Source: an uncultured Paracoccaceae bacterium
GTDB taxonomy: Bacteria; Pseudomonadota; Alphaproteobacteria; Rhodobacterales; Rhodobacteraceae
Assembly: GCA_943787785.1 (NCBI GenBank)
Contig: CALSNT010000012.1
Span: 62,001-126,000 of the forward strand
Length of the DNA stretch: 64,000 bases
Direction of reading: 5' to 3'
Shown here one piece after another: positions 1-64,000 of this stretch. Within the stretch, counting starts at the first letter, position 1. The number at the start of each line of letters is the position of its first letter. The position numbers were made by a program, and so were the translations under genes. Below the pieces are notes generated by a model. It worked only from the letters and a program-made list of their open reading frames with translations. It had not been told where the DNA came from and did not search any database.

Positions 1-2
1 TT

Positions 3-125
3 GCCGCGAAGCTGGCGCTTTTTTGCTGCGACCCCTGTGATTGCACCAAGCTGACCAAGCCGGTACAGGTTCGAAGGTGCCACATAATGCCTGATTTGGA
101 CGCCCTGAACGTCCACAAACCGTAG
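3..125 (+). other. Possible 3' end of a truncated cysteine-rich ORF
   Basis: An open frame enters from the left edge and ends at a TAG at 123-125. The 40 residues include a Cys-rich stretch (CCDPCDC). No family is recognised and the frame could be open by chance, so it is recorded only so that the left edge is accounted for. Confidence 0.15.
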
Positions 126-152
126 ATTGCCTTGTGCGCAAGAGGGTATGCT

Positions 153-878
153 ATGTCTCTGTTCGATAACCCAAACTCGAAATCCTACGCACGTATTGCC
201 GGTGCGTTTTACCTGATGATCGCGGTCGCTGGGGGGTTCTCAATCGCCTACGTGCCGTCGGTCCTGCATGTGGCCGACAACCCGGCGGCGACGCTTGCGA
301 GAATTGCGGAAAACCGCGGGCTGTTCCTGGCGGGGATTGGCAGCGATGTCGTGATGATGCTGTGTGAAGTCGTCGTGACGGCCATGCTTTACTTCATGTT
401 CCGGCAGGTCAGTGCGACCATCTCACTGATGGCGGCACTTGCGCGCTTTGCGATGGTCGCGGTGATGGCTGCGATGCTGTTCTTTCAGGCCGGGACTTTG
501 GCGCTTGCCGATGGAGAGTTGATGGCGGACGGCTTCATGGGCGGCGCAGGCGACGCGGTCGCCGGCTTGCTGATATACCTGCACGATGCCGGCGTCTGGA
601 TCTGGCAGATCTTTTTCTGCGCCCACCTGCTACTTCTGGGTCTTCTGGTCGCCCGTTCAAATCAATTTCCGCCCCTGCTTGGTTACGCGCTGAGCCTAGG
701 TGGTTTGGGATATTTTCTCGACAGTGTATATGCCTTCGCCTTTCCCGATCTTGCCTTGCTGGGCCAGATAAGGGTCGGATTGCTTGCATTGGTCACGCTG
801 GCAGAAATCGGCTTTGCGTTATGGCTGGTGTTTGTCGGTCCAAGTCAGCCGGAGACAAAACAGATGTCGACACCATGA
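153..878 (+). CDS. DUF4386 family integral membrane protein
   Basis: A 241-residue, strongly hydrophobic protein with about six predicted membrane segments. The N-terminal pattern (SYARIAGAFYLMIAVAGG) and overall layout match DUF4386 proteins, a family of unknown function. An upstream in-frame start at 132 would add seven residues; I prefer the ATG at 153, preceded by AGAGGG. It is convergent with pdxJ (20 bp apart). In related genomes I would expect acpS-lepB-rnc-era after pdxJ, so this gene marks a local break in that order (from knowledge, not checked). Confidence 0.7.
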   Translation: MSLFDNPNSKSYARIAGAFYLMIAVAGGFSIAYVPSVLHVADNPAATLARIAENRGLFLAGIGSDVVMMLCEVVVTAMLYFMFRQVSATISLMAALARFAMVAVMAAMLFFQAGTLALADGELMADGFMGGAGDAVAGLLIYLHDAGVWIWQIFFCAHLLLLGLLVARSNQFPPLLGYALSLGGLGYFLDSVYAFAFPDLALLGQIRVGLLALVTLAEIGFALWLVFVGPSQPETKQMSTP

Positions 879-897
879 GGTAGCAGGCACCTGCCGC

Positions 898-1656
898 TCA
901 GGCGCGCGCCGCGTCCATCAAGCGGCGCATTTCGGCTATTGCAGGGCCAAGACCCAGAAAGATCGCCTCGCCCACAAGAAAATGCCCGATGTTGAGTTCC
1001 ATGACCTCGGGAAAGGCTGCGACGGGCGCGACAGTGTCATACGTCAGCCCATGTCCGGCGTGCACCTCCAGACCCAATTCATGCGCCAGCGCGGCCATCT
1101 CGCGCAAGCGCTCAAGTTCCGCATCCCGCTCCTCGAAGCGCCCCTCGGCATGGGCATCACAATAGGCCCCTGTGTGAAGCTCCACGACGGCCGCGCCGAT
1201 CCGGGCTGCTGCCTCGATCTGGCGTCGGTCGGCGGCGATGAAAATCGACACGCGACACCCGACATCGGCCAGCGGGGCAATGAAATGCGCAATCCGGTTT
1301 TCTTCGCGCGCCAGTTCCAGGCCACCCTCGGTCGTTTTTTCCTCGCGCTTTTCGGGCACGATGCACACGGCATGAGGCTTATGGCGCAGCGCGATCTTCT
1401 GCATCTCCTCCGTCGCAGCCATCTCGAAGTTAAGCGGAACGCTCAGAACCTCCATCAACCCGTCAATGTCGGCGTCACTGATGTGGCGGCGGTCCTCGCG
1501 CAGATGCGCGGTGATCCCGTCGGCCCCGGCCTCTTCAGCCAGTTTGGCGGCGCGCAGCGGGTCGGGGTAGTTGCCGCCACGGGCATTTCGAACAGTCGCC
1601 ACATGGTCAATGTTGATCCCCAGCCGCAGCCGGCCCAATGGCTCACGCACATCCAT
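898..1656 (-). CDS. pdxJ: Pyridoxine 5'-phosphate synthase PdxJ
   Basis: A cytosolic TIM-barrel enzyme that condenses 3-amino-2-oxopropyl phosphate with 1-deoxyxylulose 5-phosphate to form pyridoxine 5'-phosphate, the last ring-forming step of DXP-dependent vitamin B6 synthesis. The 252-residue length is normal. The N-terminal signature [16 protein letters not shown] and the segments [29 protein letters not shown] and HAGHGLTYD are diagnostic. The ATG at 1656 starts one base after the TGA of the DUF2062 gene, so translation is probably coupled; an in-frame extension to 1719 is rejected because it would overlap that gene. It is the last gene of the folK-rpoZ-rsh-DUF2062-pdxJ run. Confidence 0.96.
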
Positions 1657-1657
1657 G

Positions 1658-2311
1658 TCAGTCCCCCTCGATCCGCCGTTTATCAGCCAATTCCTGCGCC
1701 GCAGCCGCGCGCTTTTCATAGCGTTTCTTCAGCCGCTTGATGCGCGCCTTTTGATAAGCCGCAATCAGCGGGCGGGACAAGACATAGGAGGCAATGGCCA
1801 GGATTATGCCCGGAACGATTCCACCGACCAGATAGGGCAGAAACACCCGGCGAAAGAACCGGCGCAACTCGCCCCACTCGGCCACGTCGGCCGTGAACAT
1901 CGCGGCGAAGTTCGACCACAGCTCGACAGACGCTGTCGAGAATGACCCGACGATCCGAGGCAACGGCATATGGCCTTCCTGACCCAAAATCCACAAGCCA
2001 CCCTCAACTGCGATCTGCGCAAAAATCGGGAAGGTGATCGGGTTGCCCAGGAACGTCGCCAGCACGGCAGCCAGCATGTTGCCGCGCATGACCCAGGCGA
2101 GCATGGCCGCCAGCAGGAAATGCAGACCAAAAAACGGCGTAAAACTTATGAACGCGCCAGCGGCAATGCCCCGGCTGATCTTATGAGGCGGGTCAGGCAG
2201 GCGACGAATACGGTGCATCACGTAACTGGCCGCACGGCTCCAGCCGCCGCGCGGGTAGATCCCCTCGGCGACAATCTCGGCATAACTGCGTTTGCGGCGG
2301 CGCTTGAACAA
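1658..2311 (-). CDS. DUF2062 domain membrane protein
   Basis: A 217-residue protein with basic cytoplasmic ends ([10 protein letters not shown] at the start, [14 protein letters not shown] near the end) and two or three membrane segments. The core motif [24 protein letters not shown] followed by [12 protein letters not shown] is typical of DUF2062, whose biochemical function is unknown. It sits between rsh and pdxJ in a tightly packed run, 39 bp after rsh and 1 bp before pdxJ. This order is common in Rhodobacteraceae, which suggests a housekeeping envelope role, but that is inference. Confidence 0.85.
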
Positions 2312-2350
2312 GGCGGGTCTTTCGTCGGCTCTCTGGTTTCAGGTCACTTC

Positions 2351-4471
2351 TCAGGGTCGTCGGTTCAAGTCACGATGACGTTCAACCATGGCCACATCAC
2401 TCTCTGCCTCCAGCGCCAAAGTGACAGAATGCAGATGTTCGATATCCCTTAGATCAACGTCGACTATAAGGCGATAGAAGTCTTGTTTTCTGTCCAAAAA
2501 GTGCAAGTCTGAAATATTCGCGCCCTGTTCGCCGATCAGCGTGCAGATGTGACCCAACACGCCCGCATCGTTTCGGATCGTCAGATCCATTCCGACGGTA
2601 TGCACCGGCGGATGCGTGCCTGAGTGCCACTGCAGATCAACCCAGCGTTCCGGCTGATCCTCGACCTCGGCCAATGCCTCGCACGCGATCGCGTGGATCA
2701 CCACGCCCTGTCCGCGATATGTGATGCCGACGATCCGTTCGCCCGGCAGCGGCCCGCAACAGGCAGCGCGACGAAAGGGCTGATCAGGATCAAGGCCGAC
2801 AATCGCACGCGCCGCGTCAATCTCGTCCCCCTTCTTGTCCGCAAGTTTGGGGTAGAGGACTTGAATGACTTCTCGCGCTGTCATCTCGGCCGAGCCGAGG
2901 CGCGCCAGAAGTTCCGTTGCATCCGGTAGGCCCATGTGATGCGCGGCGGTGGTCAGAGCCTTGTCGGTTGCCCGCTTACCGACATGATCAAAGGCCACGC
3001 GGGCAAGTTCGCGACCCAGACGCACGAACCGTTCGCGGTCTTCCTCGCGTAGACTCCGCCGAATCGCCGATTTCGCGCGGCCCGTGGCAACGATGTCGAT
3101 CCAGGTCGCCTGCGGGCGCTGGCCTTCGGCAGTCATGACCTCGACTGACTGGCCATTCTTCAACCGTGTCCAAAGTGGCACCCGAATGCCGTCGACCTTC
3201 GCCCCGACACAGCTGGCCCCGATCCTTGTGTGGATCGCGAAGGCGAAATCCAGCGGAGTTGCCCCGCGCGGCAGTTTCACAACCTCGCCCTTCGGGGTGA
3301 AGCAGAACACCTGATCGGGATACATCTCGAGCTTGACGTGTTCGAGGAATTCATCGTGGTCATCGCCCGCACCGAACCGCTCGGTCAGGGTAGAAATCCA
3401 GCGCGCCGGATCGACAGCAAAGGGGTTCTCGGCGCGTACACCGTCGCGGTACGACCAATGTGCGGCAACTCCGGCTTCGGCAACTTCATGCATCTGATCG
3501 GTTCGGATCTGTACCTCGACACGCTTGCCATCGCGCCCCGATACCGTCGTGTGGATCGAGCGATAGCCATTCGATTTCGGCTGACTGATGTAATCCTTGA
3601 ACCGCCCCGGTACTGCGCGCCAGCGCTGGTGGATCGCGCCCAAGACGCCGTAACAATCCTGCTCGCTCTTGCAGGTCACCCGAAAGCCATAGATGTCGGA
3701 CAGGCGCGAAAAACCCTGCTTTTTCTCTTCCATCTTGCGCCAGATCGAGTAGGGCTTCTTGGCCCGCCCAGAGACTTCCGCCTCGATACCGACGCGCTTG
3801 AGTTCAGCCCGGATATCTCCGGTGATCTTGTTAATGACATCCCCGGTTTCACGTTGCAGGGTGATGAAGCGGCGCATGAGCGAGGCGCGCGCCTCCGGGT
3901 TCAACACCCGAAACGCCAGATCCTCCAGCTCCTCGCGCATCCATTGCATACCCATGCGCCCCGCAAGCGGCGCGAAAATATCCATCGTCTCGCGCGCTTT
4001 CTGCGCCTGCTTTTCAGGGCGCATCGACTTGATGGTACGCATGTTGTGCAATCGGTCAGACAGCTTGACCAAGATCACCCGCAGGTCCTTGGACATGGCC
4101 ATGAACAGCTTGCGGAAATTCTCGGCCTGTTTGGTCTCGGTCGAACTTAACTGCAGGTTGGTCAGTTTGGTGACGCCGTCGACCAATTCGGCGATTTCCT
4201 CTCCGAACAGCTTGCTGATCTCGGAATAGGTCGAACCGGTGTCTTCGATCGTGTCGTGCAGCAAAGCGGTGATGATCGTTGCATCATCCAGTTGCTGTTC
4301 CGCCAGAATGGCCGCGACGGCAACGGGATGTGTAAAATACGCCTCACCGGAATGGCGCAGCTGACCCTCATGCGCCTTGGCACCGTAGTCCCAGGCCGAA
4401 CGGATCAACGCATCATTTGAATTTGGATTGTAAGCGCGGACCAGAGCGATCAGGTCGTCGACGGTGATCAT
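2351..4471 (-). CDS. rsh: RelA/SpoT-type (p)ppGpp synthetase/hydrolase (Rsh)
   Basis: A long bifunctional alarmone enzyme of 706 residues, normal for alphaproteobacterial Rsh. The N-terminal HD hydrolase domain has its metal motif LLHDTIEDT at residues 71-79, so (p)ppGpp hydrolysis is expected. A synthetase domain follows (YSIWRKMEEKK, PGRFKDYISQPKSNGYRS, EVQIRT), then a TGS domain (MYPDQVFCFTPKGEVV) and a C-terminal ACT domain (about 630-706). It lies directly downstream of rpoZ, the omega subunit through which ppGpp acts on RNA polymerase in proteobacteria. Both enzymatic halves look intact, consistent with a single dual-function Rsh as is usual in alphaproteobacteria. Confidence 0.96.
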   Translation of the reverse strand: MITVDDLIALVRAYNPNSNDALIRSAWDYGAKAHEGQLRHSGEAYFTHPVAVAAILAEQQLDDATIITALLHDTIEDTGSTYSEISKLFGEEIAELVDGVTKLTNLQLSSTETKQAENFRKLFMAMSKDLRVILVKLSDRLHNMRTIKSMRPEKQAQKARETMDIFAPLAGRMGMQWMREELEDLAFRVLNPEARASLMRRFITLQRETGDVINKITGDIRAELKRVGIEAEVSGRAKKPYSIWRKMEEKKQGFSRLSDIYGFRVTCKSEQDCYGVLGAIHQRWRAVPGRFKDYISQPKSNGYRSIHTTVSGRDGKRVEVQIRTDQMHEVAEAGVAAHWSYRDGVRAENPFAVDPARWISTLTERFGAGDDHDEFLEHVKLEMYPDQVFCFTPKGEVVKLPRGATPLDFAFAIHTRIGASCVGAKVDGIRVPLWTRLKNGQSVEVMTAEGQRPQATWIDIVATGRAKSAIRRSLREEDRERFVRLGRELARVAFDHVGKRATDKALTTAAHHMGLPDATELLARLGSAEMTAREVIQVLYPKLADKKGDEIDAARAIVGLDPDQPFRRAACCGPLPGERIVGITYRGQGVVIHAIACEALAEVEDQPERWVDLQWHSGTHPPVHTVGMDLTIRNDAGVLGHICTLIGEQGANISDLHFLDRKQDFYRLIVDVDLRDIEHLHSVTLALEAESDVAMVERHRDLNRRP

Positions 4472-4514
4472 TCCGGCCCTGCCCCAATTGGCGTTCCGGG
4501 CGACGTGACGCCCG

Positions 4515-4868
4515 TTATTGGCTTTCCTGCGCTTCCATCAGCGCGCGCAACAGCTTTTCTTCGCTCATGTCATCAACGACGGGCTTGTCCTGCTCGGCCC
4601 CCATCAGAAGCGCCATTGCGTCTTCTTCGGGCTCGTCAACTTCGATCTGGGTTTGCTGAGCTTCGATCATCCGCTCGCGCAGGTCGCCCGACGCCTGCGT
4701 TTCATCTGCGATCTCGCGGAGGCTGACGACAGGGTTCTTGTCGTTGTCACGGTCAATCGTGATCGGCGAACCCGTGCTCAATTCGCGTGCCCGATGCGCA
4801 GCCAGCATGACCAGCTCGAACCGGTTCGGAACCTTATCAACGCAATCTTCAACCGTTACCCGGGCCAT
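4515..4868 (-). CDS. rpoZ: DNA-directed RNA polymerase omega subunit
   Basis: A 117-residue omega subunit that supports assembly of RNA polymerase around beta-prime. The conserved N-terminus [20 protein letters not shown] and the segment [13 protein letters not shown] are unmistakable; the acidic C-terminal tail is longer than in enterobacteria, as in other alphaproteobacteria. It lies 43 bp upstream of rsh and downstream of folK, all on the minus strand. Confidence 0.97.
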
Positions 4869-4952
4869 ATCCGTCTCCGCTATCTCGAAATCAGACCACT
4901 ATTTATGACCAGTCGCCTTGGAAGACAAGGCAAAACGCAACTTATGGAGTGG

Positions 4953-5549
4953 TCAAACAGGTTGTAACGCTGCGACGTCTTCTGGCGGCAAAGCGTCCAG
5001 CATCTGCCTGACAGTCCGGAAGAGAACCGGATGGCGCCAGTCCGGAGCGACATCCGCCATCGGAACCAGGACAAAAGCGCGATCCTGAATCCGTGGATGC
5101 GGCAGGATTAACCGGTCGGGTGACTGCCGCATCTGGTCCTCAAGTGGCATTTTGCGCCACTTGATCTGAGTGGCACGACTTGGGGACACACGACTTTCCA
5201 CAGCCAAAAGATCGAGGTCCATCGTACGCGGCGCCCACCGCAAACCACGCTGGCGTCCAAATTTCGCTTCAATGGCATGGAGTGCCGAAAGGGCTTCGAG
5301 CGGCGTCATAGTAGATTTGGCGGAGACCACTGCGTTCACATAGTCCGGCCCGCTACCTGCAGGAAATGCCGGACTGAGATACAGACGCGAGACGGACCGA
5401 ATCATGAACGTCTGACTTTGCATCTCTTCTATCGCCGCCCGGATGAGGGTGTCAGGTGACATACCCCCTAGCGTTGCGTTGGACCCCAGAGCTATCAGCA
5501 TGTTTTTGCTTTTTTGGTCAAAATCACCCAATTCTGATGCCTGTTTCAT
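4953..5549 (-). CDS. folK: 7,8-dihydro-6-hydroxymethylpterin pyrophosphokinase FolK
   Basis: Transfers pyrophosphate from ATP to 6-hydroxymethyl-dihydropterin in folate synthesis. Family signatures are LIALGSNATLGG at the N-terminus, YVNAVV in the middle and RWAPRTMDLDLL with the C-terminal LILPHPRIQDRAFVL. Start choice is uncertain: the ATG at 5549 gives 198 residues, the ATG at 5501 places the start immediately before LIALGSN. Neither has a strong Shine-Dalgarno sequence. An even longer frame to 5645 would run into the divergent NYN gene leader and is rejected. It is first in the minus-strand run leading to rpoZ. Confidence 0.93.
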   Translation of the reverse strand: MKQASELGDFDQKSKNMLIALGSNATLGGMSPDTLIRAAIEEMQSQTFMIRSVSRLYLSPAFPAGSGPDYVNAVVSAKSTMTPLEALSALHAIEAKFGRQRGLRWAPRTMDLDLLAVESRVSPSRATQIKWRKMPLEDQMRQSPDRLILPHPRIQDRAFVLVPMADVAPDWRHPVLFRTVRQMLDALPPEDVAALQPV

Positions 5550-5587
5550 TGCACATTGGTGTTCATCCCCTATGACTTTTGCCCAAT

Positions 5588-5640
5588 CCCGGGCGATAAA
5601 CAAAACCCAATCCGCCCGGGTTCGGCCCGAGCGGTCCGAA
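5588..5640. promoter_or_regulatory. Inverted repeats in the folK/NYN divergent region
   Basis: Two adjacent symmetries are seen. CCCGGGCG (5588-5595) pairs with CGCCCGGG (5613-5620) across a 17-bp spacer. Immediately after, 5621-5640 is a 20-bp palindrome with one mismatch (TTCGG-C-CCG-AG-CGG-T-CCGAA). Both lie between divergent genes, within 75 bp of the NYN start. They could be operators or RNA hairpins in a leader; no binding factor is identified. Confidence 0.4.
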
Positions 5641-5659
5641 CACATCGGAAGGACAATGG

Positions 5660-6220
5660 ATGTTCTACAGGGACGAACGGCTGGCGCTGTTCATCGACGG
5701 CGCGAATCTCTACGCTGCGGCGCGCGCGCTTGGCTTTGATATTGATTACAAACTTCTCCGGGCCGAGTTTATGCGTCGTGGTAAAATGATCCGCGCATTC
5801 TATTACACGGCTTTGCTGGAAAACGAAGAGTATTCGCCGATCCGACCGCTGGTCGACTGGTTGCATTACAACGGCTTTTCCATGGTCACCAAGCCCGCGA
5901 AGGAATTCACGGATCGTGAAGGCCGTCGCAAGGTCAAAGGCAACATGGATATCGAGCTTGCCGTGGATGCGATGGAGCTTGCGCCGCGCCTGGATCATGC
6001 GGTCATCTTCTCGGGCGACGGCGACTTCCGCCCCCTGGTCGAAAGCCTGCAGCGTCAGGGCGTGCGCGTCTCGGTCGTCTCAACGATCCGCAGCCAGCCG
6101 CCGATGATCGCCGACGAGTTGCGCCGTCAGTGCGACAACTTCATCGAGCTGGAAGAACTGAAGGACGTTATCGGTCGCCCACCGCGGGAACCGCGCGAAG
6201 ACGAGATGGACGGCGAGTAA
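5660..6220 (+). CDS. NYN (LabA/DUF88) domain protein, putative PIN-fold RNase
   Basis: A 186-residue protein of the LabA-like NYN family. The acidic active-site positions typical of PIN/NYN nucleases are visible: the Asp of LFIDGANLY near residue 13, the Asp in KGNMDIELAVDAM, and the Asp pair in FSGDGDFRPL. The family is thought to act on RNA, but a substrate cannot be inferred here. A good Shine-Dalgarno sequence (GGAAGGACA) precedes the ATG. The C-terminus is short, charged and probably disordered (PREPREDEMDGE). It is transcribed alone, divergent from folK. Confidence 0.85.
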   Translation: MFYRDERLALFIDGANLYAAARALGFDIDYKLLRAEFMRRGKMIRAFYYTALLENEEYSPIRPLVDWLHYNGFSMVTKPAKEFTDREGRRKVKGNMDIELAVDAMELAPRLDHAVIFSGDGDFRPLVESLQRQGVRVSVVSTIRSQPPMIADELRRQCDNFIELEELKDVIGRPPREPREDEMDGE

Positions 6221-6247
6221 CGCGCCGCCCTTCTCATCGCGCCGGAA

Positions 6248-6706
6248 CTACTGAGCGGCCGCGTTGGCGCGGTCGTGAACCTCGATTATCTCGGGTGGCC
6301 AAGTGCTTTTGATAAAGGCGAGGACGGCGACGATCTCTTCGTCACTTAGCAAGTCGCCGAATCCGACCATGTCGCTTTTATAGCCGCCACCAACGATCTT
6401 CTCGGTTCCAAGCTTGGTGATCTGGATCAACTGCTTATCCGGATGATGCCAGCTGTGGCCGGTTTCGTCATGGGGTGGTGCAGGCAATTTGCCTTCCTCA
6501 TTGCGTGTTTGCCAATTCGGCTGGCCCTGCAGCCTGTCTCCGTGGCAGGACGCGCAAAACTCGCCGTAGAGCGCCTCACCCTGCGCGACGGCAACAGGGT
6601 CGGTGTAGGGCAGCAAACCCGCCGCATCCGAGCGTGACAGGCCAAGCCAGAGCGAGCCGGCACCGACAGCTGCCACTGTCAGACCCGCTATGATCAACGT
6701 CCGCAT
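6248..6706 (-). CDS. Membrane-anchored monohaem cytochrome c
   Basis: A 152-residue class I c-type cytochrome. An N-terminal uncleaved anchor or signal (MRTLIIAGLTVAAVGAGSLWLG) precedes one haem-binding motif CASCH; the likely distal Met is in the segment YKSDMVGFGDLLSDEEI. This places the domain in the periplasm. Its ATG overlaps the stop of the MauE-like gene (ATGA), so the pair is translationally coupled, and both lie downstream of the CsoR-type operator. A role in periplasmic electron transfer linked to metal or copper stress is inference. A longer upstream frame is a shadow of the MauE-like gene. Confidence 0.88.
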   Translation of the reverse strand: MRTLIIAGLTVAAVGAGSLWLGLSRSDAAGLLPYTDPVAVAQGEALYGEFCASCHGDRLQGQPNWQTRNEEGKLPAPPHDETGHSWHHPDKQLIQITKLGTEKIVGGGYKSDMVGFGDLLSDEEIVAVLAFIKSTWPPEIIEVHDRANAAAQ

Positions 6707-7221
6707 CACAGCACCGACACCAGCATCACGCCGGCCATCGCGACCATCGCCAGATCTTCGGTCAGAGTAACGGTGGAAAGCGGCACAGAAAGGATCGACC
6801 CCATGCAGGGGCAGTCGATGTCCAGTCCCGCGCGCACGGCCCGCAACACACCGATGGTGCCAAAGGCAAAGACAATCACCGTTGCGGCGTAGGTGAACAC
6901 CGGCCACAGGAACGACAGGTAAAGCAGGCCGAGGCCCAGCTCGATGAACGGGTAAACGAAGGCGTAATCGGGCACTTGCCTGGCCAGAATGTCGTACATC
7001 CTGAACCCGCGCCGGAAGCCTTTGAGGTCAAAGATTTTCAGCACGGCAAAGATCAGCAGGAAGACCCCCATGAACCCGTGCATCCAGACCATCAGCCCGC
7101 CACCAAGCGCCGTCGCATAGGCCGCCCCGGCAAGACAGGATGTGCCGACCAGTGCAATCAGCGGCCAATAGTCGCCGACTTGGCTGCCCCGGTTCTCTTC
7201 GCGCACGTGATATGTCGCCAT
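6706..7221 (-). CDS. MauE/DoxX-like redox-associated membrane protein
   Basis: A 171-residue, four-to-five-helix inner membrane protein. The layout and the motif DIDCPCMGS before the last helices resemble the MauE family, which is linked to periplasmic redox or disulfide chemistry, and the DoxX superfamily. The CPC cysteine pair is the likely redox or metal site. An AAGGA Shine-Dalgarno sequence precedes the ATG at 7221. It is divergent from the CsoR-type regulator gene and overlaps the cytochrome c gene by four bases, which argues that regulator, membrane redox protein and cytochrome form one metal-responsive unit. Confidence 0.75.
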   Translation of the reverse strand: MATYHVREENRGSQVGDYWPLIALVGTSCLAGAAYATALGGGLMVWMHGFMGVFLLIFAVLKIFDLKGFRRGFRMYDILARQVPDYAFVYPFIELGLGLLYLSFLWPVFTYAATVIVFAFGTIGVLRAVRAGLDIDCPCMGSILSVPLSTVTLTEDLAMVAMAGVMLVSVL

Positions 7222-7247
7222 TTCATCGGGTCCTTGCAGAAGTTCGA

Positions 7248-7264
7248 ATACCCCCCTAGGGTAT
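7248..7264. promoter_or_regulatory. CsoR-type palindromic operator
   Basis: The 17-bp element has perfect half-sites ATACCC and GGGTAT around a 5-bp centre. A/T-flanked C and G tracts of this kind are the known hallmark of operators for the CsoR/RcnR/FrmR family. It lies between the divergent MauE-like gene (start 27 bp away) and the regulator gene (31 bp away), as expected for an autoregulated divergent promoter. Confidence 0.8.
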
Positions 7265-7294
7265 ATGCAACGGAGGCGAGGTCAAGGGCCAACC

Positions 7295-7564
7295 ATGCAC
7301 GGAAACAAAGAGGCTGCACTGAAACGCCTCCGCAGGATCGAGGGCCAAGTGCGCGGCATCGCGGGCATGATCGAGAGCGACCGCTACTGCGTCGACGTCC
7401 TCGGCCAGACCGCCGCCATCAGCGCCGCCCTGCGCGCCGTCGAGCAGCTGATTCTGGACGACCACGCGGCGCATTGCGTTGAGGATGCAATTGCTTCGGG
7501 CGACCCTGACGCCCAGCGCGAGAAGTTCGGTGAGCTGGTCAGGATTATTGCGAAGCGGGGGTAG
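7295..7564 (+). CDS. CsoR/RcnR-family metal-sensing repressor
   Basis: An 89-residue all-helical repressor. The core ALKRLRRIEGQVRGIAGMIE and the ligand set Cys in RYCVDVL, then His and Cys in DHAAHCVED, reproduce the C-H-C pattern of Cu(I)-sensing CsoR proteins. This ligand set favours copper over the His-rich nickel/cobalt RcnR type, though sulfide or formaldehyde sensors share parts of it. The start at 7295 is chosen because an ATG at 7265 would abut the operator; the alternative adds ten residues. The adjacent palindrome suggests autoregulation together with the divergent MauE-cytochrome c pair. No copper ATPase gene is in the window. Confidence 0.9.
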   Translation: MHGNKEAALKRLRRIEGQVRGIAGMIESDRYCVDVLGQTAAISAALRAVEQLILDDHAAHCVEDAIASGDPDAQREKFGELVRIIAKRG

Positions 7565-7639
7565 GGCAAATTCGGCAGCAGTGAAAACTTGATGATCGGT
7601 CATGGCCTGGAACGAACGTTGGTTGCGACGGCTGTCCAG

Positions 7640-7840
7640 CCCGGGAGCACGCCGAAGGCGCGGGGCAAGCGCCTGCCCGTCCCCCGGGCTGGCGCTTTGG
7701 AAATGGCGCACTAACTCGTTGCGTTGACGGGCAAACCTCACCGGTGATTGCCACGAATAGCCGTTCTAGCGCCATCCCCCAGTCAAGCGCTCACCCGGCT
7801 AGAGCCTAGATCAGCCCGATGTCCGCCTCAGACCAAGACT
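7640..7840. repeat. Intergenic repeat element, copy A (with hairpin 7667-7697)
   Basis: This copy fills most of the 357-bp gap between the CsoR-type gene and ispH. It contains a 31-bp hairpin with a single T-T mismatch in its stem (AAGCGCC-T-GCCCG pairing with CGGGC-T-GGCGCTT), then ATTGCCAC at 7747 and a conserved 19-bp block starting GTCAAGCGCTCACC at 7782-7800. The same blocks recur with nearly identical spacing at 14410-14605. No coding potential is convincing. The rest of the gap (7565-7640, 7840-7921) shows nothing recognisable. Confidence 0.65.
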
Positions 7841-7921
7841 GCTACGACGCCATCCTCGCTCCGGACTGGACCCCACCTATGCTAACCCGTATCCATTGGC
7901 CGTCCGAATGAAAGCTCCCCC

Positions 7922-8872
7922 ATGCCCAACCCACCCCTCACCCTTTACCTTGCCGCGCCGCGTGGGTTCTGTGCGGGCGTGGACCGGGCGATCAAGATCG
8001 TTGAACTCGCGCTGGAAAGATACGGCGCGCCGGTCTTCGTGCGCCATGAAATCGTTCACAACAAATATGTCGTCGACAGCCTGCGGGCCAAAGGTGCTGT
8101 CTTCGTCGAAAGCCTCGCCGACTGCCCCGATGACCGCCCGGTGATCTTCTCGGCCCACGGCGTCCCCAAGGCCGTCCCCGCCGAAGCCGCCCGTCGCGAG
8201 ATGCTGTTCGTCGATGCCACCTGCCCGCTGGTGTCCAAGGTCCATATCGAAGCCGCACGCCATTCCGAAAACGGCCTGCAGATGGTAATGATCGGCCACG
8301 CTGGTCACCCTGAAACGCTGGGCACAATGGGGCAGTTGCCAGACGGCGAGGTCATCCTTGTAGAAACCGTCGCGGACGTTGCGACAGTCGCACCCCGCGA
8401 CGCGGAGCGACTGGCGTTCATCACCCAAACCACACTCAGCGTCGATGACACGGCGGATATTGTTGCGGCCCTTAAGGCACGGTTCCCGGCCATCGTCGGC
8501 CCGCATAAAGAAGACATTTGCTATGCCACCACGAACCGGCAAGAGGCCGTGAAAGTGATGGCCCCGAAGGTCGACGCCCTGCTGGTGATCGGCGCGCCGA
8601 ACTCCTCGAACTCGCGCCGTCTGGTCGAAGTTGCGCAGGCCAATGGCGGCGCCTATGCCCAATTGGTCCAGCGCGCCACCGACATCGACTGGCGCGCACT
8701 GGAGGGGATCACTGCCCTCGGCCTGACAGCCGGAGCCTCCGCCCCCGAAGTGCTGGTGCGCGAGGTCGTGGACGCCATCGCCGCCCGCTTTGAGGTGACC
8801 GAGGAAGAGGTGGTGACCGCCGTTGAAGCCGTCGAATTTAAAGTCCCCCGCGTATTGCGCGAAACGGCATGA
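7922..8872 (+). CDS. ispH: 4-hydroxy-3-methylbut-2-enyl diphosphate reductase IspH
   Basis: Final enzyme of the MEP isoprenoid pathway, reducing HMBPP to IPP and DMAPP with an iron-sulfur cluster. The protein has 316 residues. The three cluster cysteines are visible at C17 (PRGFCAGV), C101 ([11 protein letters not shown]) and C200 ([11 protein letters not shown]). Substrate-binding segments [21 protein letters not shown] and NSSNS are all present. Its stop overlaps the start of the methyltransferase gene by four bases, so ispH, the methyltransferase gene and rnhA form an overlapping trio. Confidence 0.97.
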
Positions 8873-9468
8873 GTGATCAAAAAACCCTCTCGGTTTATGC
8901 CGACAAGGCGCGCGACTACGACGCGACGTTTGCAGGCCACGACTCGCCCTATGTCCACGATTTCATCGCTGCCGTGCCAAAGGAGGCGCACGTCCTCGAC
9001 CTTGGATGCGGCACAGGCCAGTGGTCGCTTGCGATGGCCAAGGCAGGATTGCTGGTGCACGCGCGCGATGCGTCGCGCGAAATGCTGGCGCTGGTGGCCG
9101 AGCATGCGAACCTTACAAAAACCCAAGCCACGTTTGACGACCTGTCCGAAGACAACACCTTCGACGGCGTCTTCGCCAGTTTCAGCCTTCTGCACGCCCC
9201 GCGCGACGACATGCCCAGGCATCTGTCCTCGATCGCGCGTGCGTTGAAACCATGCGGGCACCTCTATCTGGGGATGAAAACGGGCAGCGGCGAGGGGCGC
9301 GATGACCTCGGGCGATATTATGCCTACTACACCCGCGGCGAATTGGATGAACGGCTCGCCGAAGCCGGCTTCGAAATCCTCTCGGTGGTAGAGGCCGAGG
9401 AACGCGGCCTAGCGGGAACGCTCGACCCGACCATCCATATCCTCGCGCGTCTTTCAGAAGATGGCTGA
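8869..9468 (+). CDS. Class I SAM-dependent methyltransferase
   Basis: A 199-residue Rossmann-fold methyltransferase. Motif I is [20 protein letters not shown], with the acidic motif II residue in VHARDAS and the later segment [13 protein letters not shown]. The substrate cannot be told from sequence. It overlaps ispH by four bases and rnhA by eight, which implies co-translation but no clear pathway link. Confidence 0.88.
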
Positions 9469-9934
9469 CCTTTTCGCCTATACTGACGGCGCCTGCAGCG
9501 GCAATCCCGGCCCCGGTGGCTGGGGCGCGCTGCTGATTGCGCGGGACGGCGATTCAATTGTCCGCAGCCGCGACCTAAGCGGTGGTGAGGCCGAAACAAC
9601 CAACAACCGCATGGAATTGATGGCCGCCATCAGCGCCCTGGAAAGCCTGACCCGGCCCAGCGCCATCACCATCATCACCGACAGCACCTATGTGAAGAAC
9701 GGCATCACCACCTGGATTCATGACTGGAAGCGGAAAGACTGGCGCACCGCCGCCAAGAAGCCGGTCAAAAACGCCGACCTGTGGCAGCGCCTCGACGCCG
9801 CACAGGATCGCCACGACGTAACTTGGGAATGGATCAAAGGTCACGCAGGCCACGCCGAAAACGAACGCGCTGACGAGTTAGCGCGCGAAGGCATGGCTCC
9901 GTTCAAGCCCAAACCCGCGCGCCGAGTGGATTGA
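9461..9934 (+). CDS. rnhA: Ribonuclease HI
   Basis: Degrades the RNA strand of RNA-DNA hybrids (R-loops, Okazaki primers). The protein has 157 residues, the usual length. The catalytic carboxylates are visible: Asp in [16 protein letters not shown], Glu in [12 protein letters not shown], Asp in [12 protein letters not shown] and the C-terminal Asp in [11 protein letters not shown]. The basic handle region ([20 protein letters not shown]) is also present. It overlaps the preceding methyltransferase gene. Confidence 0.97.
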
Positions 9935-9989
9935 ATTTCGGGCCAGCGACCCGCTTCGGATCATCAACACCACGGACGGCCATGCCGTC

Positions 9990-10247
9990 CTATCGCCGAC
10001 CACGCCGCCTGCGGGCAATCGCCTCGGATGGGATCAGTATCAATGCGCCCGCTGCCCCGGCAATCGCGTTCAGCCCGTGCGAGCCGAGCGACAGATTGAA
10101 CATCACCCGTGCCATATAGACCAGCACTACGCCACCAATCGCGATAATGATCGCTTGGATCACCCCGTGGTGCGTGAATCCGTTCTTTTCGGACAGGTAA
10201 GCGACGATACCGCCGATCACCAGCGACCCCCAGAATGCCATGAACAT
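9990..10247 (-). CDS. Small GlsB/YeaQ-like membrane protein
   Basis: An 85-residue protein with three hydrophobic helices, glycine-rich (LVIGGIVAYLSEKNG, IIIAIGGVVLVYMARVMF, AIAGAAGALILIP) and a basic RRRRGRR tail. It resembles the YeaQ/YmgE (GlsB) group of small stress-associated membrane proteins, but the match is only by general character. The ATG at 10247 is preceded by GAAAGGT; a GTG at 10262 would overlap that ribosome-binding site. Convergent with rnhA. Confidence 0.55.
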   Translation of the reverse strand: MFMAFWGSLVIGGIVAYLSEKNGFTHHGVIQAIIIAIGGVVLVYMARVMFNLSLGSHGLNAIAGAAGALILIPSEAIARRRRGRR

Positions 10248-10333
10248 CGTATGACCTTTCACTCGAATTCACGTCGCAAAAGCCGTCGCGACGCGCCCAG
10301 AGTATTTTTAAGTCGCCGGAAGGGAAAGGGGCG

Positions 10334-11233
10334 TCAGCCGAGGTGGCCCGGCAGGGTCAATCCGCGCAGCACCTCGGCCACGGGCATCGCCCGCTTTCCG
10401 GGTCGCTGTGCTTGTAGAATTTGCACTGCGCCATCTCCACAGGCGACCTCGAAGCCCCCCAGGTGTGTCCCCGGCGCACCCGCACCATCCGTCACGGTCG
10501 ATCGTAAGAGTTTCACTCGTTCGTCGCCGATATCGCACCACGCTCCTGGAAACGGCGAAAGACCCCGGATCAATTGGTCAACCTCAGCCGCCGGGCGGGT
10601 CCAGTCCACCCGCGCCTCGGCCTTGTCGATCTTGGATGCATAGGTAACGCCAGTGTCGGGCTGAGCCTCGGCCTCCAGTGCGTCAAGCCGGGCGAGTGTC
10701 TGAACGATCAGTTCGCCACCCATCACGGCCAACCGATCATGCAGGTCACCGGTTGTGTCGCTCGCGCCAATCGGCGTCGCGGCGCGCATCAGAACCGGCC
10801 CGGTGTCCAGCCCGGCGTCCATCTGCATGATGCACACGCCGGTTTCCACATCCCCGGCCATCACAGCCCGGTGGATTGGCGCGGCCCCGCGCCAACGCGG
10901 CAAAAGCGAGGCGTGGATGTTCAGGCAGCCATGGCTCGGTGCGTCAAGAACCGCCTGCGGCAAGATCAGACCATAAGCGACCACCACCGCAACGTCGGCG
11001 TCGAGGGCAGCAAACTCAGCCCGCGCCTCGGGGGTTTTCAGCGTGCTCGGATGCCGCACCGGAATGCCCAACACCTCGGCCCGCTGCTGCACTGGCGAGG
11101 GGCGCGGCTTCTTGCCCCTCCCCGCAGGACGGGGCGGTTGGGAATAGGCACAGATGACCTCATGCCCGGCCTCGACCAACGCATCGAGTGCGGTCACCGA
11201 AAACTCGGGCGTGCCCATGAAAATAACTCTCAC
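10334..11233 (-). CDS. fmt: Methionyl-tRNA formyltransferase
   Basis: Formylates Met-tRNA(fMet) with 10-formyl-tetrahydrofolate. It has 299 residues: N-terminal formyltransferase domain with [14 protein letters not shown], the catalytic segment [17 protein letters not shown] and [13 protein letters not shown], then the C-terminal tRNA-binding domain. It is the last gene of a four-gene unit def1-def2-def3-fmt, each overlapping the next by four bases. That pairs formyl addition with formyl removal. Confidence 0.97.
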
Positions 11234-11724
11234 GATGCCACCTTCGAGGCGCGGCGCAGCAACATGTCGCGTTTGGTTTTGCTCAGGTGATCAAAAAACA
11301 TTCGTCCCGCCAGATGGTCGATCTGGTGCTGTACACTTGTCGCCCAAAGCCCAACGAAATCACGGTCTTCGACAGCACCGTCTTCATTCAGGAACCGAAC
11401 CGTCACGGCGCGAGGGCGTTTGATCCTGGCGGAAACTCCGGGCAGGTTCGGACTAGCCTCGTCATGCTCGCGCAGATGCGCCGAGGCATGCAGCACTTCG
11501 GGGTTTGCCATCAGAACCGCCTGCCCGCGCGCCTCAGAGGCGTCAACCACTGCCAACCGCTGCATGACACCGATTTGGGTCGCGCCAAGACCGACCCCCG
11601 GCATTGCCTCCATCGTGTCGATCATATCCGCCCAAATCGCACGGATGTCATCGGTGACCTCGTCCACCGAGGCAGCGGCGGTACGCAGCCGTTTATCAGG
11701 CCAGGGCAGGCATCGGCGGATCAT
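11230..11724 (-). CDS. Degenerate peptide deformylase paralogue (Def3)
   Basis: A 164-residue protein with the deformylase fold but altered active site. Motif 1 reads [10 protein letters not shown] in place of GxGLAAxQ. In motif 2 the EGCLS region has become NLPGVSARI, so the metal-binding cysteine is gone. Motif 3 is QHQIDHLAG, where the catalytic Glu of HExxH is Gln. Deformylase activity is therefore not expected; a binding or regulatory role is possible but unproven. The frame is intact and tightly embedded between def2 and fmt, which argues against simple decay. Start taken at the ATG (11724) overlapping def2; 15 more residues are possible upstream. Confidence 0.85.
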
Positions 11725-12203
11725 TCTGCCGCCTCGGCCAGCGGACCGAGGTCCGGGTAGTCGATGCACAACCGGCCATCCAGATGATCCGCCTCATGCT
11801 GAACGCAAACCGCCTCGAACCCCTCAAATGTCCCTTCAAGGAACGAGCCGTCCAGCGCCTGCCAGCGCAGCGTGATCGTATCGGGCCGTTCGATCCGCAC
11901 CAGGCGATCCGGAATCGACAAGCATCCTTCGACGTTGGCAACCATTACGTCCGATGTCGCGACAACCTTGGGATTAACGAAGACCCTCGGCGTCGGAGTC
12001 CCCTCCTTCCAACTGCAATCCATCACGAAAATCCGGCGCATCTCACCGATCTGCGGGCCAGCCAGCCCGCGACCGGGTGCCGCATACATGGTGTCCAGCA
12101 TATCTTCTGCCAAATTGCTCAGAGCGTCGTCAAACTCCGTGACCGACACAGCAACTTCGCGCAGGCACGCATCCGGCAGGGTCAGTATCGAGCGCCGAGT
12201 CAC
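11721..12203 (-). CDS. def: Peptide deformylase, second paralogue
   Basis: A 160-residue deformylase. Motifs are nearly complete: GRGLAGPQIG (one Ala to Gly change), EGCLSIPD with the metal cysteine, and QHEADHLDG with both histidines and the catalytic Glu. Activity is plausible. It starts with GTG at 12203, sharing bases with the TGA of def1. The protein diverges clearly from Def1, so this is an old duplication rather than a recent copy. Confidence 0.9.
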   Translation of the reverse strand: MTRRSILTLPDACLREVAVSVTEFDDALSNLAEDMLDTMYAAPGRGLAGPQIGEMRRIFVMDCSWKEGTPTPRVFVNPKVVATSDVMVANVEGCLSIPDRLVRIERPDTITLRWQALDGSFLEGTFEGFEAVCVQHEADHLDGRLCIDYPDLGPLAEAAE

Positions 12204-12721
12204 GCGCGCGCCTTTTCCCGCTTCAGCTTGACCATCTTCCGGGTAATCATCTGGCGGCGCAGCGGTTTGATGTGGTCAATGAACAGCACGCCGTCCAGAT
12301 GGTCGATTTCATGCTGAACACAGGTCGCCCAGAGGCCGTCGAACGCCTCGGCCTGCGCGACACCGTCCAGATCGGTCCAGGACACCTCAACTTCCGCCGG
12401 GCGTTCCACATCGGCAAAATGCTCCGGAATCGAAAGACAGCCTTCCTCGTATACGTTCATCTCGTCCGATACCCGCGTGATCGCCGGGTTTATCAGCACT
12501 AACGGGCGTGGCTCGGCCTCTTCGTCCTTCTCGCAATCCATCACCAGCATCCGCTTGGTCACACCCACCTGCGGGGCCGCCAACCCGATGCCCGGTGCAT
12601 CATACATGGTTTCCAGCATGTCTTCAGCCAGTTTGCGCAGCGTGTCATCCACCTCGCCCACCTCCGAGCAGACCTTCTTCAGGCGTGGGTCGGGGTGCAA
12701 TATGATCGAACGCTTGCTCAT
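12200..12721 (-). CDS. def: Peptide deformylase Def1
   Basis: The canonical deformylase that removes the N-formyl group from nascent proteins. It has 173 residues with all three motifs intact: GIGLAAPQVG, EEGCLSIPE and QHEIDHLDG. The basic C-terminal tail (RKMVKLKREKARA) is typical of ribosome-associated Def. It heads the unit def1-def2-def3-fmt. Confidence 0.96.
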   Translation of the reverse strand: MSKRSIILHPDPRLKKVCSEVGEVDDTLRKLAEDMLETMYDAPGIGLAAPQVGVTKRMLVMDCEKDEEAEPRPLVLINPAITRVSDEMNVYEEGCLSIPEHFADVERPAEVEVSWTDLDGVAQAEAFDGLWATCVQHEIDHLDGVLFIDHIKPLRRQMITRKMVKLKREKARA

Positions 12722-12820
12722 GTCAGGGGATTTAGGGGATCAATGCGCCCTGCGCAACGAGACCCCTTGCCACTTGCGACGCAAAGGTTAGCGTCCGGCG
12801 CAACAAAAAAGGGCGAACAG

Positions 12821-13987
12821 ATGGATTTCGACGAAAAGATCGATCGACGCGGAACGAACTGCAACAAATGGGACCACATGGAGCGTGTCTATGGCGTCAG
12901 CCCGGATGACGGCATCGCCATGTGGGTGGCGGATTCTGATTTCCGGCCGCCCGCCTGTGTCCAGCGCGCGGTGCAGAAAATCACTGACCACGGCGTCTAT
13001 GGCTATGGCGGTGACAAGGACGCCTATCGTCAGGCCGTTTGCTGGTGGATGGAGCATCGTCACGGCTGGCGACCCGAACCGGAAATGGTATTCGCGACCT
13101 CCGGTCTGGTGAACGCCGTCGGCCTGTGTCTACACAGCTGGTCCGACCCCGGCGACCGGGTACTGGTTATGTCGCCGCATTATCACGCATTCGGGCGGGT
13201 TGTGCGCGGCGCGCAGCGGGAGTTGGTCGAATTGCCGCTGCGGGTCGAGAATGACTTTGATCTGGATGTCCACGCCTGGGACGCGATGATGACCGGGGCC
13301 GAAAAGATCCTGATCCTGTGTTCGCCCCATAACCCAACAGGCCGCGTCTGGTCACGCGCCGAGCTTATGGAAATCGCCGACTTCGTGCGGCGTCACGATC
13401 TGCTGCTAGTCTCGGACGAGGTGCACGCCGATCTGATCTATCCCGGCCACAGCCACGCCGCGATGCCCCTGGTCGACGGGGTCGAGGACCGGCTAGTAGT
13501 GCTGCATTCCGCCTCCAAACCCTTCAATCTGGCGGGGGCCTATCTGGGCCAAGCCATCATCCCTGATCCAAAGTTGCGCGCGGTTTTCGCCAAAACCTGC
13601 CTCGGCCTTGGCATTTCGCCGAATATGTTCGGCGTTCCAATGACCACGGCGGCCTTTTCGCCTGAAGGGGCGAAGTGGATCGACGCGCAGATGGACTATC
13701 TGGATGCCAATCGCGCCGCGTGGGAAGACGGCATCAACGCCCTGCCCGGCGTGCGGGCGGTGCCGCTGCAGGCGACCTACCTCAGCTGGGTCGATTTTCG
13801 CGGCACCGGAATGACGCAAGCGGAGGTGAATGGGCGCGTCTACAAAGATGCGCGGATTGCGGCGCATGCGGGCACCGATTTCGGACTTGGCGGCGACGGC
13901 TTCATGCGCTTCAATATCGGCACCCAGCGGGCGAACATCACCGAGGCCCTGTCACGCCTGCATGACGCATTCGGAGATTTGCAATGA
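12821..13987 (+). CDS. MalY/PatB-family PLP-dependent C-S lyase or aminotransferase
   Basis: A 388-residue fold-type I PLP enzyme. The start MDFDEKIDRRGTNCNKWD and the segment MWVADSDFRPP match the PatB/MalY group of cystathionine beta-lyases. The Asn-Pro-Thr motif (CSPHNPTGRVW), the cofactor Asp/His region (VSDEVHADLIYPG) and the Schiff-base lysine in HSASKPFNLAG are visible. The likely reaction is cleavage of cystathionine or related thioethers. It starts at 12821 after AAAGGGCGAACAG and overlaps the VOC gene by four bases. Divergent from def1. Confidence 0.88.
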   Translation: MDFDEKIDRRGTNCNKWDHMERVYGVSPDDGIAMWVADSDFRPPACVQRAVQKITDHGVYGYGGDKDAYRQAVCWWMEHRHGWRPEPEMVFATSGLVNAVGLCLHSWSDPGDRVLVMSPHYHAFGRVVRGAQRELVELPLRVENDFDLDVHAWDAMMTGAEKILILCSPHNPTGRVWSRAELMEIADFVRRHDLLLVSDEVHADLIYPGHSHAAMPLVDGVEDRLVVLHSASKPFNLAGAYLGQAIIPDPKLRAVFAKTCLGLGISPNMFGVPMTTAAFSPEGAKWIDAQMDYLDANRAAWEDGINALPGVRAVPLQATYLSWVDFRGTGMTQAEVNGRVYKDARIAAHAGTDFGLGGDGFMRFNIGTQRANITEALSRLHDAFGDLQ

Positions 13988-14349
13988 CCGAAAAAGTTTT
14001 GGGATTCGGCGGATTGTTTTTTCGCGCCAAAGACCCCGCGGCGCTGGCCAAGTGGTACGCCGATACTCTCGGCGTCGATCTGACGCCAACAGATGAAACC
14101 ACCAACCCCTGGGAGGCCGCCGGAGGCCCAACCGTCTTCGCCCCCTTCGCCGCCGACACCGACTATTTCGGGAACCCCGACCAGCAATTCATGGTCAACT
14201 TCCGGGTCCGCGACATGGCGGCCATGGTCGCCCAGCTTGAGGCCGCCGGCGCCCGCGTCGAGGTGCAGCCCGACATGCCCCCCATCGGCAAATTCACCCA
14301 CGCCTGGGACCCCGAGGGCAACAAATTCGAGCTTTGGGAAGAGATGTAG
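13984..14349 (+). CDS. VOC (glyoxalase/bleomycin resistance) family protein
   Basis: A 121-residue single-module VOC protein. Typical segments are FFRAKDPAALAKWYADTLGV at the start and AWDPEGNKFELWEEM at the end, where the final Glu is a usual metal ligand. Substrate unknown. It is translationally coupled to the PatB-like gene (ATGA overlap), so it may act on a related small molecule; that is inference. Confidence 0.85.
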   Translation: MTEKVLGFGGLFFRAKDPAALAKWYADTLGVDLTPTDETTNPWEAAGGPTVFAPFAADTDYFGNPDQQFMVNFRVRDMAAMVAQLEAAGARVEVQPDMPPIGKFTHAWDPEGNKFELWEEM

Positions 14350-14409
14350 CGGCGTCGGTGGAAAACCTGACCTAGAGCGGACTTCTGAAAAATGCGCGAC
14401 CAACGCCCG

Positions 14410-14605
14410 GAATCAAGCCCGCAAGGGCGCCGGGCGATCGCCTGACCGTCCCGCGGGCAGGCGATTTCGATGGGTCGCGGAACCCTTGCAGCTTGGAGTT
14501 AACGCTGATCCATAAATTGCCACACACTTATGTTTCTTCGCCTGCCACCGGTCAGGCGCTCACCCGGCTTGGCGATTGATCGTCAACGTCCGCTTCAGGC
14601 CAAAA
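14410..14605. repeat. Intergenic repeat element, copy B (with hairpin 14437-14465)
   Basis: Second copy of the element at 7640-7840, in the same orientation. The hairpin ATCGCCTG-A-CCG / CGG-G-CAGGCGAT has one mismatch. ATTGCCAC starts at 14516 and the 19-bp block beginning GTCAGGCGCTCACC is at 14551-14569. Distance from hairpin start to block start is 114 bp here and 115 bp in copy A; from ATTGCCAC to the block it is 35 bp in both. It occupies the gap between the VOC gene and the desaturase gene. Confidence 0.65.
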
Positions 14606-14634
14606 CCACCGCGCCAACGATATCACAATATCTG

Positions 14635-15618
14635 CTACTCCGCCGCCACCCGCATCATCCGCCCGCCGGAGCGTGGCACCACCCAGACCTCGTTCATCGG
14701 CCACTGGCTCTCGTCCTTCTGCGCCAGCTTGCCGATCACTTCGCGCTGGAACTCGATCCATCCCATGCGGTGCACCTCGCCCGCCTGCGCTTCAATCTTC
14801 GCATTCAGATCGCGCAGCTTCCAGAACGGCACCGCCGGGAAAGTATGATGCGCCGTGTGATAGGGCATCTGCCAACACAGCCAGCGCATCAGCGCATTGG
14901 TGCGGGTCGAGCGGGTGTTTTCGAGGATGTCCTCCTCGTGGCTCAGCCCCAGATGCTCAATCGTATTCTGCAGCTGATGCACCGGCTTCATCAGAACCAT
15001 CGGAACGATCCAGAACGTCAGCGCCGCCCAGCTTTGGGTCGCCAGCGAGATCACCGCGATCAACCCATACCCCGCCAAGTGCAGCCGACTTTCCCAAATT
15101 ACCGGCGCCTCTTCGCCCGGCTTGATATAGGGCTCAACAATGATCCCGCGCGCGCGCCGGATAATCCCGACCACACGGTTGCGCCAGTAACTCACTCCGA
15201 ACAGCCAAAGCATATATGTCGTCAGCGTATAGGGCTCACGCACCAACTCGCCATCCCGCTCCCAATCCTGGGTCCAGCGGTGATGCGCGAAATGCATGAT
15301 CTGGTCGTAGTCACGTGGAAACAGCATGGCGAAGCCGATCAGCCGCCCGAACACCTCATTCGCGCGCCGCGTCGCGAACACCGTGGCATGGCTCAACTCA
15401 TGCTGCGCTGCATAGAGGAAGTTGATCAACACGCCCAACACCGCACCCGTCGCCAATACCCACCAGCTGCCCAGCGCCAACCAATGCAACATGCCAACCA
15501 GCAGAATCGCCCCCAGATGGCTGCCCATCTGCACCGCCCCGCGCATATCCGAGCGCTGCGTCAGCGCCCGCATCTCTGCCGGGGTCACCAACTTGCGGCG
15601 GGAAAACTCGGCCTCCAT
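14635..15618 (-). CDS. Membrane fatty acid desaturase family protein
   Basis: A 327-residue integral membrane di-iron enzyme. The three histidine boxes are visible as HELSH, HFAHH and HTAHH, separated by hydrophobic hairpins, as in the FA_desaturase family. A further conserved His pair may be in LQNTIEHLG. The substrate (fatty acyl, carotenoid or sphingolipid type) is not determined by the sequence. The gene overlaps the upstream 115-residue gene by one base (ATGA context), indicating co-translation. Confidence 0.88.
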   Translation of the reverse strand: MEAEFSRRKLVTPAEMRALTQRSDMRGAVQMGSHLGAILLVGMLHWLALGSWWVLATGAVLGVLINFLYAAQHELSHATVFATRRANEVFGRLIGFAMLFPRDYDQIMHFAHHRWTQDWERDGELVREPYTLTTYMLWLFGVSYWRNRVVGIIRRARGIIVEPYIKPGEEAPVIWESRLHLAGYGLIAVISLATQSWAALTFWIVPMVLMKPVHQLQNTIEHLGLSHEEDILENTRSTRTNALMRWLCWQMPYHTAHHTFPAVPFWKLRDLNAKIEAQAGEVHRMGWIEFQREVIGKLAQKDESQWPMNEVWVVPRSGGRMMRVAAE

Positions 15619-15965
15619 CAGCGCCCCAGCAAGGCAATGGGCGCATTGGCGTCCCGCTCAAAATCCAACGGCTGACTGTCCACCGCTTCGGTTGAGCGCT
15701 TAAATTCGTAAATTACCTCGTGCTCCTCTTCCGAGGACGTCACGATCAGACAGCGCATCAAATGCTTGGCCCCGTCATAAAGGTCGACCAACCCGCGCAG
15801 ATGCGGCGCTTCTTCCAAGTCCAGCGAGAACCCGTCGTCCCAATAGCGCAGGACAGTAAACACCTCGTCCCCCGCCTGAATGCGCAACCGGCTTTTCTTG
15901 CGCAGCGCCGCCTTGCGGGCCGCCGCCAAACCGTCGCGTACTTCCTTTGGCAGATAATCCGACAT
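15618..15965 (-). CDS. Conserved hypothetical protein
   Basis: A 115-residue soluble protein with a basic N-terminal helix (GLAAARKAALRKKSRLR) followed by an acidic, beta-rich body (FTVLRYWDDGFSLDLEE). No domain is recognised. It is coupled to the desaturase gene downstream, so a shared role is possible. Confidence 0.75.
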   Translation of the reverse strand: MSDYLPKEVRDGLAAARKAALRKKSRLRIQAGDEVFTVLRYWDDGFSLDLEEAPHLRGLVDLYDGAKHLMRCLIVTSSEEEHEVIYEFKRSTEAVDSQPLDFERDANAPIALLGR

Positions 15966-16052
15966 CGTATCCCCGTGTTTCGGTCCGACAGCATGGCGGA
16001 TAAGACCGATCCGTCAAGTCTTTCCCTGCCCGCCCAAGGTCACAGGCAGATG

Positions 16053-16817
16053 TCAGCGCCGTTTGGGGCGCAAGACATGGGGCATCGCCGGATCATACAG
16101 CGCCGAATCGCGGAAATCAGAAACCTCGCCCAGCGCCGGGCCCGCCAGAATCAACGCCGTACGGGTGATCTTGGCGCTGCGCACCTTGTCCCGGATATCG
16201 CTTAACGTGCCTCGGATCAGCATCTCATCGGGCCAGCCAACGCGATAAGCCACAACCACCGGACAATCCGCCCCGTAGTGCGGGGCAAGCACCCGCTCGA
16301 TCTCCAACAGCGCCCGGACCCCCAGATGGATCGCGAGTGTTGCCCCGGTCCGGGCAAAATTCTCCAACGTCTCTCCGGCAGGCATTGACGAGGATTTCAT
16401 CGACATCCGCGTCAGCACGATCGACTGCGCCACCTCCGGAATCGTCAACTCCTGCCCCAAAGCCGCCGCCGCCGCCGCGTAAGCTGGCACGCCCGGAATA
16501 ATCTCATAATCGATCTCGTCAGCCCTGAGCCGCCTGATCTGCTCGGCAATCGCGCCATAGAGCGACGGATCGCCGGAATGCACCCGCGCTACATCCTCAC
16601 CCCGGTCACGGGCCGCGACAATCTCGCCGTGAGTCTCATCCAGCGTCATCGGCGCCGTGTCCAAAACGCGCGCGCCCTCCGGCGCTATGGCCACCACCTC
16701 CTCAGGCACCAGCGAGCCGGCATACAAACAAACCGGACAAGCCGCGATCAATCGTTCGGCCTTTTTGGTCAGCAGCTCCGGGTCGCCCGGCCCAGCGCCA
16801 ATAAAATACACAGTCAT
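16053..16817 (-). CDS. cobM: Precorrin-4 C11-methyltransferase CobM
   Basis: SAM-dependent methylation of precorrin-4 at C11 to give precorrin-5 in cobalamin synthesis. 254 residues, with the tetrapyrrole methylase signatures VYFIGAGPGDPELLTKKA, VARVHSGDPSLYGAIAEQ and IIPGVPAYAAAAAALG, and the CobM-type segment LTRMSMKSSSMPAGE. It follows cobJ on the same strand but is separated by 283 bp rich in stem-loops, so it may be transcribed separately. Confidence 0.95.
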   Translation of the reverse strand: MTVYFIGAGPGDPELLTKKAERLIAACPVCLYAGSLVPEEVVAIAPEGARVLDTAPMTLDETHGEIVAARDRGEDVARVHSGDPSLYGAIAEQIRRLRADEIDYEIIPGVPAYAAAAAALGQELTIPEVAQSIVLTRMSMKSSSMPAGETLENFARTGATLAIHLGVRALLEIERVLAPHYGADCPVVVAYRVGWPDEMLIRGTLSDIRDKVRSAKITRTALILAGPALGEVSDFRDSALYDPAMPHVLRPKRR

Positions 16818-17100
16818 CGAAACGCCCCCGCGATTCGATGCCGGCTCAAGGATCGCCGCAGGCGACCGCCAAAGGCGGCCCGTCCTTGACGCGACAGCGA
16901 CTTGGCAGACCCTTGAACTGGCCTGTTTGCGGCAGACCTGCCCGCAAACGGCCTCTCAGCACATGGGGCAGACGCACGCCAAACCCGTAACGCCGGCCGA
17001 CTCAGGGTCGGCCGGCCGAACGGTCCCCTCCCCCCGTTCGGGGGAGGGTCAGGGAGGGGGGGGGCGTCGATCGACTGCGGGCAGCGCCCGCGCAACTGTC
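16818..17100. other. cobJ-cobM spacer with three strong stem-loops
   Basis: Three inverted repeats are seen in this 283-bp non-coding gap: 16925-16949 (GTTTGC...GCAAAC, extended by an inner GGCAG/CTGCC with one bulge), 16993-17015 (CCGGCCGA and TCGGCCGG, 7-nt loop), and 17026-17048 (CCCTCCCCC and GGGGGAGGG, 5-nt loop). None is followed by a clear T tract. Open frames here look like chance translations of GC-rich DNA. Confidence 0.6.
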
Positions 17101-18975
17101 TTACCCATCACGCGACTCCAGCTTCTTGGCGTATCCACGCGGCGTGAACATCCGCGCGCCTTCGCCCCGTTGCACCAGCCGCGACTGGGACGAGCCGACC
17201 AGAACCACCGTCAGCATGTCCACCTCATCCACCTCCAGCGCATCAAGGCGGCGATAGCGCAGTTCCTCCTCTGACCGCCCAAGCGAGGATGCCAGCAAGA
17301 CCGGCGTTTCCGCAGGCCGTGCCGCCAGCAATATGTCCCGCGCCTCGGCCAACAGAGTCCGCCGTGTCTTCGAAACCGGATTGTAGAAGGCGATGACGAA
17401 ATCCCCCTCCGCCGCTGCCCGCACCCGCCGCAGGATATCTTCGCGCGGCGTCAGCAGATCACTTAGCGAGATCGCACAGAAGTCATGCCCCAGCGGCGCG
17501 CCAGCCCGTGCCGCCGCCGCCTGCAACGCCGACACACCGGGGACCGAGATCACCTCGACCCGCCGCGCCGCATCACTGACGCCGCCGGGTCCGTCGCCCC
17601 GGTCGAGCAGCTCAAACACCAGCGCGCCCATCGCGTATATCCCCGCATCGCCGGAGCAGATCAGCGCCACATCCGCGCCCTCACCGGCGCGCTCCAACGC
17701 GTGCCGACACCGCGCCTCCTCTCCGCCCAACGGAAAATCCACCCGAGGTTTTCCCGCAGCCAGCGGCCCCAGCAGATCAATGTACAGCGAATAACCCACC
17801 AGCTCATCCGCCTCAGCCACCAGCCGAGACGCTTCCGGCGTCCGCCACGCCGCCTGCCCCGGGCCGATCCCGACCAGCGAGACCCGTCCCCGCGCACGAC
17901 CCTTCAAAGCCGATATCGGCTCAGATGCACGGGCTATCGCCACCGTTGCCTCGGGCGACTTCTGTTTCTCCAGAAAAAGCAAAGCGTCATCGCCTGCAGC
18001 CGCCAGCGCCGCCGCTTCGGCAACCCCATGGCAACCAACTTCGGCGAACACCAGTTTTGAAGGGTTGGCAAGTCGATCCCGTTCCTGCTCCAACTCCGCA
18101 GCCGTGAACATTCGCAACGGAGCGCCGATCCGCCGCGCAACGTCAAGGATCGCCTGTTCATCGGCCTTGATGTCTATCGTTGCAACACATGCAATCGACT
18201 CAAATTCGATACCACATGCGTGAAGGATCTCCAGAACATGCGCCCAAAGGCTTTCTGCATCCACCCCCCTCGCACAGCCAAGCCCAAGCGTGAATTCCTT
18301 TGCCCAATACGTCAGTTGCGGCGACGGTAGCGGCTGTGGCGCTTCAAAAGTCCCGCGTTGCACCGGGCCTCGCACTAGGCAAGCAAAATCGCCTGGACCT
18401 TCCGCCATGCCGAGGTTCGCCACCGTCACGTTTGGCAACGCGGCGATAGGCTCCAACCAGTCTGCACGACCGTCGAGCACATAAGGTCTCCCAGCCAACA
18501 GGTCTGCCATCGCCGCCTTTGCCTCCTCGGGGTTCTCCAATACCCACCCCGGCGGAGGCGCATCCAGTGCCACGCCCAGCGCCACCTCACCCGCGGTGGT
18601 CAGGGCAGCAACGCCGCCGGTCGCCTCAGCCACAAGCCCGGCCAATACATTCGCCCCGCGATGCCCACCCAGCAGCGGCACGACCGACGCCCCGTCGTCC
18701 GAGACCGCCAACACTGGCGGTTCACTCCACTTGTCCGCCAGCATCGGTGCCAAGGACCGGATCAAAACCCCCGCCGCGCAGACCCCGATGATCGGCAGAC
18801 CCGCGCCAAACAGACTGCGCAGATGCTCAGGCGCATTGTCAAAAGTGGCATCCGCCCCCTCAACCCGCCCGGCCTTGCCATGCACCTGCCCGCCCAGGGC
18901 ATCGGCAATTTTTCGGGCAACCGGATAGCCCGAGACGGACAGGCACAGCACAACCGGATCAGAATTCAAAGCCAC
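17101..18975 (-). CDS. cobJ: CbiG-CobJ fusion, precorrin-3B C17-methyltransferase
   Basis: A 624-residue two-part protein. Residues about 5-125 match the CbiG N-terminal region (GVCAAGVLIRSLAPML, DDGASVVPLLGGHRGAN). Residues about 228-350 match the CbiG C-terminal/CobE domain (FTLGLGCARGVDAESLW, ATIDIKADE). Residues about 364-610 are the CobJ methylase (VSLVGIGPGQ, ICSGDAGIYAMG, VPGVSALQAAAARAGAPLGHDF, YNPVSKTRR). CobJ methylates C17 with ring contraction; CbiG opens the delta-lactone in the cobalt-early pathway. A complete CbiG-like part alongside CobN-route enzymes is noteworthy, although such fusions are known. It overlaps the 3' end of cobI by 10 bases. Confidence 0.94.
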   Translation of the reverse strand: MALNSDPVVLCLSVSGYPVARKIADALGGQVHGKAGRVEGADATFDNAPEHLRSLFGAGLPIIGVCAAGVLIRSLAPMLADKWSEPPVLAVSDDGASVVPLLGGHRGANVLAGLVAEATGGVAALTTAGEVALGVALDAPPPGWVLENPEEAKAAMADLLAGRPYVLDGRADWLEPIAALPNVTVANLGMAEGPGDFACLVRGPVQRGTFEAPQPLPSPQLTYWAKEFTLGLGCARGVDAESLWAHVLEILHACGIEFESIACVATIDIKADEQAILDVARRIGAPLRMFTAAELEQERDRLANPSKLVFAEVGCHGVAEAAALAAAGDDALLFLEKQKSPEATVAIARASEPISALKGRARGRVSLVGIGPGQAAWRTPEASRLVAEADELVGYSLYIDLLGPLAAGKPRVDFPLGGEEARCRHALERAGEGADVALICSGDAGIYAMGALVFELLDRGDGPGGVSDAARRVEVISVPGVSALQAAAARAGAPLGHDFCAISLSDLLTPREDILRRVRAAAEGDFVIAFYNPVSKTRRTLLAEARDILLAARPAETPVLLASSLGRSEEELRYRRLDALEVDEVDMLTVVLVGSSQSRLVQRGEGARMFTPRGYAKKLESRDG

Positions 18976-19667
18976 GGATCGGCCCCCTTTGTCACCAGAA
19001 TCATCGAAAAATATGGCGCAGGCTCAGGCGCTTCCAACAAAGGCAAACGCCGTTCCTCGGCCAATGTCGCGCGCTCCACATAGACCGCGTTATCCGCCAA
19101 CCCCTCGGCCACCAGCAAGCGTTTCAACCGCCCCATATGCCGCCCGACCTTCAGGATCGCCAGCGTCTGCGCCCCCTCCAGCCGCGCCCGCAGCCGGTCA
19201 TCATCCAGCGGCCCCGGCAGAACCACCAGCGCCTCGTTCCGCGCCACCAGCGGCCGTCCCGCGACCGCGGCGCAAGCCGTCAGAGACGTCACCCCTGGTA
19301 CAACCTCAACCGGGAACCGATCCGCCAGCCGGGCGAACAGATACATGAAGCTGCCATAGAAAAACGGGTCACCCTCGCAAAGGCACGCCACGTCCTGACC
19401 GCCCTCCAACGCCAATGCAATCCGCGCCGCCCCATCATCATAGGCCGCCTGCGCAGGCCCCCGCGCTGTGGTCATCGGCACCTCGATGGCGATCTCGACC
19501 GCTCCCGGCGCGATCACATCCGCCGCAATAGTCCGCGCAAAACTCTCAGCCCCCGGCAACACCGGATAGGCCACCACCGGAGCAGCCCCGATCAACCGCG
19601 CAGCCTTCAGCGTCATCAGCTCCGGGTCACCGGGACCAACGCCAACGCCGTACAGAACCCCGCTCAT
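18966..19667 (-). CDS. cobI: Precorrin-2 C20-methyltransferase CobI
   Basis: Methylates precorrin-2 at C20 with SAM. 233 residues, with LYGVGVGPGDPELMTLKA at the N-terminus, VACLCEGDPFFYGSFMYLF and VPGVTSLTACAAVAGRPL. The ATG at 19667 overlaps the cobL stop (ATGA); an in-frame start six codons upstream would lie inside cobL and is less likely. Fourth in the cbiX-cobH-cobL-cobI-cobJ operon. Confidence 0.95.
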   Translation of the reverse strand: MSGVLYGVGVGPGDPELMTLKAARLIGAAPVVAYPVLPGAESFARTIAADVIAPGAVEIAIEVPMTTARGPAQAAYDDGAARIALALEGGQDVACLCEGDPFFYGSFMYLFARLADRFPVEVVPGVTSLTACAAVAGRPLVARNEALVVLPGPLDDDRLRARLEGAQTLAILKVGRHMGRLKRLLVAEGLADNAVYVERATLAEERRLPLLEAPEPAPYFSMILVTKGADPWL

Positions 19668-20866
19668 CGCTTCACCAGGCTCCACTGGGTCACCGGCATC
19701 AGCGGTCGCCAGCCGGTCAGCCGCCCCACCGGTTCCGCCCTGTTGACCTGCAGCTTCACCAGCGCCCCGCCGTGACGCCTGTGAAGGTCGATCTGCACCG
19801 CCTCAGACTCCAGCGTCACCGCATTCGCCACCAGCCGCCCCAGCGGTTTCAGCGCCGCCCAACACCCCTCAAACGTCTCCACCGACAAACCGCCACCGAT
19901 GAACACCGCATCCGGAGCCTCCAGTCCAACCAGCGCCCCCGGAACCTCTCCGTCAATCAGTTCCAGCCGAGGCGTCCCCAGCGCCAGCGCATTCGCCGCC
20001 GCCATGGTCCGCCGATCCGCGCGCGGCTCGATCCCCACCGCCCGCGCGTAGCGGGCCGAACGCATCCACTCAATCGCGACCGAACCACAGCCCGCCCCGA
20101 CATCCCACAACAACGCGCCCCGCATCGGCATCAGCTTGGCGAGTGTTGCCGCCCGAACCTCGGCCTTGGTCATTGTGCCGTCATGCTGAAACAGATCGTC
20201 CGCCAACCCCGGAACGCGCGGCAGCAACGCCGCATCGGGTGCCGCCACGCAATCGACGGCCAGGGTGTTGAACGCCGGAACCTCATGCGCCCATTCGCGC
20301 GCGATCCCGTCGAAACGCACCTCGTTGTCGCCCCCCATCGCTGCCAGCACAGACATCGGGCTGTCGCCAAACCCGCGCTCGGTCAGAAATGCCGCGATCT
20401 GCCCAGGTGTCTCGCACCCGGTGGTCAGGATCAGCAACCGTTGAGCAGGCTGGATGAACGCGATCATCTGTTCGACGGGGCGGCCATGCACGGTCAGCGT
20501 TTCGACATCCGCCATCGACCAACCCATTCGGGCAGCGGCCAGTTGAAACGCCGACAATTGCGGATGATAGGTGATCTCGGCAGGCGTAATCGCTCGCCCG
20601 ATCCGCGCCCCGACCGAAAACCACAACGGATCCCCCGTCGCCAGCACCACAACCCGTTTACCGCGCAACCCTTCCAGCGTGTCGATCAGCGCATCGAAGG
20701 GCGAGGGCCAGGCAATCCGCTCGGCCGCCACCGCGTCCGATAACAAATGATGCCGGTCGCCGCCGATAATGACATCGGCAGCCTCGACCACGGCGCGCGT
20801 CGCGGCGGATAACCCCGCCATCCCGTCCTCGCCAATGCCAACGATATGCAGCCACGGAGTGCTCAT
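19664..20866 (-). CDS. cobL: Precorrin-6Y C5,15-methyltransferase (decarboxylating) CobL
   Basis: A 400-residue bifunctional enzyme. The N-terminal CbiE-type methylase (WLHIVGIGEDGMAGL, VVVLATGDPLWFSVG) is followed by a C-terminal CbiT-type SAM domain (LLWDVGAGCGSVAIEWMR, FIGGGLSVETFEGCW). It methylates C5 and C15 and removes the acetate carboxyl on ring C. It is coupled by four-base overlaps to cobH upstream and cobI downstream. Confidence 0.96.
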   Translation of the reverse strand: MSTPWLHIVGIGEDGMAGLSAATRAVVEAADVIIGGDRHHLLSDAVAAERIAWPSPFDALIDTLEGLRGKRVVVLATGDPLWFSVGARIGRAITPAEITYHPQLSAFQLAAARMGWSMADVETLTVHGRPVEQMIAFIQPAQRLLILTTGCETPGQIAAFLTERGFGDSPMSVLAAMGGDNEVRFDGIAREWAHEVPAFNTLAVDCVAAPDAALLPRVPGLADDLFQHDGTMTKAEVRAATLAKLMPMRGALLWDVGAGCGSVAIEWMRSARYARAVGIEPRADRRTMAAANALALGTPRLELIDGEVPGALVGLEAPDAVFIGGGLSVETFEGCWAALKPLGRLVANAVTLESEAVQIDLHRRHGGALVKLQVNRAEPVGRLTGWRPLMPVTQWSLVKR

Positions 20867-21504
20867 GTCGCCTCCCCCGGCAAGCCCGCCGCCAGAGCAT
20901 TTACCGCCGCCGAGGCCATCGCCGACCCCCCGCGCCGTCCCTTCAGCGCCACAAACTCACACCCCCGCGGGTTCGCCACCAGCTCTGCTTTGCTTTCCGC
21001 CGCGCCGACAAAACCAACCGGAAACCCAAGGATCACCGCCGGCTTCGGCCAGCCCTCATCCAGTCGCTCCAACAGGTGAAACAGCGCCGTCGGAGCGTTG
21101 CCGATGGCCACCACCGCCCCCTCGATCCGGTCACGCCACAGTTCAACCGCCGCTGCCGAACGCGTGGTGCCAAGGTCACCTGCCAATGCAACCACCGAAG
21201 CCTCATTCAGGGTCACAATCACCTCATTCTCCGCAGGCAAGCTGCGCCGGATCACCCCAGCAGCAACCATCTGACAGTCGCACAGCACCGGCGCACCAGC
21301 GGCCAGCGCCGCTTGTCCCGCCACAAACGCGCCGGACGAAAAGGCCAGCCGGTCCGCCACTTCAATCATTCCGCAGGCATGGATCACACGTGTCGCTAGC
21401 GCCGCCATACCCGGATCGAACCGATCCAGCCGCGCCTCCTCGCGAACCGTCGCAAAACTCTGCGCATAGATTGCAGCCGGGTCTTTCAGATACGGGCGCA
21501 TCAT
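20863..21504 (-). CDS. cobH: Precorrin-8X methylmutase CobH
   Basis: Moves the C11 methyl group to C12, forming hydrogenobyrinate. The 213-residue protein starts MMRPYLKDPAAIYAQSFATV; the family features ATRVIHACGMIEVADRL with the catalytic His, LCDCQMVAAGV, and IGNAPTALFHLLE are all present. Two adjacent ATG codons occur; the first, at 21504, overlaps the cbiX stop. An upstream frame extending to 21696 is a shadow of the cbiX His-rich end. Confidence 0.95.
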   Translation of the reverse strand: MMRPYLKDPAAIYAQSFATVREEARLDRFDPGMAALATRVIHACGMIEVADRLAFSSGAFVAGQAALAAGAPVLCDCQMVAAGVIRRSLPAENEVIVTLNEASVVALAGDLGTTRSAAAVELWRDRIEGAVVAIGNAPTALFHLLERLDEGWPKPAVILGFPVGFVGAAESKAELVANPRGCEFVALKGRRGGSAMASAAVNALAAGLPGEAT

Positions 21505-22730
21505 CGCCGCACCTTCCGGGCCGATTCCGGACCATGCGGGTGATCCGCATGGGGATAGACCGGATGGGCATGATCGTGATGATGATGGTGGTGGTGGTGC
21601 CCGTGCTCCCCATCGTGATGATGGTGCTCGTGGTGATGATGGTGATGCACGTCCAACCGGCAGGCCCCGGTGCAGAACGTATCGCACAGCGCGCACTCCG
21701 CGACATTCGACCCCGGAGCACTCGCCCCCTGGCCTTCGACGTGATGGTGGTGGCTTTCCTGCACCGCGCCAACCTCAGCCTCGAATCCCAGAACCCGCGT
21801 GCGGTACTTGCACAATACACAGGTCGGCGGCGGCACTGCGCCAAAAGCCGGATGCCCAGCGCGCTCGGCCGCGGAAATCTCGACAACCTCCTCGCCCTCG
21901 ATGGCCAGAACCTGCGAGCGATAGGCGCAGGTCCCACAATTGGGCGGCGGCACCGCACCGACCTGTTCGGTCACCCGCTCGGCGAATGTGGCCAGAACTT
22001 CGGGATGATCGTTCAAATAGCCTGCTTTGACGAAGTCGATCCCCGGATGCTCCGTCGCAACCTGATCGGTGAAACCATAGATGCGGTCGATCAGAATGCC
22101 GGTGAACAGGAAATAGGGGAATACGATCACCCGCTTGTAGCCCAACCTGGCGACATGGGTCAGGCAGGGTTCGACCAGCGGGAAGGTGACCCCCGAAAAC
22201 CCGACCTCGCACCAACCAAAGCCCATGCCCTCCTGGAGCATCCGGGCGATCTTGGCGACGTTGCCATTGGCGTCCGGGTCGCTGGCCCCGCGCCCGATCA
22301 CAACCAGACATGTCTCGGCCAGCGGCAGATCACCTAAGTCCGCGTTTGCACGCTCCACCGCTTCGCGCACCCGCGCGCCGGCAGCGGCGATCATGCGCGG
22401 ATCAACGCCAAGCTCGCGCCCATAGCGGATCTCGATCCCATGCTTGGCCGCATAGGTGTTCAGCACCGTTGGGATATCATTCTTGGCGTGCATCGCCGCG
22501 AACAGCATCCCCGGCACCGCCAGTATCCGCTCGCACCCCGCTTCGCGCAAACGGTCCAGCCCGTCACGGATCACCGGGTTGGCGAATTCCAGATAGCCAT
22601 AGTCAACCATCCAGTCCGCTGGCAGCAGCGCAGGCAATTTCTGCGCCAGCACCGCAAACTCATCCACAGCCGCCTGACTGCGAGAGCCATGGCCACAAAT
22701 CATTACGCCGGTCTTTGGTTCATTGCTCAT
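21501..22730 (-). CDS. cbiX: CbiX-type sirohydrochlorin cobaltochelatase with Cys- and His-rich C-terminus
   Basis: A 409-residue chelatase. Two CbiX domains (about 8-125 and 138-250) carry the N-terminal catalytic motif ICGHGSR (His14) and a second site in the VIGRGASDP region. After residue 255 the protein is unusual: two 24-residue repeats (258-281 and 297-320) share GAVPPP-x-C-xx-C-x-YR-xx-VL, then a cluster C346-C349-C353-C357, then an almost pure His tail (362-402). These could bind Fe-S or store Co/Ni; CbiXL proteins are known to carry Fe-S and His-rich regions. First gene of the minus-strand cob operon. Confidence 0.9.
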   Translation of the reverse strand: MSNEPKTGVMICGHGSRSQAAVDEFAVLAQKLPALLPADWMVDYGYLEFANPVIRDGLDRLREAGCERILAVPGMLFAAMHAKNDIPTVLNTYAAKHGIEIRYGRELGVDPRMIAAAGARVREAVERANADLGDLPLAETCLVVIGRGASDPDANGNVAKIARMLQEGMGFGWCEVGFSGVTFPLVEPCLTHVARLGYKRVIVFPYFLFTGILIDRIYGFTDQVATEHPGIDFVKAGYLNDHPEVLATFAERVTEQVGAVPPPNCGTCAYRSQVLAIEGEEVVEISAAERAGHPAFGAVPPPTCVLCKYRTRVLGFEAEVGAVQESHHHHVEGQGASAPGSNVAECALCDTFCTGACRLDVHHHHHHEHHHHDGEHGHHHHHHHHDHAHPVYPHADHPHGPESARKVRR

Positions 22731-23033
22731 GGTGCCGCCCTATGAAAGCCGACGGAACCGGACCACAGCCATCTGGCCGCATGACGAGTGCCCGCCCGGT
22801 CCCCGATCTGGGTCAACCCGCTTTGGCACACCGCTCCGGCCCGTTTGGGCCTCGTCAGGCCTCCTCATTGCACGAGGGGCCGCCCGCGACAATCGCGAAA
22901 GGCGGCGAAAACGATCCCCGGAGCGACCTGTGCGTCAGCGCAGAGCCTCTGCGCGGCCTATTCTGGTGTGCATTCAGATGCGACGGCATAGATGCCTGAC
23001 CAGAACCAACCGAACCAAGGACACAAAGGCACT
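22731..23033. other. Divergent intergenic region between cbiX and the GST-like gene
   Basis: About 300 bp with no gene that can be supported. I looked on both strands for a cobalamin riboswitch (the GCCACTGG and AGCCAGGAGAC boxes) and do not see one, so the minus-strand cob operon appears not to be riboswitch-controlled from here. An in-frame ATG at 22992 is an alternative start of the downstream gene. Confidence 0.5.
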
Positions 23034-24008
23034 ATGGGACACTTACTAAACGGCGAATGGCACGAGGGCGGACTTGGAACCGATGCCAAGAAAGGCGCTT
23101 TCAAACGCGCCGAAGCGTCATTCCGCAACTGGATCACCCCGGACGGCAGCGCCGGCCCTTCGGGCGAAGGCGGCTTCCCGGCCGAGGCCGGCCGCTATCA
23201 CCTCTATGTCTCCTACGCCTGCCCCTGGGCCCACCGGACCCTGATCTTCCGTGCGCTGAAGGGGCTGGAAGATCTCATCAGCGTCTCGGTCGTCCACCCC
23301 GATATGCTGTCAGACGGCTGGACCTTCGCCGATGACTTCCCCGGCGCGACCGGAGACACCCTCTACGGCCTGCCATTCGCCCGCGACATCTACACCCGCG
23401 CCGACCCGAATGTGTCCACCCGCGTCACGGTCCCGATTCTCTGGGACAAGCAGCGCGAGACCATCGTGTCCAACGAAAGTTCCGAGATTATTCGCATGTT
23501 CAACTCGGCCTTCGACGGGCTGACCGGCAACTCCCTCGACTTCTGGCCCGAAGATCTGCGCGCAGCCATCGAGCCGGTGAACGCGCGAATTTATGACACC
23601 CTGAACAACGGCGTCTACAAATCTGGCTTTGCCCAGAAACAGGCCGCCTATGACGAGGCGGTAACGGCGCTGTTCGACACGATGGACTGGCTGGAGGATC
23701 GCTTGTCCTCAAACCGCTACCTGATGGGCGACCGCCTTACCGAATCGGACTGGCGGCTCTACACGACCCTCGCACGTTTCGACCTCGTCTATCACGGCCA
23801 CTTCAAATGTAATCGGAGTCGCCTGATCGACTATCCAAACCTCTGGGCGTACACGCGCGAACTCTATCAATGGCCCGGAGTCGCCGAAACAACCCGGTTC
23901 GACCATTTCATCCGCCATTACCACTACAGCCACGAGTCGGTGAACCCGCATCGGATTGTGCCTATCGGGCCGGACTTGGATTGGTCAGAGCCCCACGGTC
24001 GCGATTAA
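23034..24008 (+). CDS. Glutathionyl-hydroquinone reductase (GST superfamily, YqjG/Xi class)
   Basis: A 324-residue protein that reduces glutathionyl-hydroquinones to hydroquinones with GSH. The catalytic motif YACPWAHR (Cys63) and the segments NESSEIIRMFN and the C-terminal helical domain LYTTLARFDLVYHGHFKCN are typical of the Xi class. The start at 23034 (MGHLLNGEWHEGG), preceded by AAAGG, matches the family N-terminus better than an ATG 14 codons upstream. Divergent from the cob operon; no direct link to cobalamin is evident. It overlaps the pseudo-receiver gene tail to tail by four bases. Confidence 0.93.
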   Translation: MGHLLNGEWHEGGLGTDAKKGAFKRAEASFRNWITPDGSAGPSGEGGFPAEAGRYHLYVSYACPWAHRTLIFRALKGLEDLISVSVVHPDMLSDGWTFADDFPGATGDTLYGLPFARDIYTRADPNVSTRVTVPILWDKQRETIVSNESSEIIRMFNSAFDGLTGNSLDFWPEDLRAAIEPVNARIYDTLNNGVYKSGFAQKQAAYDEAVTALFDTMDWLEDRLSSNRYLMGDRLTESDWRLYTTLARFDLVYHGHFKCNRSRLIDYPNLWAYTRELYQWPGVAETTRFDHFIRHYHYSHESVNPHRIVPIGPDLDWSEPHGRD

Positions 24009-24373
24009 TCCTGACCCTCATCGCCGTAATGTTCGACCATGGCGACCAGGTCGTCCGGCGGTGTAGTGTTGGCAACCTGAGCGCGGACGTTCGGCAGCAG
24101 ATCGAAGACTGCGCCGTTGGAGAAAAAGCTGTCGTTGGTGACCGATATCACCTTGGCTTTGGGATGCCTGTACCCGGCGTAGTCGGCAACGGCGATGGCA
24201 CTCCCACCGTCCAGCGTCATGTTCAGGATGACCACATCAACCGGCCCGGTATCCAGCGCGCTGATCGCTACCTCTTGCGTGACAGCATGACGCACAGTCG
24301 CGCCCGAACGCTCAAGGTGCCGCCCCCAAAGCGATGCCAGCTCGTCCTCGCCAGTGACAATCAGAACGTCCAT
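24005..24373 (-). CDS. Receiver-like domain lacking the phosphoacceptor Asp
   Basis: A 122-residue protein with the alternating pattern of a CheY-like receiver: MDVLIVTGEDE for the first strand and acidic pair, VDVVILNMTLDGGS for strand three, KAKVISVTND for strand four. The position that normally holds the phosphorylated Asp is Asn (N51), and no lysine follows strand five, so phosphotransfer is not expected. It may be a pseudo-receiver adaptor. No output domain and no kinase gene nearby. The start at 24373 is preferred; six more residues are possible. Confidence 0.7.
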   Translation of the reverse strand: MDVLIVTGEDELASLWGRHLERSGATVRHAVTQEVAISALDTGPVDVVILNMTLDGGSAIAVADYAGYRHPKAKVISVTNDSFFSNGAVFDLLPNVRAQVANTTPPDDLVAMVEHYGDEGQD

Positions 24374-24523
24374 GGATTCCTGTAATCGCAAGCGGCCCTC
24401 GCCCCAAGGTCCTCGAAATGGTTAACGCAAACACCAAATCCGAGAAAGTTGTCAAATGACATATGTACGTTGCGTTCTAGGTGGATTTCCGCTTGATGGG
24501 CGCGCGCTGAACTGGAACGCATA

Positions 24524-24898
24524 ATGACCACATGGATTACAATATGTGACACCTGCAAACGAGAAGGTTGGGAGGATGGCGACATGTCCCTGACCGATGG
24601 TGAGCGTCTGGCCGCCCTCGTCGAAGGGGCCGCGACAGGCGTAAACGAGGTGCGCACGCGCCGGGTCAGCTGCATGCTGGGCTGCGAGCGTTCGTGCAAT
24701 ATTGCTGTGCAGGCCCCCGGCAAACTCAGTTTTACACTGGGCCGGTTCGAGGCGGACGAGGTCTCGGCACAGGCAATCGTCGACTGGGCGGTTTTGCATT
24801 CCGAAAGCGACAGCGGGCAGGTCCCCTATCGCACCTGGCCCGAGGGCGTGAAGGGCCATTTCGTGGCGCGCCTGCCGCCGCTTCCTGATGGCAACTGA
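24524..24898 (+). CDS. DUF1636 metal-binding-like protein in cobalamin cluster
   Basis: A 124-residue protein with cysteines at 8, 11, 50, 54 and 58 (CDTC and CMLGCERSC), a pattern suggesting a thioredoxin-like 2Fe-2S ferredoxin fold. It matches DUF1636, which I associate with cobalamin gene clusters. Its last 11 bases overlap cobC, so it is the first gene of DUF1636-cobC-cobD. A role as electron donor or metal carrier in cobalamin synthesis is plausible but unproven. Confidence 0.78.
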   Translation: MTTWITICDTCKREGWEDGDMSLTDGERLAALVEGAATGVNEVRTRRVSCMLGCERSCNIAVQAPGKLSFTLGRFEADEVSAQAIVDWAVLHSESDSGQVPYRTWPEGVKGHFVARLPPLPDGN

Positions 24899-25862
24899 CG
24901 CGCCGAACCCGCCGCGTGACCACGGCGGCGGCATTGATGCATTGATCGCCAATCACGGCGAAACCCGCGCTGACTGGCTTGACCTGTCGACCGGGATCAA
25001 CCCTGTGCCCTACCCGTTGCCAGCGATGCCCGCCGACGCATGGACGGCCCTGCCCGACCGTGCGGCCAATACCAGATTCGAAGCCGCCGCCCGCCGTTTC
25101 TGGTCGGTGCCCGATACGGCGGCTGTGCTGGCCGCTCCCGGTGCCTCCGCCCTGATCGCCCGTATCCCGGCGCTCCTTCCGAAAGGACGCGTTCTAATCC
25201 GCGCCGACACCTACAACGAACACGCCGGCGCGTTCGCCGGTGCCGGTTGGGATGTCCTGCGGACCGGCGACGCCGAAGCCCGCGTCGTGGTCCACCCGAA
25301 CAATCCGACCGGAGACCGCTGGGACGGCGCGGGCGAGATCTGGGGCAAGCGCCCGCTGGTGGTGGTCGACGAAAGTTTCTGCGACGAAACCCTCGACGCA
25401 AGCCTGATTCACCGCGCCGGGCCTGGAGTGATCGTGCTGAAGAGCATCGGCAAATTCTGGGGGCTTGCCGGGATGCGCCTTGGGGCGGCCATTGGTGATC
25501 CGGCAATGTCGGCGCATCTTGCGCAGATGCTTGGCCCGTGGCCGGTGTCCGGACCCGCGCTGGCGATCGGAACGGCAGCACTGAGTGACACGGACTGGGC
25601 CGAGGCGACACGTCAAAGGGTGGCGGATGACGCGGCGCGACTGGATAAGTTGCTGCAAACACGCGGCGCGCGTCCTCTGGGCGGCACGTCACTGTTCCGC
25701 CTCTATGACGTTCCCGACGCCACAAGCTGGCAAACCCAGTTGGCCAAGGGCAAGGTCCACACCCGCATCTTCCCATACGCGCCAACCTGGTTGCGCCTTG
25801 GTCTGCCGCACCCGGACCGTTGGGGGCAGTTGGAGCGTGCATTGTCCGCGCTCGCCCCATGA
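24888..25862 (+). CDS. cobC: Threonine-phosphate decarboxylase-like CobC
   Basis: A 324-residue PLP enzyme of the CobC/CobD(Salmonella) family, which makes (R)-1-amino-2-propanol phosphate for the nucleotide-loop linker. The start DHGGGIDALIANHGE, the segment WLDLSTGINPVPYPLP, the VHPNNPTGDRW motif, VVVDESFCDE and the Schiff-base lysine in LKSIGKFWGLAGMRLG are diagnostic. Nomenclature follows the Pseudomonas denitrificans scheme. It overlaps DUF1636 upstream and cobD downstream. Confidence 0.93.
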   Translation: MATDAPNPPRDHGGGIDALIANHGETRADWLDLSTGINPVPYPLPAMPADAWTALPDRAANTRFEAAARRFWSVPDTAAVLAAPGASALIARIPALLPKGRVLIRADTYNEHAGAFAGAGWDVLRTGDAEARVVVHPNNPTGDRWDGAGEIWGKRPLVVVDESFCDETLDASLIHRAGPGVIVLKSIGKFWGLAGMRLGAAIGDPAMSAHLAQMLGPWPVSGPALAIGTAALSDTDWAEATRQRVADDAARLDKLLQTRGARPLGGTSLFRLYDVPDATSWQTQLAKGKVHTRIFPYAPTWLRLGLPHPDRWGQLERALSALAP

Positions 25863-26770
25863 CCTTCGCGTTCCCACTGGTGATCGCCCTGCTGCTGGAT
25901 GCCGCATTGGGCGAACCGAAGTGGCTGTGGTCGCGCATCCCGCACCCTGCCGTCCTCATGGGCCGTCTGGTTGGCTGGCTGGATGCGCGATTGAATCGAG
26001 GTACGCAGAAACGCCTCGCCGGGGTTCTGGCATTGATCGCGCTGATCGCAGTCGCTCTGCTGACGGGTCTGCTCCTTGCTGCCCTGCCACTCGGCCCGGT
26101 GATCGAAATACTGGTCGCCGCCATGATCCTTGCCCAGCGCTCGTTGGCCGATCACGTCGCCGCCGTTGCCGATGCGCTGCGCCTGTCGCTGTCCGATGGC
26201 CGCATTGCAGTGGCAAAAATCGTCGGGCGCGACACCTCGGACATGGATGCCCCCGCCGTCGCGCGCGGAGCCATCGAAAGCGCTGCCGAAAACCTGTCTG
26301 ACGGCGTCGTCGCCCCGGCCTTCTGGTTCCTGATCGGAGGCTTGCCCGCGATGCTGATCTACAAAATCGTCAATACCGCCGACAGTATGATCGGCTATCG
26401 CTCACCCCGGCACGAGGCATTTGGCTGGGCCGCCGCCCGATTTGACGATCTGCTGAACTGGGTGCCCGCGCGCCTGACCGCCGCTTTGATCGCGCTGGCC
26501 CACGCCCGCCCCGATGCTGCCCGGGTTATCCGCCGCGACGCCGCTCTGCACCGCTCACCCAACGCCGGTTGGCCCGAGGCCGCGATGGCGGTGGTGCTGA
26601 ACATATCGCTCTCCGGCCCGCGCACGTATGACGGTGTGAGCCGCGACTTTCCTTTCGTCCATCCCGAAGGCCACCCACCGCTTGCCCCGGAAGTTGACGC
26701 GTCAGTGCGCGCCCTCTGGCGCAGTTGGGCGCTATTGATCCTGATCGTTTCGGTTCTGGCGCTGCTGTAG
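25859..26770 (+). CDS. cobD: Adenosylcobinamide-phosphate synthase CobD/CbiB
   Basis: A 303-residue integral membrane enzyme that attaches the aminopropanol (phosphate) arm to adenosylcobyric acid. LLLDAALGEPKWLWSRIPHPAVLMG at the N-terminus, VGRDTSDMDAPAVARGAIESAAENLSDG, and MIGYRSPRHEAFGWAAARFDDLLNW are signature regions of CbiB. The start overlaps the cobC stop by four bases. Confidence 0.95.
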   Translation: MTFAFPLVIALLLDAALGEPKWLWSRIPHPAVLMGRLVGWLDARLNRGTQKRLAGVLALIALIAVALLTGLLLAALPLGPVIEILVAAMILAQRSLADHVAAVADALRLSLSDGRIAVAKIVGRDTSDMDAPAVARGAIESAAENLSDGVVAPAFWFLIGGLPAMLIYKIVNTADSMIGYRSPRHEAFGWAAARFDDLLNWVPARLTAALIALAHARPDAARVIRRDAALHRSPNAGWPEAAMAVVLNISLSGPRTYDGVSRDFPFVHPEGHPPLAPEVDASVRALWRSWALLILIVSVLALL

Positions 26771-26782
26771 ACGGCAGAAACC

Positions 26783-26825
26783 TGCCATACGTTTTGCCGA
26801 CGCTTTGCCGACGCAATGCCGACGA
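26783..26825. promoter_or_regulatory. Four-unit direct repeat element, site 1
   Basis: Units beginning TGCC occur at 26783 (TGCCATACG), 26795, 26806 and 26817 (TGCCGACG each), giving steps of 12, 11 and 11 bp. Aligned without gaps to site 2 before lpd (62377-62419), about 35 of 42 bases agree. It ends about 65 bp before the lytic transglycosylase start. Spacing close to one helical turn suggests a multimeric DNA-binding protein; the factor is not recognised. Confidence 0.5.
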
Positions 26826-26890
26826 TTGCCAGAACCCTAAACCCTGCTAGGTTCTGCAGATCATTGGTTGCTAGAATTGGAACATGCCCC

Positions 26891-28075
26891 ATGCGGTTTA
26901 CGCGCACCCTCGCCGTCTCCTTCGCCCTGATATCAGCCACCTCAGTGATGGCGCAGACCGTCCCCTGCGGTGGCGACTTCAACACCTTCAAATCTGATAT
27001 GGAGGCCGAAGCCGTGCTGAATGGCTTCGATGCTGGAGCGGCCGCGCAATTCTTCGCCGGTGTCCGCCGCGACCCCGCCACGATCAAGGCCGACCGCCGA
27101 CAGGGCGTGTTCCAACTGCCTTTCGTGGACTTCTCACGCCGCCTGATCAGTGCCGGGCGGATCAACAACGGCAAGGCAAATGGTCAGAAATGGGACAGTG
27201 TTTTCAGCAATATAGAGGCAACCTACGGTATTAACCGGGGGGTCCTTCTGGCCTTCTGGGCGTTTGAGACCGACTATGGTGCGATCCAGGGCGACTTCAA
27301 CACCGTGAATTCTCTGGTCACGCTGGCCCATGACTGCCGCCGCCCGGAACTGTTCCGCCCGCAGGTTTTCTCGGCGCTTGAATTGTTCGAACGCGGCGAC
27401 CTTGACCCTGCCCGCACCACCGGTGCCTGGGCGGGCGAGATTGGCATGGTCCAGATGCTGCCCGGCGACATCCTCGAAAACGGCATCGACGCTGACGGAG
27501 ACGGTGTGGTCAGCCTGAAAACCTCGGCCCCGGACGCCCTGACCTCCGGCGCCGCCATGCTGTCGGACTTGGGCTGGCGTCCCGATGAACCATGGATACA
27601 GGAGGTCGTCGTGCCGTCTGATCTGGACTGGTCACTGACCGGGCTGGACACCACCAAAACGCCTGAAGAATGGGCCTCGTTGGGTGTGCGTGCCCGCGAC
27701 GGGGACTTCGCGGCGGGCAGCCTGCCCACCTCGATCATTTTGCCGCAAGGGCGCAACGGTCCGGCGTTCCTCGCCTATCCGAATTTCGGCGTTTATTTCG
27801 AGTGGAATCAAAGCTTTGTCTACGTTCTGACCGCCGCCTATTTCGCCACTCGGCTGGAAGGCGCGCAAGTCTATGACGCGGGCAACCCGACGCCGCCGCT
27901 GTCAGATAACGAGATGAAAGCGTTGCAGCAGAGGCTGACCGACCTTGGCTATGACGTCGGCGATATCGACGGAATTCTGGGAGCAGGAACCCGCAACGCA
28001 GTGCAGAAAGTGCAGCAGGAATTGGGCCTTCCCGCCGATGCCTGGCCGACGCGGGAGTTGCTTCAGAGGCTTTAG
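26891..28075 (+). CDS. Lytic murein transglycosylase (MltB-like, SLT_2) with peptidoglycan-binding domain
   Basis: A 394-residue periplasmic enzyme that cleaves peptidoglycan to 1,6-anhydro-muropeptides. A Sec signal (MRFTRTLAVSFALISATSVMAQ) is followed by the SLT_2 domain, with the catalytic Glu in FWAFETDYGAIQGDFNT and the segment GEIGMVQMLPGDILENG. A C-terminal PG_binding_1 domain (ALQQRLTDLGYDVGDIDGILG) is present. The start at 26891 is chosen because it begins a proper signal peptide; an upstream frame to 26816 would overlap the direct-repeat element. A terminator follows at 28091. Confidence 0.93.
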   Translation: MRFTRTLAVSFALISATSVMAQTVPCGGDFNTFKSDMEAEAVLNGFDAGAAAQFFAGVRRDPATIKADRRQGVFQLPFVDFSRRLISAGRINNGKANGQKWDSVFSNIEATYGINRGVLLAFWAFETDYGAIQGDFNTVNSLVTLAHDCRRPELFRPQVFSALELFERGDLDPARTTGAWAGEIGMVQMLPGDILENGIDADGDGVVSLKTSAPDALTSGAAMLSDLGWRPDEPWIQEVVVPSDLDWSLTGLDTTKTPEEWASLGVRARDGDFAAGSLPTSIILPQGRNGPAFLAYPNFGVYFEWNQSFVYVLTAAYFATRLEGAQVYDAGNPTPPLSDNEMKALQQRLTDLGYDVGDIDGILGAGTRNAVQKVQQELGLPADAWPTRELLQRL

Positions 28076-28090
28076 TCGAGGCAAAAAGCA

Positions 28091-28122
28091 AAGCGCGCCC
28101 GGCAATCCAGGGCGCGCTTTTG
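28091..28122 (+). terminator. Rho-independent terminator after the lytic transglycosylase
   Basis: Perfect 10-bp stem AAGCGCGCCC / GGGCGCGCTT with a 9-nt loop, running into TTTTG. It lies 15 bp after the stop codon and between convergent genes; the A-rich left flank means it may also work for the minus-strand ybjN-like gene. Confidence 0.9.
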
Positions 28123-28142
28123 TTCCTGTTCTCGATGATCGC

Positions 28143-28619
28143 TTACCAGTCGATGAATTCCTCGAACCGTTGCAGACCGCGTGTCCAGTTATCCACCGCA
28201 CCGCTGAAATCGTCTTTGCTCAGACCGGTTGTGCCGGTATAAATATCGTACTCGATCCGCGACGACTGCTCGTCCGTCAGATACGCACGCAGATATCGAA
28301 ATTCGGTATTCCATTCGTTGATCCTGGCAATATCGACAGACCCTTCAGTTCGGTAGCCCGAGAAGAACTGGATCGACAGGCAGTCGGCGTTGTTATCGCA
28401 GCCATAGAAATAAACCGAGAAACTGCTGCCGAAGTATTTCACTTCGATCAGCGGATCGCCCTGATTGTCGCTCTCCAAGGTAGCTGGAAATCCCTCGCTT
28501 TCAAAATAGCCAATAATACTGGCGGGATCGCTCGCCATGATATTGGATTGCGCCAGTGCGGGCAGGGCCAGAAAGGCGCTTGAGGCGATGCCCAAAACTG
28601 CTGTTCGAATTGCTGTCAT
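28143..28619 (-). CDS. Secreted YbjN-domain protein
   Basis: A 158-residue protein with a Sec signal peptide ending at LPALAQ. The rest matches the YbjN fold: a first helix (ASDPASIIGYFESEGFPATL), then alternating strands (LIEVKYFGSSFSVYFYGC, CLSIQFFSGYR) and the helix INEWNTEFRYLRAYL. Two cysteines (YGCDNNADC) may form a disulfide in the periplasm. YbjN proteins resemble type III secretion chaperones in fold; the periplasmic version has no known partner. Confidence 0.82.
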   Translation of the reverse strand: MTAIRTAVLGIASSAFLALPALAQSNIMASDPASIIGYFESEGFPATLESDNQGDPLIEVKYFGSSFSVYFYGCDNNADCLSIQFFSGYRTEGSVDIARINEWNTEFRYLRAYLTDEQSSRIEYDIYTGTTGLSKDDFSGAVDNWTRGLQRFEEFIDW

Positions 28620-28734
28620 GATACGTCCTTTTTACGGTGTCTGCCTTCAAGCTAATGGCACCGCTGACGTCCAGGCAACCCACAGGCCATGAGATTTCAC
28701 GTCATTTGCCGAACCAATCAGGACTTGCCCGGCG

Positions 28735-31700
28735 TCAGGCGACCATCTTCTCGGCCGCGCTCAGGTCGACGCTGACCAGTTGGCTGACGCCTTGCTCGCC
28801 CATGGTCACGCCGAACAACCTGTCCATCCGGGCCATGGTCACGGCGTGGTGGGTGATGATCATGAAGCGCGTATTGGTCTGGCGCGTCATCTCGTCCAGC
28901 AGGTCGCAGAAGCGGGTAACGTTGGCGTCGTCCAGCGGCGCGTCAACCTCGTCCAGAACACAGATCGGGGCCGGGTTTGCCTGGAATACGGCGAAGATCA
29001 GCGCCAGCGCTGTCAGGGTCTGTTCGCCGCCCGAGAGTAGGCTGAGCGTGCTGAGTTTCTTGCCCGGCGGCTGGCAGAGAATTTCCAGACCCGCTTCCAG
29101 CGGATCGTCGCTTTCGACCAGTTGCAGACGCGCCTCGCCGCCACCAAAGAGGTGCGTGAATAAGACCCCAAAATTCGTGTTTACCTGCTCGAACGCGGTC
29201 AGTAGGCGCTCACGCCCTTCGCGGTTCAGGCTGTTGATTCCGGTGCGCAGTTTGGCAATCGCCGCATCCAGATCCGCCTTTTCGTTCACCAGAGTATCAT
29301 GTTCCGTTTCAACTTCGCGCGCGTCTTCCTCGGCCCGAAGGTTGACCGCGCCCAGTGCCTCGCGCTGACGTTTCAAGCGGGCGACCTCAGCCTCGACCGT
29401 TTCGGCGGGCGGCATCTTGTCGGGGTCAGCTTCTAGGCTCTCCAGAAGGGCCGCCGGGGTCACATCCTGCGCCTCGGAGATCCGTTCCTCGGCCAGAGAG
29501 ACGCCCTCAATGGCAGCTTCAGCACGTGCCTCGGCGCGCGCACGGGCCTCGCGGGAGTCGCCGGCGGCTCGCTCAGCATCCCGCGCCGCGGTGTCCGCCT
29601 GGCGCAGGGCGGTTTCGCCAGTGGCAAGTGCATCAGCTGCCGCGCGACGCCGCGTTTCGGCAGTCTCTATCGACCCGGCCAGAGCGTCCCGTTCGGAGGC
29701 AATCAACGCAGGCGCACCCTCGGCCTCGGTCAATTCGGTGCGGCTGGTGTCCCGCCGCCCTTCCAGTTCCGCCATCCGCTTGGAGGCTGTTTCCAGACGT
29801 TTGCGCCAACTGGCCAGTTCTTCGACAATTTCCTGACCGCGCCGCGCTCGCGCCTCGCCATCGCGGCGCAGTTCATCCAGTGCGGACCGACGCGCCATCA
29901 TGGTCATTCGGGCCGCCTCGACCGTCAGCTTCACATCCTCAACCTCGGCCCGCGCGGCATCCAGATCGGGCAGGTCCTTGATACCTGCCTCGGCCTCGGC
30001 CAGTGATGTCCGCGCGCTCATCGCGGCTTCGGTATGCCGCGCCACGGCCATCGATTGGCTTTCCAACTTGCCAGCAGCGATGTTGCGATCCGCCTCGGAC
30101 CGGGACAGCGCGCGGCTTGCCTCGGTCGCGGCGCGGTCGGCGTCACGCCGCGCGGCGCGGGCCTGATTGTCGGCTTCGGTCAGACGCGCCAGTTCGGCGC
30201 GCAGATGTTCATGGGCGCGTTGCGTGCCATCAGCGCGCGCGGTTGCGACCTCCAGATCCTGCTTCAGTTCCTGCAAACGATTCAGCTGTTGCAACCGCAA
30301 CGCAGCGGCGGACGGCGCGTCTGCAGCGCCTGCGCGAAATCCGTCCCAGCGCCACAGGTCGCCTTCGATGCTGACCAGTCGCTGGCCCGGCAGCAGGTCG
30401 CCTTGCAGGCGCGCGCCATCAGAGGCATCGACCAGCCCGATCTGCGAGATACGACGCCCCAGAACGGCAGGCACTGTGACGTGGTTCGACATCGCCGAAA
30501 CACCCGCCGGAAGCGATTGCGGCTGCGCATATCCATCCAGTTCGGCCCAGCCCGAAGGGGCATCGACGCTCACAGCAGGCGCGCGCAGGTCGTCGGCCAG
30601 CGCCGCACCCAATGCTTTCTCATACCCGGCCGCGACTGAGAGAAGATCGAGGATTTGCCCGCCTTCTGCCGTGTCTCGCTCCACCAACCGCCGAAGCGCC
30701 GCAACTTCGGCCGTTAGCGCCCCGGTTTCGCCTTCGGCCTCGGACCGGGCGGCGCGGGCGTCCGCTTCGCGTGACTGGACATCGCCGCGCGCGTCGTCAG
30801 CCTCGGCCAAAGCGGCTTCTGCCGCTTCGGCGGCCGCGCGGGCGGCAGCGTCGGCTTTCTCGGCTTCGGCAAAAGCAGCCTCGCAGCGCGTCACGTCCGC
30901 CTCGACGCTAGCAACGGTTTCACGGGCCTGCGTCGCCTCGCCCTCAGCACGGGTCAGGGTTTTCTGCGCGTCTTCCAGCATTCGGTGAACGGACTGGTGA
31001 CGTGCCGCCAACCGGGCCACATCTTCGTTCATTTCACTCAGCGCGCCCTCGCGAGTCTGCAAAACGGCGGCCCCTTCGGCTGCTGCAGCTTCAGCTTCCT
31101 CAACCGTGTTGCCAAAGCCTTGGGACATTGCGGCCAGTTCCGCCTGCTCTTCTTCAAGTCGGGCGATCGTGTCGACCGCATCACCGTTCAGCCCGGTTTC
31201 GCGTTCGATGTCCCGGCTAAGCTGCTCGATCCGCGCGCCCAGTGTTTCAATAGCCTTGACCGCGCGGGCTTCCCGGTCGTTCAGCGAGTCCCGTTCGACC
31301 TGAAGACGCTGCAGGATCGACCCGGCAATAGCTTCTTCTTCACGCAGCGGCGGCAGCGCCTCATCGGCGGTGTCGCGCGCCTCGGACGCGGTGCGCGCGG
31401 CGCGCTCTGCGGCCGAGGCTGCGGTGGTCCGCTCGGTCAGCGCCTCTTGTGCGGCCAGCCGAGCGGCATCTGCTTCGGCCCAACGGCGGTACAGCAACAC
31501 GCCTTCGGACTGGCGCAGTTTACTGCCAATCTCTCGATAGCGCGCCGCCTGCCGTGCCTGTCGCGCCAGTTGTGCCAGCTGCGTGGCCAGCGCCTCGATC
31601 ACGTCCTCGACGCGGGCCAGATTGGTCTCGGCACCCTTAAGTTTTAACTCAGCCTCGTGACGGCGTTGATAAAGCCCGCTGATCCCGGCGGCTTCTTCCA

Positions 31701-32190
31701 GAATGCGCCGCCGCGCCTTGGGCTTGGCGTTGATGAGTTCCGAAATCTGCCCTTGCCGCACCAGCGCCGGAGAGTGCGCGCCTGTCGAGGCGTCCGCGAA
31801 CAACATCTGCACATCGCGCGCGCGCATGTCCTTGGTGTTGGCCTTATAGGCGCTGCCCGCATCCCGCGTGATGCGGCGCACAACTTCCAGTGTGTCCGTA
31901 TCATTGAACCCAGCCGGGGCGAGTCGTTCCGTGTTGTCGATGGTCAGCGCCACTTCGGCAAAATTACGTGCCGGACGGGTTGAGGCCCCTGCGAAGATCA
32001 CGTCTTCCATACCGCCGCCGCGCATTGCCGAGGGGCGGTTTTCGCCCATTACCCAGCGCAATGCCTCCAACAGGTTCGACTTGCCGCAGCCGTTCGGCCC
32101 GACAACGCCGGTCAGGCCGTCCGCGATCACCAGATCGGCCGGGTCCACGAAGCTTTTGAAGCCGTTAAGTCTTAGCCGTGAAAATCGCAC
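28735..32190 (-). CDS. smc: Chromosome segregation protein SMC
   Basis: The ATPase of the SMC-ScpAB condensin, which loops and segregates DNA. It has 1151 residues. The Walker A (VGPNGCGKSNLLEALRWVMGE) lies close to the N-terminus, followed by long coiled coils rich in Ala, Glu and Arg, a central hinge (about 500-640), a second coiled coil, and the C-terminal signature LSGGEQTLTALAL with Walker B CVLDEVDAPLDD. The start is a GTG at 32190 beginning VRFSRLRLNGFKSF, which matches the family; the frame stays open to 32691, but that extension would cross the riboswitch on the other strand. AAGG lies about 11 bases before the GTG. Confidence 0.95.
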   Translation of the reverse strand: MRFSRLRLNGFKSFVDPADLVIADGLTGVVGPNGCGKSNLLEALRWVMGENRPSAMRGGGMEDVIFAGASTRPARNFAEVALTIDNTERLAPAGFNDTDTLEVVRRITRDAGSAYKANTKDMRARDVQMLFADASTGAHSPALVRQGQISELINAKPKARRRILEEAAGISGLYQRRHEAELKLKGAETNLARVEDVIEALATQLAQLARQARQAARYREIGSKLRQSEGVLLYRRWAEADAARLAAQEALTERTTAASAAERAARTASEARDTADEALPPLREEEAIAGSILQRLQVERDSLNDREARAVKAIETLGARIEQLSRDIERETGLNGDAVDTIARLEEEQAELAAMSQGFGNTVEEAEAAAAEGAAVLQTREGALSEMNEDVARLAARHQSVHRMLEDAQKTLTRAEGEATQARETVASVEADVTRCEAAFAEAEKADAAARAAAEAAEAALAEADDARGDVQSREADARAARSEAEGETGALTAEVAALRRLVERDTAEGGQILDLLSVAAGYEKALGAALADDLRAPAVSVDAPSGWAELDGYAQPQSLPAGVSAMSNHVTVPAVLGRRISQIGLVDASDGARLQGDLLPGQRLVSIEGDLWRWDGFRAGAADAPSAAALRLQQLNRLQELKQDLEVATARADGTQRAHEHLRAELARLTEADNQARAARRDADRAATEASRALSRSEADRNIAAGKLESQSMAVARHTEAAMSARTSLAEAEAGIKDLPDLDAARAEVEDVKLTVEAARMTMMARRSALDELRRDGEARARRGQEIVEELASWRKRLETASKRMAELEGRRDTSRTELTEAEGAPALIASERDALAGSIETAETRRRAAADALATGETALRQADTAARDAERAAGDSREARARAEARAEAAIEGVSLAEERISEAQDVTPAALLESLEADPDKMPPAETVEAEVARLKRQREALGAVNLRAEEDAREVETEHDTLVNEKADLDAAIAKLRTGINSLNREGRERLLTAFEQVNTNFGVLFTHLFGGGEARLQLVESDDPLEAGLEILCQPPGKKLSTLSLLSGGEQTLTALALIFAVFQANPAPICVLDEVDAPLDDANVTRFCDLLDEMTRQTNTRFMIITHHAVTMARMDRLFGVTMGEQGVSQLVSVDLSAAEKMVA

Positions 32191-32412
32191 TGTTGGGCGT
32201 GCCTTGATGATTCCTGCTCGAGATCCAAATTCCCGCATCCGGTGGGGCGGAGTCAACCGCAAGACCCCGCATCTGGGGCAATCGGCGGAGTTATCCCCAA
32301 GATATTGCACCCCTTGGTCGCTCTGCCACAACCCGCGTGCGCCGCAGAGCAATTCCCGATTGTCGCATTCCGGGTTGACCCCGAACCGCCTGCAGGCGCA
32401 GATGGAGGGGTA

Positions 32413-32600
32413 TGGTTCCCCGTTCCGGTGTCTCAACACCCAGGGGATCAAATGGGAATTCGGTGATGGTGACCCAATCCGGGGCCAGATGCCGAAGCCG
32501 CCCCCGCGACTGTAAGCGGCGAGCGGGCTGTCAGATGCCACTGGAGCGATCCGGGAAGGCGGCAGCGCGCAGCGACCCGCGAAGCCAGGAGACCTGCCAT
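32413..32600 (+). ncRNA. Cobalamin riboswitch
   Basis: Highly conserved boxes occur in order: GGGAATTCGGTG (from 32454), CCGCGACTGTAAGCGG (about 32504-32519), GCCACTGG (32537-32544), GGGAAGGC (32553-32560) and the B12 box AAGCCAGGAGACCTGCC (32582-32598). This is a textbook adenosylcobalamin aptamer. It ends 120 bp before hupE. A hairpin right after it (CCGGAG-TTCG-CTCCGG, 32605-32620) may be part of the expression platform. It should lower expression of hupE and the genes co-transcribed with it (cobW, cobN) when cobalamin is plentiful. The stretch 32191-32412, upstream, shows nothing I recognise. Confidence 0.96.
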
Positions 32601-32719
32601 GCACCCGGAGTTCGCTCCGGTTCGACTGAACGGACGGGGTGTTCCGTGATGGTGGCATGATTGGATCGTGCGCCTTCCCGAACTCTCCCACATCGCTGAT
32701 CTATTGATGAGGGAACACA

Positions 32720-33364
32720 ATGAAGAAACTACTGACCGCCGCGCTGGCCGTTGCTGCCACGCCCGCCCTTGCCCACCACCCGCTGGGGGGCCTGCCGATG
32801 GAAAGTTTCACGCATGGGCTGCTGTCCGGCGTGGGGCATCCGGTGCTGGGCTTTGACCACCTGTTCTTCGTCGCGCTGATGGGCGTCGCGGCGCTGTTCA
32901 CCGCGCGCCGGTTCGCCACGCCGCTGGCCTACATCGCCGCGATGCTGGCGGGTACGCTGATGATCTCGACCGGGGTGACCCTGCCGGGGATCGAATTCGT
33001 CGTCGCCCTTTCCCTACTGGCTCTTGGGGCTGTCGTCCTGTCGGGCCGTGCGCTTGGAACCAGTGTCGCCGTGGCCCTGTTCGCCGGTTTCGGCCTGTTC
33101 CACGGGGCGGCCTTTGGTGGCTCCATTGCAGGCCAGGAAGGCGGCGTTGGTGGCGTGGTTCTGATCGGCTATCTGATCGGTCTGGGTGCGATCCAATACG
33201 GTATCGCGCTGGCCGCTGGCTGGGTCGCTGAACGCCTGCTGGGCGCAACCGAGGCCGCCGCCGTCAACGCTCGCCTGGCGGGCGCGATGGTTGCCGGTGT
33301 CGGCGCGTTCCTGGTGCTTGAGGCTGCGGAAGGCCCGGTTCTGGGTGCTGTCTTCGGGGTCTAA
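32720..33364 (+). CDS. hupE: HupE/UreJ family metal (likely cobalt) permease
   Basis: A 214-residue membrane protein with a Sec signal or first helix (MKKLLTAALAVAATPALAHH) and six further hydrophobic segments. The family motif HGLLSGVGHPVLGFDHLFF supplies the metal-binding histidines, and a second histidine site is at GLFHGAAFGG. HupE/UreJ proteins carry Ni or Co; the cobalamin riboswitch upstream and cobW downstream indicate cobalt uptake. A GAGGGAAC ribosome-binding site precedes the ATG. Confidence 0.92.
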   Translation: MKKLLTAALAVAATPALAHHPLGGLPMESFTHGLLSGVGHPVLGFDHLFFVALMGVAALFTARRFATPLAYIAAMLAGTLMISTGVTLPGIEFVVALSLLALGAVVLSGRALGTSVAVALFAGFGLFHGAAFGGSIAGQEGGVGGVVLIGYLIGLGAIQYGIALAAGWVAERLLGATEAAAVNARLAGAMVAGVGAFLVLEAAEGPVLGAVFGV

Positions 33365-33442
33365 GGCCTTTTCAAAAACCATAACCTCAGGTCGCGCCAA
33401 ACCGCGCGATCTGCCGCACCCCATTTCCGATAAGGCGCTGCC

Positions 33443-34501
33443 ATGCCAGCAAAAATCCCTGCCACCGTTGTCACCGGCTTCCTCGGGTCCGGCAAGACGA
33501 CGCTGATCCGCCACCTGATCGAGAACGCCAATGGCCGCCGCATCGCCCTGGTGATCAACGAATTCGGCGATCTCGGCGTCGACGGCGACATCCTCAAAGG
33601 CTGCGGGGATGAGGCCTGCGCCGAGGACGACATCATCGAGCTTTCCAACGGCTGTATCTGTTGCACCGTGGCCGAGGATTTCGTCCCCACGATCGAGACG
33701 CTTTTGGCCCGCGACATGCCTCCTGACCACATCGTCATCGAAACCAGCGGCCTGGCCCTGCCGCAACCGCTGGTCCGCGCGTTCAACTGGCCCGAAATCG
33801 CCACCCGCGTAACGGTGGACGGGGTGGTCACCGTGGTCGACGGCAAGGCCGTGACCGACGGGCGCTTTGCCCACAACGTTGCCGCAGTGGACGCCCAGCG
33901 AGCACAGGACGACAATCTGGATCACGAAACGCCGCTGAGCGAGCTGTTCGAAGATCAAATTGCCTGCGCCGACATGATCGTGGTCAACAAATCCGACCTT
34001 CTCGGGGCGGAGGAGGCCACCTCACTCGCCACCCGGCTGCAGGATGAAAGCCGCGCCGGGGTACGGGTCATCTCTGCCTCCCACGGGACGCTGCCCGTAG
34101 ACGTGGTGCTGGGCCAGGGCATTGGGGCCGAGGGCGATATGGACTCCCGGCACGAGGTACATCACCACCATCACAACGACGAAGATGACGATCATCACCA
34201 CGACCACGATCATGACCACGACGATTTCGAAAGTTTCACGGTCTCGCGCGGCGAAATCGCCGATCCGGTAGGTTTCGCGGAACAGGTCGCCGACGTCATC
34301 CGCACCCATGACATCCTGCGCCTGAAAGGCTTCGCCGCCGTCACTGGCAAACCCATGCGCCTGACCCTTCAGGCCGTCGGCCCACGCATCGACACCTATT
34401 TCGATCGCCCCTTCGGCAGCACACCCCGCGAAACCCGCCTTGTCGTCATCGGTCAATCCGGCCTCGACCAGGCTGCGATCACGGCGGCGCTGTCCGCATG
34501 A
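33443..34501 (+). CDS. cobW: CobW, G3E GTPase cobalt chaperone
   Basis: A 352-residue G3E-family GTPase thought to deliver Co(II) to cobaltochelatase. Visible are the P-loop TGFLGSGKTTL, the metal motif GCICC (C71, C73, C74), the switch region IETSGLALPQP, and NKSD for guanine recognition. Between residues about 235 and 260 lies a His/Asp-rich loop (runs of HHHHH and DHDHDHDD) likely to bind metal. The C-terminal CobW_C domain is present. It sits 78 bp after hupE and overlaps the next gene by four bases, upstream of cobN. Confidence 0.95.
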   Translation: MPAKIPATVVTGFLGSGKTTLIRHLIENANGRRIALVINEFGDLGVDGDILKGCGDEACAEDDIIELSNGCICCTVAEDFVPTIETLLARDMPPDHIVIETSGLALPQPLVRAFNWPEIATRVTVDGVVTVVDGKAVTDGRFAHNVAAVDAQRAQDDNLDHETPLSELFEDQIACADMIVVNKSDLLGAEEATSLATRLQDESRAGVRVISASHGTLPVDVVLGQGIGAEGDMDSRHEVHHHHHNDEDDDHHHDHDHDHDDFESFTVSRGEIADPVGFAEQVADVIRTHDILRLKGFAAVTGKPMRLTLQAVGPRIDTYFDRPFGSTPRETRLVVIGQSGLDQAAITAALSA

Positions 34502-34944
34502 CCATTACGGTCGCCCCCGGCGACCCGTTTGAGGCGGCCGATCTGCTAACTGCCAGCCACGCGCTGATGCAGTCGTTGTTCCCGTCCGAATCCAACCATT
34601 ATCTTCCCATCGAGGCCCTGACCGCCTCGAATATCCGCTTCCTGATTGCGCGCGACAACGGCCCCCCGCTTGGATGTGTTGCTTTGGCGATCAAGGACGG
34701 CTACGGAGAGCTGAAAAGCATGTTTGTGGACCCCAAGGCACGCGGGCGCGGGATTGCGGAAGCGTTGATAGTTCAACTTGAAGCTATCGCCCGCGGCGAA
34801 GGGCTCGCGATACTGCGACTGGAAACCGGCCATCTCCTCGACGCTGCACACCGCTTGTACGAGCGCCACGGTTTCACCCGGCGCGGTCCGTTCGGCGACT
34901 ACCCGGACGATCCGTTGAGCGTGTTCATGGAAAAGCCTCTCTGA
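34498..34944 (+). CDS. GNAT family N-acetyltransferase
   Basis: A 148-residue acetyltransferase. The acetyl-CoA site is in LKSMFVDPKARGRGIAEAL, and the C-terminal strand region DAAHRLYERHGFTRRG is typical. Substrate unknown. It is overlapped at both ends, by cobW (four bases) and cobN (one base), so it is co-translated with the cobalt insertion genes and presumably under the same riboswitch. Confidence 0.85.
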   Translation: MTITVAPGDPFEAADLLTASHALMQSLFPSESNHYLPIEALTASNIRFLIARDNGPPLGCVALAIKDGYGELKSMFVDPKARGRGIAEALIVQLEAIARGEGLAILRLETGHLLDAAHRLYERHGFTRRGPFGDYPDDPLSVFMEKPL

Positions 34945-37900
34945 TGCATCTACTGGCGGCGACTCCGGGGGCCATCGACGACGGCACGGAACCGGTAGAT
35001 CTGGGGCAAACACCGGCAGATGTGGTGATGATTTCAGCCGCAGATACCGAGCTTGCGGCCTTGTCCGAAGCGCGCTCCGAGATGGATGCACCGCCAACGC
35101 TGCGGCTGGCCAGCCTGATGCACCTGAAGCACCCGATGTCGGTGGATCTACATCTGGACAATTGCGCCACCAAGTCCCGACTGGTCGTCGTGCGATTGCT
35201 GGGCGGCGCGGGTTACTGGCGCTATGGTTTCGAACAATTCGCCGCCCGTCTGGCCGAAGCGGACGTGCCCGTCGCCTTCCTTCCTGGCGATGACAAGCCC
35301 GACGTTGAATTGCGCGAGTTCTCGACCGTTTCTGCAGAAAACTACGGTGCCCTTTGGAGCTATCTGGTCGAAGGTGGCGCAGAAAACTCGCAGAATTTTC
35401 TAAGCTATTGCAGACACATGCTGGACGGCACGGAAGAGCCGAACCCGGCCCGTCCGCTGTTGCGCGCGGGCGTCTACTGGCCAGGCACGGGGGTCGCCGA
35501 TCTGGACACCGCGCGCGAAAACTGGACCGATGGCGCGCCGGTCGTCCCACTGATCTTCTACCGCGCGCTGGTACAAGGCGCCGGCCTGAACCCCGTCAAT
35601 CGCCTGACCCGCGCCCTGCTGCGCGAAGGGCTAAACCCGTTGCCGATCTTCGTCGCCTCGCTGAAAGACCCCCTCAGCGTCGCGACCTTGACCGAGCTGT
35701 TCGCTGCTGTCCCGCCCGCCATAATCCTGAATGCCACCAGCTTCGCCGTCGGCTCTCCGCACGCCGACGATCCGGCAGGCAGCAATCCGCTTGCCAGCGC
35801 CGCCGCCGATGCCGCGCCCGTCTATCAAATGGTCTTTTCCGCTGCCTCGGAAGACAGCTGGTCCACCAGCACCGCTGGCCTGTCTGCACGTGACATTGCT
35901 ATGAACGTCGCCCTGCCCGAGGTCGACGGACGAATTCTGTCGCGCGCGGTATCGTTTAAAGGTGAAGCATTTTTCGATGATGCCACAGAATGCCCGATTG
36001 CGACCTACCGCGCGCAGGGAGATCGCGTCGCCTTTGTGGCAAAACTCTCCGCAAATCACGCACGCTTGCGAACCACGCCTGCACCGAAGCGCAAAGTCGC
36101 ACTAATCCTAGCCAACTACCCCAACAAAGACGGGCGGCTGGCAAACGGTGTCGGCCTTGACACCCCTGCGGCAACCGTAACTGTCCTGCGTCGTCTGGCA
36201 GCCGAAGGCTACCGTATCCGCGACCTGCCCAAAGACAGCGCCGCGTTGATGGAAATGATCCTCGCCGGTCCGACCAACTGGCTGACCGACCGCGCCAGCC
36301 GTGCGGGTGGCGTCACGCTCTCGATGGCTGACTATCAGATAGACTATCGCCAGCTGCCACTCGAAGTTCGCCAGCGAATCGAAGTTCGCTGGGGAGCGCC
36401 CGAAGCCGATCCGTTCTACTCGCCCGGTGATGTGGACTGTGGTCATTTTGCGCTGTCGGTTCTGGAGTTCGGCAACGTTGTCGTCGGCATCCAGCCCGCG
36501 CGCGGTTACAACATCGACCCGACCGACACCTATCATTCCCCGGACCTCCCGCCGCCGCACAATTACCTCGCCTTCTACTTCTGGCTGTGCCATCAGTTCG
36601 GCGCCCACGCGCTGGTTCACATGGGCAAGCACGGCAACTTGGAATGGCTGCCGGGTAAAGCTCTGGCCCTGTCAGAAAGCTGTTTCCCGGAAGCAGTCCT
36701 TGGCCCGACGCCGCATATCTATCCCTTCATAGTCAACGATCCGGGCGAGGGTACGCAGGCAAAGCGGCGCGCGCAGGCGGTCATCATCGACCATCTGACC
36801 CCACCACTGACCCGTGCGGAAACCTATGGACCACTGCGCGATCTGGAAGCGCTCGTGGATGAATACTACGAAGCTGCGGGCGTCGATCCGCGGCGCATTA
36901 CGCACCTGCGTCGTGAGATTCTATCGCTAACCTCGACCACAGGATTGGACGCCGATGCCGGGTTCACTGGCGATGCGGACGGCGATCTGGCGAAACTGGA
37001 TGCCTATCTTTGTGAGTTGAAAGAGGCGCAGATACGCGACGGTCTGCATATATTTGGGAGCAGTCCGGAAGATGATCTGGAACGTGATCTGCTGATCGCA
37101 TTGGCGCGATCGCCACGGGGTGACGGAACCAATGGGAACGCCTCGATCCTGCGGGCGATGGCGAGTGATTTGGGTCTTTCGCTGGACCCGCTAGACTGCG
37201 ACATGGCAGCCCCTGCAGGCGAAAAACCGGACACGCTCGCTGGCATCTCGGCTGACTTCTGGCGCAGTAATGGCGACACGGTCGAGCGTCTAGAACTGCT
37301 TGCCCAGTCGTTGCTGGACGACCCTGAAGCGGAAGCTCCGGGTCCCGCAACGCAAGCCGTTCTGGACCAGATTACCACCGAGCTAAGGCCCGGAGTCAAA
37401 GCATGCGGCCCGGCAGAAATGGACGCTTTAGTAACCGCATTGGATGGCCGCGCCGTGCCCCCCGGACCGTCTGGCGCACCGACGCGGGGGCGACCCGACG
37501 TGCTGCCGACAGGCCGGAATTTTTACTCGGTCGACACCCGTGCCGTGCCGACGCCGACGGCCTGGAAGCTCGGTTGGAAATCCGCTAACCTGCTGATTGA
37601 AAAGCACCTTCAGGATCACGGAGACTGGCCGCGCGCCTTGTTGCTGACGGCCTGGGGTACCGCGAATATGCGCACCGGAGGCGATGATATCGCGCAGTGT
37701 TTGGCGCTGATGGGGGTTAAGCCGACCTGGGATTCGGCGAACCGAAGGGTGACCGGGTTCGAAGTTCTACCAGCCTCGGCACTGGGACGACCAAGGGTTG
37801 ATGTCACGCTCAGGGTTTCGGGCTTCTTCCGTGATGCCTTTCCCGGTCTGATCGACCTCGTCGATAGTGCCGCGAGAGCGGTGATGGCTTTGAATGAACC

Positions 37901-38642
37901 CGCCGACCAGAATCCAGCACGGGCCAATTCGGGTGGCCCAGACGGCGCGTTTCGTGTTTTCGGCTCGAAACCCGGCGCATACGGTGCCGGGCTGCAAGCG
38001 ATGATCGATGAAAAGCTGTGGCGCGATCCGGCAGATCTGGCCGACGCGTACCTCGAATGGGGTGGCTACGCGTACGGAAAAAGGGCGGCAGGTACGCGCG
38101 CGCGCACAGCGTTTGAAGAGCGGCTAGGGCAGGTCGACGCGGTTGTCCAGAATCAGGACAACCGCGAACATGACCTGTTGGACAGCGACGATTATTACCA
38201 GTTCGAAGGCGGCGCGGCGGCTGCAGTTCAGCATCTGCAAGGGCAGGCTCGCCCGGTCTATCACAACGATCATTCGCGCCCCGAGCGCCCACTGATCCGA
38301 ACCCTAGAGGACGAGATTGGGCGCGTCGTAAGGTCCCGTGTGGTCAACCCGAAATGGATCGCCGGCGTGAAACGGCACGGGTACAAAGGTGCCTTCGAAA
38401 TCGCAGCGACAGTAGATTACATGTTCGCCTTTTCGGCCACGACCGGCGCCGTGAAAGGGCATCATTTCGATGCGGTCCACGCGGCGTTTCTGGAAGATGA
38501 CGACACGCGAGAGTTCATCGCCGAGGTGAATGCACCGGCGCTCGCCGAGATTGCCGAGCGCCTGGCCGAAGCGATAGACCGAGGGCTATGGACGCCCCGC
38601 TCGAATTCCGCGCGCGCACTGATTGACCGGTTACGCGCCTGA
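34944..38642 (+). CDS. cobN: Cobaltochelatase large subunit CobN
   Basis: The 1232-residue, ATP-dependent cobaltochelatase subunit that inserts Co(II) into hydrogenobyrinate a,c-diamide with CobS and CobT (not in this window). Signature regions include GVYWPG, LANYPNKDGRLANGVGLDTP, HYLAFY-like PPHNYLAFYFWL, HMGKHGNLEWLPGK, and near the C-terminus YEVRGTNRTR-like LRSSV equivalents: TAWGTANMRTGGDDIAQ and DVTLRVSGFFRDAFP. The frame is intact. Its 3' end overlaps a minus-strand lipoprotein gene by 12 bases. Confidence 0.96.
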   Translation: MHLLAATPGAIDDGTEPVDLGQTPADVVMISAADTELAALSEARSEMDAPPTLRLASLMHLKHPMSVDLHLDNCATKSRLVVVRLLGGAGYWRYGFEQFAARLAEADVPVAFLPGDDKPDVELREFSTVSAENYGALWSYLVEGGAENSQNFLSYCRHMLDGTEEPNPARPLLRAGVYWPGTGVADLDTARENWTDGAPVVPLIFYRALVQGAGLNPVNRLTRALLREGLNPLPIFVASLKDPLSVATLTELFAAVPPAIILNATSFAVGSPHADDPAGSNPLASAAADAAPVYQMVFSAASEDSWSTSTAGLSARDIAMNVALPEVDGRILSRAVSFKGEAFFDDATECPIATYRAQGDRVAFVAKLSANHARLRTTPAPKRKVALILANYPNKDGRLANGVGLDTPAATVTVLRRLAAEGYRIRDLPKDSAALMEMILAGPTNWLTDRASRAGGVTLSMADYQIDYRQLPLEVRQRIEVRWGAPEADPFYSPGDVDCGHFALSVLEFGNVVVGIQPARGYNIDPTDTYHSPDLPPPHNYLAFYFWLCHQFGAHALVHMGKHGNLEWLPGKALALSESCFPEAVLGPTPHIYPFIVNDPGEGTQAKRRAQAVIIDHLTPPLTRAETYGPLRDLEALVDEYYEAAGVDPRRITHLRREILSLTSTTGLDADAGFTGDADGDLAKLDAYLCELKEAQIRDGLHIFGSSPEDDLERDLLIALARSPRGDGTNGNASILRAMASDLGLSLDPLDCDMAAPAGEKPDTLAGISADFWRSNGDTVERLELLAQSLLDDPEAEAPGPATQAVLDQITTELRPGVKACGPAEMDALVTALDGRAVPPGPSGAPTRGRPDVLPTGRNFYSVDTRAVPTPTAWKLGWKSANLLIEKHLQDHGDWPRALLLTAWGTANMRTGGDDIAQCLALMGVKPTWDSANRRVTGFEVLPASALGRPRVDVTLRVSGFFRDAFPGLIDLVDSAARAVMALNEPADQNPARANSGGPDGAFRVFGSKPGAYGAGLQAMIDEKLWRDPADLADAYLEWGGYAYGKRAAGTRARTAFEERLGQVDAVVQNQDNREHDLLDSDDYYQFEGGAAAAVQHLQGQARPVYHNDHSRPERPLIRTLEDEIGRVVRSRVVNPKWIAGVKRHGYKGAFEIAATVDYMFAFSATTGAVKGHHFDAVHAAFLEDDDTREFIAEVNAPALAEIAERLAEAIDRGLWTPRSNSARALIDRLRA

Positions 38643-38951
38643 AACGGCCGGCGGTTCGACTCGTTCTATGCAAACCAATCGAGCTTTCACCAAGGCCTGA
38701 TCGCCCCTGAGTTTATGCACCTGGCAGCCTGTGGATAACTCGAAGGCGCGGGTGGCATTGGCGAGGACCTCTGACTCGCTGGGCCGGAAGATGAAGCCGA
38801 GGCGGTATGCTTCGACCGCATCGCCACGGCGATGAACGGAAAAGCGCATTCCGCCGACCTCCACCTCGGCATTTGGTGTACCGATGAATTGCGGGCTTGG
38901 GCTGTCGCAAGCGAACAGCAATAGACCACAGATCAGCAGCAGCATGCGCAT
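38631..38951 (-). CDS. Small putative lipoprotein
   Basis: A 106-residue protein beginning MRMLLLICGLLLFACDSPSP, a lipoprotein-type signal with a lipobox ending in LFAC; the Asp after Cys would favour inner-membrane retention by the enterobacterial rule. The mature part contains two further Cys (STGCQVH, RLVCIER). No family is recognised. It lies antisense between cobN and cobO, overlapping cobN by 12 bases, so it interrupts the cob operon: cobO must have its own promoter or read through it. Confidence 0.7.
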   Translation of the reverse strand: MRMLLLICGLLLFACDSPSPQFIGTPNAEVEVGGMRFSVHRRGDAVEAYRLGFIFRPSESEVLANATRAFELSTGCQVHKLRGDQALVKARLVCIERVEPPAVSGA

Positions 38952-39044
38952 GATGAAACAGTGGGTATTCTTGGTTAAGATTTCCTTACGGCCTTGATCT
39001 CGCCCGCCGCAGCGCCCAGTCTTGACTAAGCCCGGAGGATACAA

Positions 39045-39659
39045 ATGACCGATATCAACGACCCTACCCGCCATGCGACCAAGATGGCCAAGAAGAAGGC
39101 CGCGCGCGATAAGATCATGGCCACCAAAACCGAAGAGAAGGGCCTGATTATCGTCCACACGGGCAAGGGAAAGGGAAAAAGCTCGGCCGCATTCGGTATG
39201 ATCTTTCGCTGCATTGCGCATCAGATGCCCTGCGCCGTGGTGCAGTTCATAAAAGGCGGCATGTCGACGGGCGAGCGTGACTTAATATTAAGTCAGTTTT
39301 CAGACGCCTGCGCGTTTCACACCATGGGCGAGGGTTTCACTTGGGAAACCCAAGACAAGTCGCGCGATACTGAAATGGCCCAGGCGGCATGGGGGAAGGC
39401 CAAGGAGTTGATCTCAGACTCGGCCAACCGAATGGTTTTACTGGACGAAATCAACATCGCGATGCGCTATGATTATATCGACGTGACCGAGGTAGTAGCG
39501 TTCTTACGCGATCACAAACCGCCTATGACCCACGTCGTTCTGACCGGACGGAATGCCAAGGATGAATTGATCGAGGCCGCCGATCTGGTGACCGAGATGG
39601 AGCTTATCAAGCATCCCTTCCGGTCTGGCGTTAAAGCGCAGGCCGGGGTCGAATTCTAG
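39045..39659 (+). CDS. cobO: Cob(I)yrinic acid a,c-diamide adenosyltransferase CobO
   Basis: Transfers adenosine from ATP to the cobalt of reduced corrinoid. 204 residues, P-loop VHTGKGKGKSSAAFG, VVQFIKGGMSTGE, the segment MVLLDEINIAMRYDY and VVLTGRNAKDEL, all CobA/CobO type. A strong GGAGG precedes the ATG. It is immediately followed by the FMN reductase gene with no gap. Confidence 0.96.
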   Translation: MTDINDPTRHATKMAKKKAARDKIMATKTEEKGLIIVHTGKGKGKSSAAFGMIFRCIAHQMPCAVVQFIKGGMSTGERDLILSQFSDACAFHTMGEGFTWETQDKSRDTEMAQAAWGKAKELISDSANRMVLLDEINIAMRYDYIDVTEVVAFLRDHKPPMTHVVLTGRNAKDELIEAADLVTEMELIKHPFRSGVKAQAGVEF

Positions 39660-40223
39660 GTGACAGTCACGTCCAGAACAGACCCACCCGCACAGCTCCT
39701 GTGTATCTCAGGTTCCTTGCGCGCAAACTCGTTCAATACTAAACTTGTTCTCGTCGGCGGGACCATCTGGCCCGGCCCTCATCTTTTGGCCAACTTGCGT
39801 TTGCCGTTATACGATGGAGATCTCGAGTCCGAGGGGATTCCCGAAGCGGTCATTACATTGGCGGCAGCAATTGACGCAGCGGACGCGGTTCTGATTGCCA
39901 CCCCGGAATATAACAAATCACTGTCCGGTGTTCTGAAGAACGCGCTCGATTGGGTCAGTCGGATCAAGGGAAATCCGTGGAAGGGCAAACCGGTCGCTAT
40001 CGTGTCCGCCACCGGCGGGCGCACTGGCGGGGAACGGGCGCAGGATGCGCTACGCCTTGCGATGAACCCTTTTCAGCCGCGACTACTGACCGGCCCGGAG
40101 GTGCTTGTCGCGGCAGCGTCGGGCCAGTTCGACGATGACGGAAAGCTGACCGAAGACCGCTATCTGGCGAAGCTGAACGATCTGATTGGCGCGCTGCACG
40201 CCGCCGCATCCTCCAGCGCCTAA
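39660..40223 (+). CDS. NADPH-dependent FMN reductase family protein
   Basis: A 187-residue flavodoxin-fold protein with SGSLRANSFNTKL for FMN phosphate binding and PEYNKSLSGVLKNALDW, typical of the NADPH-dependent FMN reductase (ArsH/ChrR/SsuE-like) family. It starts with GTG directly after the cobO TAG. Because CobO needs Co(I), a flavin reductase adjacent to it may supply reducing power for Co(II) corrinoid reduction; this is inference, as CobR of Brucella belongs to another family. Confidence 0.85.
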   Translation: MTVTSRTDPPAQLLCISGSLRANSFNTKLVLVGGTIWPGPHLLANLRLPLYDGDLESEGIPEAVITLAAAIDAADAVLIATPEYNKSLSGVLKNALDWVSRIKGNPWKGKPVAIVSATGGRTGGERAQDALRLAMNPFQPRLLTGPEVLVAAASGQFDDDGKLTEDRYLAKLNDLIGALHAAASSSA

Positions 40224-40957
40224 GAAAGCACTTTGATCACCAGCGTTGTTGCCGCCAGACCAGACAAGGCAAGCGCCCAGGGGCGAATCTCGGCCCGCTG
40301 GACCCGTGGCGCAAGGCGTTGTGCGGCAAAAAGGGCAACGGCCACCACAGGCAGCATCAGCCCGGCAAGGGCAACATGGCGCATTCCGATCAGACCGACC
40401 ACGGCCAGTGCGGCGATTGAGACCATCATGCCGAAGAAAAAATACAGGTTCTGCATTGCCGCCGACCTGCGTGCCGGTTCATGCTGATACAGCAGCGCCA
40501 TCGGCGGCGCACCTACGGCGGTTAACGTACCCATCAACCCAGCAAGAATGCCCGCCGGGAACAATGTCGCAGGCCGAATTGCCACTCGAATACCGATCAG
40601 CGACAAAATAATTCCCAGATAGATCGCGACCGCGACAACCATGGCCAGCATCTGCGGATCGCGCAGCCGGGTGGCAACCACAGCGGCCAGCACCGCGCCC
40701 AGCGCGCGGCCCGCAAAACCAGCTGGCACATCCGCCCAGCGGATCGCCGACGCCTCGAGGCTGGTTGACGTCATCCCTACTACCAACCCGATCAACAGCA
40801 GCGTCGTGGGCAAAAAATCCGGCGCGACCAAAGCCACCATTGGGGCTGCGATCATCCCGAACCCCTGCCCTGCAAGCCGTTGCAGTATCGTGCCAAGAAA
40901 AACCGCCGCCGCGATGAAAATCAAAACCCAAGGGGCGATGGCCAGGGCAGCAATCAC
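40220..40957 (-). CDS. TSUP (TauE/SafE) family permease
   Basis: A 245-residue protein with about eight membrane helices in two repeats. The glycine-rich openings AAVFLGTILQRLAGQGFGMI and ILAGLMGTLTAVGAPPMALLY are TSUP hallmarks. The family exports or imports sulfite, sulfoacetate or related organosulfur anions; substrate unknown here. It overlaps the upstream VOC gene by four bases, and its 3' end overlaps the FMN reductase gene by four. Confidence 0.85.
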   Translation of the reverse strand: MIAALAIAPWVLIFIAAAVFLGTILQRLAGQGFGMIAAPMVALVAPDFLPTTLLLIGLVVGMTSTSLEASAIRWADVPAGFAGRALGAVLAAVVATRLRDPQMLAMVVAVAIYLGIILSLIGIRVAIRPATLFPAGILAGLMGTLTAVGAPPMALLYQHEPARRSAAMQNLYFFFGMMVSIAALAVVGLIGMRHVALAGLMLPVVAVALFAAQRLAPRVQRAEIRPWALALSGLAATTLVIKVLS

Positions 40958-41358
40958 CCGATTATCCGATTGGATATCTCTATCAAATTGCCGTCAGGGT
41001 CGCGTAGGTAAATCGAGGTGATTGGTCCGGTTGCACCGCTGCGGTTAACGGGCCCGCTTTCGATGACGACGCCAAGGGTCGCTAGATGCGCCTGCCAATC
41101 GGCCAGCATGGTTTCGGAAAGGAAGCACAGGTCAGCGGACCCGGGCATTGGTCGGTCGGCATGTGGCTGGAACGGCGATTGCGCGGCGTGCAAGTTTATT
41201 TTCTGCGTCCCGAAGCCAAGTGCAGTGCGTCGAGTGCCATCGGCAACATCAAAATCGAAGACCTCCATGCCAAGCGCATCTCGGTAGAATGCTGCAGTCG
41301 CGTCGATGTCACTGGCCGTCAGGACAAGATGGTCCAGCGCTTGTACCGAAATTTTCAT
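40954..41358 (-). CDS. VOC family protein
   Basis: A 134-residue glyoxalase-fold protein. LDHLVLTASDIDATAAFYRDALGM at the start, a loop HADRPMPGSADLCF, and YLRDPDGNLIEISN with the metal-binding Glu at the end. The residues resemble virulence-protein/glyoxalase I-like VOC members. Coupled with the TSUP permease gene downstream, so both may deal with the same compound. Confidence 0.87.
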   Translation of the reverse strand: MKISVQALDHLVLTASDIDATAAFYRDALGMEVFDFDVADGTRRTALGFGTQKINLHAAQSPFQPHADRPMPGSADLCFLSETMLADWQAHLATLGVVIESGPVNRSGATGPITSIYLRDPDGNLIEISNRIIG

Positions 41359-41397
41359 CTTGCGCCCACTCGTCCGTCATTCCAGCCTTGGCGGACC

Positions 41398-42195
41398 ATG
41401 GCAGATGCAGACGACCAGTTGCAAACCCTGAGCGATCAGCTGGACCCGGCGCGGGCGGCAGCGCTGCATGTGGCGTTGGGGCTTGCCGGGGCGCCTCCTA
41501 TTGACGACGACCCGCTGCCGCCGTTCTGGCACCAGATCTATTTCTGGACGCCGCGGCCAGTTGGCGCGCTTGGGGTGGATGGGCACACTGCACTGGGTGG
41601 GCTGATCCCCGACATGGGCCTGCCGCGCCGGATGTGGGCAGGCGGAGCGCTGGAGTTCCGCGCTCCGCTGGTCATTGGACAGAAGGCCGAGAAGCAAACG
41701 CGGCTGATCAGCGCCACACGGAAGACGGGTCGCAGCGGGCCACTAGGCTTCGTGAGGCTGGAGCATCGGTTGATGCAGGGCAGCGAGGTAAGAGTGGTCG
41801 AGCAACAGGACTTGGTGTTCCGGGCAGCGCCCGCAGCAAGTGATCCCGCACCGACGTTCAAACTTGCGCCGGACGCCACGGAGTCAAAAACAGCTCAGTT
41901 CAATGAACTGACGCTGTTTCGCTATTCCGCGCTGACATTGAACGGGCATCGCATCCACTACGACGCGCCCTATGCTGCCTCGGAAGGTTATGGTGGCCTC
42001 GTGGTTCACGGGCCACTTCTGGCGCAGCTTCTGGCCGGGTGGGCAGCAGAAAAACTGGGCGTGCTTAAGTGGTTTTCGTTCCGGGCATCATCACCGCTAT
42101 TCGTGCAGGAGGCCGCGACACTTGGCACGGACGGCGCGCGGTTCTGGGTAGCCGGACCAGATGGGCGGCTGTGCATGATGGCTGAGGCGGCTTAG
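41398..42195 (+). CDS. FAS1-like/MaoC-type acyl-CoA dehydratase (HTD2 / mesaconyl-C4-CoA hydratase family)
   Basis: A 265-residue double hot-dog protein. N-terminal PPFWHQIYFWTPRPVGALGVDGH and C-terminal FRYSALTLNGHRIHYDAPYA plus GLVVHGPLLAQLLAGW match the group that includes yeast HTD2 and the mesaconyl-C4-CoA hydratase of Chloroflexus. The hydratase His is in NGHRIHYD. The precise substrate is uncertain, but mch and mcl2 lie a few kb away, so a C4/C5 dicarboxylyl-CoA is a reasonable guess. Start at 41398; the frame extends further upstream, antisense to the VOC gene. Confidence 0.78.
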   Translation: MADADDQLQTLSDQLDPARAAALHVALGLAGAPPIDDDPLPPFWHQIYFWTPRPVGALGVDGHTALGGLIPDMGLPRRMWAGGALEFRAPLVIGQKAEKQTRLISATRKTGRSGPLGFVRLEHRLMQGSEVRVVEQQDLVFRAAPAASDPAPTFKLAPDATESKTAQFNELTLFRYSALTLNGHRIHYDAPYAASEGYGGLVVHGPLLAQLLAGWAAEKLGVLKWFSFRASSPLFVQEAATLGTDGARFWVAGPDGRLCMMAEAA

Positions 42196-43241
42196 CGAGC
42201 AGCCGCAGGCAGGCTCGTTTCGACGCGAAAACCCGGTGGGATTGTGTCGCGGTCCTCCAGGATCAGATCGGCCATGACCTCGGCAATCTTCGGGGCCATG
42301 CCAAAACCGATTTTGAATCCGCCATTGGCGATGAAATGCCCCGGGCGTCCCGGCCAGGCACCCAGCATCGGGGCGCGGCTTCGTGCACGGGGGCGAACCC
42401 CTGCCCAGCGGTGAAGGACGCGCGCTGTGGCAAGCTGCGGTAAGGCATCGAATGCCTTGGCCAGCAGGTCGTCGAGGGCGTCATCGGTGCCATCCGGCGC
42501 ATCAAAATCGCGTTCGGATGTGGAGCCAATCGCCAGAGTTCCGTCGCTATGTGGAACAATGTGGATACCATCCAGAAACAGCTGCGGCTGTGCGCCAAGG
42601 TCAGCGTCCAGCAATGCGGCCTGGCCTTTCACGCCGTTGCCAACGGTCGCACTCACCGACCGAGACAGATCCGTCAACCCAGCAACGCCGGTGGCCCAGA
42701 TAATCGCACCTTCTGGGGACCCCTCGCTCACGATCCGCCCTCCACTTGCACGGATCGCCAACGCAAGGGCGGCGCAGGCACGCGACGGGTGCAGGCGGGC
42801 GCTGAGGGTGTCGTGGATCAACAGACCTTTGGGGCTGGCCGGGATCAGGCCGCGCGCCTCAGATGCAGGGATGACCTGCCATTTGGCGTGGCCCTTCCAG
42901 AGTTTGTTCGCCGTAACGGCGCGGGCGCGGGCCAGCGCCAAGGCTGCGTCGTCCGCAATTGGCTGCAGCCGACCAACACGACCATAACCGGGATCACCGC
43001 CACCCGCCCGCACCACGCCGTGCCAGAAATCCGCGGCCATCAGCAGGCTGTCGAGCTGAAACGCCTTTTTGTCGTTCCAGTTTTCCGGCGTGTGCGGGGC
43101 GAGAGCACCAAGGATGCCGCCGCTGGCCCCGGCGGCCACGCCGTTCGGGTCGATCACCTTAACCCTCGCGCCTCGTGCCATGCAGGCCCAGGCGGTGGAG
43201 AGGCCAAGTATTCCGGCCCCGAGTATTGTCACGTCGACCAT
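42192..43241 (-). CDS. FAD-dependent oxidoreductase, MnmC oxidase-half homologue
   Basis: A 349-residue DAO-family flavoprotein with the N-terminal GAGILGLSTAWACMARGARV dinucleotide site and the closing FIANGGFKIGFGMAPKIAEV. It corresponds to the C-terminal FAD domain of E. coli MnmC, which removes the carboxymethyl group from cmnm5 at tRNA wobble U34. The divergent neighbour 112 bp away is MnmD, the other half of MnmC, which supports this assignment; a glycine/D-amino acid oxidase is the alternative. Confidence 0.75.
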   Translation of the reverse strand: MVDVTILGAGILGLSTAWACMARGARVKVIDPNGVAAGASGGILGALAPHTPENWNDKKAFQLDSLLMAADFWHGVVRAGGGDPGYGRVGRLQPIADDAALALARARAVTANKLWKGHAKWQVIPASEARGLIPASPKGLLIHDTLSARLHPSRACAALALAIRASGGRIVSEGSPEGAIIWATGVAGLTDLSRSVSATVGNGVKGQAALLDADLGAQPQLFLDGIHIVPHSDGTLAIGSTSERDFDAPDGTDDALDDLLAKAFDALPQLATARVLHRWAGVRPRARSRAPMLGAWPGRPGHFIANGGFKIGFGMAPKIAEVMADLILEDRDTIPPGFRVETSLPAAAR

Positions 43242-43352
43242 GGGCAGGTCCCAAGAAATTCAATCTACTAATTCGTTATCCCAATACGCCGCCAGACGCA
43301 GGCCCTCGATTTCGATCTTGACGCCGACGCAACACGCAACGACTGACAAGGC

Positions 43353-44033
43353 ATGAATTCGTCGCGCACCCCTGAGCTGGAATGGTTGGATGACGTGCCG
43401 GTGAACCCGGACTTCGCCGACCCCTACTTTGCGCGAACCAATGGGCTGGCCGAATCTCGGCACGTCTTCCTTGCCGGGAATACGTTGCCAGAGCGGTTCC
43501 TACCTGACTTCCACATTGCAGAGTTAGGGTTCGGCACGGGGCTGAACCTGATCGCGGCGCTGATTGCATTCAGGGCAGCCAAAGTCCCGGGGAGATTGGG
43601 CTACACCGCATTCGAAGCGTTTCCGATGAACCGAAGTGACATGGCTCAGGCGTTGTCGGCGTTCCCGGAGGTGCGAGACACGGCTGCACCGATCCTTGAC
43701 TGGTGGCACGACCCGGCCGTGCCGCTGGAACTAACGGACTTGCGGGCCGATGTAATTCTAGGCGATGTAAACGATACGCTGCCCGGATGGCGCGGCACGG
43801 CGGATGCGTGGTTTCTTGACGGGTTTGCCCCTGCGCGGAATCCCGGAATGTGGGGCGCATCGTTGATGCAGTCGGTCGCGGATCACACGGCGCCAGGCGG
43901 CACGTTCGCCACCTATACGGCGGCTGGCCACGTGCGGCGCGCATTGGCTGAAGCAGGATTTACAGTTGAACGATGCCCCGGCTATGGCCGCAAGCGCCAC
44001 ATGAGCCTTGGCGTGTTAAAGGCTCCGCAATGA
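43353..44033 (+). CDS. mnmD: tRNA (5-methylaminomethyl-2-thiouridine)(34) methyltransferase MnmD
   Basis: A 226-residue SAM methyltransferase that converts nm5(s2)U34 to mnm5(s2)U34. It matches the N-terminal half of MnmC: LEWLDDVPVNPDFADPYFA at the start, HIAELGFGTGLNLIAAL for SAM binding, and ADAWFLDGFAPARNPGMW with the catalytic region, then FATYTAAGHVRRAL and GYGRKRHM. Stand-alone MnmD is known in other bacteria. Overlaps the DMT transporter gene by four bases. Confidence 0.92.
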   Translation: MNSSRTPELEWLDDVPVNPDFADPYFARTNGLAESRHVFLAGNTLPERFLPDFHIAELGFGTGLNLIAALIAFRAAKVPGRLGYTAFEAFPMNRSDMAQALSAFPEVRDTAAPILDWWHDPAVPLELTDLRADVILGDVNDTLPGWRGTADAWFLDGFAPARNPGMWGASLMQSVADHTAPGGTFATYTAAGHVRRALAEAGFTVERCPGYGRKRHMSLGVLKAPQ

Positions 44034-44923
44034 GCGTCGTCGCAGCTCGACCGACGCAATCACGCACAGGCCTCGGCATCTTCCTGATGGTCTGCGTCTC
44101 ACTGGTATTCGCCGTACAGGACGGCATCAGCCGCCACTTGGCGAGCGAGTACAATGTGCTGATGGTCGTGATGATCCGCTACTGGTTTTTCGCCGCCTTC
44201 GTGATCGCAATGGCGCGACGCGCGCCGGGTGGGCTGCGGGCAACAGCGGCGACTGCGGTGCCCGCGCTGCAAGTGTTTCGAGGCGCACTGCTGGCGGTCG
44301 AAATCTGTGTGATGGTCACGGCATTTACTGTCCTGGGCCTGATCGAGAGTCATGCGGTTTTCGCCAGCTATCCGCTTTTGATCGCCGCGCTCAGCGGGCC
44401 GGTACTGGGCGAGCGTGTCGGTTGGCGGCGCTGGACTGCCATCGGCGTCGGGTTCGTCGGCGTCCTCATTATCCTTGACCCGTCGCGCACGGTGTTCTCC
44501 AGCGGCGCGCTGATCCCGCTGGGGTCAGCCACAATGTTCGCACTCTACGGTTTGCTGACTCGATTCGCGGCGCGCCACGACAGCCCAGAGACCAGCTTTT
44601 TCTGGACCGGGGTCGCGGGCGCGGTGGTGATGACCATGGTGGGTATCTGGTATTGGGAAGCGATGACGCCCGTCGACTATGGCTGGATGGCAGCACTCTG
44701 CGTGACCGGGGTGACCGGCCACTGGCTGCTGATCAAGTGTTATGACGTGGCCGAGGCAAGCGCTGTTCAGCCATTCGCCTATTTCCAGATGGTGTTCGCC
44801 GGCGCGGTCGGGATCGTTGTGTTCGGCGATGTGCTGCGCTCGAACACGATGATCGGCGCCGCTATAGTCGTGGCGGCAGGGCTTTTTGCCCTGATCCGGG
44901 CGCGGCAGGTGCGGGCGCGCTGA
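44030..44923 (+). CDS. DMT superfamily (EamA) transporter
   Basis: A 297-residue protein with about ten membrane helices in two EamA repeats. GIFLMVCVSLVFAVQDGISRHL begins the first and LGSATMFALYGLLTRFAA the second. Substrate unknown (metabolite or drug efflux). Translation is coupled to mnmD by an ATGA overlap; upstream in-frame starts lie inside mnmD. Confidence 0.88.
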   Translation: MSVVAARPTQSRTGLGIFLMVCVSLVFAVQDGISRHLASEYNVLMVVMIRYWFFAAFVIAMARRAPGGLRATAATAVPALQVFRGALLAVEICVMVTAFTVLGLIESHAVFASYPLLIAALSGPVLGERVGWRRWTAIGVGFVGVLIILDPSRTVFSSGALIPLGSATMFALYGLLTRFAARHDSPETSFFWTGVAGAVVMTMVGIWYWEAMTPVDYGWMAALCVTGVTGHWLLIKCYDVAEASAVQPFAYFQMVFAGAVGIVVFGDVLRSNTMIGAAIVVAAGLFALIRARQVRAR

Positions 44924-44941
44924 CGCTGAACGGGTGCAATC

Positions 44942-45682
44942 CTATTCACCTACTTGCGCGTTCAAATGTCCGACCAATTCCTCACACAGTGTGATCGCGG
45001 TGCTGGCACCGTTATAGTAGGCATTTGCCTCGCCGCATTCTTCAACCCGGACAGTGATTGGCGGGTCCAGTGAATACAGCTGGTTAAGCGCGTTTATCTC
45101 AGCCGACGCCAGATCGCGCAGGAACGATGATTCACCCTCCAACAGCTCCAGCAATGGACCGTCGCCACCCTCAACCTCCTCAAGTGCCGCGCCCCAGCTT
45201 TCGGCGGCTACCTCGAACTCTTCCTCACAGGTCTCCGCACGATCCTCTGGCAGTTCAAACTCCTCGATCAACCCGGCTCGGGTTTCAGGCGAGGCCCCAT
45301 AGGCCAGACACACGGTGTTATATAGCCGCTGCAAATCGGGACCGTGAACATCCCAGAACGCTACCTCGACCCCATCGGCGGCGCGGGCCTCGTCGTCCAT
45401 CAGGAAGCTCCAGGCGGTGTCCGCAAGGATCGCCTGCGCCGCGTCATCTTCGAAATGCGCGTCCATCATCAGGGCTGACAGGGTGTCCGCTGCGTCCTCC
45501 TCCTGCCCAAAGACCGGCAAAAGCAGGATGTCGATCAGCGCGTGGCCTAGCTCGTGATACAGGATAGCGATGACATTCGAGGCCACGAAATCCGCATTCT
45601 CTGGCACCGCAGTCTTGTCGGTCTGCGCCAAGAGCGGGCTGGCTGCAAGCGATGCTGCCAAGATCAAAGCGCGGAAAGTCAT
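44942..45682 (-). CDS. DUF4344 putative secreted metallopeptidase
   Basis: A 246-residue protein with a signal peptide (MTFRALILAASLAASPLLAQ) and the zinc motif HELGH in ILYHELGHALID, followed by a downstream acidic QEEDAADTLSAL segment that can supply the third ligand (gluzincin-like). Several Cys (VCLAYG, TCEEEF, EECGEA, LCEELV) suggest disulfides. DUF4344 proteins are uncharacterised. Overlaps the mch 3' end by four bases at its start, so it is co-transcribed with the ethylmalonyl-CoA genes. Confidence 0.82.
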   Translation of the reverse strand: MTFRALILAASLAASPLLAQTDKTAVPENADFVASNVIAILYHELGHALIDILLLPVFGQEEDAADTLSALMMDAHFEDDAAQAILADTAWSFLMDDEARAADGVEVAFWDVHGPDLQRLYNTVCLAYGASPETRAGLIEEFELPEDRAETCEEEFEVAAESWGAALEEVEGGDGPLLELLEGESSFLRDLASAEINALNQLYSLDPPITVRVEECGEANAYYNGASTAITLCEELVGHLNAQVGE

Positions 45683-46707
45683 GTCGGTATCAAAGCCCAG
45701 TAGTCGAGCTCGAGCAAGACACCAGGCGCGTACGTCCCGTCCGCGCCGCGCAGAGTGAGCGGGCCCGTCCCAGCCTTCACGGCCACCAGTCGCAACCGCA
45801 GCGCGCCAACCCCAGGAGCGTCTGTTTCTGCGCGATCCAGAACTTCGGACCACGCGGTCACAGTATCGCCTGCGAAGGCTGGATTGGCATGCGCACCGCC
45901 ATTCAATCCCGCAACCAGTGCCGCATTCGCCAGCCCGTTAAACGACAGCGCGCGCGCCAAGCTGATGATGTGACCGCCATAGATCAACCGCCGCCCATCC
46001 TCGCGGTGGGTCGCATCAAAATGCACTTTCGCCGTGTTCTGCCACAACCGCGTGGCCAGCATATGCTCGGCCTCTTCCAATGTGACCGCGTCCACATGGT
46101 CAATCTTTTCGCCCACTGTGTAGTCGCCCCAACGATGTGCCTCTCCGGCCGCCGCGAAGTCATACCCGGTGAAGTCGAGGCCTGCTGGAATTGCCAGATC
46201 GCGCGCCGCCACCGTGGCCTTCAATTCAGGGATCACCGGCTCCGCAGCGCCACCACCCTCACGGGTGCGTACCATGACCCAGCGGACATAGCTCAACACC
46301 ACCTCGCCGCGCTGGTTGCTGCCCGTGGTTCGCACCCAGACCACGCCGGATTTGCCGTTGGAGTTGCGCTTCAGCCCGATCACCTCGGATGTCGCGCCCA
46401 ACGTATCCCCCGGCCAGACCGGCGCCAGCCAACGGCCCTCGGCGTATCCCAGATTGGCAACCGCGTTCAGCGAGATATCGGGCACCGTCTTGCCGAACAC
46501 CGTATGAAACGCGATCAGCGGGTCCAGCGGGGCAGCGGCCAAACCACAGGCGCGGGCGAATTCGTCTGATGACAGGATCGCGTGGCGGCTGGGATAGAGG
46601 GCGGTGTAAAGTGCCCGTTCGCCCTGCCCCAAGGTGCGTGGCACGGCATGGGCGATCATCTCGCCCAGCGCATAATCCTCGAAAAACCGGCCCGTATTGG
46701 TCTTCAT
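45679..46707 (-). CDS. mch: Mesaconyl-C1-CoA hydratase Mch (MaoC family)
   Basis: A 342-residue double hot-dog hydratase that interconverts mesaconyl-C1-CoA and erythro-beta-methylmalyl-CoA in the ethylmalonyl-CoA pathway. It begins MKTNTGRFFEDYALGE and continues with SDEFARACGLAAAP, FGKTVPDISLNAVANLGYAEG and SNGKSGVVWVRT, very close to what I recall of Rhodobacter sphaeroides Mch. The start at 46707 overlaps the DUF1737 gene. mcl2 in the same unit strengthens the call. Confidence 0.93.
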   Translation of the reverse strand: MKTNTGRFFEDYALGEMIAHAVPRTLGQGERALYTALYPSRHAILSSDEFARACGLAAAPLDPLIAFHTVFGKTVPDISLNAVANLGYAEGRWLAPVWPGDTLGATSEVIGLKRNSNGKSGVVWVRTTGSNQRGEVVLSYVRWVMVRTREGGGAAEPVIPELKATVAARDLAIPAGLDFTGYDFAAAGEAHRWGDYTVGEKIDHVDAVTLEEAEHMLATRLWQNTAKVHFDATHREDGRRLIYGGHIISLARALSFNGLANAALVAGLNGGAHANPAFAGDTVTAWSEVLDRAETDAPGVGALRLRLVAVKAGTGPLTLRGADGTYAPGVLLELDYWALIPT

Positions 46708-46907
46708 TGCTGGCTCAGTTTTAGATCGGGGGTGTAGTCTCCGTCGACCTCTTTCACCACTGCCTGCCCGCAGCGCATCACGCCGCTGGTCGCGTCGTGG
46801 GCGTAGGTTGGTTCGCCATAAAGCTCCCACCCGTTGTTCAAAGCGGCGCTGACCTTGTGGCAGAAAGCGGACGTGTCATCCTCGCTGAGAAATCGGTAGA
46901 GTTTCAT
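46704..46907 (-). CDS. DUF1737 small protein
   Basis: A 67-residue protein: MKLYRFLSEDDTSAFCHKVSAALNNGWELYGEPTY and a C-terminal half with RCGQAVVKEV. The pattern LYRFL...V...LN.GW.LYG.P.Y is the DUF1737 motif; function unknown. Sandwiched with four-base overlap on mch and a 4-bp gap from nnrU. Confidence 0.82.
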   Translation of the reverse strand: MKLYRFLSEDDTSAFCHKVSAALNNGWELYGEPTYAHDATSGVMRCGQAVVKEVDGDYTPDLKLSQQ

Positions 46908-46911
46908 GCGG

Positions 46912-47472
46912 TTATCCAGGAAATGGCCAGACGCCCAGCCAGGTGTGGATGGCAGCGATTACGGCGAAAACGATGGCCGAAATCACCAGCAGGCGAATAT
47001 CACCAAACAGGCTGCCACCCGTGAAGGCGGCCGGGGCCGCTTCACTGCGGTTAATGAGAACCATCTCGATCAGCGCCCAAAGCCCAATGCCACCGAACAG
47101 GACAACCGCCGCCAGATGCCCGTTGACCAGTAGATGCGCAATCGACCAGACCACAACGCCGGTCAGCATCGGATGCCGCATCTTACCGCGCAGACGGCTT
47201 TTCGATGCGCCTAACCCCAGCAGGATCACGGCAATCACCATCAATAGGTTGTTGATATGGATCACGAAGGGCGGCAAGAACCAAAGGTCGACGAAAGGCG
47301 CGGTCCGCAGGCCGATCACCATCAGCACGATCGAGGCAACCAGCACCAGCGCAATTACACCCTTGGAGGCATTCCCCATCCGCTCTGTCATCGCGGCCCG
47401 CGCACCGGGGGCGAGGCGTTTGAAAAAATGTGTGAAGCTCCACAGCAGGACGCCCAGAACGATCCAGATCAT
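46912..47472 (-). CDS. nnrU: NnrU family membrane protein
   Basis: A 186-residue protein with five to six helices. Starts MIWIVLGVLLWSFTHFFKRLAPG; the conserved segment RLRGKMRHPMLTGVVVWSIAHLLVNGH is the NnrU/isoprenylcysteine methyltransferase-like core. NnrU was named for its location near denitrification genes, but no nitrogen-oxide genes are seen here, and the location in an mch-mcl2 unit suggests a more general role. Overlaps the mcl2 start-side neighbour by four bases. Confidence 0.88.
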   Translation of the reverse strand: MIWIVLGVLLWSFTHFFKRLAPGARAAMTERMGNASKGVIALVLVASIVLMVIGLRTAPFVDLWFLPPFVIHINNLLMVIAVILLGLGASKSRLRGKMRHPMLTGVVVWSIAHLLVNGHLAAVVLFGGIGLWALIEMVLINRSEAAPAAFTGGSLFGDIRLLVISAIVFAVIAAIHTWLGVWPFPG

Positions 47473-48338
47473 TGAGTGGTCTCCGCAATTGCCTCGGCCT
47501 TCGCCAAGGTGGCCCGCGCCGTGGCGACATGCAAGTTCTCGACGATCCTGCCGTCCAGAACTGCAACCCCCTGACCAGCGGCCTCAGCCTCAGCAAAGGC
47601 CGCAATCTGACGGCGGGCAAGCGCAACCTCGGTCTCGTTTGGAGCGAAGGCAGCGTTCGCAATCTCCAGTTGTGCGGGGTGGATGAGGCTTTTGCCGTCC
47701 ATGCCCAGCGCACGGCCGTCATCGCATTCGCCCCGCAGCCCGTCATCGTCTTTGAAGGCATTGTAGACGCCATCTACGCAGGCAATCCCTGCGGCGCGGG
47801 CCGCCAGAACGCAGGTCTGCAACGCCATCCGCATCGAAGCCCGCCCGGTCCCTTCAGGCAGGTGCAAATCCTTAGCCAGATCATTGGTCCCGATCACAAA
47901 CCCCTGCATCCCCGGCGCATCGGCAATCGCCAATGCGTTCAGGATGCCGCGCGGCGTTTCCATCATCGCCCAGATCGCCGTGCCACCAAGATCAGTTTGA
48001 TCCATCATCCCAGACAGTGTCGCGATATCCGCCGCCCCATCCACTTTCGGAAGCAAAATCCCATCCGGGGATGCCCCGGCCAGCGCCGACAGATCATCCC
48101 GCGCCCATTCGGTGTCGAGCGCATTGATCCGCGCCACCCGCGCGCGGGAACCATAGCCACCGGTCGTCAGCGCCTCGGCCAATGCGATGCGGGCGTCTGC
48201 CTTGGCGTCCGGCGCAACTGCATCCTCAAGATCGAAGATGATTGCATCGGTCGGCAGGCTGCGCGCTTTCTCCAAAGCCCGCGCGTTCGATCCCGGTATA
48301 TAGAGCATGGATCGCCAAAGGTGTCGTTCGCTGCCCAT
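47469..48338 (-). CDS. mcl2: (3S)-malyl-CoA thioesterase Mcl2 (HpcH/CitE family)
   Basis: A 289-residue TIM-barrel protein of the CitE/malyl-CoA lyase family. RSMLYIPGSNARALEKARSL, DAIIFDLEDAVAP with the Mg ligand Asp/Glu, WAMMETPRGILNA and MDGKSLIHPAQLEIAN are seen. It resembles the R. sphaeroides (3S)-malyl-CoA thioesterase more than the longer lyase Mcl1, from memory. It hydrolyses (3S)-malyl-CoA to malate at the end of acetyl-CoA assimilation. First gene of mcl2-nnrU-DUF1737-mch-DUF4344; malate dehydrogenase lies just beyond. Confidence 0.88.
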   Translation of the reverse strand: MGSERHLWRSMLYIPGSNARALEKARSLPTDAIIFDLEDAVAPDAKADARIALAEALTTGGYGSRARVARINALDTEWARDDLSALAGASPDGILLPKVDGAADIATLSGMMDQTDLGGTAIWAMMETPRGILNALAIADAPGMQGFVIGTNDLAKDLHLPEGTGRASMRMALQTCVLAARAAGIACVDGVYNAFKDDDGLRGECDDGRALGMDGKSLIHPAQLEIANAAFAPNETEVALARRQIAAFAEAEAAGQGVAVLDGRIVENLHVATARATLAKAEAIAETTQ

Positions 48339-48508
48339 GATGTCCCCTCGACCACTGCGTTCGCCGCCATGCAGCATAATGCGTGGTCTCAGTTCAACCC
48401 GGTTTTTGCCTGTAGCGCAGTGGCATCATGACGCTGAGCGCAGCGTTAATCACTTGGTTGCCTTGTGCCCACAGACCCGCGGCGTTTTTCGCAGATCAAG
48501 GATACCAA

Positions 48509-49926
<1,418 letters not shown>

Positions 49927-49937
49927 GGCGCGCCTGG

Positions 49938-50615
49938 TTGCCGTCCCTGATAGAGACCCACAAGCTCGCGTTTTTCGGCATTCCGAAAATCGCGAGCACA
50001 TCCATGAAGCTGGTATTGTTTGAATTGCAATACGGCAAGCCAATCAGTGATTACACGCCGCCACCCGGGCAAAAACTTAAGCCCCTGCATGACCACTATC
50101 CTTCGCGCAAGTTGCAGCGAAATGACTTCGAACGGTGTGAAAACTATTGGAAATTCGCGGTGGTGCGCGATCCTGTAGATCGAATCCTGTCTGCCTATGG
50201 ACATCGCGTCGTGGGCCTTGGCGATCTTGAGAAACGCTCTTCGGCCAAACGCAAAGCCCGCTTTTTGCGGATCAGCCTGCGTCCGGACCTGGAAGAATTC
50301 TGCCTGCGCCTTAACCGCTATCGGTTTATGTCGCGGTTGATCCGCCATCATGTCCGACCTCAATCCGATTTCCTCGGCCATGATCTCTCTAAACTCGACG
50401 CGAGTTACCCGATTGAGTCGATGGCGAAACTGGCAGATGATCTGGCGGAGCGCACTGGCCGACCAATCGAGATTCCAAAGAATTCAGGTGTCGGACCCAG
50501 GTTCACCCGCAGTGACATGTCGCCAAAGGCCACGCGCGCCATAGTGCGCAACTTTGCTGCCGACTATAATCTTTTGCGCGGAGTTTACCTGCCACCTTCG
50601 AACAGTAAGCATTGA
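49938..50615 (+). CDS. Sulfotransferase family 2-like protein
   Basis: A 225-residue protein with a PAPS-binding loop near its N-terminus (LAFFGIPKIASTSMKLVL) and a second phosphate site WKFAVVRDPVDRILSAYGH, as in Sulfotransfer_2 and carbohydrate sulfotransferases. A TTG at 49938 is the only start just upstream of the PAPS loop; the first ATG lies after it, so either TTG is used or translation continues from the end of mdh. Likely modifies surface polysaccharide, given the glycosyltransferase gene next to it. Confidence 0.78.
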   Translation: MPSLIETHKLAFFGIPKIASTSMKLVLFELQYGKPISDYTPPPGQKLKPLHDHYPSRKLQRNDFERCENYWKFAVVRDPVDRILSAYGHRVVGLGDLEKRSSAKRKARFLRISLRPDLEEFCLRLNRYRFMSRLIRHHVRPQSDFLGHDLSKLDASYPIESMAKLADDLAERTGRPIEIPKNSGVGPRFTRSDMSPKATRAIVRNFAADYNLLRGVYLPPSNSKH

Positions 50616-50958
50616 CGCCATCAACCTCGTAGCTCTGCAGACACACCGCGGCCACGATCCAGCGCGTTTTGATGGGATTTGTCTAATCGAAAACAGCTTG
50701 GCACTTACGGGTGAATTAAGCCTGTATCTCGGGCATCAGATCTCCGTGCCCGATTTCCCGGCTACAGGGCCACGACTATTTCGGGGCGATCTCGCCGGTT
50801 CAAATCAACGGACGGAGGTGGGCACCGTCGCGACGGATTACCGCATTCAGGAAATTCTCAGGCCAATTTCTACAACGCGCTAGGGGTGTACGCTACGCAA
50901 CGTCTACCCTTAATGATTGTGGCATTTGTTGGAGTGGGTAAAAACGAGGCAATCATTA
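50616..50958. other. 343-bp lower-GC gap before the GT61-methyltransferase gene
   Basis: No gene is supported. A plus-strand open frame (50554-50883) starts inside the sulfotransferase gene and has no recognisable features; it could be a remnant of an inserted gene. GC is visibly lower than in flanking housekeeping genes. Confidence 0.45.
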
Positions 50959-52836
50959 TTGGATCCGCAGGCCGCTATCAAACCCTCAGAGTTCCATCAA
51001 ACCTCGCTGCCCAAGTCCGAAATGCGCGTCAGCGCTGGAGCGCTGATCGTGCCAATCAGGCGACGCATTGCTGGACCGGGCGGACGGTGGGCGGGTGGCG
51101 TGTTTTCAGCCGACGGTTCGCCCCTTCCAACTCATATGGCACGCATACAGAAACCGTTCAAATCCGTGGATCCGACGCTGACAGATCCGACCGCGGATCT
51201 GCAATCCGCGCCGGTGATCCCAGGCGACTGGCTGTATTGCGGCGCATCTTCGAAGCAGTTCGGCCACATAATGACACGCGGTCTGGGGCAGCTTTGGGCG
51301 CGGCAGTTCTTGCCCACCGGTACAGGCCTGGCTTTCGCGGGCATTTATCAGTCCAGCAGCCAGAACCCGGTGATTGATGCGGTGTGCGAAGCACTTGATC
51401 TGACGTCCCCCCACCACGTGGCAACCCGCCCGACCCGGTTCGAACGCCTTCACCTGGCCCCGGATCTGTTTAGCGACGCGACCAATGGCACTCCCGCGCC
51501 CGCCTACGTCGACTGGATTCGCCAGAAGATCCCCCAAGCTGATGGGACCGGACGCCGCATTTATGTGTCGCGCTCGGCGCTGGTCCCGACACTGGGGCGC
51601 ATTCTGTGCGAGGATATTCTGGAACAGAACCTGATCGCAGATGGTTACGAGGTCTTTCACCCACAAGCCGCCAGCCTGAAACAGCAATTGGCCATCTACC
51701 GGGCCGCCACCGACATTATCGCAATGGAAAGTTCGGCGCTCCACGTCATCCCCTTTGCGTCGCAGCCGGGTGCGCGGCTGACTGTGATCCAGCGGCGCCC
51801 GGATCTGCCTGCGCTGATCAAAAATCAGATCACCGGTTTTTCAAAAGGCAGCGCGACCTTCGTGAACGCCATTTCCAGAATCTACTGGCCCGAAGTCCGC
51901 GCTGATAATTCCAGCCTTGCGGCACTGGATTTTGATGCGCTGAAGACCTCTCTGTTCGAAGCGGGTGCGTTAAATCGCAACGATCAGTGGCGCAGTCCCT
52001 CGGAAGAAGAAACACAAGAATCACTGCGGATGGGGCGTGCAAGGACGGCTCGTTTCATGAACGATGCAGAACGCCGCCAGTTCCTGCGCGACCGGCGACG
52101 CAAACGGAGAAAGAGTGACATAGCCATGACCCAGACAGACAGTATGGATCCGATTCCTCACATCAGCGGCAAGCGGTATTTCAGAATGCTGAAATCGCTG
52201 CACGAACGGATCAGACCGGATTGGTATCTGGAAGTTGGTACGTTTTCCGGCCGGAGCCTTGCACTGGCCAATTGCAATTTCGTTTCCGTGGACCCGAGCT
52301 TCCAGATCAAGCATCCAGTAATCAACGCCACCGGAAAGGAAATGCTGTTCGTTCAAAAGCCAAGCGATGATTTTTTTGCCTCGACCTTTATTGGGCGCAA
52401 CAAGATCAAATTTGACATGGCTTTTTTGGACGGAATGCATCAGTTCGAATTTCTGCTGCGCGATTTCATCAACACCGAAAAGGTGATGCAGCCCGGTGGC
52501 TGCGTCCTTCTCCATGATTGCTGCCCGACAACGCACGAGATGGCCGTGCGGGACTTTCATCCTGGCGACTGGACCGGGGATGTCTGGAAAACGCTTCTCA
52601 TCCTGCTGCGCAACCGCCCCGACCTGGACATACAGGTCGCCAACGCGGCCCCGACCGGCCTTGTGGTGATCCGGGGCCTAAATCCCAAAAGCCGGGTGCT
52701 GCGGACGCACTATGACGAACTGGTCGCGGAATACGAAGCGATGACACTCGACGGGTTGGAAGGTGGGCTGGGCGGGCTCTACCGAAATTTTGAACTGCTG
52801 AGCGATGACGCGGTCCTGGACACATTTGAAACTTGA
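50959..52836 (+). CDS. Fusion of GT61-family glycosyltransferase and class I methyltransferase
   Basis: A 625-residue protein. The first part has the glycosyltransferase 61 (DUF563) pattern: GRRIYVSRSALVPTLGR, then EQNLIADGYEVFHPQAASLKQQL and AATDIIAMESSALHVIPF. A basic linker (RDRRRKRRKS) leads to a SAM methyltransferase of the Methyltransf_24 type: PDWYLEVGTFSGRSLALANC, FDMAFLDGMHQFEFLL and GGCVLLHDCCPT. Start is a TTG at 50959 with GAGG nine bases upstream; a TTG at 50917 would add 14 residues. A two-step glycan modification enzyme is likely. Next to the sulfotransferase gene. Confidence 0.78.
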   Translation: MDPQAAIKPSEFHQTSLPKSEMRVSAGALIVPIRRRIAGPGGRWAGGVFSADGSPLPTHMARIQKPFKSVDPTLTDPTADLQSAPVIPGDWLYCGASSKQFGHIMTRGLGQLWARQFLPTGTGLAFAGIYQSSSQNPVIDAVCEALDLTSPHHVATRPTRFERLHLAPDLFSDATNGTPAPAYVDWIRQKIPQADGTGRRIYVSRSALVPTLGRILCEDILEQNLIADGYEVFHPQAASLKQQLAIYRAATDIIAMESSALHVIPFASQPGARLTVIQRRPDLPALIKNQITGFSKGSATFVNAISRIYWPEVRADNSSLAALDFDALKTSLFEAGALNRNDQWRSPSEEETQESLRMGRARTARFMNDAERRQFLRDRRRKRRKSDIAMTQTDSMDPIPHISGKRYFRMLKSLHERIRPDWYLEVGTFSGRSLALANCNFVSVDPSFQIKHPVINATGKEMLFVQKPSDDFFASTFIGRNKIKFDMAFLDGMHQFEFLLRDFINTEKVMQPGGCVLLHDCCPTTHEMAVRDFHPGDWTGDVWKTLLILLRNRPDLDIQVANAAPTGLVVIRGLNPKSRVLRTHYDELVAEYEAMTLDGLEGGLGGLYRNFELLSDDAVLDTFET

Positions 52837-52871
52837 CGCCGTAACCCCTACTGAACCTTCGTGCATCCTGC

Positions 52872-52902
52872 TGTGATCACGCCGCCGATTGCCGTGATCA
52901 CA
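52872..52902. promoter_or_regulatory. Twin palindrome upstream of sucC
   Basis: Two copies of the perfect 8-bp palindrome GTGATCAC (52873-52880 and 52894-52901), centres 21 bp apart, which also form a 10-bp inverted repeat TGTGATCACG / CGTGATCACA. The spacing is two helical turns. It is 105-135 bp before the sucC start. A dimeric repressor or activator (GntR- or CRP-like) is plausible; no T tract follows, so a terminator is less likely. Confidence 0.5.
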
Positions 52903-53006
52903 AAGCCCAGATTCTAAGCCGACTCTGTCACCGTTCGTCGAATATTGGTTTCACCGTCGATGAATGTCGTGACATAAATCGCCATAGCAACGGAACCGGG
53001 GGCGCA

Positions 53007-54200
53007 ATGAATATCCACGAATATCAGGCCAAATCACTGCTGCGCAGCTATGGCGCACCGGTCAGTGAAGGACGTGCTGTCACACGGGCTGAGGACGCGA
53101 AGTCCGCGGCCGGCGAGCTCGACGGTCCGGTCTGGGTCGTCAAGGCGCAAATCCACGCGGGCGGGCGCGGCAAGGGCACTTTCGCGGAAGCTGACGCTGG
53201 TGAGAAAGGCGGGGTTCGGATCACCAAGTCGGTCGGTGAAGCCGCGGCCGAGGCCGAAAAGATGCTGGGACGCACGCTTGTGACCCATCAGACCGGCCCG
53301 GCGGGCAAACAGGTCAACCGCATCTATATCGAAGACGGCGCGGCAATCGCGAAAGAATTCTACCTCGCGCTGCTGGTTGATCGCGGTTCCAGCCGGGTGT
53401 CCTTCGTCTGCTCGACCGAAGGCGGCATGGACATCGAAGAGGTCGCGGCCTCCACGCCCGAAAAAATCGTCAGCTTCTCGGTTGATCCGGCCACCGGCTA
53501 CATGCCGTTTCACGGGCGGCGCATCGCCTTCGCGCTGGGCCTGGAGGGCAAGGCAGTCAAGCAATGCGTCGGGTTGATGGGCACGCTTTACAAGCTGTTT
53601 AACGAAAAAGACGCCGAGATGGTCGAGATCAACCCCCTGATCCTGACCGAGGGGGGCGAATTGGTCTGCCTCGACGCAAAGATGGGCTTTGATTCCAACG
53701 CCATGTACCGCCAGCCCGATATCGCCGCGCTGCGCGACGAAACCGAAGAAGACCCCAAAGAGCTTGCAGCGTCGAAGTTCGATCTGAACTACATCGCGCT
53801 GGACGGCGAAATCGGCTGCATGGTCAACGGCGCGGGCCTCGCGATGGCGACGATGGACATCATCAAGCTCTACGGCTCCGAGCCCGCCAACTTTCTGGAC
53901 GTCGGCGGTGGCGCTACCACGGAGAAGGTCACCGAGGCGTTCAAGATCATCACCTCCGACCCAAACGTCAAAGGCATACTGGTCAACATCTTCGGCGGCA
54001 TCATGCGCTGTGACGTGATCGCCGAAGGCGTGGTGAGTGCTGTGAAAGAAGTCGGCCTGCAAGTGCCCCTGGTCGTTCGACTGGAGGGCACCAACGTCGA
54101 AAAGGGCAAAGAGATCATCAACAAAAGCGGCCTGAACGTGATCGCAGCCGATGATCTTGGCGACGCGGCCGAAAAGATCGTGAAGGCGGTCAAAGGATAA
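53007..54200 (+). CDS. sucC: Succinyl-CoA ligase (ADP-forming) beta subunit
   Basis: The 397-residue ATP-grasp subunit of succinyl-CoA synthetase. [20 protein letters not shown] at the start, [14 protein letters not shown] for nucleotide binding, [22 protein letters not shown], and [20 protein letters not shown] / [15 protein letters not shown] in the C-terminal flavodoxin-like domain. First gene of sucC-sucD and the likely promoter-proximal gene of the whole suc block. Confidence 0.97.
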
Positions 54201-54201
54201 T

Positions 54202-54260
54202 CGTAGGCCGGGCTTCAGCCCGGCACCCACCGAGCATGCCGGGCTAAAGCCTGGCCTACG
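54202..54260. repeat. REP-like inverted repeat between sucC and sucD
   Basis: Arms of 23 bp: CGTAGGCCGGGCTTCAGCCC... (54202-54224) and its complement (54238-54260), 21 of 23 positions matching, 13-nt loop. Arms of this GTAGGCCGGGCT type are common REP-like elements in proteobacteria. It fills the whole sucC-sucD gap and could form a hairpin in the mRNA that alters the SucC:SucD ratio or stability. Confidence 0.75.
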
Positions 54261-54271
54261 GAGACAATTGA

Positions 54272-55153
54272 ATGGCAATCCTCATCGACGAAACCACCAA
54301 GGTCATCTGCCAGGGCTTTACCGGCTCTCAGGGCACCTTCCACTCGGAACAGGCGATTGCCTATGGCACGCAGATGGTCGGCGGGGTAACGCCGGGCAAA
54401 GGCGGGCAAAGCCACCTCGATCTGCCGGTTTTCAACTCCTGCCACGAAGCGGTTGCGACCACCGGCGCGAACGCCAGCGTGATCTACGTCCCGCCACCTT
54501 TTGCCGCGGATTCGATCCTCGAAGCGCTGGATGCGAAAATCCCGCTGATCTGCTGCATTACCGAAGGCATCCCGGTCCTCGACATGATGCGCGTCAAGCG
54601 TGCGCTGGAAGGGTCCAGCAGCATCCTCATCGGCCCCAACTGCCCCGGCATCATCACGCCGGATGCGTGCAAAATGGGCATCATGCCCGGCCACATCCAC
54701 AAACGCGGCAGCGTCGGCGTCGTCTCGCGTTCCGGCACGCTGACCTATGAGGCAGTGAAGCAGACGACCGACAGCGGCCTCGGCCAGTCCACCGCCGTCG
54801 GCATCGGCGGCGACCCGATCAAGGGCACCGAGCACATCGACGTGCTGGAATGGTTTCTGGCCGACGACGAAACCCAGTCCATCATCATGATTGGTGAGAT
54901 CGGCGGCTCAGCCGAGGAAGAGGCCGCGCAGTTCATCAAGGACGAGGCCAAAAAGGGTCGCTCCAAACCTGTTGCGGGATTCATCGCAGGACGCACGGCC
55001 CCTCCGGGCCGTCGGATGGGCCACGCAGGCGCGATCGTCGCTGGTGGCAAAGGCGGTGCCGAGGACAAGATCGATGCAATGAAATCCGCCGGAATCGTTG
55101 TCGCTGATAGCCCGGCAACGCTGGGCAAGGCGGTCCTGGATGCGATTGGGTAG
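54272..55153 (+). CDS. sucD: Succinyl-CoA ligase alpha subunit
   Basis: The 293-residue CoA-binding subunit. Start [28 protein letters not shown]; the catalytic phosphohistidine is in [38 protein letters not shown] is the second signature. Works with SucC to form succinate and ATP from succinyl-CoA. Confidence 0.97.
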
Positions 55154-55181
55154 GCGGACAAAAAGGATTTGAGATAGCGCC

Positions 55182-55886
55182 ATGCGCCGCGCCGCACATT
55201 CGCGAACACGCAGGTTTCTCCAGATCCCGCTGGCGTCAGTCGCGATTGCCATTGCCGCCATCGCTGCCGCTGATGTGAAAGCCCAAATCGGCGACGTGAC
55301 GAACGACGCGCCGACCCCACTCGCGGCAATGTTTATGGCCTGCGTTGCACCAGACGTTCCGATGGCCCTGCGTGCCAAGGCGGTGCAGGACGCGGGCTGG
55401 CAGGCCGCAACGAGATCGCCTCAGACAACTGGCAAACTGGCCGAGCAACTGGCAGTGCGGGCCGACCGTGGCGACCCTCCGCAAAGCTGGGCGACGGTGC
55501 TTAGCGAAGCGAGGATGCAGGCAAGTGCGCCAGACCCGGAAATGCGCCTATTTGTCATCGACGGTGACGTGCCAAGCCTGCTGGCGATTCGCCACGACCC
55601 AGCAACCGGCAGTGTGTCCTGCGGCTACTCCGCTTCTGACAGCAGTCGCGAGGCGCTGCAGCTTTTGCTGGGCGTCGGCAAGGACCCTTCTGAGCAATCT
55701 GGTGGCACCCTGACCATCCGCGCTGCCGTCACCGTGCGCGCCGTTGTTAAGGACAAGCTATCCCGCGGCTGGCAGGTCGAGGCGTCCTCGCATTTCGCCG
55801 ACCCCACCGAAATCACCACCGACACCGGCCAGTCGTTTTCCACCGCCTTCGCGCTGTCCATAGCGCTGACCCCTGCGGAGAACTGA
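55182..55886 (+). CDS. Hypothetical secreted protein (paralogue-like to 56547-57197)
   Basis: A 234-residue protein with a basic N-terminus and a signal-type hydrophobic segment (LASVAIAIAAIAAADVKAQ). The mature part has an opening MFMACVAPDVPMALRAKAVQDAGWQAAT, later VSCGYSASDSSREALQLLLG. The same arrangement (Cys, DVP/DIP, Ala helix, GWQ-A) appears in the gene at 56547. No known domain. 28 bp after sucD; co-transcribed with the suc genes. Confidence 0.75.
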   Translation: MRRAAHSRTRRFLQIPLASVAIAIAAIAAADVKAQIGDVTNDAPTPLAAMFMACVAPDVPMALRAKAVQDAGWQAATRSPQTTGKLAEQLAVRADRGDPPQSWATVLSEARMQASAPDPEMRLFVIDGDVPSLLAIRHDPATGSVSCGYSASDSSREALQLLLGVGKDPSEQSGGTLTIRAAVTVRAVVKDKLSRGWQVEASSHFADPTEITTDTGQSFSTAFALSIALTPAEN

Positions 55887-55895
55887 GGTTTCTTG

Positions 55896-56501
55896 ATGAT
55901 CAATCTGTCATCGCATTCGCGCTTTTGGGAACGGACAAATGTTCCTGATCAGATAAAACGAAGATCAAGGCTGGCTTGCACTCTGCTGAAAGAGGAACTG
56001 AGCCGAAGTTTCGACTTTCGCGGACGAACTGCACGTGGTGGCTACCTTGCCTTCCTTGTGACGGCGACCTGTATTCTTGCAGGAACACTTTGGCTTGCCG
56101 CGCAAATATCCGCCCACGATAAGTTCTGGTGGAATGCCTTGATGATCGTCGCTGTATTTTACATTCCGGTGACGTCCGCCGGAGTACGCCGTCTGCATGA
56201 CGCAGGTCACAGTGGCGTATTCATGCTGGACCCGCTGAAGCCGACGGTGGTGTTTCTTGTCATCACGTATCTCGGGCGAATGCTATTTGTCGGGGGTTTC
56301 AGTCTTGTCGCGCTGGACGGGTCGTTTGCACTGGTCACGCTTTTTGCTGCCCCTTTTGCATTTTTTGTGTGGATGATCGCTTTCCTTGGCTGTTTCGTGG
56401 CCACGATGGTTTATTTCGCCAATACAATGGGCTTGCTGCTTCTACCTTCCCAGCCCGGTACAAACGCCTACGGTCCTAACCCTCATGAGGTAACCCCATG
56501 A
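55896..56501 (+). CDS. DUF805 family membrane protein
   Basis: A 201-residue protein with an N-terminal SFDFRGRTARGGYLAFLV segment and the motif RRLHDAGHSG, the DUF805 signature, with four membrane helices. DUF805 proteins are uncharacterised inner-membrane proteins. GAGG precedes the ATG at 55896. Its stop overlaps a 15-codon frame that resembles the start of sucA. GC is lower than in sucD and sucA. Confidence 0.82.
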   Translation: MINLSSHSRFWERTNVPDQIKRRSRLACTLLKEELSRSFDFRGRTARGGYLAFLVTATCILAGTLWLAAQISAHDKFWWNALMIVAVFYIPVTSAGVRRLHDAGHSGVFMLDPLKPTVVFLVITYLGRMLFVGGFSLVALDGSFALVTLFAAPFAFFVWMIAFLGCFVATMVYFANTMGLLLLPSQPGTNAYGPNPHEVTP

Positions 56502-56545
56502 CCGAGCAATTCCCCAACGACATTCCTGAGGCAATGATAGGTTAA
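56498..56545 (+). pseudogene. Short frame duplicating the sucA 5' end
   Basis: ATG at 56498 reads MTEQFPNDIPEAMIG then stops at 56543-56545. The true sucA start at 57194 reads MTEESPNDQFHAS. In DNA, ATGACCGAGnAATnnCCCAACGAC is shared, and both copies overlap the preceding gene's TGA in the same way. The likely explanation is that the old sucA start was left behind when the 56547 gene was inserted with a partial duplication. A coincidental leader peptide is the alternative. Confidence 0.5.
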
Positions 56546-56546
56546 G

Positions 56547-57197
56547 ATGCCTCAACAGTTCAGCATAACTTCTGCGGCGGCCTGCGTCTGCTTCATGACT
56601 CTGTCCGGGCTAGCTGAATCCGGCCCGAGCAATCCGGCGCTTGTTGCAGCGTTCGATTTATGTACAGACATCCCGCAAGACGTAGAAACCGCGCGTTCCA
56701 TTTTGAGAGGGAACGGCTGGCAAAGCGCGACCGACGCGGCCCAATCGGCCCTCTTCAATGCGTTCACGGTGTTTCAGTTCAAATCCGACGACCTTGACTT
56801 CACTTTTTCGAACGCAGGCTTCATGGCCGTCTCGGTGTTGGGGAATTCCGCTTTAGGGCGGGACCAAGTAGGTATGCGGGCAGAGGCGGACACGCTCGCC
56901 GTTCTGGGCGTTCCTGAGGGTCGCCCATACTGCATTCTGACCGGCTCTGATGCGTTGCTCGAGACGCTCCTGAAGGACCAAAGCTTCATCGAGCGCACCA
57001 GCGTGACATCTGACGTCGTGACACAGGTCACAGGTGTCGTGCGAAACCAAGTCACTGCGACGGTCGGTAAGATCGAAAGCAGGAAGCTGGCCGAAGCAAT
57101 TGCAGCATCTGAAATCCCAGAAGACGACGCGACCGAGATCATGAGGATTCTCAACCCGGTCACCATCCATTTTGTATCTTCGGAGGTCGAAAAATGA
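56547..57197 (+). CDS. Hypothetical secreted protein before sucA
   Basis: A 216-residue protein with an N-terminal signal-like segment (ITSAAACVCFMTLSGLAES). It has ALVAAFDLCTDIPQDVETARSILRGNGWQSATDAAQ near the N-terminus, resembling the 55182 gene. The end of the gene overlaps sucA by four bases (ATGA). It lies one base after the sucA-like mini-frame. No known domain. Confidence 0.72.
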   Translation: MPQQFSITSAAACVCFMTLSGLAESGPSNPALVAAFDLCTDIPQDVETARSILRGNGWQSATDAAQSALFNAFTVFQFKSDDLDFTFSNAGFMAVSVLGNSALGRDQVGMRAEADTLAVLGVPEGRPYCILTGSDALLETLLKDQSFIERTSVTSDVVTQVTGVVRNQVTATVGKIESRKLAEAIAASEIPEDDATEIMRILNPVTIHFVSSEVEK

Positions 57198-60157
57198 CCG
57201 AGGAATCTCCCAACGACCAGTTCCACGCCTCGTCCTTCCTTCAGGGGCACAACGCGGAATATGTTGAGGCTCTGCATGCCCGATATGCCGATGACCCTTC
57301 TGCCGTCGATGACGCATGGCAGAGGTTCTTCCGCCAGCTCGGCGATGCCAGTGGTGATGCCAAGGCCGAAGCGACCGGGCCGTCCTGGGCGCGGGCCGAT
57401 TGGCCACCTGCCGCCTCGGACGAAGTGACCGCCGCATTGGATGGCCAATGGGGCAGCCTTGGTGCGCCCGAGGCGAAAGCGGCTGGCGATAAGATCAAGT
57501 CGAAGGCCGCTGAGAAGGGCGTCGAGATTTCCGAAGGCATGGTGCGCCGCGCCGTCACCGACAGCTTGCGCGCCCTGATGCTGATCCGTGCCTATCGGAT
57601 CCGGGGTCACCTGATTGCCGACCTCGACCCGCTTGGGATGCGCGACCAAACCGAGCATCCCGAACTCAGCCCAGCCTCCTACGGCTTCACTGCTGCCGAC
57701 ATGGACCGCCCGATCTTCATCGACAACGTCCTGGGGCTTGAGGTCGCAACGCTGTCGGAAATCCTCGCACTGGTAAAACGCACCTATTGCGGCACCTTCG
57801 CGCTGCAATACATGCACATCTCGGACCCGGACGAGGCGGGCTGGCTTAAAGAACGCATTGAGGGGTTGGGAAAAGAGGTCAGCTTTACCGAAAACGGCCG
57901 CCGCGCGATCCTCAACAAGATGGTCGAGGCGGAAGGCTTCGAAAAATTCCTCCACGTCAAATACATGGGCACCAAGCGGTTCGGGTTGGACGGCGGCGAA
58001 AGCCTGATCCCGGCGATGGAACAGATCATCAAGCGCGGTGGCGCATTGGGCGTCGAGGAGATCGTGATCGGCATGCCGCACCGGGGCCGCCTCAGCGTCC
58101 TCGCCAACGTCATGCAGAAACCCTACAAGGCGATCTTCAACGAGTTTCAGGGCGGCAGTTTCAAGCCAGAAGACGTCGATGGTTCGGGCGATGTGAAATA
58201 TCACCTTGGCGCATCCTCCGACCGCGAATTCGATGACAACACCGTCCACCTGTCCCTGACAGCAAATCCCAGCCACCTTGAGGCTGTGAACCCGGTGGTG
58301 ATCGGCAAGGTCCGCGCCAAGCAGGCGCAGCTGGGCGACAAAGAACGCACACGGGTGATGCCGCTGCTGCTGCACGGCGACGCGGCCTTCGCCGGTCAGG
58401 GCGTCATTGCCGAATGCTTTGGCCTGTCGGGTCTGCACGGCCACATGACCGGCGGCACCGTCCACATCGTCGTCAACAACCAGATCGGCTTTACCACCGC
58501 GCCGCATTTTTCCCGCTCGTCGCCCTACCCGACCGACATCGCGATGATGGTCGAAGCGCCGATATTCCACGTCAACGGCGACGACCCGGAGGCTGTGGTC
58601 CACGCCGCCAAGGTCGCGACTGAATTCCGCCAGAAATTCCACAAGGACGTGGTGATCGACATCTTCTGCTATCGCCGTTTCGGCCATAACGAGGGGGATG
58701 AACCCATGTTCACCAACCCCCTGATGTACAAGAAAATCAAGGACCAGAAGACCACGCTGACCCTCTATACTGAACGTCTGGCCCGCGACGGGCTGATCCC
58801 GGCGGCGGACATCGAAGACATGAAGGCGGCATTCCAGGTCCATCTGAACGAGGAATTCGAGGCCGGGAAGAACTACAAACCCAACAAGGCCGACTGGCTG
58901 GATGGCCGCTGGAGCCATCTGGATCGCCACGGCGAGGAATACGAGCGCGGCCAGACGGCAATCTCCCCGGAAACGCTGGCTGATATCGGCAAGGCGCTGA
59001 GCACGCCACCCGACGACTACCCGCTTCACAAGACAGTGGGCCGCCTGCTGGAAGCCAAGGCGCAGATGTTCGAAAACGGCGCAGGCTTCGACTGGGCCAC
59101 GGGTGAAGCGCTGGCCTTCGGCTCTCTCCTCACTGAGGGGTATCCGGTGCGTCTGGCCGGCCAGGACTCGACCCGCGGCACGTTCTCCCAGCGCCACTCA
59201 GGGCTGGTCAATCAGGACACCGAGGAACGCTATTACCCGCTGAACCACGTCCGAGAGGGTCAGGCGCAGTATGAGGTCATCGACTCGATGCTGTCCGAGT
59301 ATGCGGTCTTGGGTTTCGAGTATGGCTATTCGTTGGCCGACCCCAATTCGCTGGTCATGTGGGAAGCGCAATTCGGCGATTTCGCCAACGGCGCGCAGAT
59401 CATGTTCGACCAGTTCATCAGCTCGGGCGAGTCAAAATGGCTGCGCATGTCGGGTCTGGTCTGCCTGCTGCCGCATGGGTTCGAGGGGCAAGGGCCAGAA
59501 CACTCTTCAGCCCGCCTCGAACGCTTCCTGCAGATGTGTGGGCAGGACAACTGGATCGTCGCCAATTGCACCACTCCTGCGAATTACTTCCACATTCTGC
59601 GCCGCCAGATCCATCGGGACTTCCGTAAGCCGCTGGTGCTGATGACCCCAAAATCCCTGTTGCGCCACAAGGGTGCGGTCAGCGACGCCGAGGATTTCAC
59701 CACCGGATCCTCGTTCCACCGGCTGCTGTGGGACGACGCGCAGAAGGGCAATTCCGACACCAAACTGGTCACCGACAAGAAAATGAAACGCGTGGTGCTG
59801 TGTTCAGGCAAAGTCTACTTCGATCTGCTGGAAGAACGCGACGCGCGCGGCATCAAGGACATCTACCTGCTGCGCTGCGAACAATTCTATCCATTCCCGG
59901 CCAAGTCGATGATCGACGAGCTTAGCCGCTTCCCGAACGCCGACGTTGTCTGGTGCCAGGAAGAACCGAAAAACCAGGGGGCCTGGACCTTCATGGACCC
60001 CAACATCGAGTGGGTGCTGACCCGGATCAACGCCCCGACGACCCGCGCCGCCTACGTGGGTCGCCAGGCATCCGCCTCGCCCGCGACGGGTCTGGCCAGC
60101 ATGCACAAATCGCAACAAGCAGCGCTGGTAAACGACGCGCTGACGCTTTCCGAATAA
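57194..60157 (+). CDS. sucA: 2-oxoglutarate dehydrogenase E1 component
   Basis: The 987-residue thiamine diphosphate enzyme that decarboxylates 2-oxoglutarate and acylates the lipoyl group of SucB. The N-terminal helix SSFLQGHNAEYVEALHARY starts the family segment. IVIGMPHRGRLSVLANVMQKP, the TPP motif GDAAFAGQGV...NNQIGFTT and QEEPKNQGAW at the C-terminus are diagnostic. The ATG at 57194 overlaps the preceding gene; 12 bp separate it from sucB. Confidence 0.98.
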   Translation: MTEESPNDQFHASSFLQGHNAEYVEALHARYADDPSAVDDAWQRFFRQLGDASGDAKAEATGPSWARADWPPAASDEVTAALDGQWGSLGAPEAKAAGDKIKSKAAEKGVEISEGMVRRAVTDSLRALMLIRAYRIRGHLIADLDPLGMRDQTEHPELSPASYGFTAADMDRPIFIDNVLGLEVATLSEILALVKRTYCGTFALQYMHISDPDEAGWLKERIEGLGKEVSFTENGRRAILNKMVEAEGFEKFLHVKYMGTKRFGLDGGESLIPAMEQIIKRGGALGVEEIVIGMPHRGRLSVLANVMQKPYKAIFNEFQGGSFKPEDVDGSGDVKYHLGASSDREFDDNTVHLSLTANPSHLEAVNPVVIGKVRAKQAQLGDKERTRVMPLLLHGDAAFAGQGVIAECFGLSGLHGHMTGGTVHIVVNNQIGFTTAPHFSRSSPYPTDIAMMVEAPIFHVNGDDPEAVVHAAKVATEFRQKFHKDVVIDIFCYRRFGHNEGDEPMFTNPLMYKKIKDQKTTLTLYTERLARDGLIPAADIEDMKAAFQVHLNEEFEAGKNYKPNKADWLDGRWSHLDRHGEEYERGQTAISPETLADIGKALSTPPDDYPLHKTVGRLLEAKAQMFENGAGFDWATGEALAFGSLLTEGYPVRLAGQDSTRGTFSQRHSGLVNQDTEERYYPLNHVREGQAQYEVIDSMLSEYAVLGFEYGYSLADPNSLVMWEAQFGDFANGAQIMFDQFISSGESKWLRMSGLVCLLPHGFEGQGPEHSSARLERFLQMCGQDNWIVANCTTPANYFHILRRQIHRDFRKPLVLMTPKSLLRHKGAVSDAEDFTTGSSFHRLLWDDAQKGNSDTKLVTDKKMKRVVLCSGKVYFDLLEERDARGIKDIYLLRCEQFYPFPAKSMIDELSRFPNADVVWCQEEPKNQGAWTFMDPNIEWVLTRINAPTTRAAYVGRQASASPATGLASMHKSQQAALVNDALTLSE

Positions 60158-60169
60158 AGGATTAAACCC

Positions 60170-61675
<1,506 letters not shown>

Positions 61676-61687
61676 GGTCTATAGAAA

Positions 61688-62239
61688 ATGCCCTCGAAAG
61701 CGACAAATCAAGATGCCTCGGGATTCCTAACTCGACTTAACGGAGAAAGCCCCCGGTCGCGGATAATCTTGGCCTCCGGATTCCTTGAAGAGTTACTTCG
61801 TTGCGCAATCTTAAGTCGACTTGCCGACAATAAGTCGTCGAAGAGTTTGTTCGGCGATGATTCAACTTTTGGACTCACGATTCTTGCCAAGTACGCCCAC
61901 GCTCTTGGCCTAATTGGGGCCGAGGAGTTTGACGCGTTGAAGAAACTAGCAAGGGCGCGCAATGCGATTGCACATTCATGGAGTACCGACTTCACAACCC
62001 CCGCCGTGCAAAAAATTGCGCGATCAATCCAATTTGTCGTGATCCAAGGTGAAAATGAAATGGCGGAACACCAAAAGTGTTTTGCTCGTCTTGACTACTT
62101 AGGCGTCTATCTCACGGAAGAACTTCTGAACAGGTTCGAAAAGACACCACCGACAGTCTATGAAGGCGGCAACTTTGCAGGGAAGCTGGTAGTACAACCC
62201 AGGACGGGAAAGCACGAATTCACGATCGCACCGTCTTGA
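61688..62239 (+). CDS. MltR-like protein between sucB and lpd
   Basis: A 183-residue, mostly helical protein. SPRSRIILASGFLEELLRCAILSRL, SLFGDDSTFGLTILAKYAHALGLI and LKKLARARNAIAHSW match the MltR (mannitol operon repressor)/HEPN-like fold; the R-NAIAH motif near the core is a HEPN signature. The gene has clearly lower GC and more AT-rich codons than sucB and lpd, suggesting horizontal gain. Function unknown: a HEPN RNase-like or regulatory protein is possible. Confidence 0.7.
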   Translation: MPSKATNQDASGFLTRLNGESPRSRIILASGFLEELLRCAILSRLADNKSSKSLFGDDSTFGLTILAKYAHALGLIGAEEFDALKKLARARNAIAHSWSTDFTTPAVQKIARSIQFVVIQGENEMAEHQKCFARLDYLGVYLTEELLNRFEKTPPTVYEGGNFAGKLVVQPRTGKHEFTIAPS

Positions 62240-62376
62240 ACATTAGTGTCTCCTCAATTCCTCCCCCATCATTGGTTCAAAAAATTTCCTCGGGGGGTCA
62301 GGGGGGCAGACACACCCCCAAGCCTCGCCCCTAGCCCCTCCCCCACCAATATGCCAAAACACTGATAACACACGCT

Positions 62377-62419
62377 TGCCATACGTTTTGCATACACTTT
62401 GCAGACGCTTTGCCGACCG
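62377..62419. promoter_or_regulatory. Four-unit direct repeat element, site 2
   Basis: Units TGCCATACG (62377), TGCATACAC (62389), TGCAGACGC (62400) and TGCCGACCG (62411) show steps 12, 11, 11, identical to the element at 26783-26825. It ends 25 bp before the lpd start. The rest of the 205-bp gap after the MltR-like gene is C- and G-rich and shows nothing else. Confidence 0.5.
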
Positions 62420-62444
62420 CGAAACCTAACCGAAAGGCCGCCCC

Positions 62445-63833
62445 ATGCCCGCCTACGACGTCATCATCATCGGTTCCGGCCCCGGCGGCTATGTCTGCGC
62501 CATTCGCTGCGCGCAACGGGGTCTGAAAACCGCCTGTGTCGAGAGGCGCGAGACGCTGGGCGGCACCTGCCTGAACGTCGGCTGCATCCCCTCCAAGGCG
62601 CTGCTCCATGCCAGCCACATGCTGCACGAGGCCGAGGAGAACTTCGCCAAGATGGGCCTCAAGGGCAAGGCACCCTCGGTCGACTGGAAGGCCATGCTGG
62701 CCTACAAGGACGACGTCATTGGTCAGAACACCAAGGGCATCGAATTTCTGTTCAAAAAGAATAAGATAGACTGGATCAAGGGCTGGGCCAGCATCCCGGA
62801 ACCCGGCAAAGTAAAGGTCGGTGATGAGGTGCACGAGGCGAAGGATATCGTCATCGCCACCGGCTCTGCCGCGGCCTCGCTCACAGGTGTCGAGGTGGAT
62901 GAAAAAACCGTCGTTACCTCCACCGGCGCGCTGGAGCTGGGCAAGATTCCGAAGCGTCTTGTGGTAATCGGCGCCGGGGTCATTGGCCTCGAAATGGGCT
63001 CGGTCTACACGAGGCTCGGCTCCGACGTCACCGTGGTTGAATTCCTCGATCACATCACACCGGGGATGGATGCCGAGGTCTCGAAAGTATTCCAGAGAAC
63101 GCTGAAAAAACAGGGGCTTAAGTTCGTTCTGAACTCCGCCGTTCAGGGCGTCGAGGTGAAGAACAACAAGGCCACCGTCACCTATAAATCCCGCAAGGAT
63201 GACAGCGAAGCAACGATCGAGGCGGACACCGTCCTGCTCGCCACCGGCCGCGTCCCCTTCACCGACGGGCTGGGGCTGGACGCGCTTGGCGTGAAAACCA
63301 CCGACCGAGGCATGATCGAGACTGATGAATCATGGGCCACCAACATTCCCGGCATCCACGCCATCGGCGACGCCATCAAAGGCCCGATGCTGGCCCATAA
63401 GGCGGAAGACGAAGGCATGGCCATGGCCGAGGTTCTGGCCGGACAGCATGGCCACGTGAACTACGGTGTGATCCCCGGCGTAGTCTACACCCATCCAGAG
63501 GTTGCCACAGTCGGCGAGACCGAAGAAACCCTAAAAGAATCAGGACGTTCTTACAAAGTCGGCAAGTTCAGCTTCATGGGCAACGCGCGCGCCAAGGCAG
63601 TGTTCGCAGGTGATGGCTTCGTCAAGATTCTGGCCGATGCCGACACCGACCGCGTGCTGGGATGCCACATCATCGGCCCCGGCGCGGGCGACCTGATCCA
63701 CGAGATCTGCGTGGCGATGGAATTCGGCGCGTCAGCGGAAGATATCGCTCGCACCTGCCACGCCCACCCGACGTTCTCCGAAGCGGTCCGCGAAGCCGCG
63801 CTGGCCTGCGGCGACGGGGCCATTCACGCCTGA
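62445..63833 (+). CDS. lpdA: Dihydrolipoyl dehydrogenase (E3)
   Basis: The 462-residue flavoprotein that re-oxidises the lipoyl group of Suc[19 protein letters not shown] binds FAD; the redox disulfide is in [36 protein letters not shown] binds NAD; the C-terminal [15 protein letters not shown] supplies the catalytic His-Glu pair. GAAAGG precedes the ATG. Its 3' end overlaps the partial acetyltransferase gene by 10 bases. Confidence 0.98.
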
Positions 63834-64000
63834 AGATCCAGCGCGAAATACCGCATCCCCGGCACCGGGCTGTCGTTATAGGGTGGTATCTCTACGAAAC
63901 CGTAACCTTCATAGAGCGATGTTGCCGCGCCCAGAAATTCCGCTGTATCTAGGATCATCCGGCGATAGCCCCGATCGCGGGCTTTTACGACCAACGCATT
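63824..64000 (-). CDS. Partial GNAT family acetyltransferase (3' end only)
   Basis: 58 residues enter from the right edge and stop at 63824. The segment [20 protein letters not shown] followed by MRYFALDL is the C-terminal part of a GNAT N-acetyltransferase. The beginning and the substrate lie outside the window. Convergent with lpd. Confidence 0.8.

Follow-up and report, generated by a model that had tools for sequence, protein, structure and literature searches.

A GT61-methyltransferase fusion gene with a fixed position between mdh and sucC, and the gaps between TCA-cycle genes as recurrent insertion sites for glycan-modifying enzymes in Rhodobacteraceae

Introduction

Genes for surface glycans are usually sought in dedicated clusters, and decorating enzymes kept singly inside clusters of TCA-cycle genes would be missed by ordinary annotation. 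Among the described systems closest to the locus studied here are sugar methyltransferases that act alone or together with other modules. In MeT1 from Mycobacterium hassiacum the target of methylation is the 1-OH of mannose oligomers, and its gene is clustered with a mannosyltransferase gene (PMC9883506). WbdD and the K. pneumoniae O7 methyltransferase-kinase are described as multi-module glycan proteins in which the methyltransferase works with other modules (PMC3482155; PMC11231755), an arrangement that the protein described below resembles. The literature searched (titles and abstract openings) contains no description of glycan genes in TCA-gene gaps, nor of a bacterial fusion between a GT61 glycosyltransferase and a methyltransferase, and both parts of the present finding belong to known kinds, namely multi-module glycan enzymes and chromosomal hotspots.

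Here we analyse the interval between mdh and sucC in a 64-kb stretch of a contig from an uncultured Paracoccaceae bacterium (hereafter the window). A first-pass annotation had described a sulfotransferase and a GT61-methyltransferase fusion within an otherwise housekeeping TCA block, and had suggested that together they make a sulfated, methylated surface glycan.

Results

Organization of the mdh-sucC interval

All the features of the interval lie on the forward strand. The left flank is mdh, encoding malate dehydrogenase (48964..49926), recognised by its Ldh_1_N and Ldh_1_C Pfam matches and having orthologues 67-89% identical in 115 other family genomes. The right flank is sucC, assigned by similarity to the succinyl-CoA synthetase beta subunit (53007..54200), whose best matches are 73-88% identical in most family genomes searched and 98% identical in G001, a genome of the same genus. 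The sulfotransferase gene (49938..50615) follows 11 bp past the end of mdh, and the fusion gene (50959..52836, in a frame open from 50917) encodes 625 residues; the first-pass annotation had placed both genes correctly. The scan for promoters and terminators along the locus gave scores at or below those of shuffled sequence. No Rfam element was found at 48300-57300, no NCBIfam model matched the sulfotransferase, the fusion or the spacer frame, no tRNA was found within the 64-kb window, no pair of flanking repeats was found around the island, and Pfam detected no recombinase domain in either gene.

The sulfotransferase and the decayed copy beside it

The product of the first gene matches Sulfotransfer_2 (PF03567) with an E-value of 4.5e-15 and 56.9 bits against a gathering cut-off of 22, in agreement with its earlier assignment as a PAPS sulfotransferase. 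G001 carries an orthologue 65% identical at the same mdh-sucC position, and the loops IPKIAS and VVRDPVDRILSAY, which we take to be the PAPS-binding loops, are common to both proteins. The proposed TTG start also holds, because no other start codon precedes the first nucleotide-binding loop and in G001 a TTG is likewise the only candidate. A PDB sequence search with the sulfotransferase returned nothing at E<=1. Making PAPS needs an APS kinase; since the genome encodes one, the donor is probably available.

The spacer downstream encodes the remnant of a second sulfotransferase, corresponding to its C-terminal third (50650..50847). This remnant resembles the G001 enzyme (43% over 65 aa) more than it does the intact sulfotransferase beside it (32% over 66 aa), and its score of 48.5 bits compares with a best value of 23.9 among 2000 shuffles. 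The spacer had been reported as lower in GC, and it is (0.534-0.551 against 0.617 for the window); taken alone this is a mild deviation, given that 7.5% of the 300-bp pieces of the window are equally GC-poor. The sulfotransferase gene has a GC content of 0.538, and within the fusion gene the methyltransferase half (0.545) differs from the glycosyltransferase half (0.602).

Domains, start codon and predicted structure of the fusion protein

Both domains of the fusion lie in the single frame 50917-52836 and exceed their Pfam cut-offs, which bears out the description of a GT61-like glycosyltransferase and a class I methyltransferase in one protein. Glyco_transf_61 (PF04577) matches residues 115-286 (E 1.2e-8, 35.7 bits against a cut-off of 27) within the GT61 domain (50959..52110), and Methyltransf_24 (PF13578) matches residues 438-535 (E 2.5e-8, 35.2 bits against 26.3) within the class I O-methyltransferase-like domain (52141..52833). 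Conservation in homologues extends ahead of the first ATG (51022), so that a start at this codon was ruled out; the start lies within the cluster of TTG codons at 50917-50959, most likely at the TTG at 50959, and the first reading had likewise proposed a TTG.

The AlphaFold model of the protein shows two domains (pLDDT 89) joined by a linker consisting of a single 23-residue helix (residues 369-391), with a pTM of 0.67 that leaves it uncertain how the domains are placed relative to each other. The glycosyltransferase half superimposes on chains of POMGNT2 (AGO61), which we take to be a member of family GT61, with a Z-score of 15.0 over 280 aligned residues, an rmsd of 4.1 and about 10% identity. 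The methyltransferase half matches COMT-like O-methyltransferases (Z around 14) and MeT1 (6g80; Z 13.4, 20% identity). The structure matches listed (Foldseek/VIA) are dominated by these two folds, leaving room for others. In the PDB sequence search with the methyltransferase-family profile, MeT1 (6g7d) was the only match at E<=0.001 (E 4.8e-4). Across 36 sequences, E425, G427 and G431, presumably the SAM-binding glycine motif I, are invariant, as are D491, H494, H519 and D520, which by analogy with metal-dependent sugar O-methyltransferases may be metal ligands. The fusion has neither the coiled-coil molecular ruler nor the kinase partner of WbdD-type proteins, and Pfam finds no kinase domain in it.

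That the window copy is a degenerate or mis-assembled gene might be argued from the (E/D)GS motif of its GT61 domain, where it has S in place of the G seen in the four other fusions aligned, and from the existence of two broken relatives, one with frameshifts (L145) and one interrupted (L117). Against this, its 625 residues fall within the 617-631 of the intact relatives with a clear start, both folds are modelled at a mean pLDDT of 89, and the invariant methyltransferase residues are retained. Since the homologous frames are intact, this reading is largely refuted and we give it almost no credence.

Distribution and history of the fusion

The order GT61-Methyltransf_24 in one frame is present in 5 of 394 family genomes, that of the window included; this rarity was counted against the explanation that we favour. 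A scan of public genome contigs yielded 64 loci, with an open-frame fusion in 12 of them (L110-L116 and L118-L122). Besides these, L117 holds the interrupted copy and L145 the frameshifted one, and a distant two-domain match (L165) stands outside the count of 12. Four of these loci were taken as the same genomes as G193, G409, G205 and G022. The fused order is thus found elsewhere in 12 other open frames and two broken copies. The first-pass annotation had named separate genes in homologues, with read-through or a sequencing artefact at this locus, as the outcome that would overturn the fusion. This explanation fails, given the recurrence of intact homologous frames and the selection acting on close copies: in six close pairs of fusions the dN/dS ratios, which are rough because dS is high, range from 0.08 to 0.27 for the glycosyltransferase half and from 0.03 to 0.13 for the methyltransferase half, and judged by these values the close copies are under purifying selection.

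In all 14 loci with a contig reaching both flanks (L110-L119, L121, L122, L145 and the window; the contig of L120 is too short) the fusion lies between mdh and sucC. It is co-directional with mdh in the window, L110, L114, L116, L118, L119, L121 and L145, and in L114, L116, L118 and L121 it begins 2-15 bp past the end of the mdh match; in L111, L112, L113, L115, L117 and L122 it runs opposite to mdh. Phylogenetic analysis of 62 methyltransferase domains places all 14 fused ones in one clade together with the unfused copy of L123 (support 99/97), and the six inverted copies are a single clade nested inside it (support 100/99). This topology fits one origin at mdh-sucC, one inversion, and an unfused state in L123. 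There (L123/G185), a GT61 gene and a methyltransferase gene form an unfused pair at mdh-sucC, the GT61 being on the other strand and 27% identical, so that separate genes represent an alternative state at this site. The fusion is a genuine gene with a fixed address at mdh-sucC. A plasmid or phage source was rejected, since none of 72,556 plasmid and 50,697 phage records covers 80% of the fusion, and the matches listed from these collections are to single domains only.

The pairing of the two domains recurs in other arrangements: in G404 the domains are joined in reverse order in one 641-codon frame (the GT61 half being above the Pfam cut-off and the methyltransferase half identified by tblastn only, with no Pfam match), and in G352 GT61 and Methyltransf_24-like domains are adjacent. 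Of the 64 loci, 22 have a relative of the methyltransferase in the sdhA-sdhB gap, which could indicate that the substrate of the methyltransferase half is a protein or a small molecule belonging to the TCA enzymes, explaining its location at both sdhA-sdhB and mdh-sucC. Considering that it accompanies glycosyltransferases in several arrangements, either fused or paired, that its best PDB sequence match is a sugar O-methyltransferase, and that most family genomes lack it, we regard such a target as very unlikely.

Relationship between the sulfotransferase and the fusion

The two genes are neighbours that follow mdh in its own direction, the sulfotransferase at a distance of only 11 bp; nothing resembling a terminator separates them on that strand, and the APS kinase gene could secure the PAPS supply. 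These features are consistent with a single unit making a sulfated, methylated surface glycan, as had been hypothesised. The comparison with other genomes points elsewhere: the mdh-sucC gap of G001, the nearest relative, holds a sulfotransferase alone, and at the other fusion loci (L110-L122 and L145) there is no sulfotransferase match at E<=0.01. Furthermore, the presence of the remnant and the differing GC of the genes suggest separate arrivals. The two genes of the window therefore look like independent tenants; the joint glycan finds no support in these genomes, and we consider a single unit distinctly improbable. In G001 a Methyltransf_24 relative is found at sdhA-sdhB, in two fragments that lie about 7 kb from each other.

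Gaps between TCA-cycle genes as insertion slots

Comparison of the mdh-sucC spacing in relatives was carried out on 98 of 120 sampled genomes with the two genes as neighbours on one strand; the remainder had no match or had the genes on another contig, on the other strand or, in G070 and G118, far apart. The gap exceeds 500 bp in 54 of the 98 and is 500 bp or less in 44. The label of an otherwise housekeeping block is consequently misleading, because this gap recurrently hosts insertions. Gaps above 500 bp were also found at sdhA-sdhB (68 of 114 genomes out of the 120) and at sucC-sucD (47 of 108 out of the 120); at sucA-sucB there were none in 83 genomes with a sucB match starting at query residue 4 or earlier, the largest gap being 56 bp. 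None of these occupancy counts is phylogenetically independent. In 88 of the 91 genomes with mdh and sdhA on one contig the two genes lie within 15 kb of each other, on opposite strands in 87 of the 88.

The content of the gaps was tallied with Pfam on ORFs picked by script (the longest, GC3-weighted, of 90-100 aa or more), some of which will be spurious for that reason. Among the 25 of 53 families listed for the 84 mdh-sucC ORFs of at least 180 aa there are Glyco_tranf_2_4 (16), Sulfotransfer_2 (3), Glyco_transf_61 (2), Glyco_transf_8 (2), Nucleotid_trans (2) and Capsule_synth (1). The 75 sdhA-sdhB ORFs of at least 160 aa include methyltransferase families with up to 6 matches each (overlapping), FkbM (3), PS_pyruv_trans (2), Sulfotransfer_1 (2), Wzy_C (1) and single GT families. 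For sucC-sucD, 20 of the 47 gaps above 500 bp were used (the 15 above 1200 bp and 5 others), and the 38 ORFs tallied out of 39 of at least 100 aa (one with masked bases was dropped) include Glyco_transf_25 (2), Methyltransf_23 (2), Sulfotransfer_2 (1) and PMT_2 (1). In the genome of the window the sdh genes lie on a separate contig, where the sdhA-sdhB gap (L254) measures 5 kb and contains an FkbM methyltransferase, a Glyco_trans_1_2 glycosyltransferase and a Glyco_tranf_2_4 gene. The profile match of the latter is split into two halves flanking a 408-residue frame; the tally of the sdhA-sdhB ORFs has one transposase match, presumably that frame.

A recognisable glycan-type enzyme occurs in 25 of the 54 filled mdh-sucC gaps (union of clusters and Pfam). 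The commonest single tenant, in 17 of the 54, is an exported-looking protein family with a signal-like N-terminus and no Pfam match in the scan of its representative, and further tenants are peptidase, toxin-antitoxin, RTX and regulator genes, so that the slot is not purely a glycan one. As at a hotspot, unrelated accessory genes alternate with empty sites between the same core genes; the tRNA, flanking repeats and recombinase domains that would indicate integration at a tRNA, an integrase or a target-site duplication are all absent from the window or island, and no recombinase was found among the scanned mdh-sucC tenants.

These observations could also mean that insertions are simply tolerated at the TCA junctions, the glycan genes being mobile genes sampled arbitrarily and sharing no role. 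The many unrelated tenants, none of those scanned being a recombinase, the lack of a tRNA in the window, and the turnover revealed by the sulfotransferase remnant and the interrupted fusion copies agree with this explanation. The density of glycan genes does not: Glyco_tranf_2_4 has a background of about 1.5 per Mb (150 in 25 family genomes, about 99 Mb), so that about 0.2 would be expected in the 132 kb of mdh-sucC gaps, where 16 are observed, an excess of about 80-fold. In addition, families of sulfotransferases, methyltransferases and glycosyltransferases turn up repeatedly, at three different junctions, and the fusion is under purifying selection. We therefore regard neutral cargo as unlikely.

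Discussion

A glycan-modifying role, as first proposed, is the likeliest one for the predicted enzymes. The reading that we favour, and that we hold to be reasonably probable, is that the fusion encodes a real glycan enzyme with two functions, which couples sugar addition to methyl capping and is housed in a TCA-gene slot, where the sulfotransferase is an independent tenant. In such an enzyme the GT61 domain, with its POMGNT2 fold, would move a sugar from a nucleotide sugar onto a growing glycan. O-methylation of the product of this step would fall to the class I methyltransferase domain, both reactions being coupled within one protein. From domain content and modelled fold, the sugar is probably attached and then methylated by this two-part enzyme, which would act in the cytosol on a product destined for the cell surface. 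The gap between mdh and sucC would be one of several cargo slots at TCA-gene junctions that have been filled, emptied or inverted repeatedly, and whose tenants are often single glycosyltransferase, methyltransferase or sulfotransferase genes, along with unrelated ones. The sulfotransferase of the window would have taken up the same slot on its own account, beside a decayed second sulfotransferase.

A wider proposal, which we put forward tentatively and think rather doubtful, is that sdhA-sdhB, mdh-sucC and sucC-sucD jointly form one distributed locus of glycan diversification. Each lineage would stock them with a different selection of single genes for glycosyltransferases, methyltransferases, sulfotransferases and pyruvyltransferases. 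The enzymes would all decorate one envelope glycan, and expression of their genes would follow central metabolism rather than a classical polysaccharide cluster. The TCA-gene gaps may be an overlooked home for surface-sugar variation. If so, surface variation in a widespread marine group could be tested through a few defined gaps. The fusion, for its part, would allow sugar addition and methyl capping to be assayed on one protein, and Marivita cryptomonadis CL-SK44 is a cultured carrier.

With respect to known systems, the protein resembles POMGNT2 and family GT61 in its Glyco_transf_61 match above the cut-off and in the alignment of its glycosyltransferase half over 280 residues (Z 15.0), and differs in its identity of about 10% and in being a bacterial protein fused to a methyltransferase. 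It shares with MeT1 (6g7d, 6g80) the fold and a profile match (E 4.8e-4); MeT1 works as a separate enzyme on methylmannose oligomers, whereas the domain of the window is fused behind GT61. Unlike WbdD-type terminators, which cap O-antigen chains with methyl groups, the fusion shows neither a kinase domain nor a long coiled-coil ruler. The slot itself is similar to chromosomal integration hotspots in its constant core flanks, its many unrelated tenants and its many empty sites. It departs from them in that the window has no tRNA, the tenants are often single genes with a strong bias towards glycan enzymes, and several such gaps occur inside one set of metabolic genes.

Genes carried at the TCA-gene junctions

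In the mdh-sucC gap, the most frequent tenant is an unnamed protein family, present in 17 of the 54 filled gaps (those longer than 500 bp among 98 family genomes), at positions 1011-2231 of locus L071 and in 16 other genomes. Its members span about 400-630 residues with a signal-like N-terminus, and a Pfam scan of one representative returned no match. Upstream of the GT61-Methyltransf_24 fusion gene, the family genome G193 carries a second GT61 copy (L106, 5872-6796) whose coding sequence is broken across two reading frames. The second frame continues open into the fusion gene, giving 805 codons in all.

The sdhA-sdhB gap of the source genome (L254; G000:C13:22453-27760) holds genes for an FkbM methyltransferase, a Glyco_trans_1_2 glycosyltransferase and a Glyco_tranf_2_4 protein, the profile match of the last falling in two parts with a transposase-like frame between them. 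The same gap in the same-genus genome G001 (L175) contains a Methyltransf_24 relative in two pieces, at 2432-2587 and 9500-9931, separated by about 7 kb. At this junction the frame encoding Methyltransf_24 often continues beyond that domain for about 330 further residues (L126, L135, L136, L139, L142 and other loci), an extension that, judging from its sequence, looks like a CgeB-like glycosyltransferase. A single cluster of mostly short frames (cluster 0), some of whose members may be spurious, occurs in the sdhA-sdhB gaps of 28 genomes.

The sucD-sucA interval of the window (55182-57197) contains three small frames, one of them encoding a DUF805 protein, and this TCA junction is therefore also cargo-bearing. 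At the sucC-sucD gap of another family genome, G105, a sulfotransferase gene is found (L261, 564-1268), whose layout resembles that of the window's Sulfotransfer_2 gene (49938-50615, forward strand).
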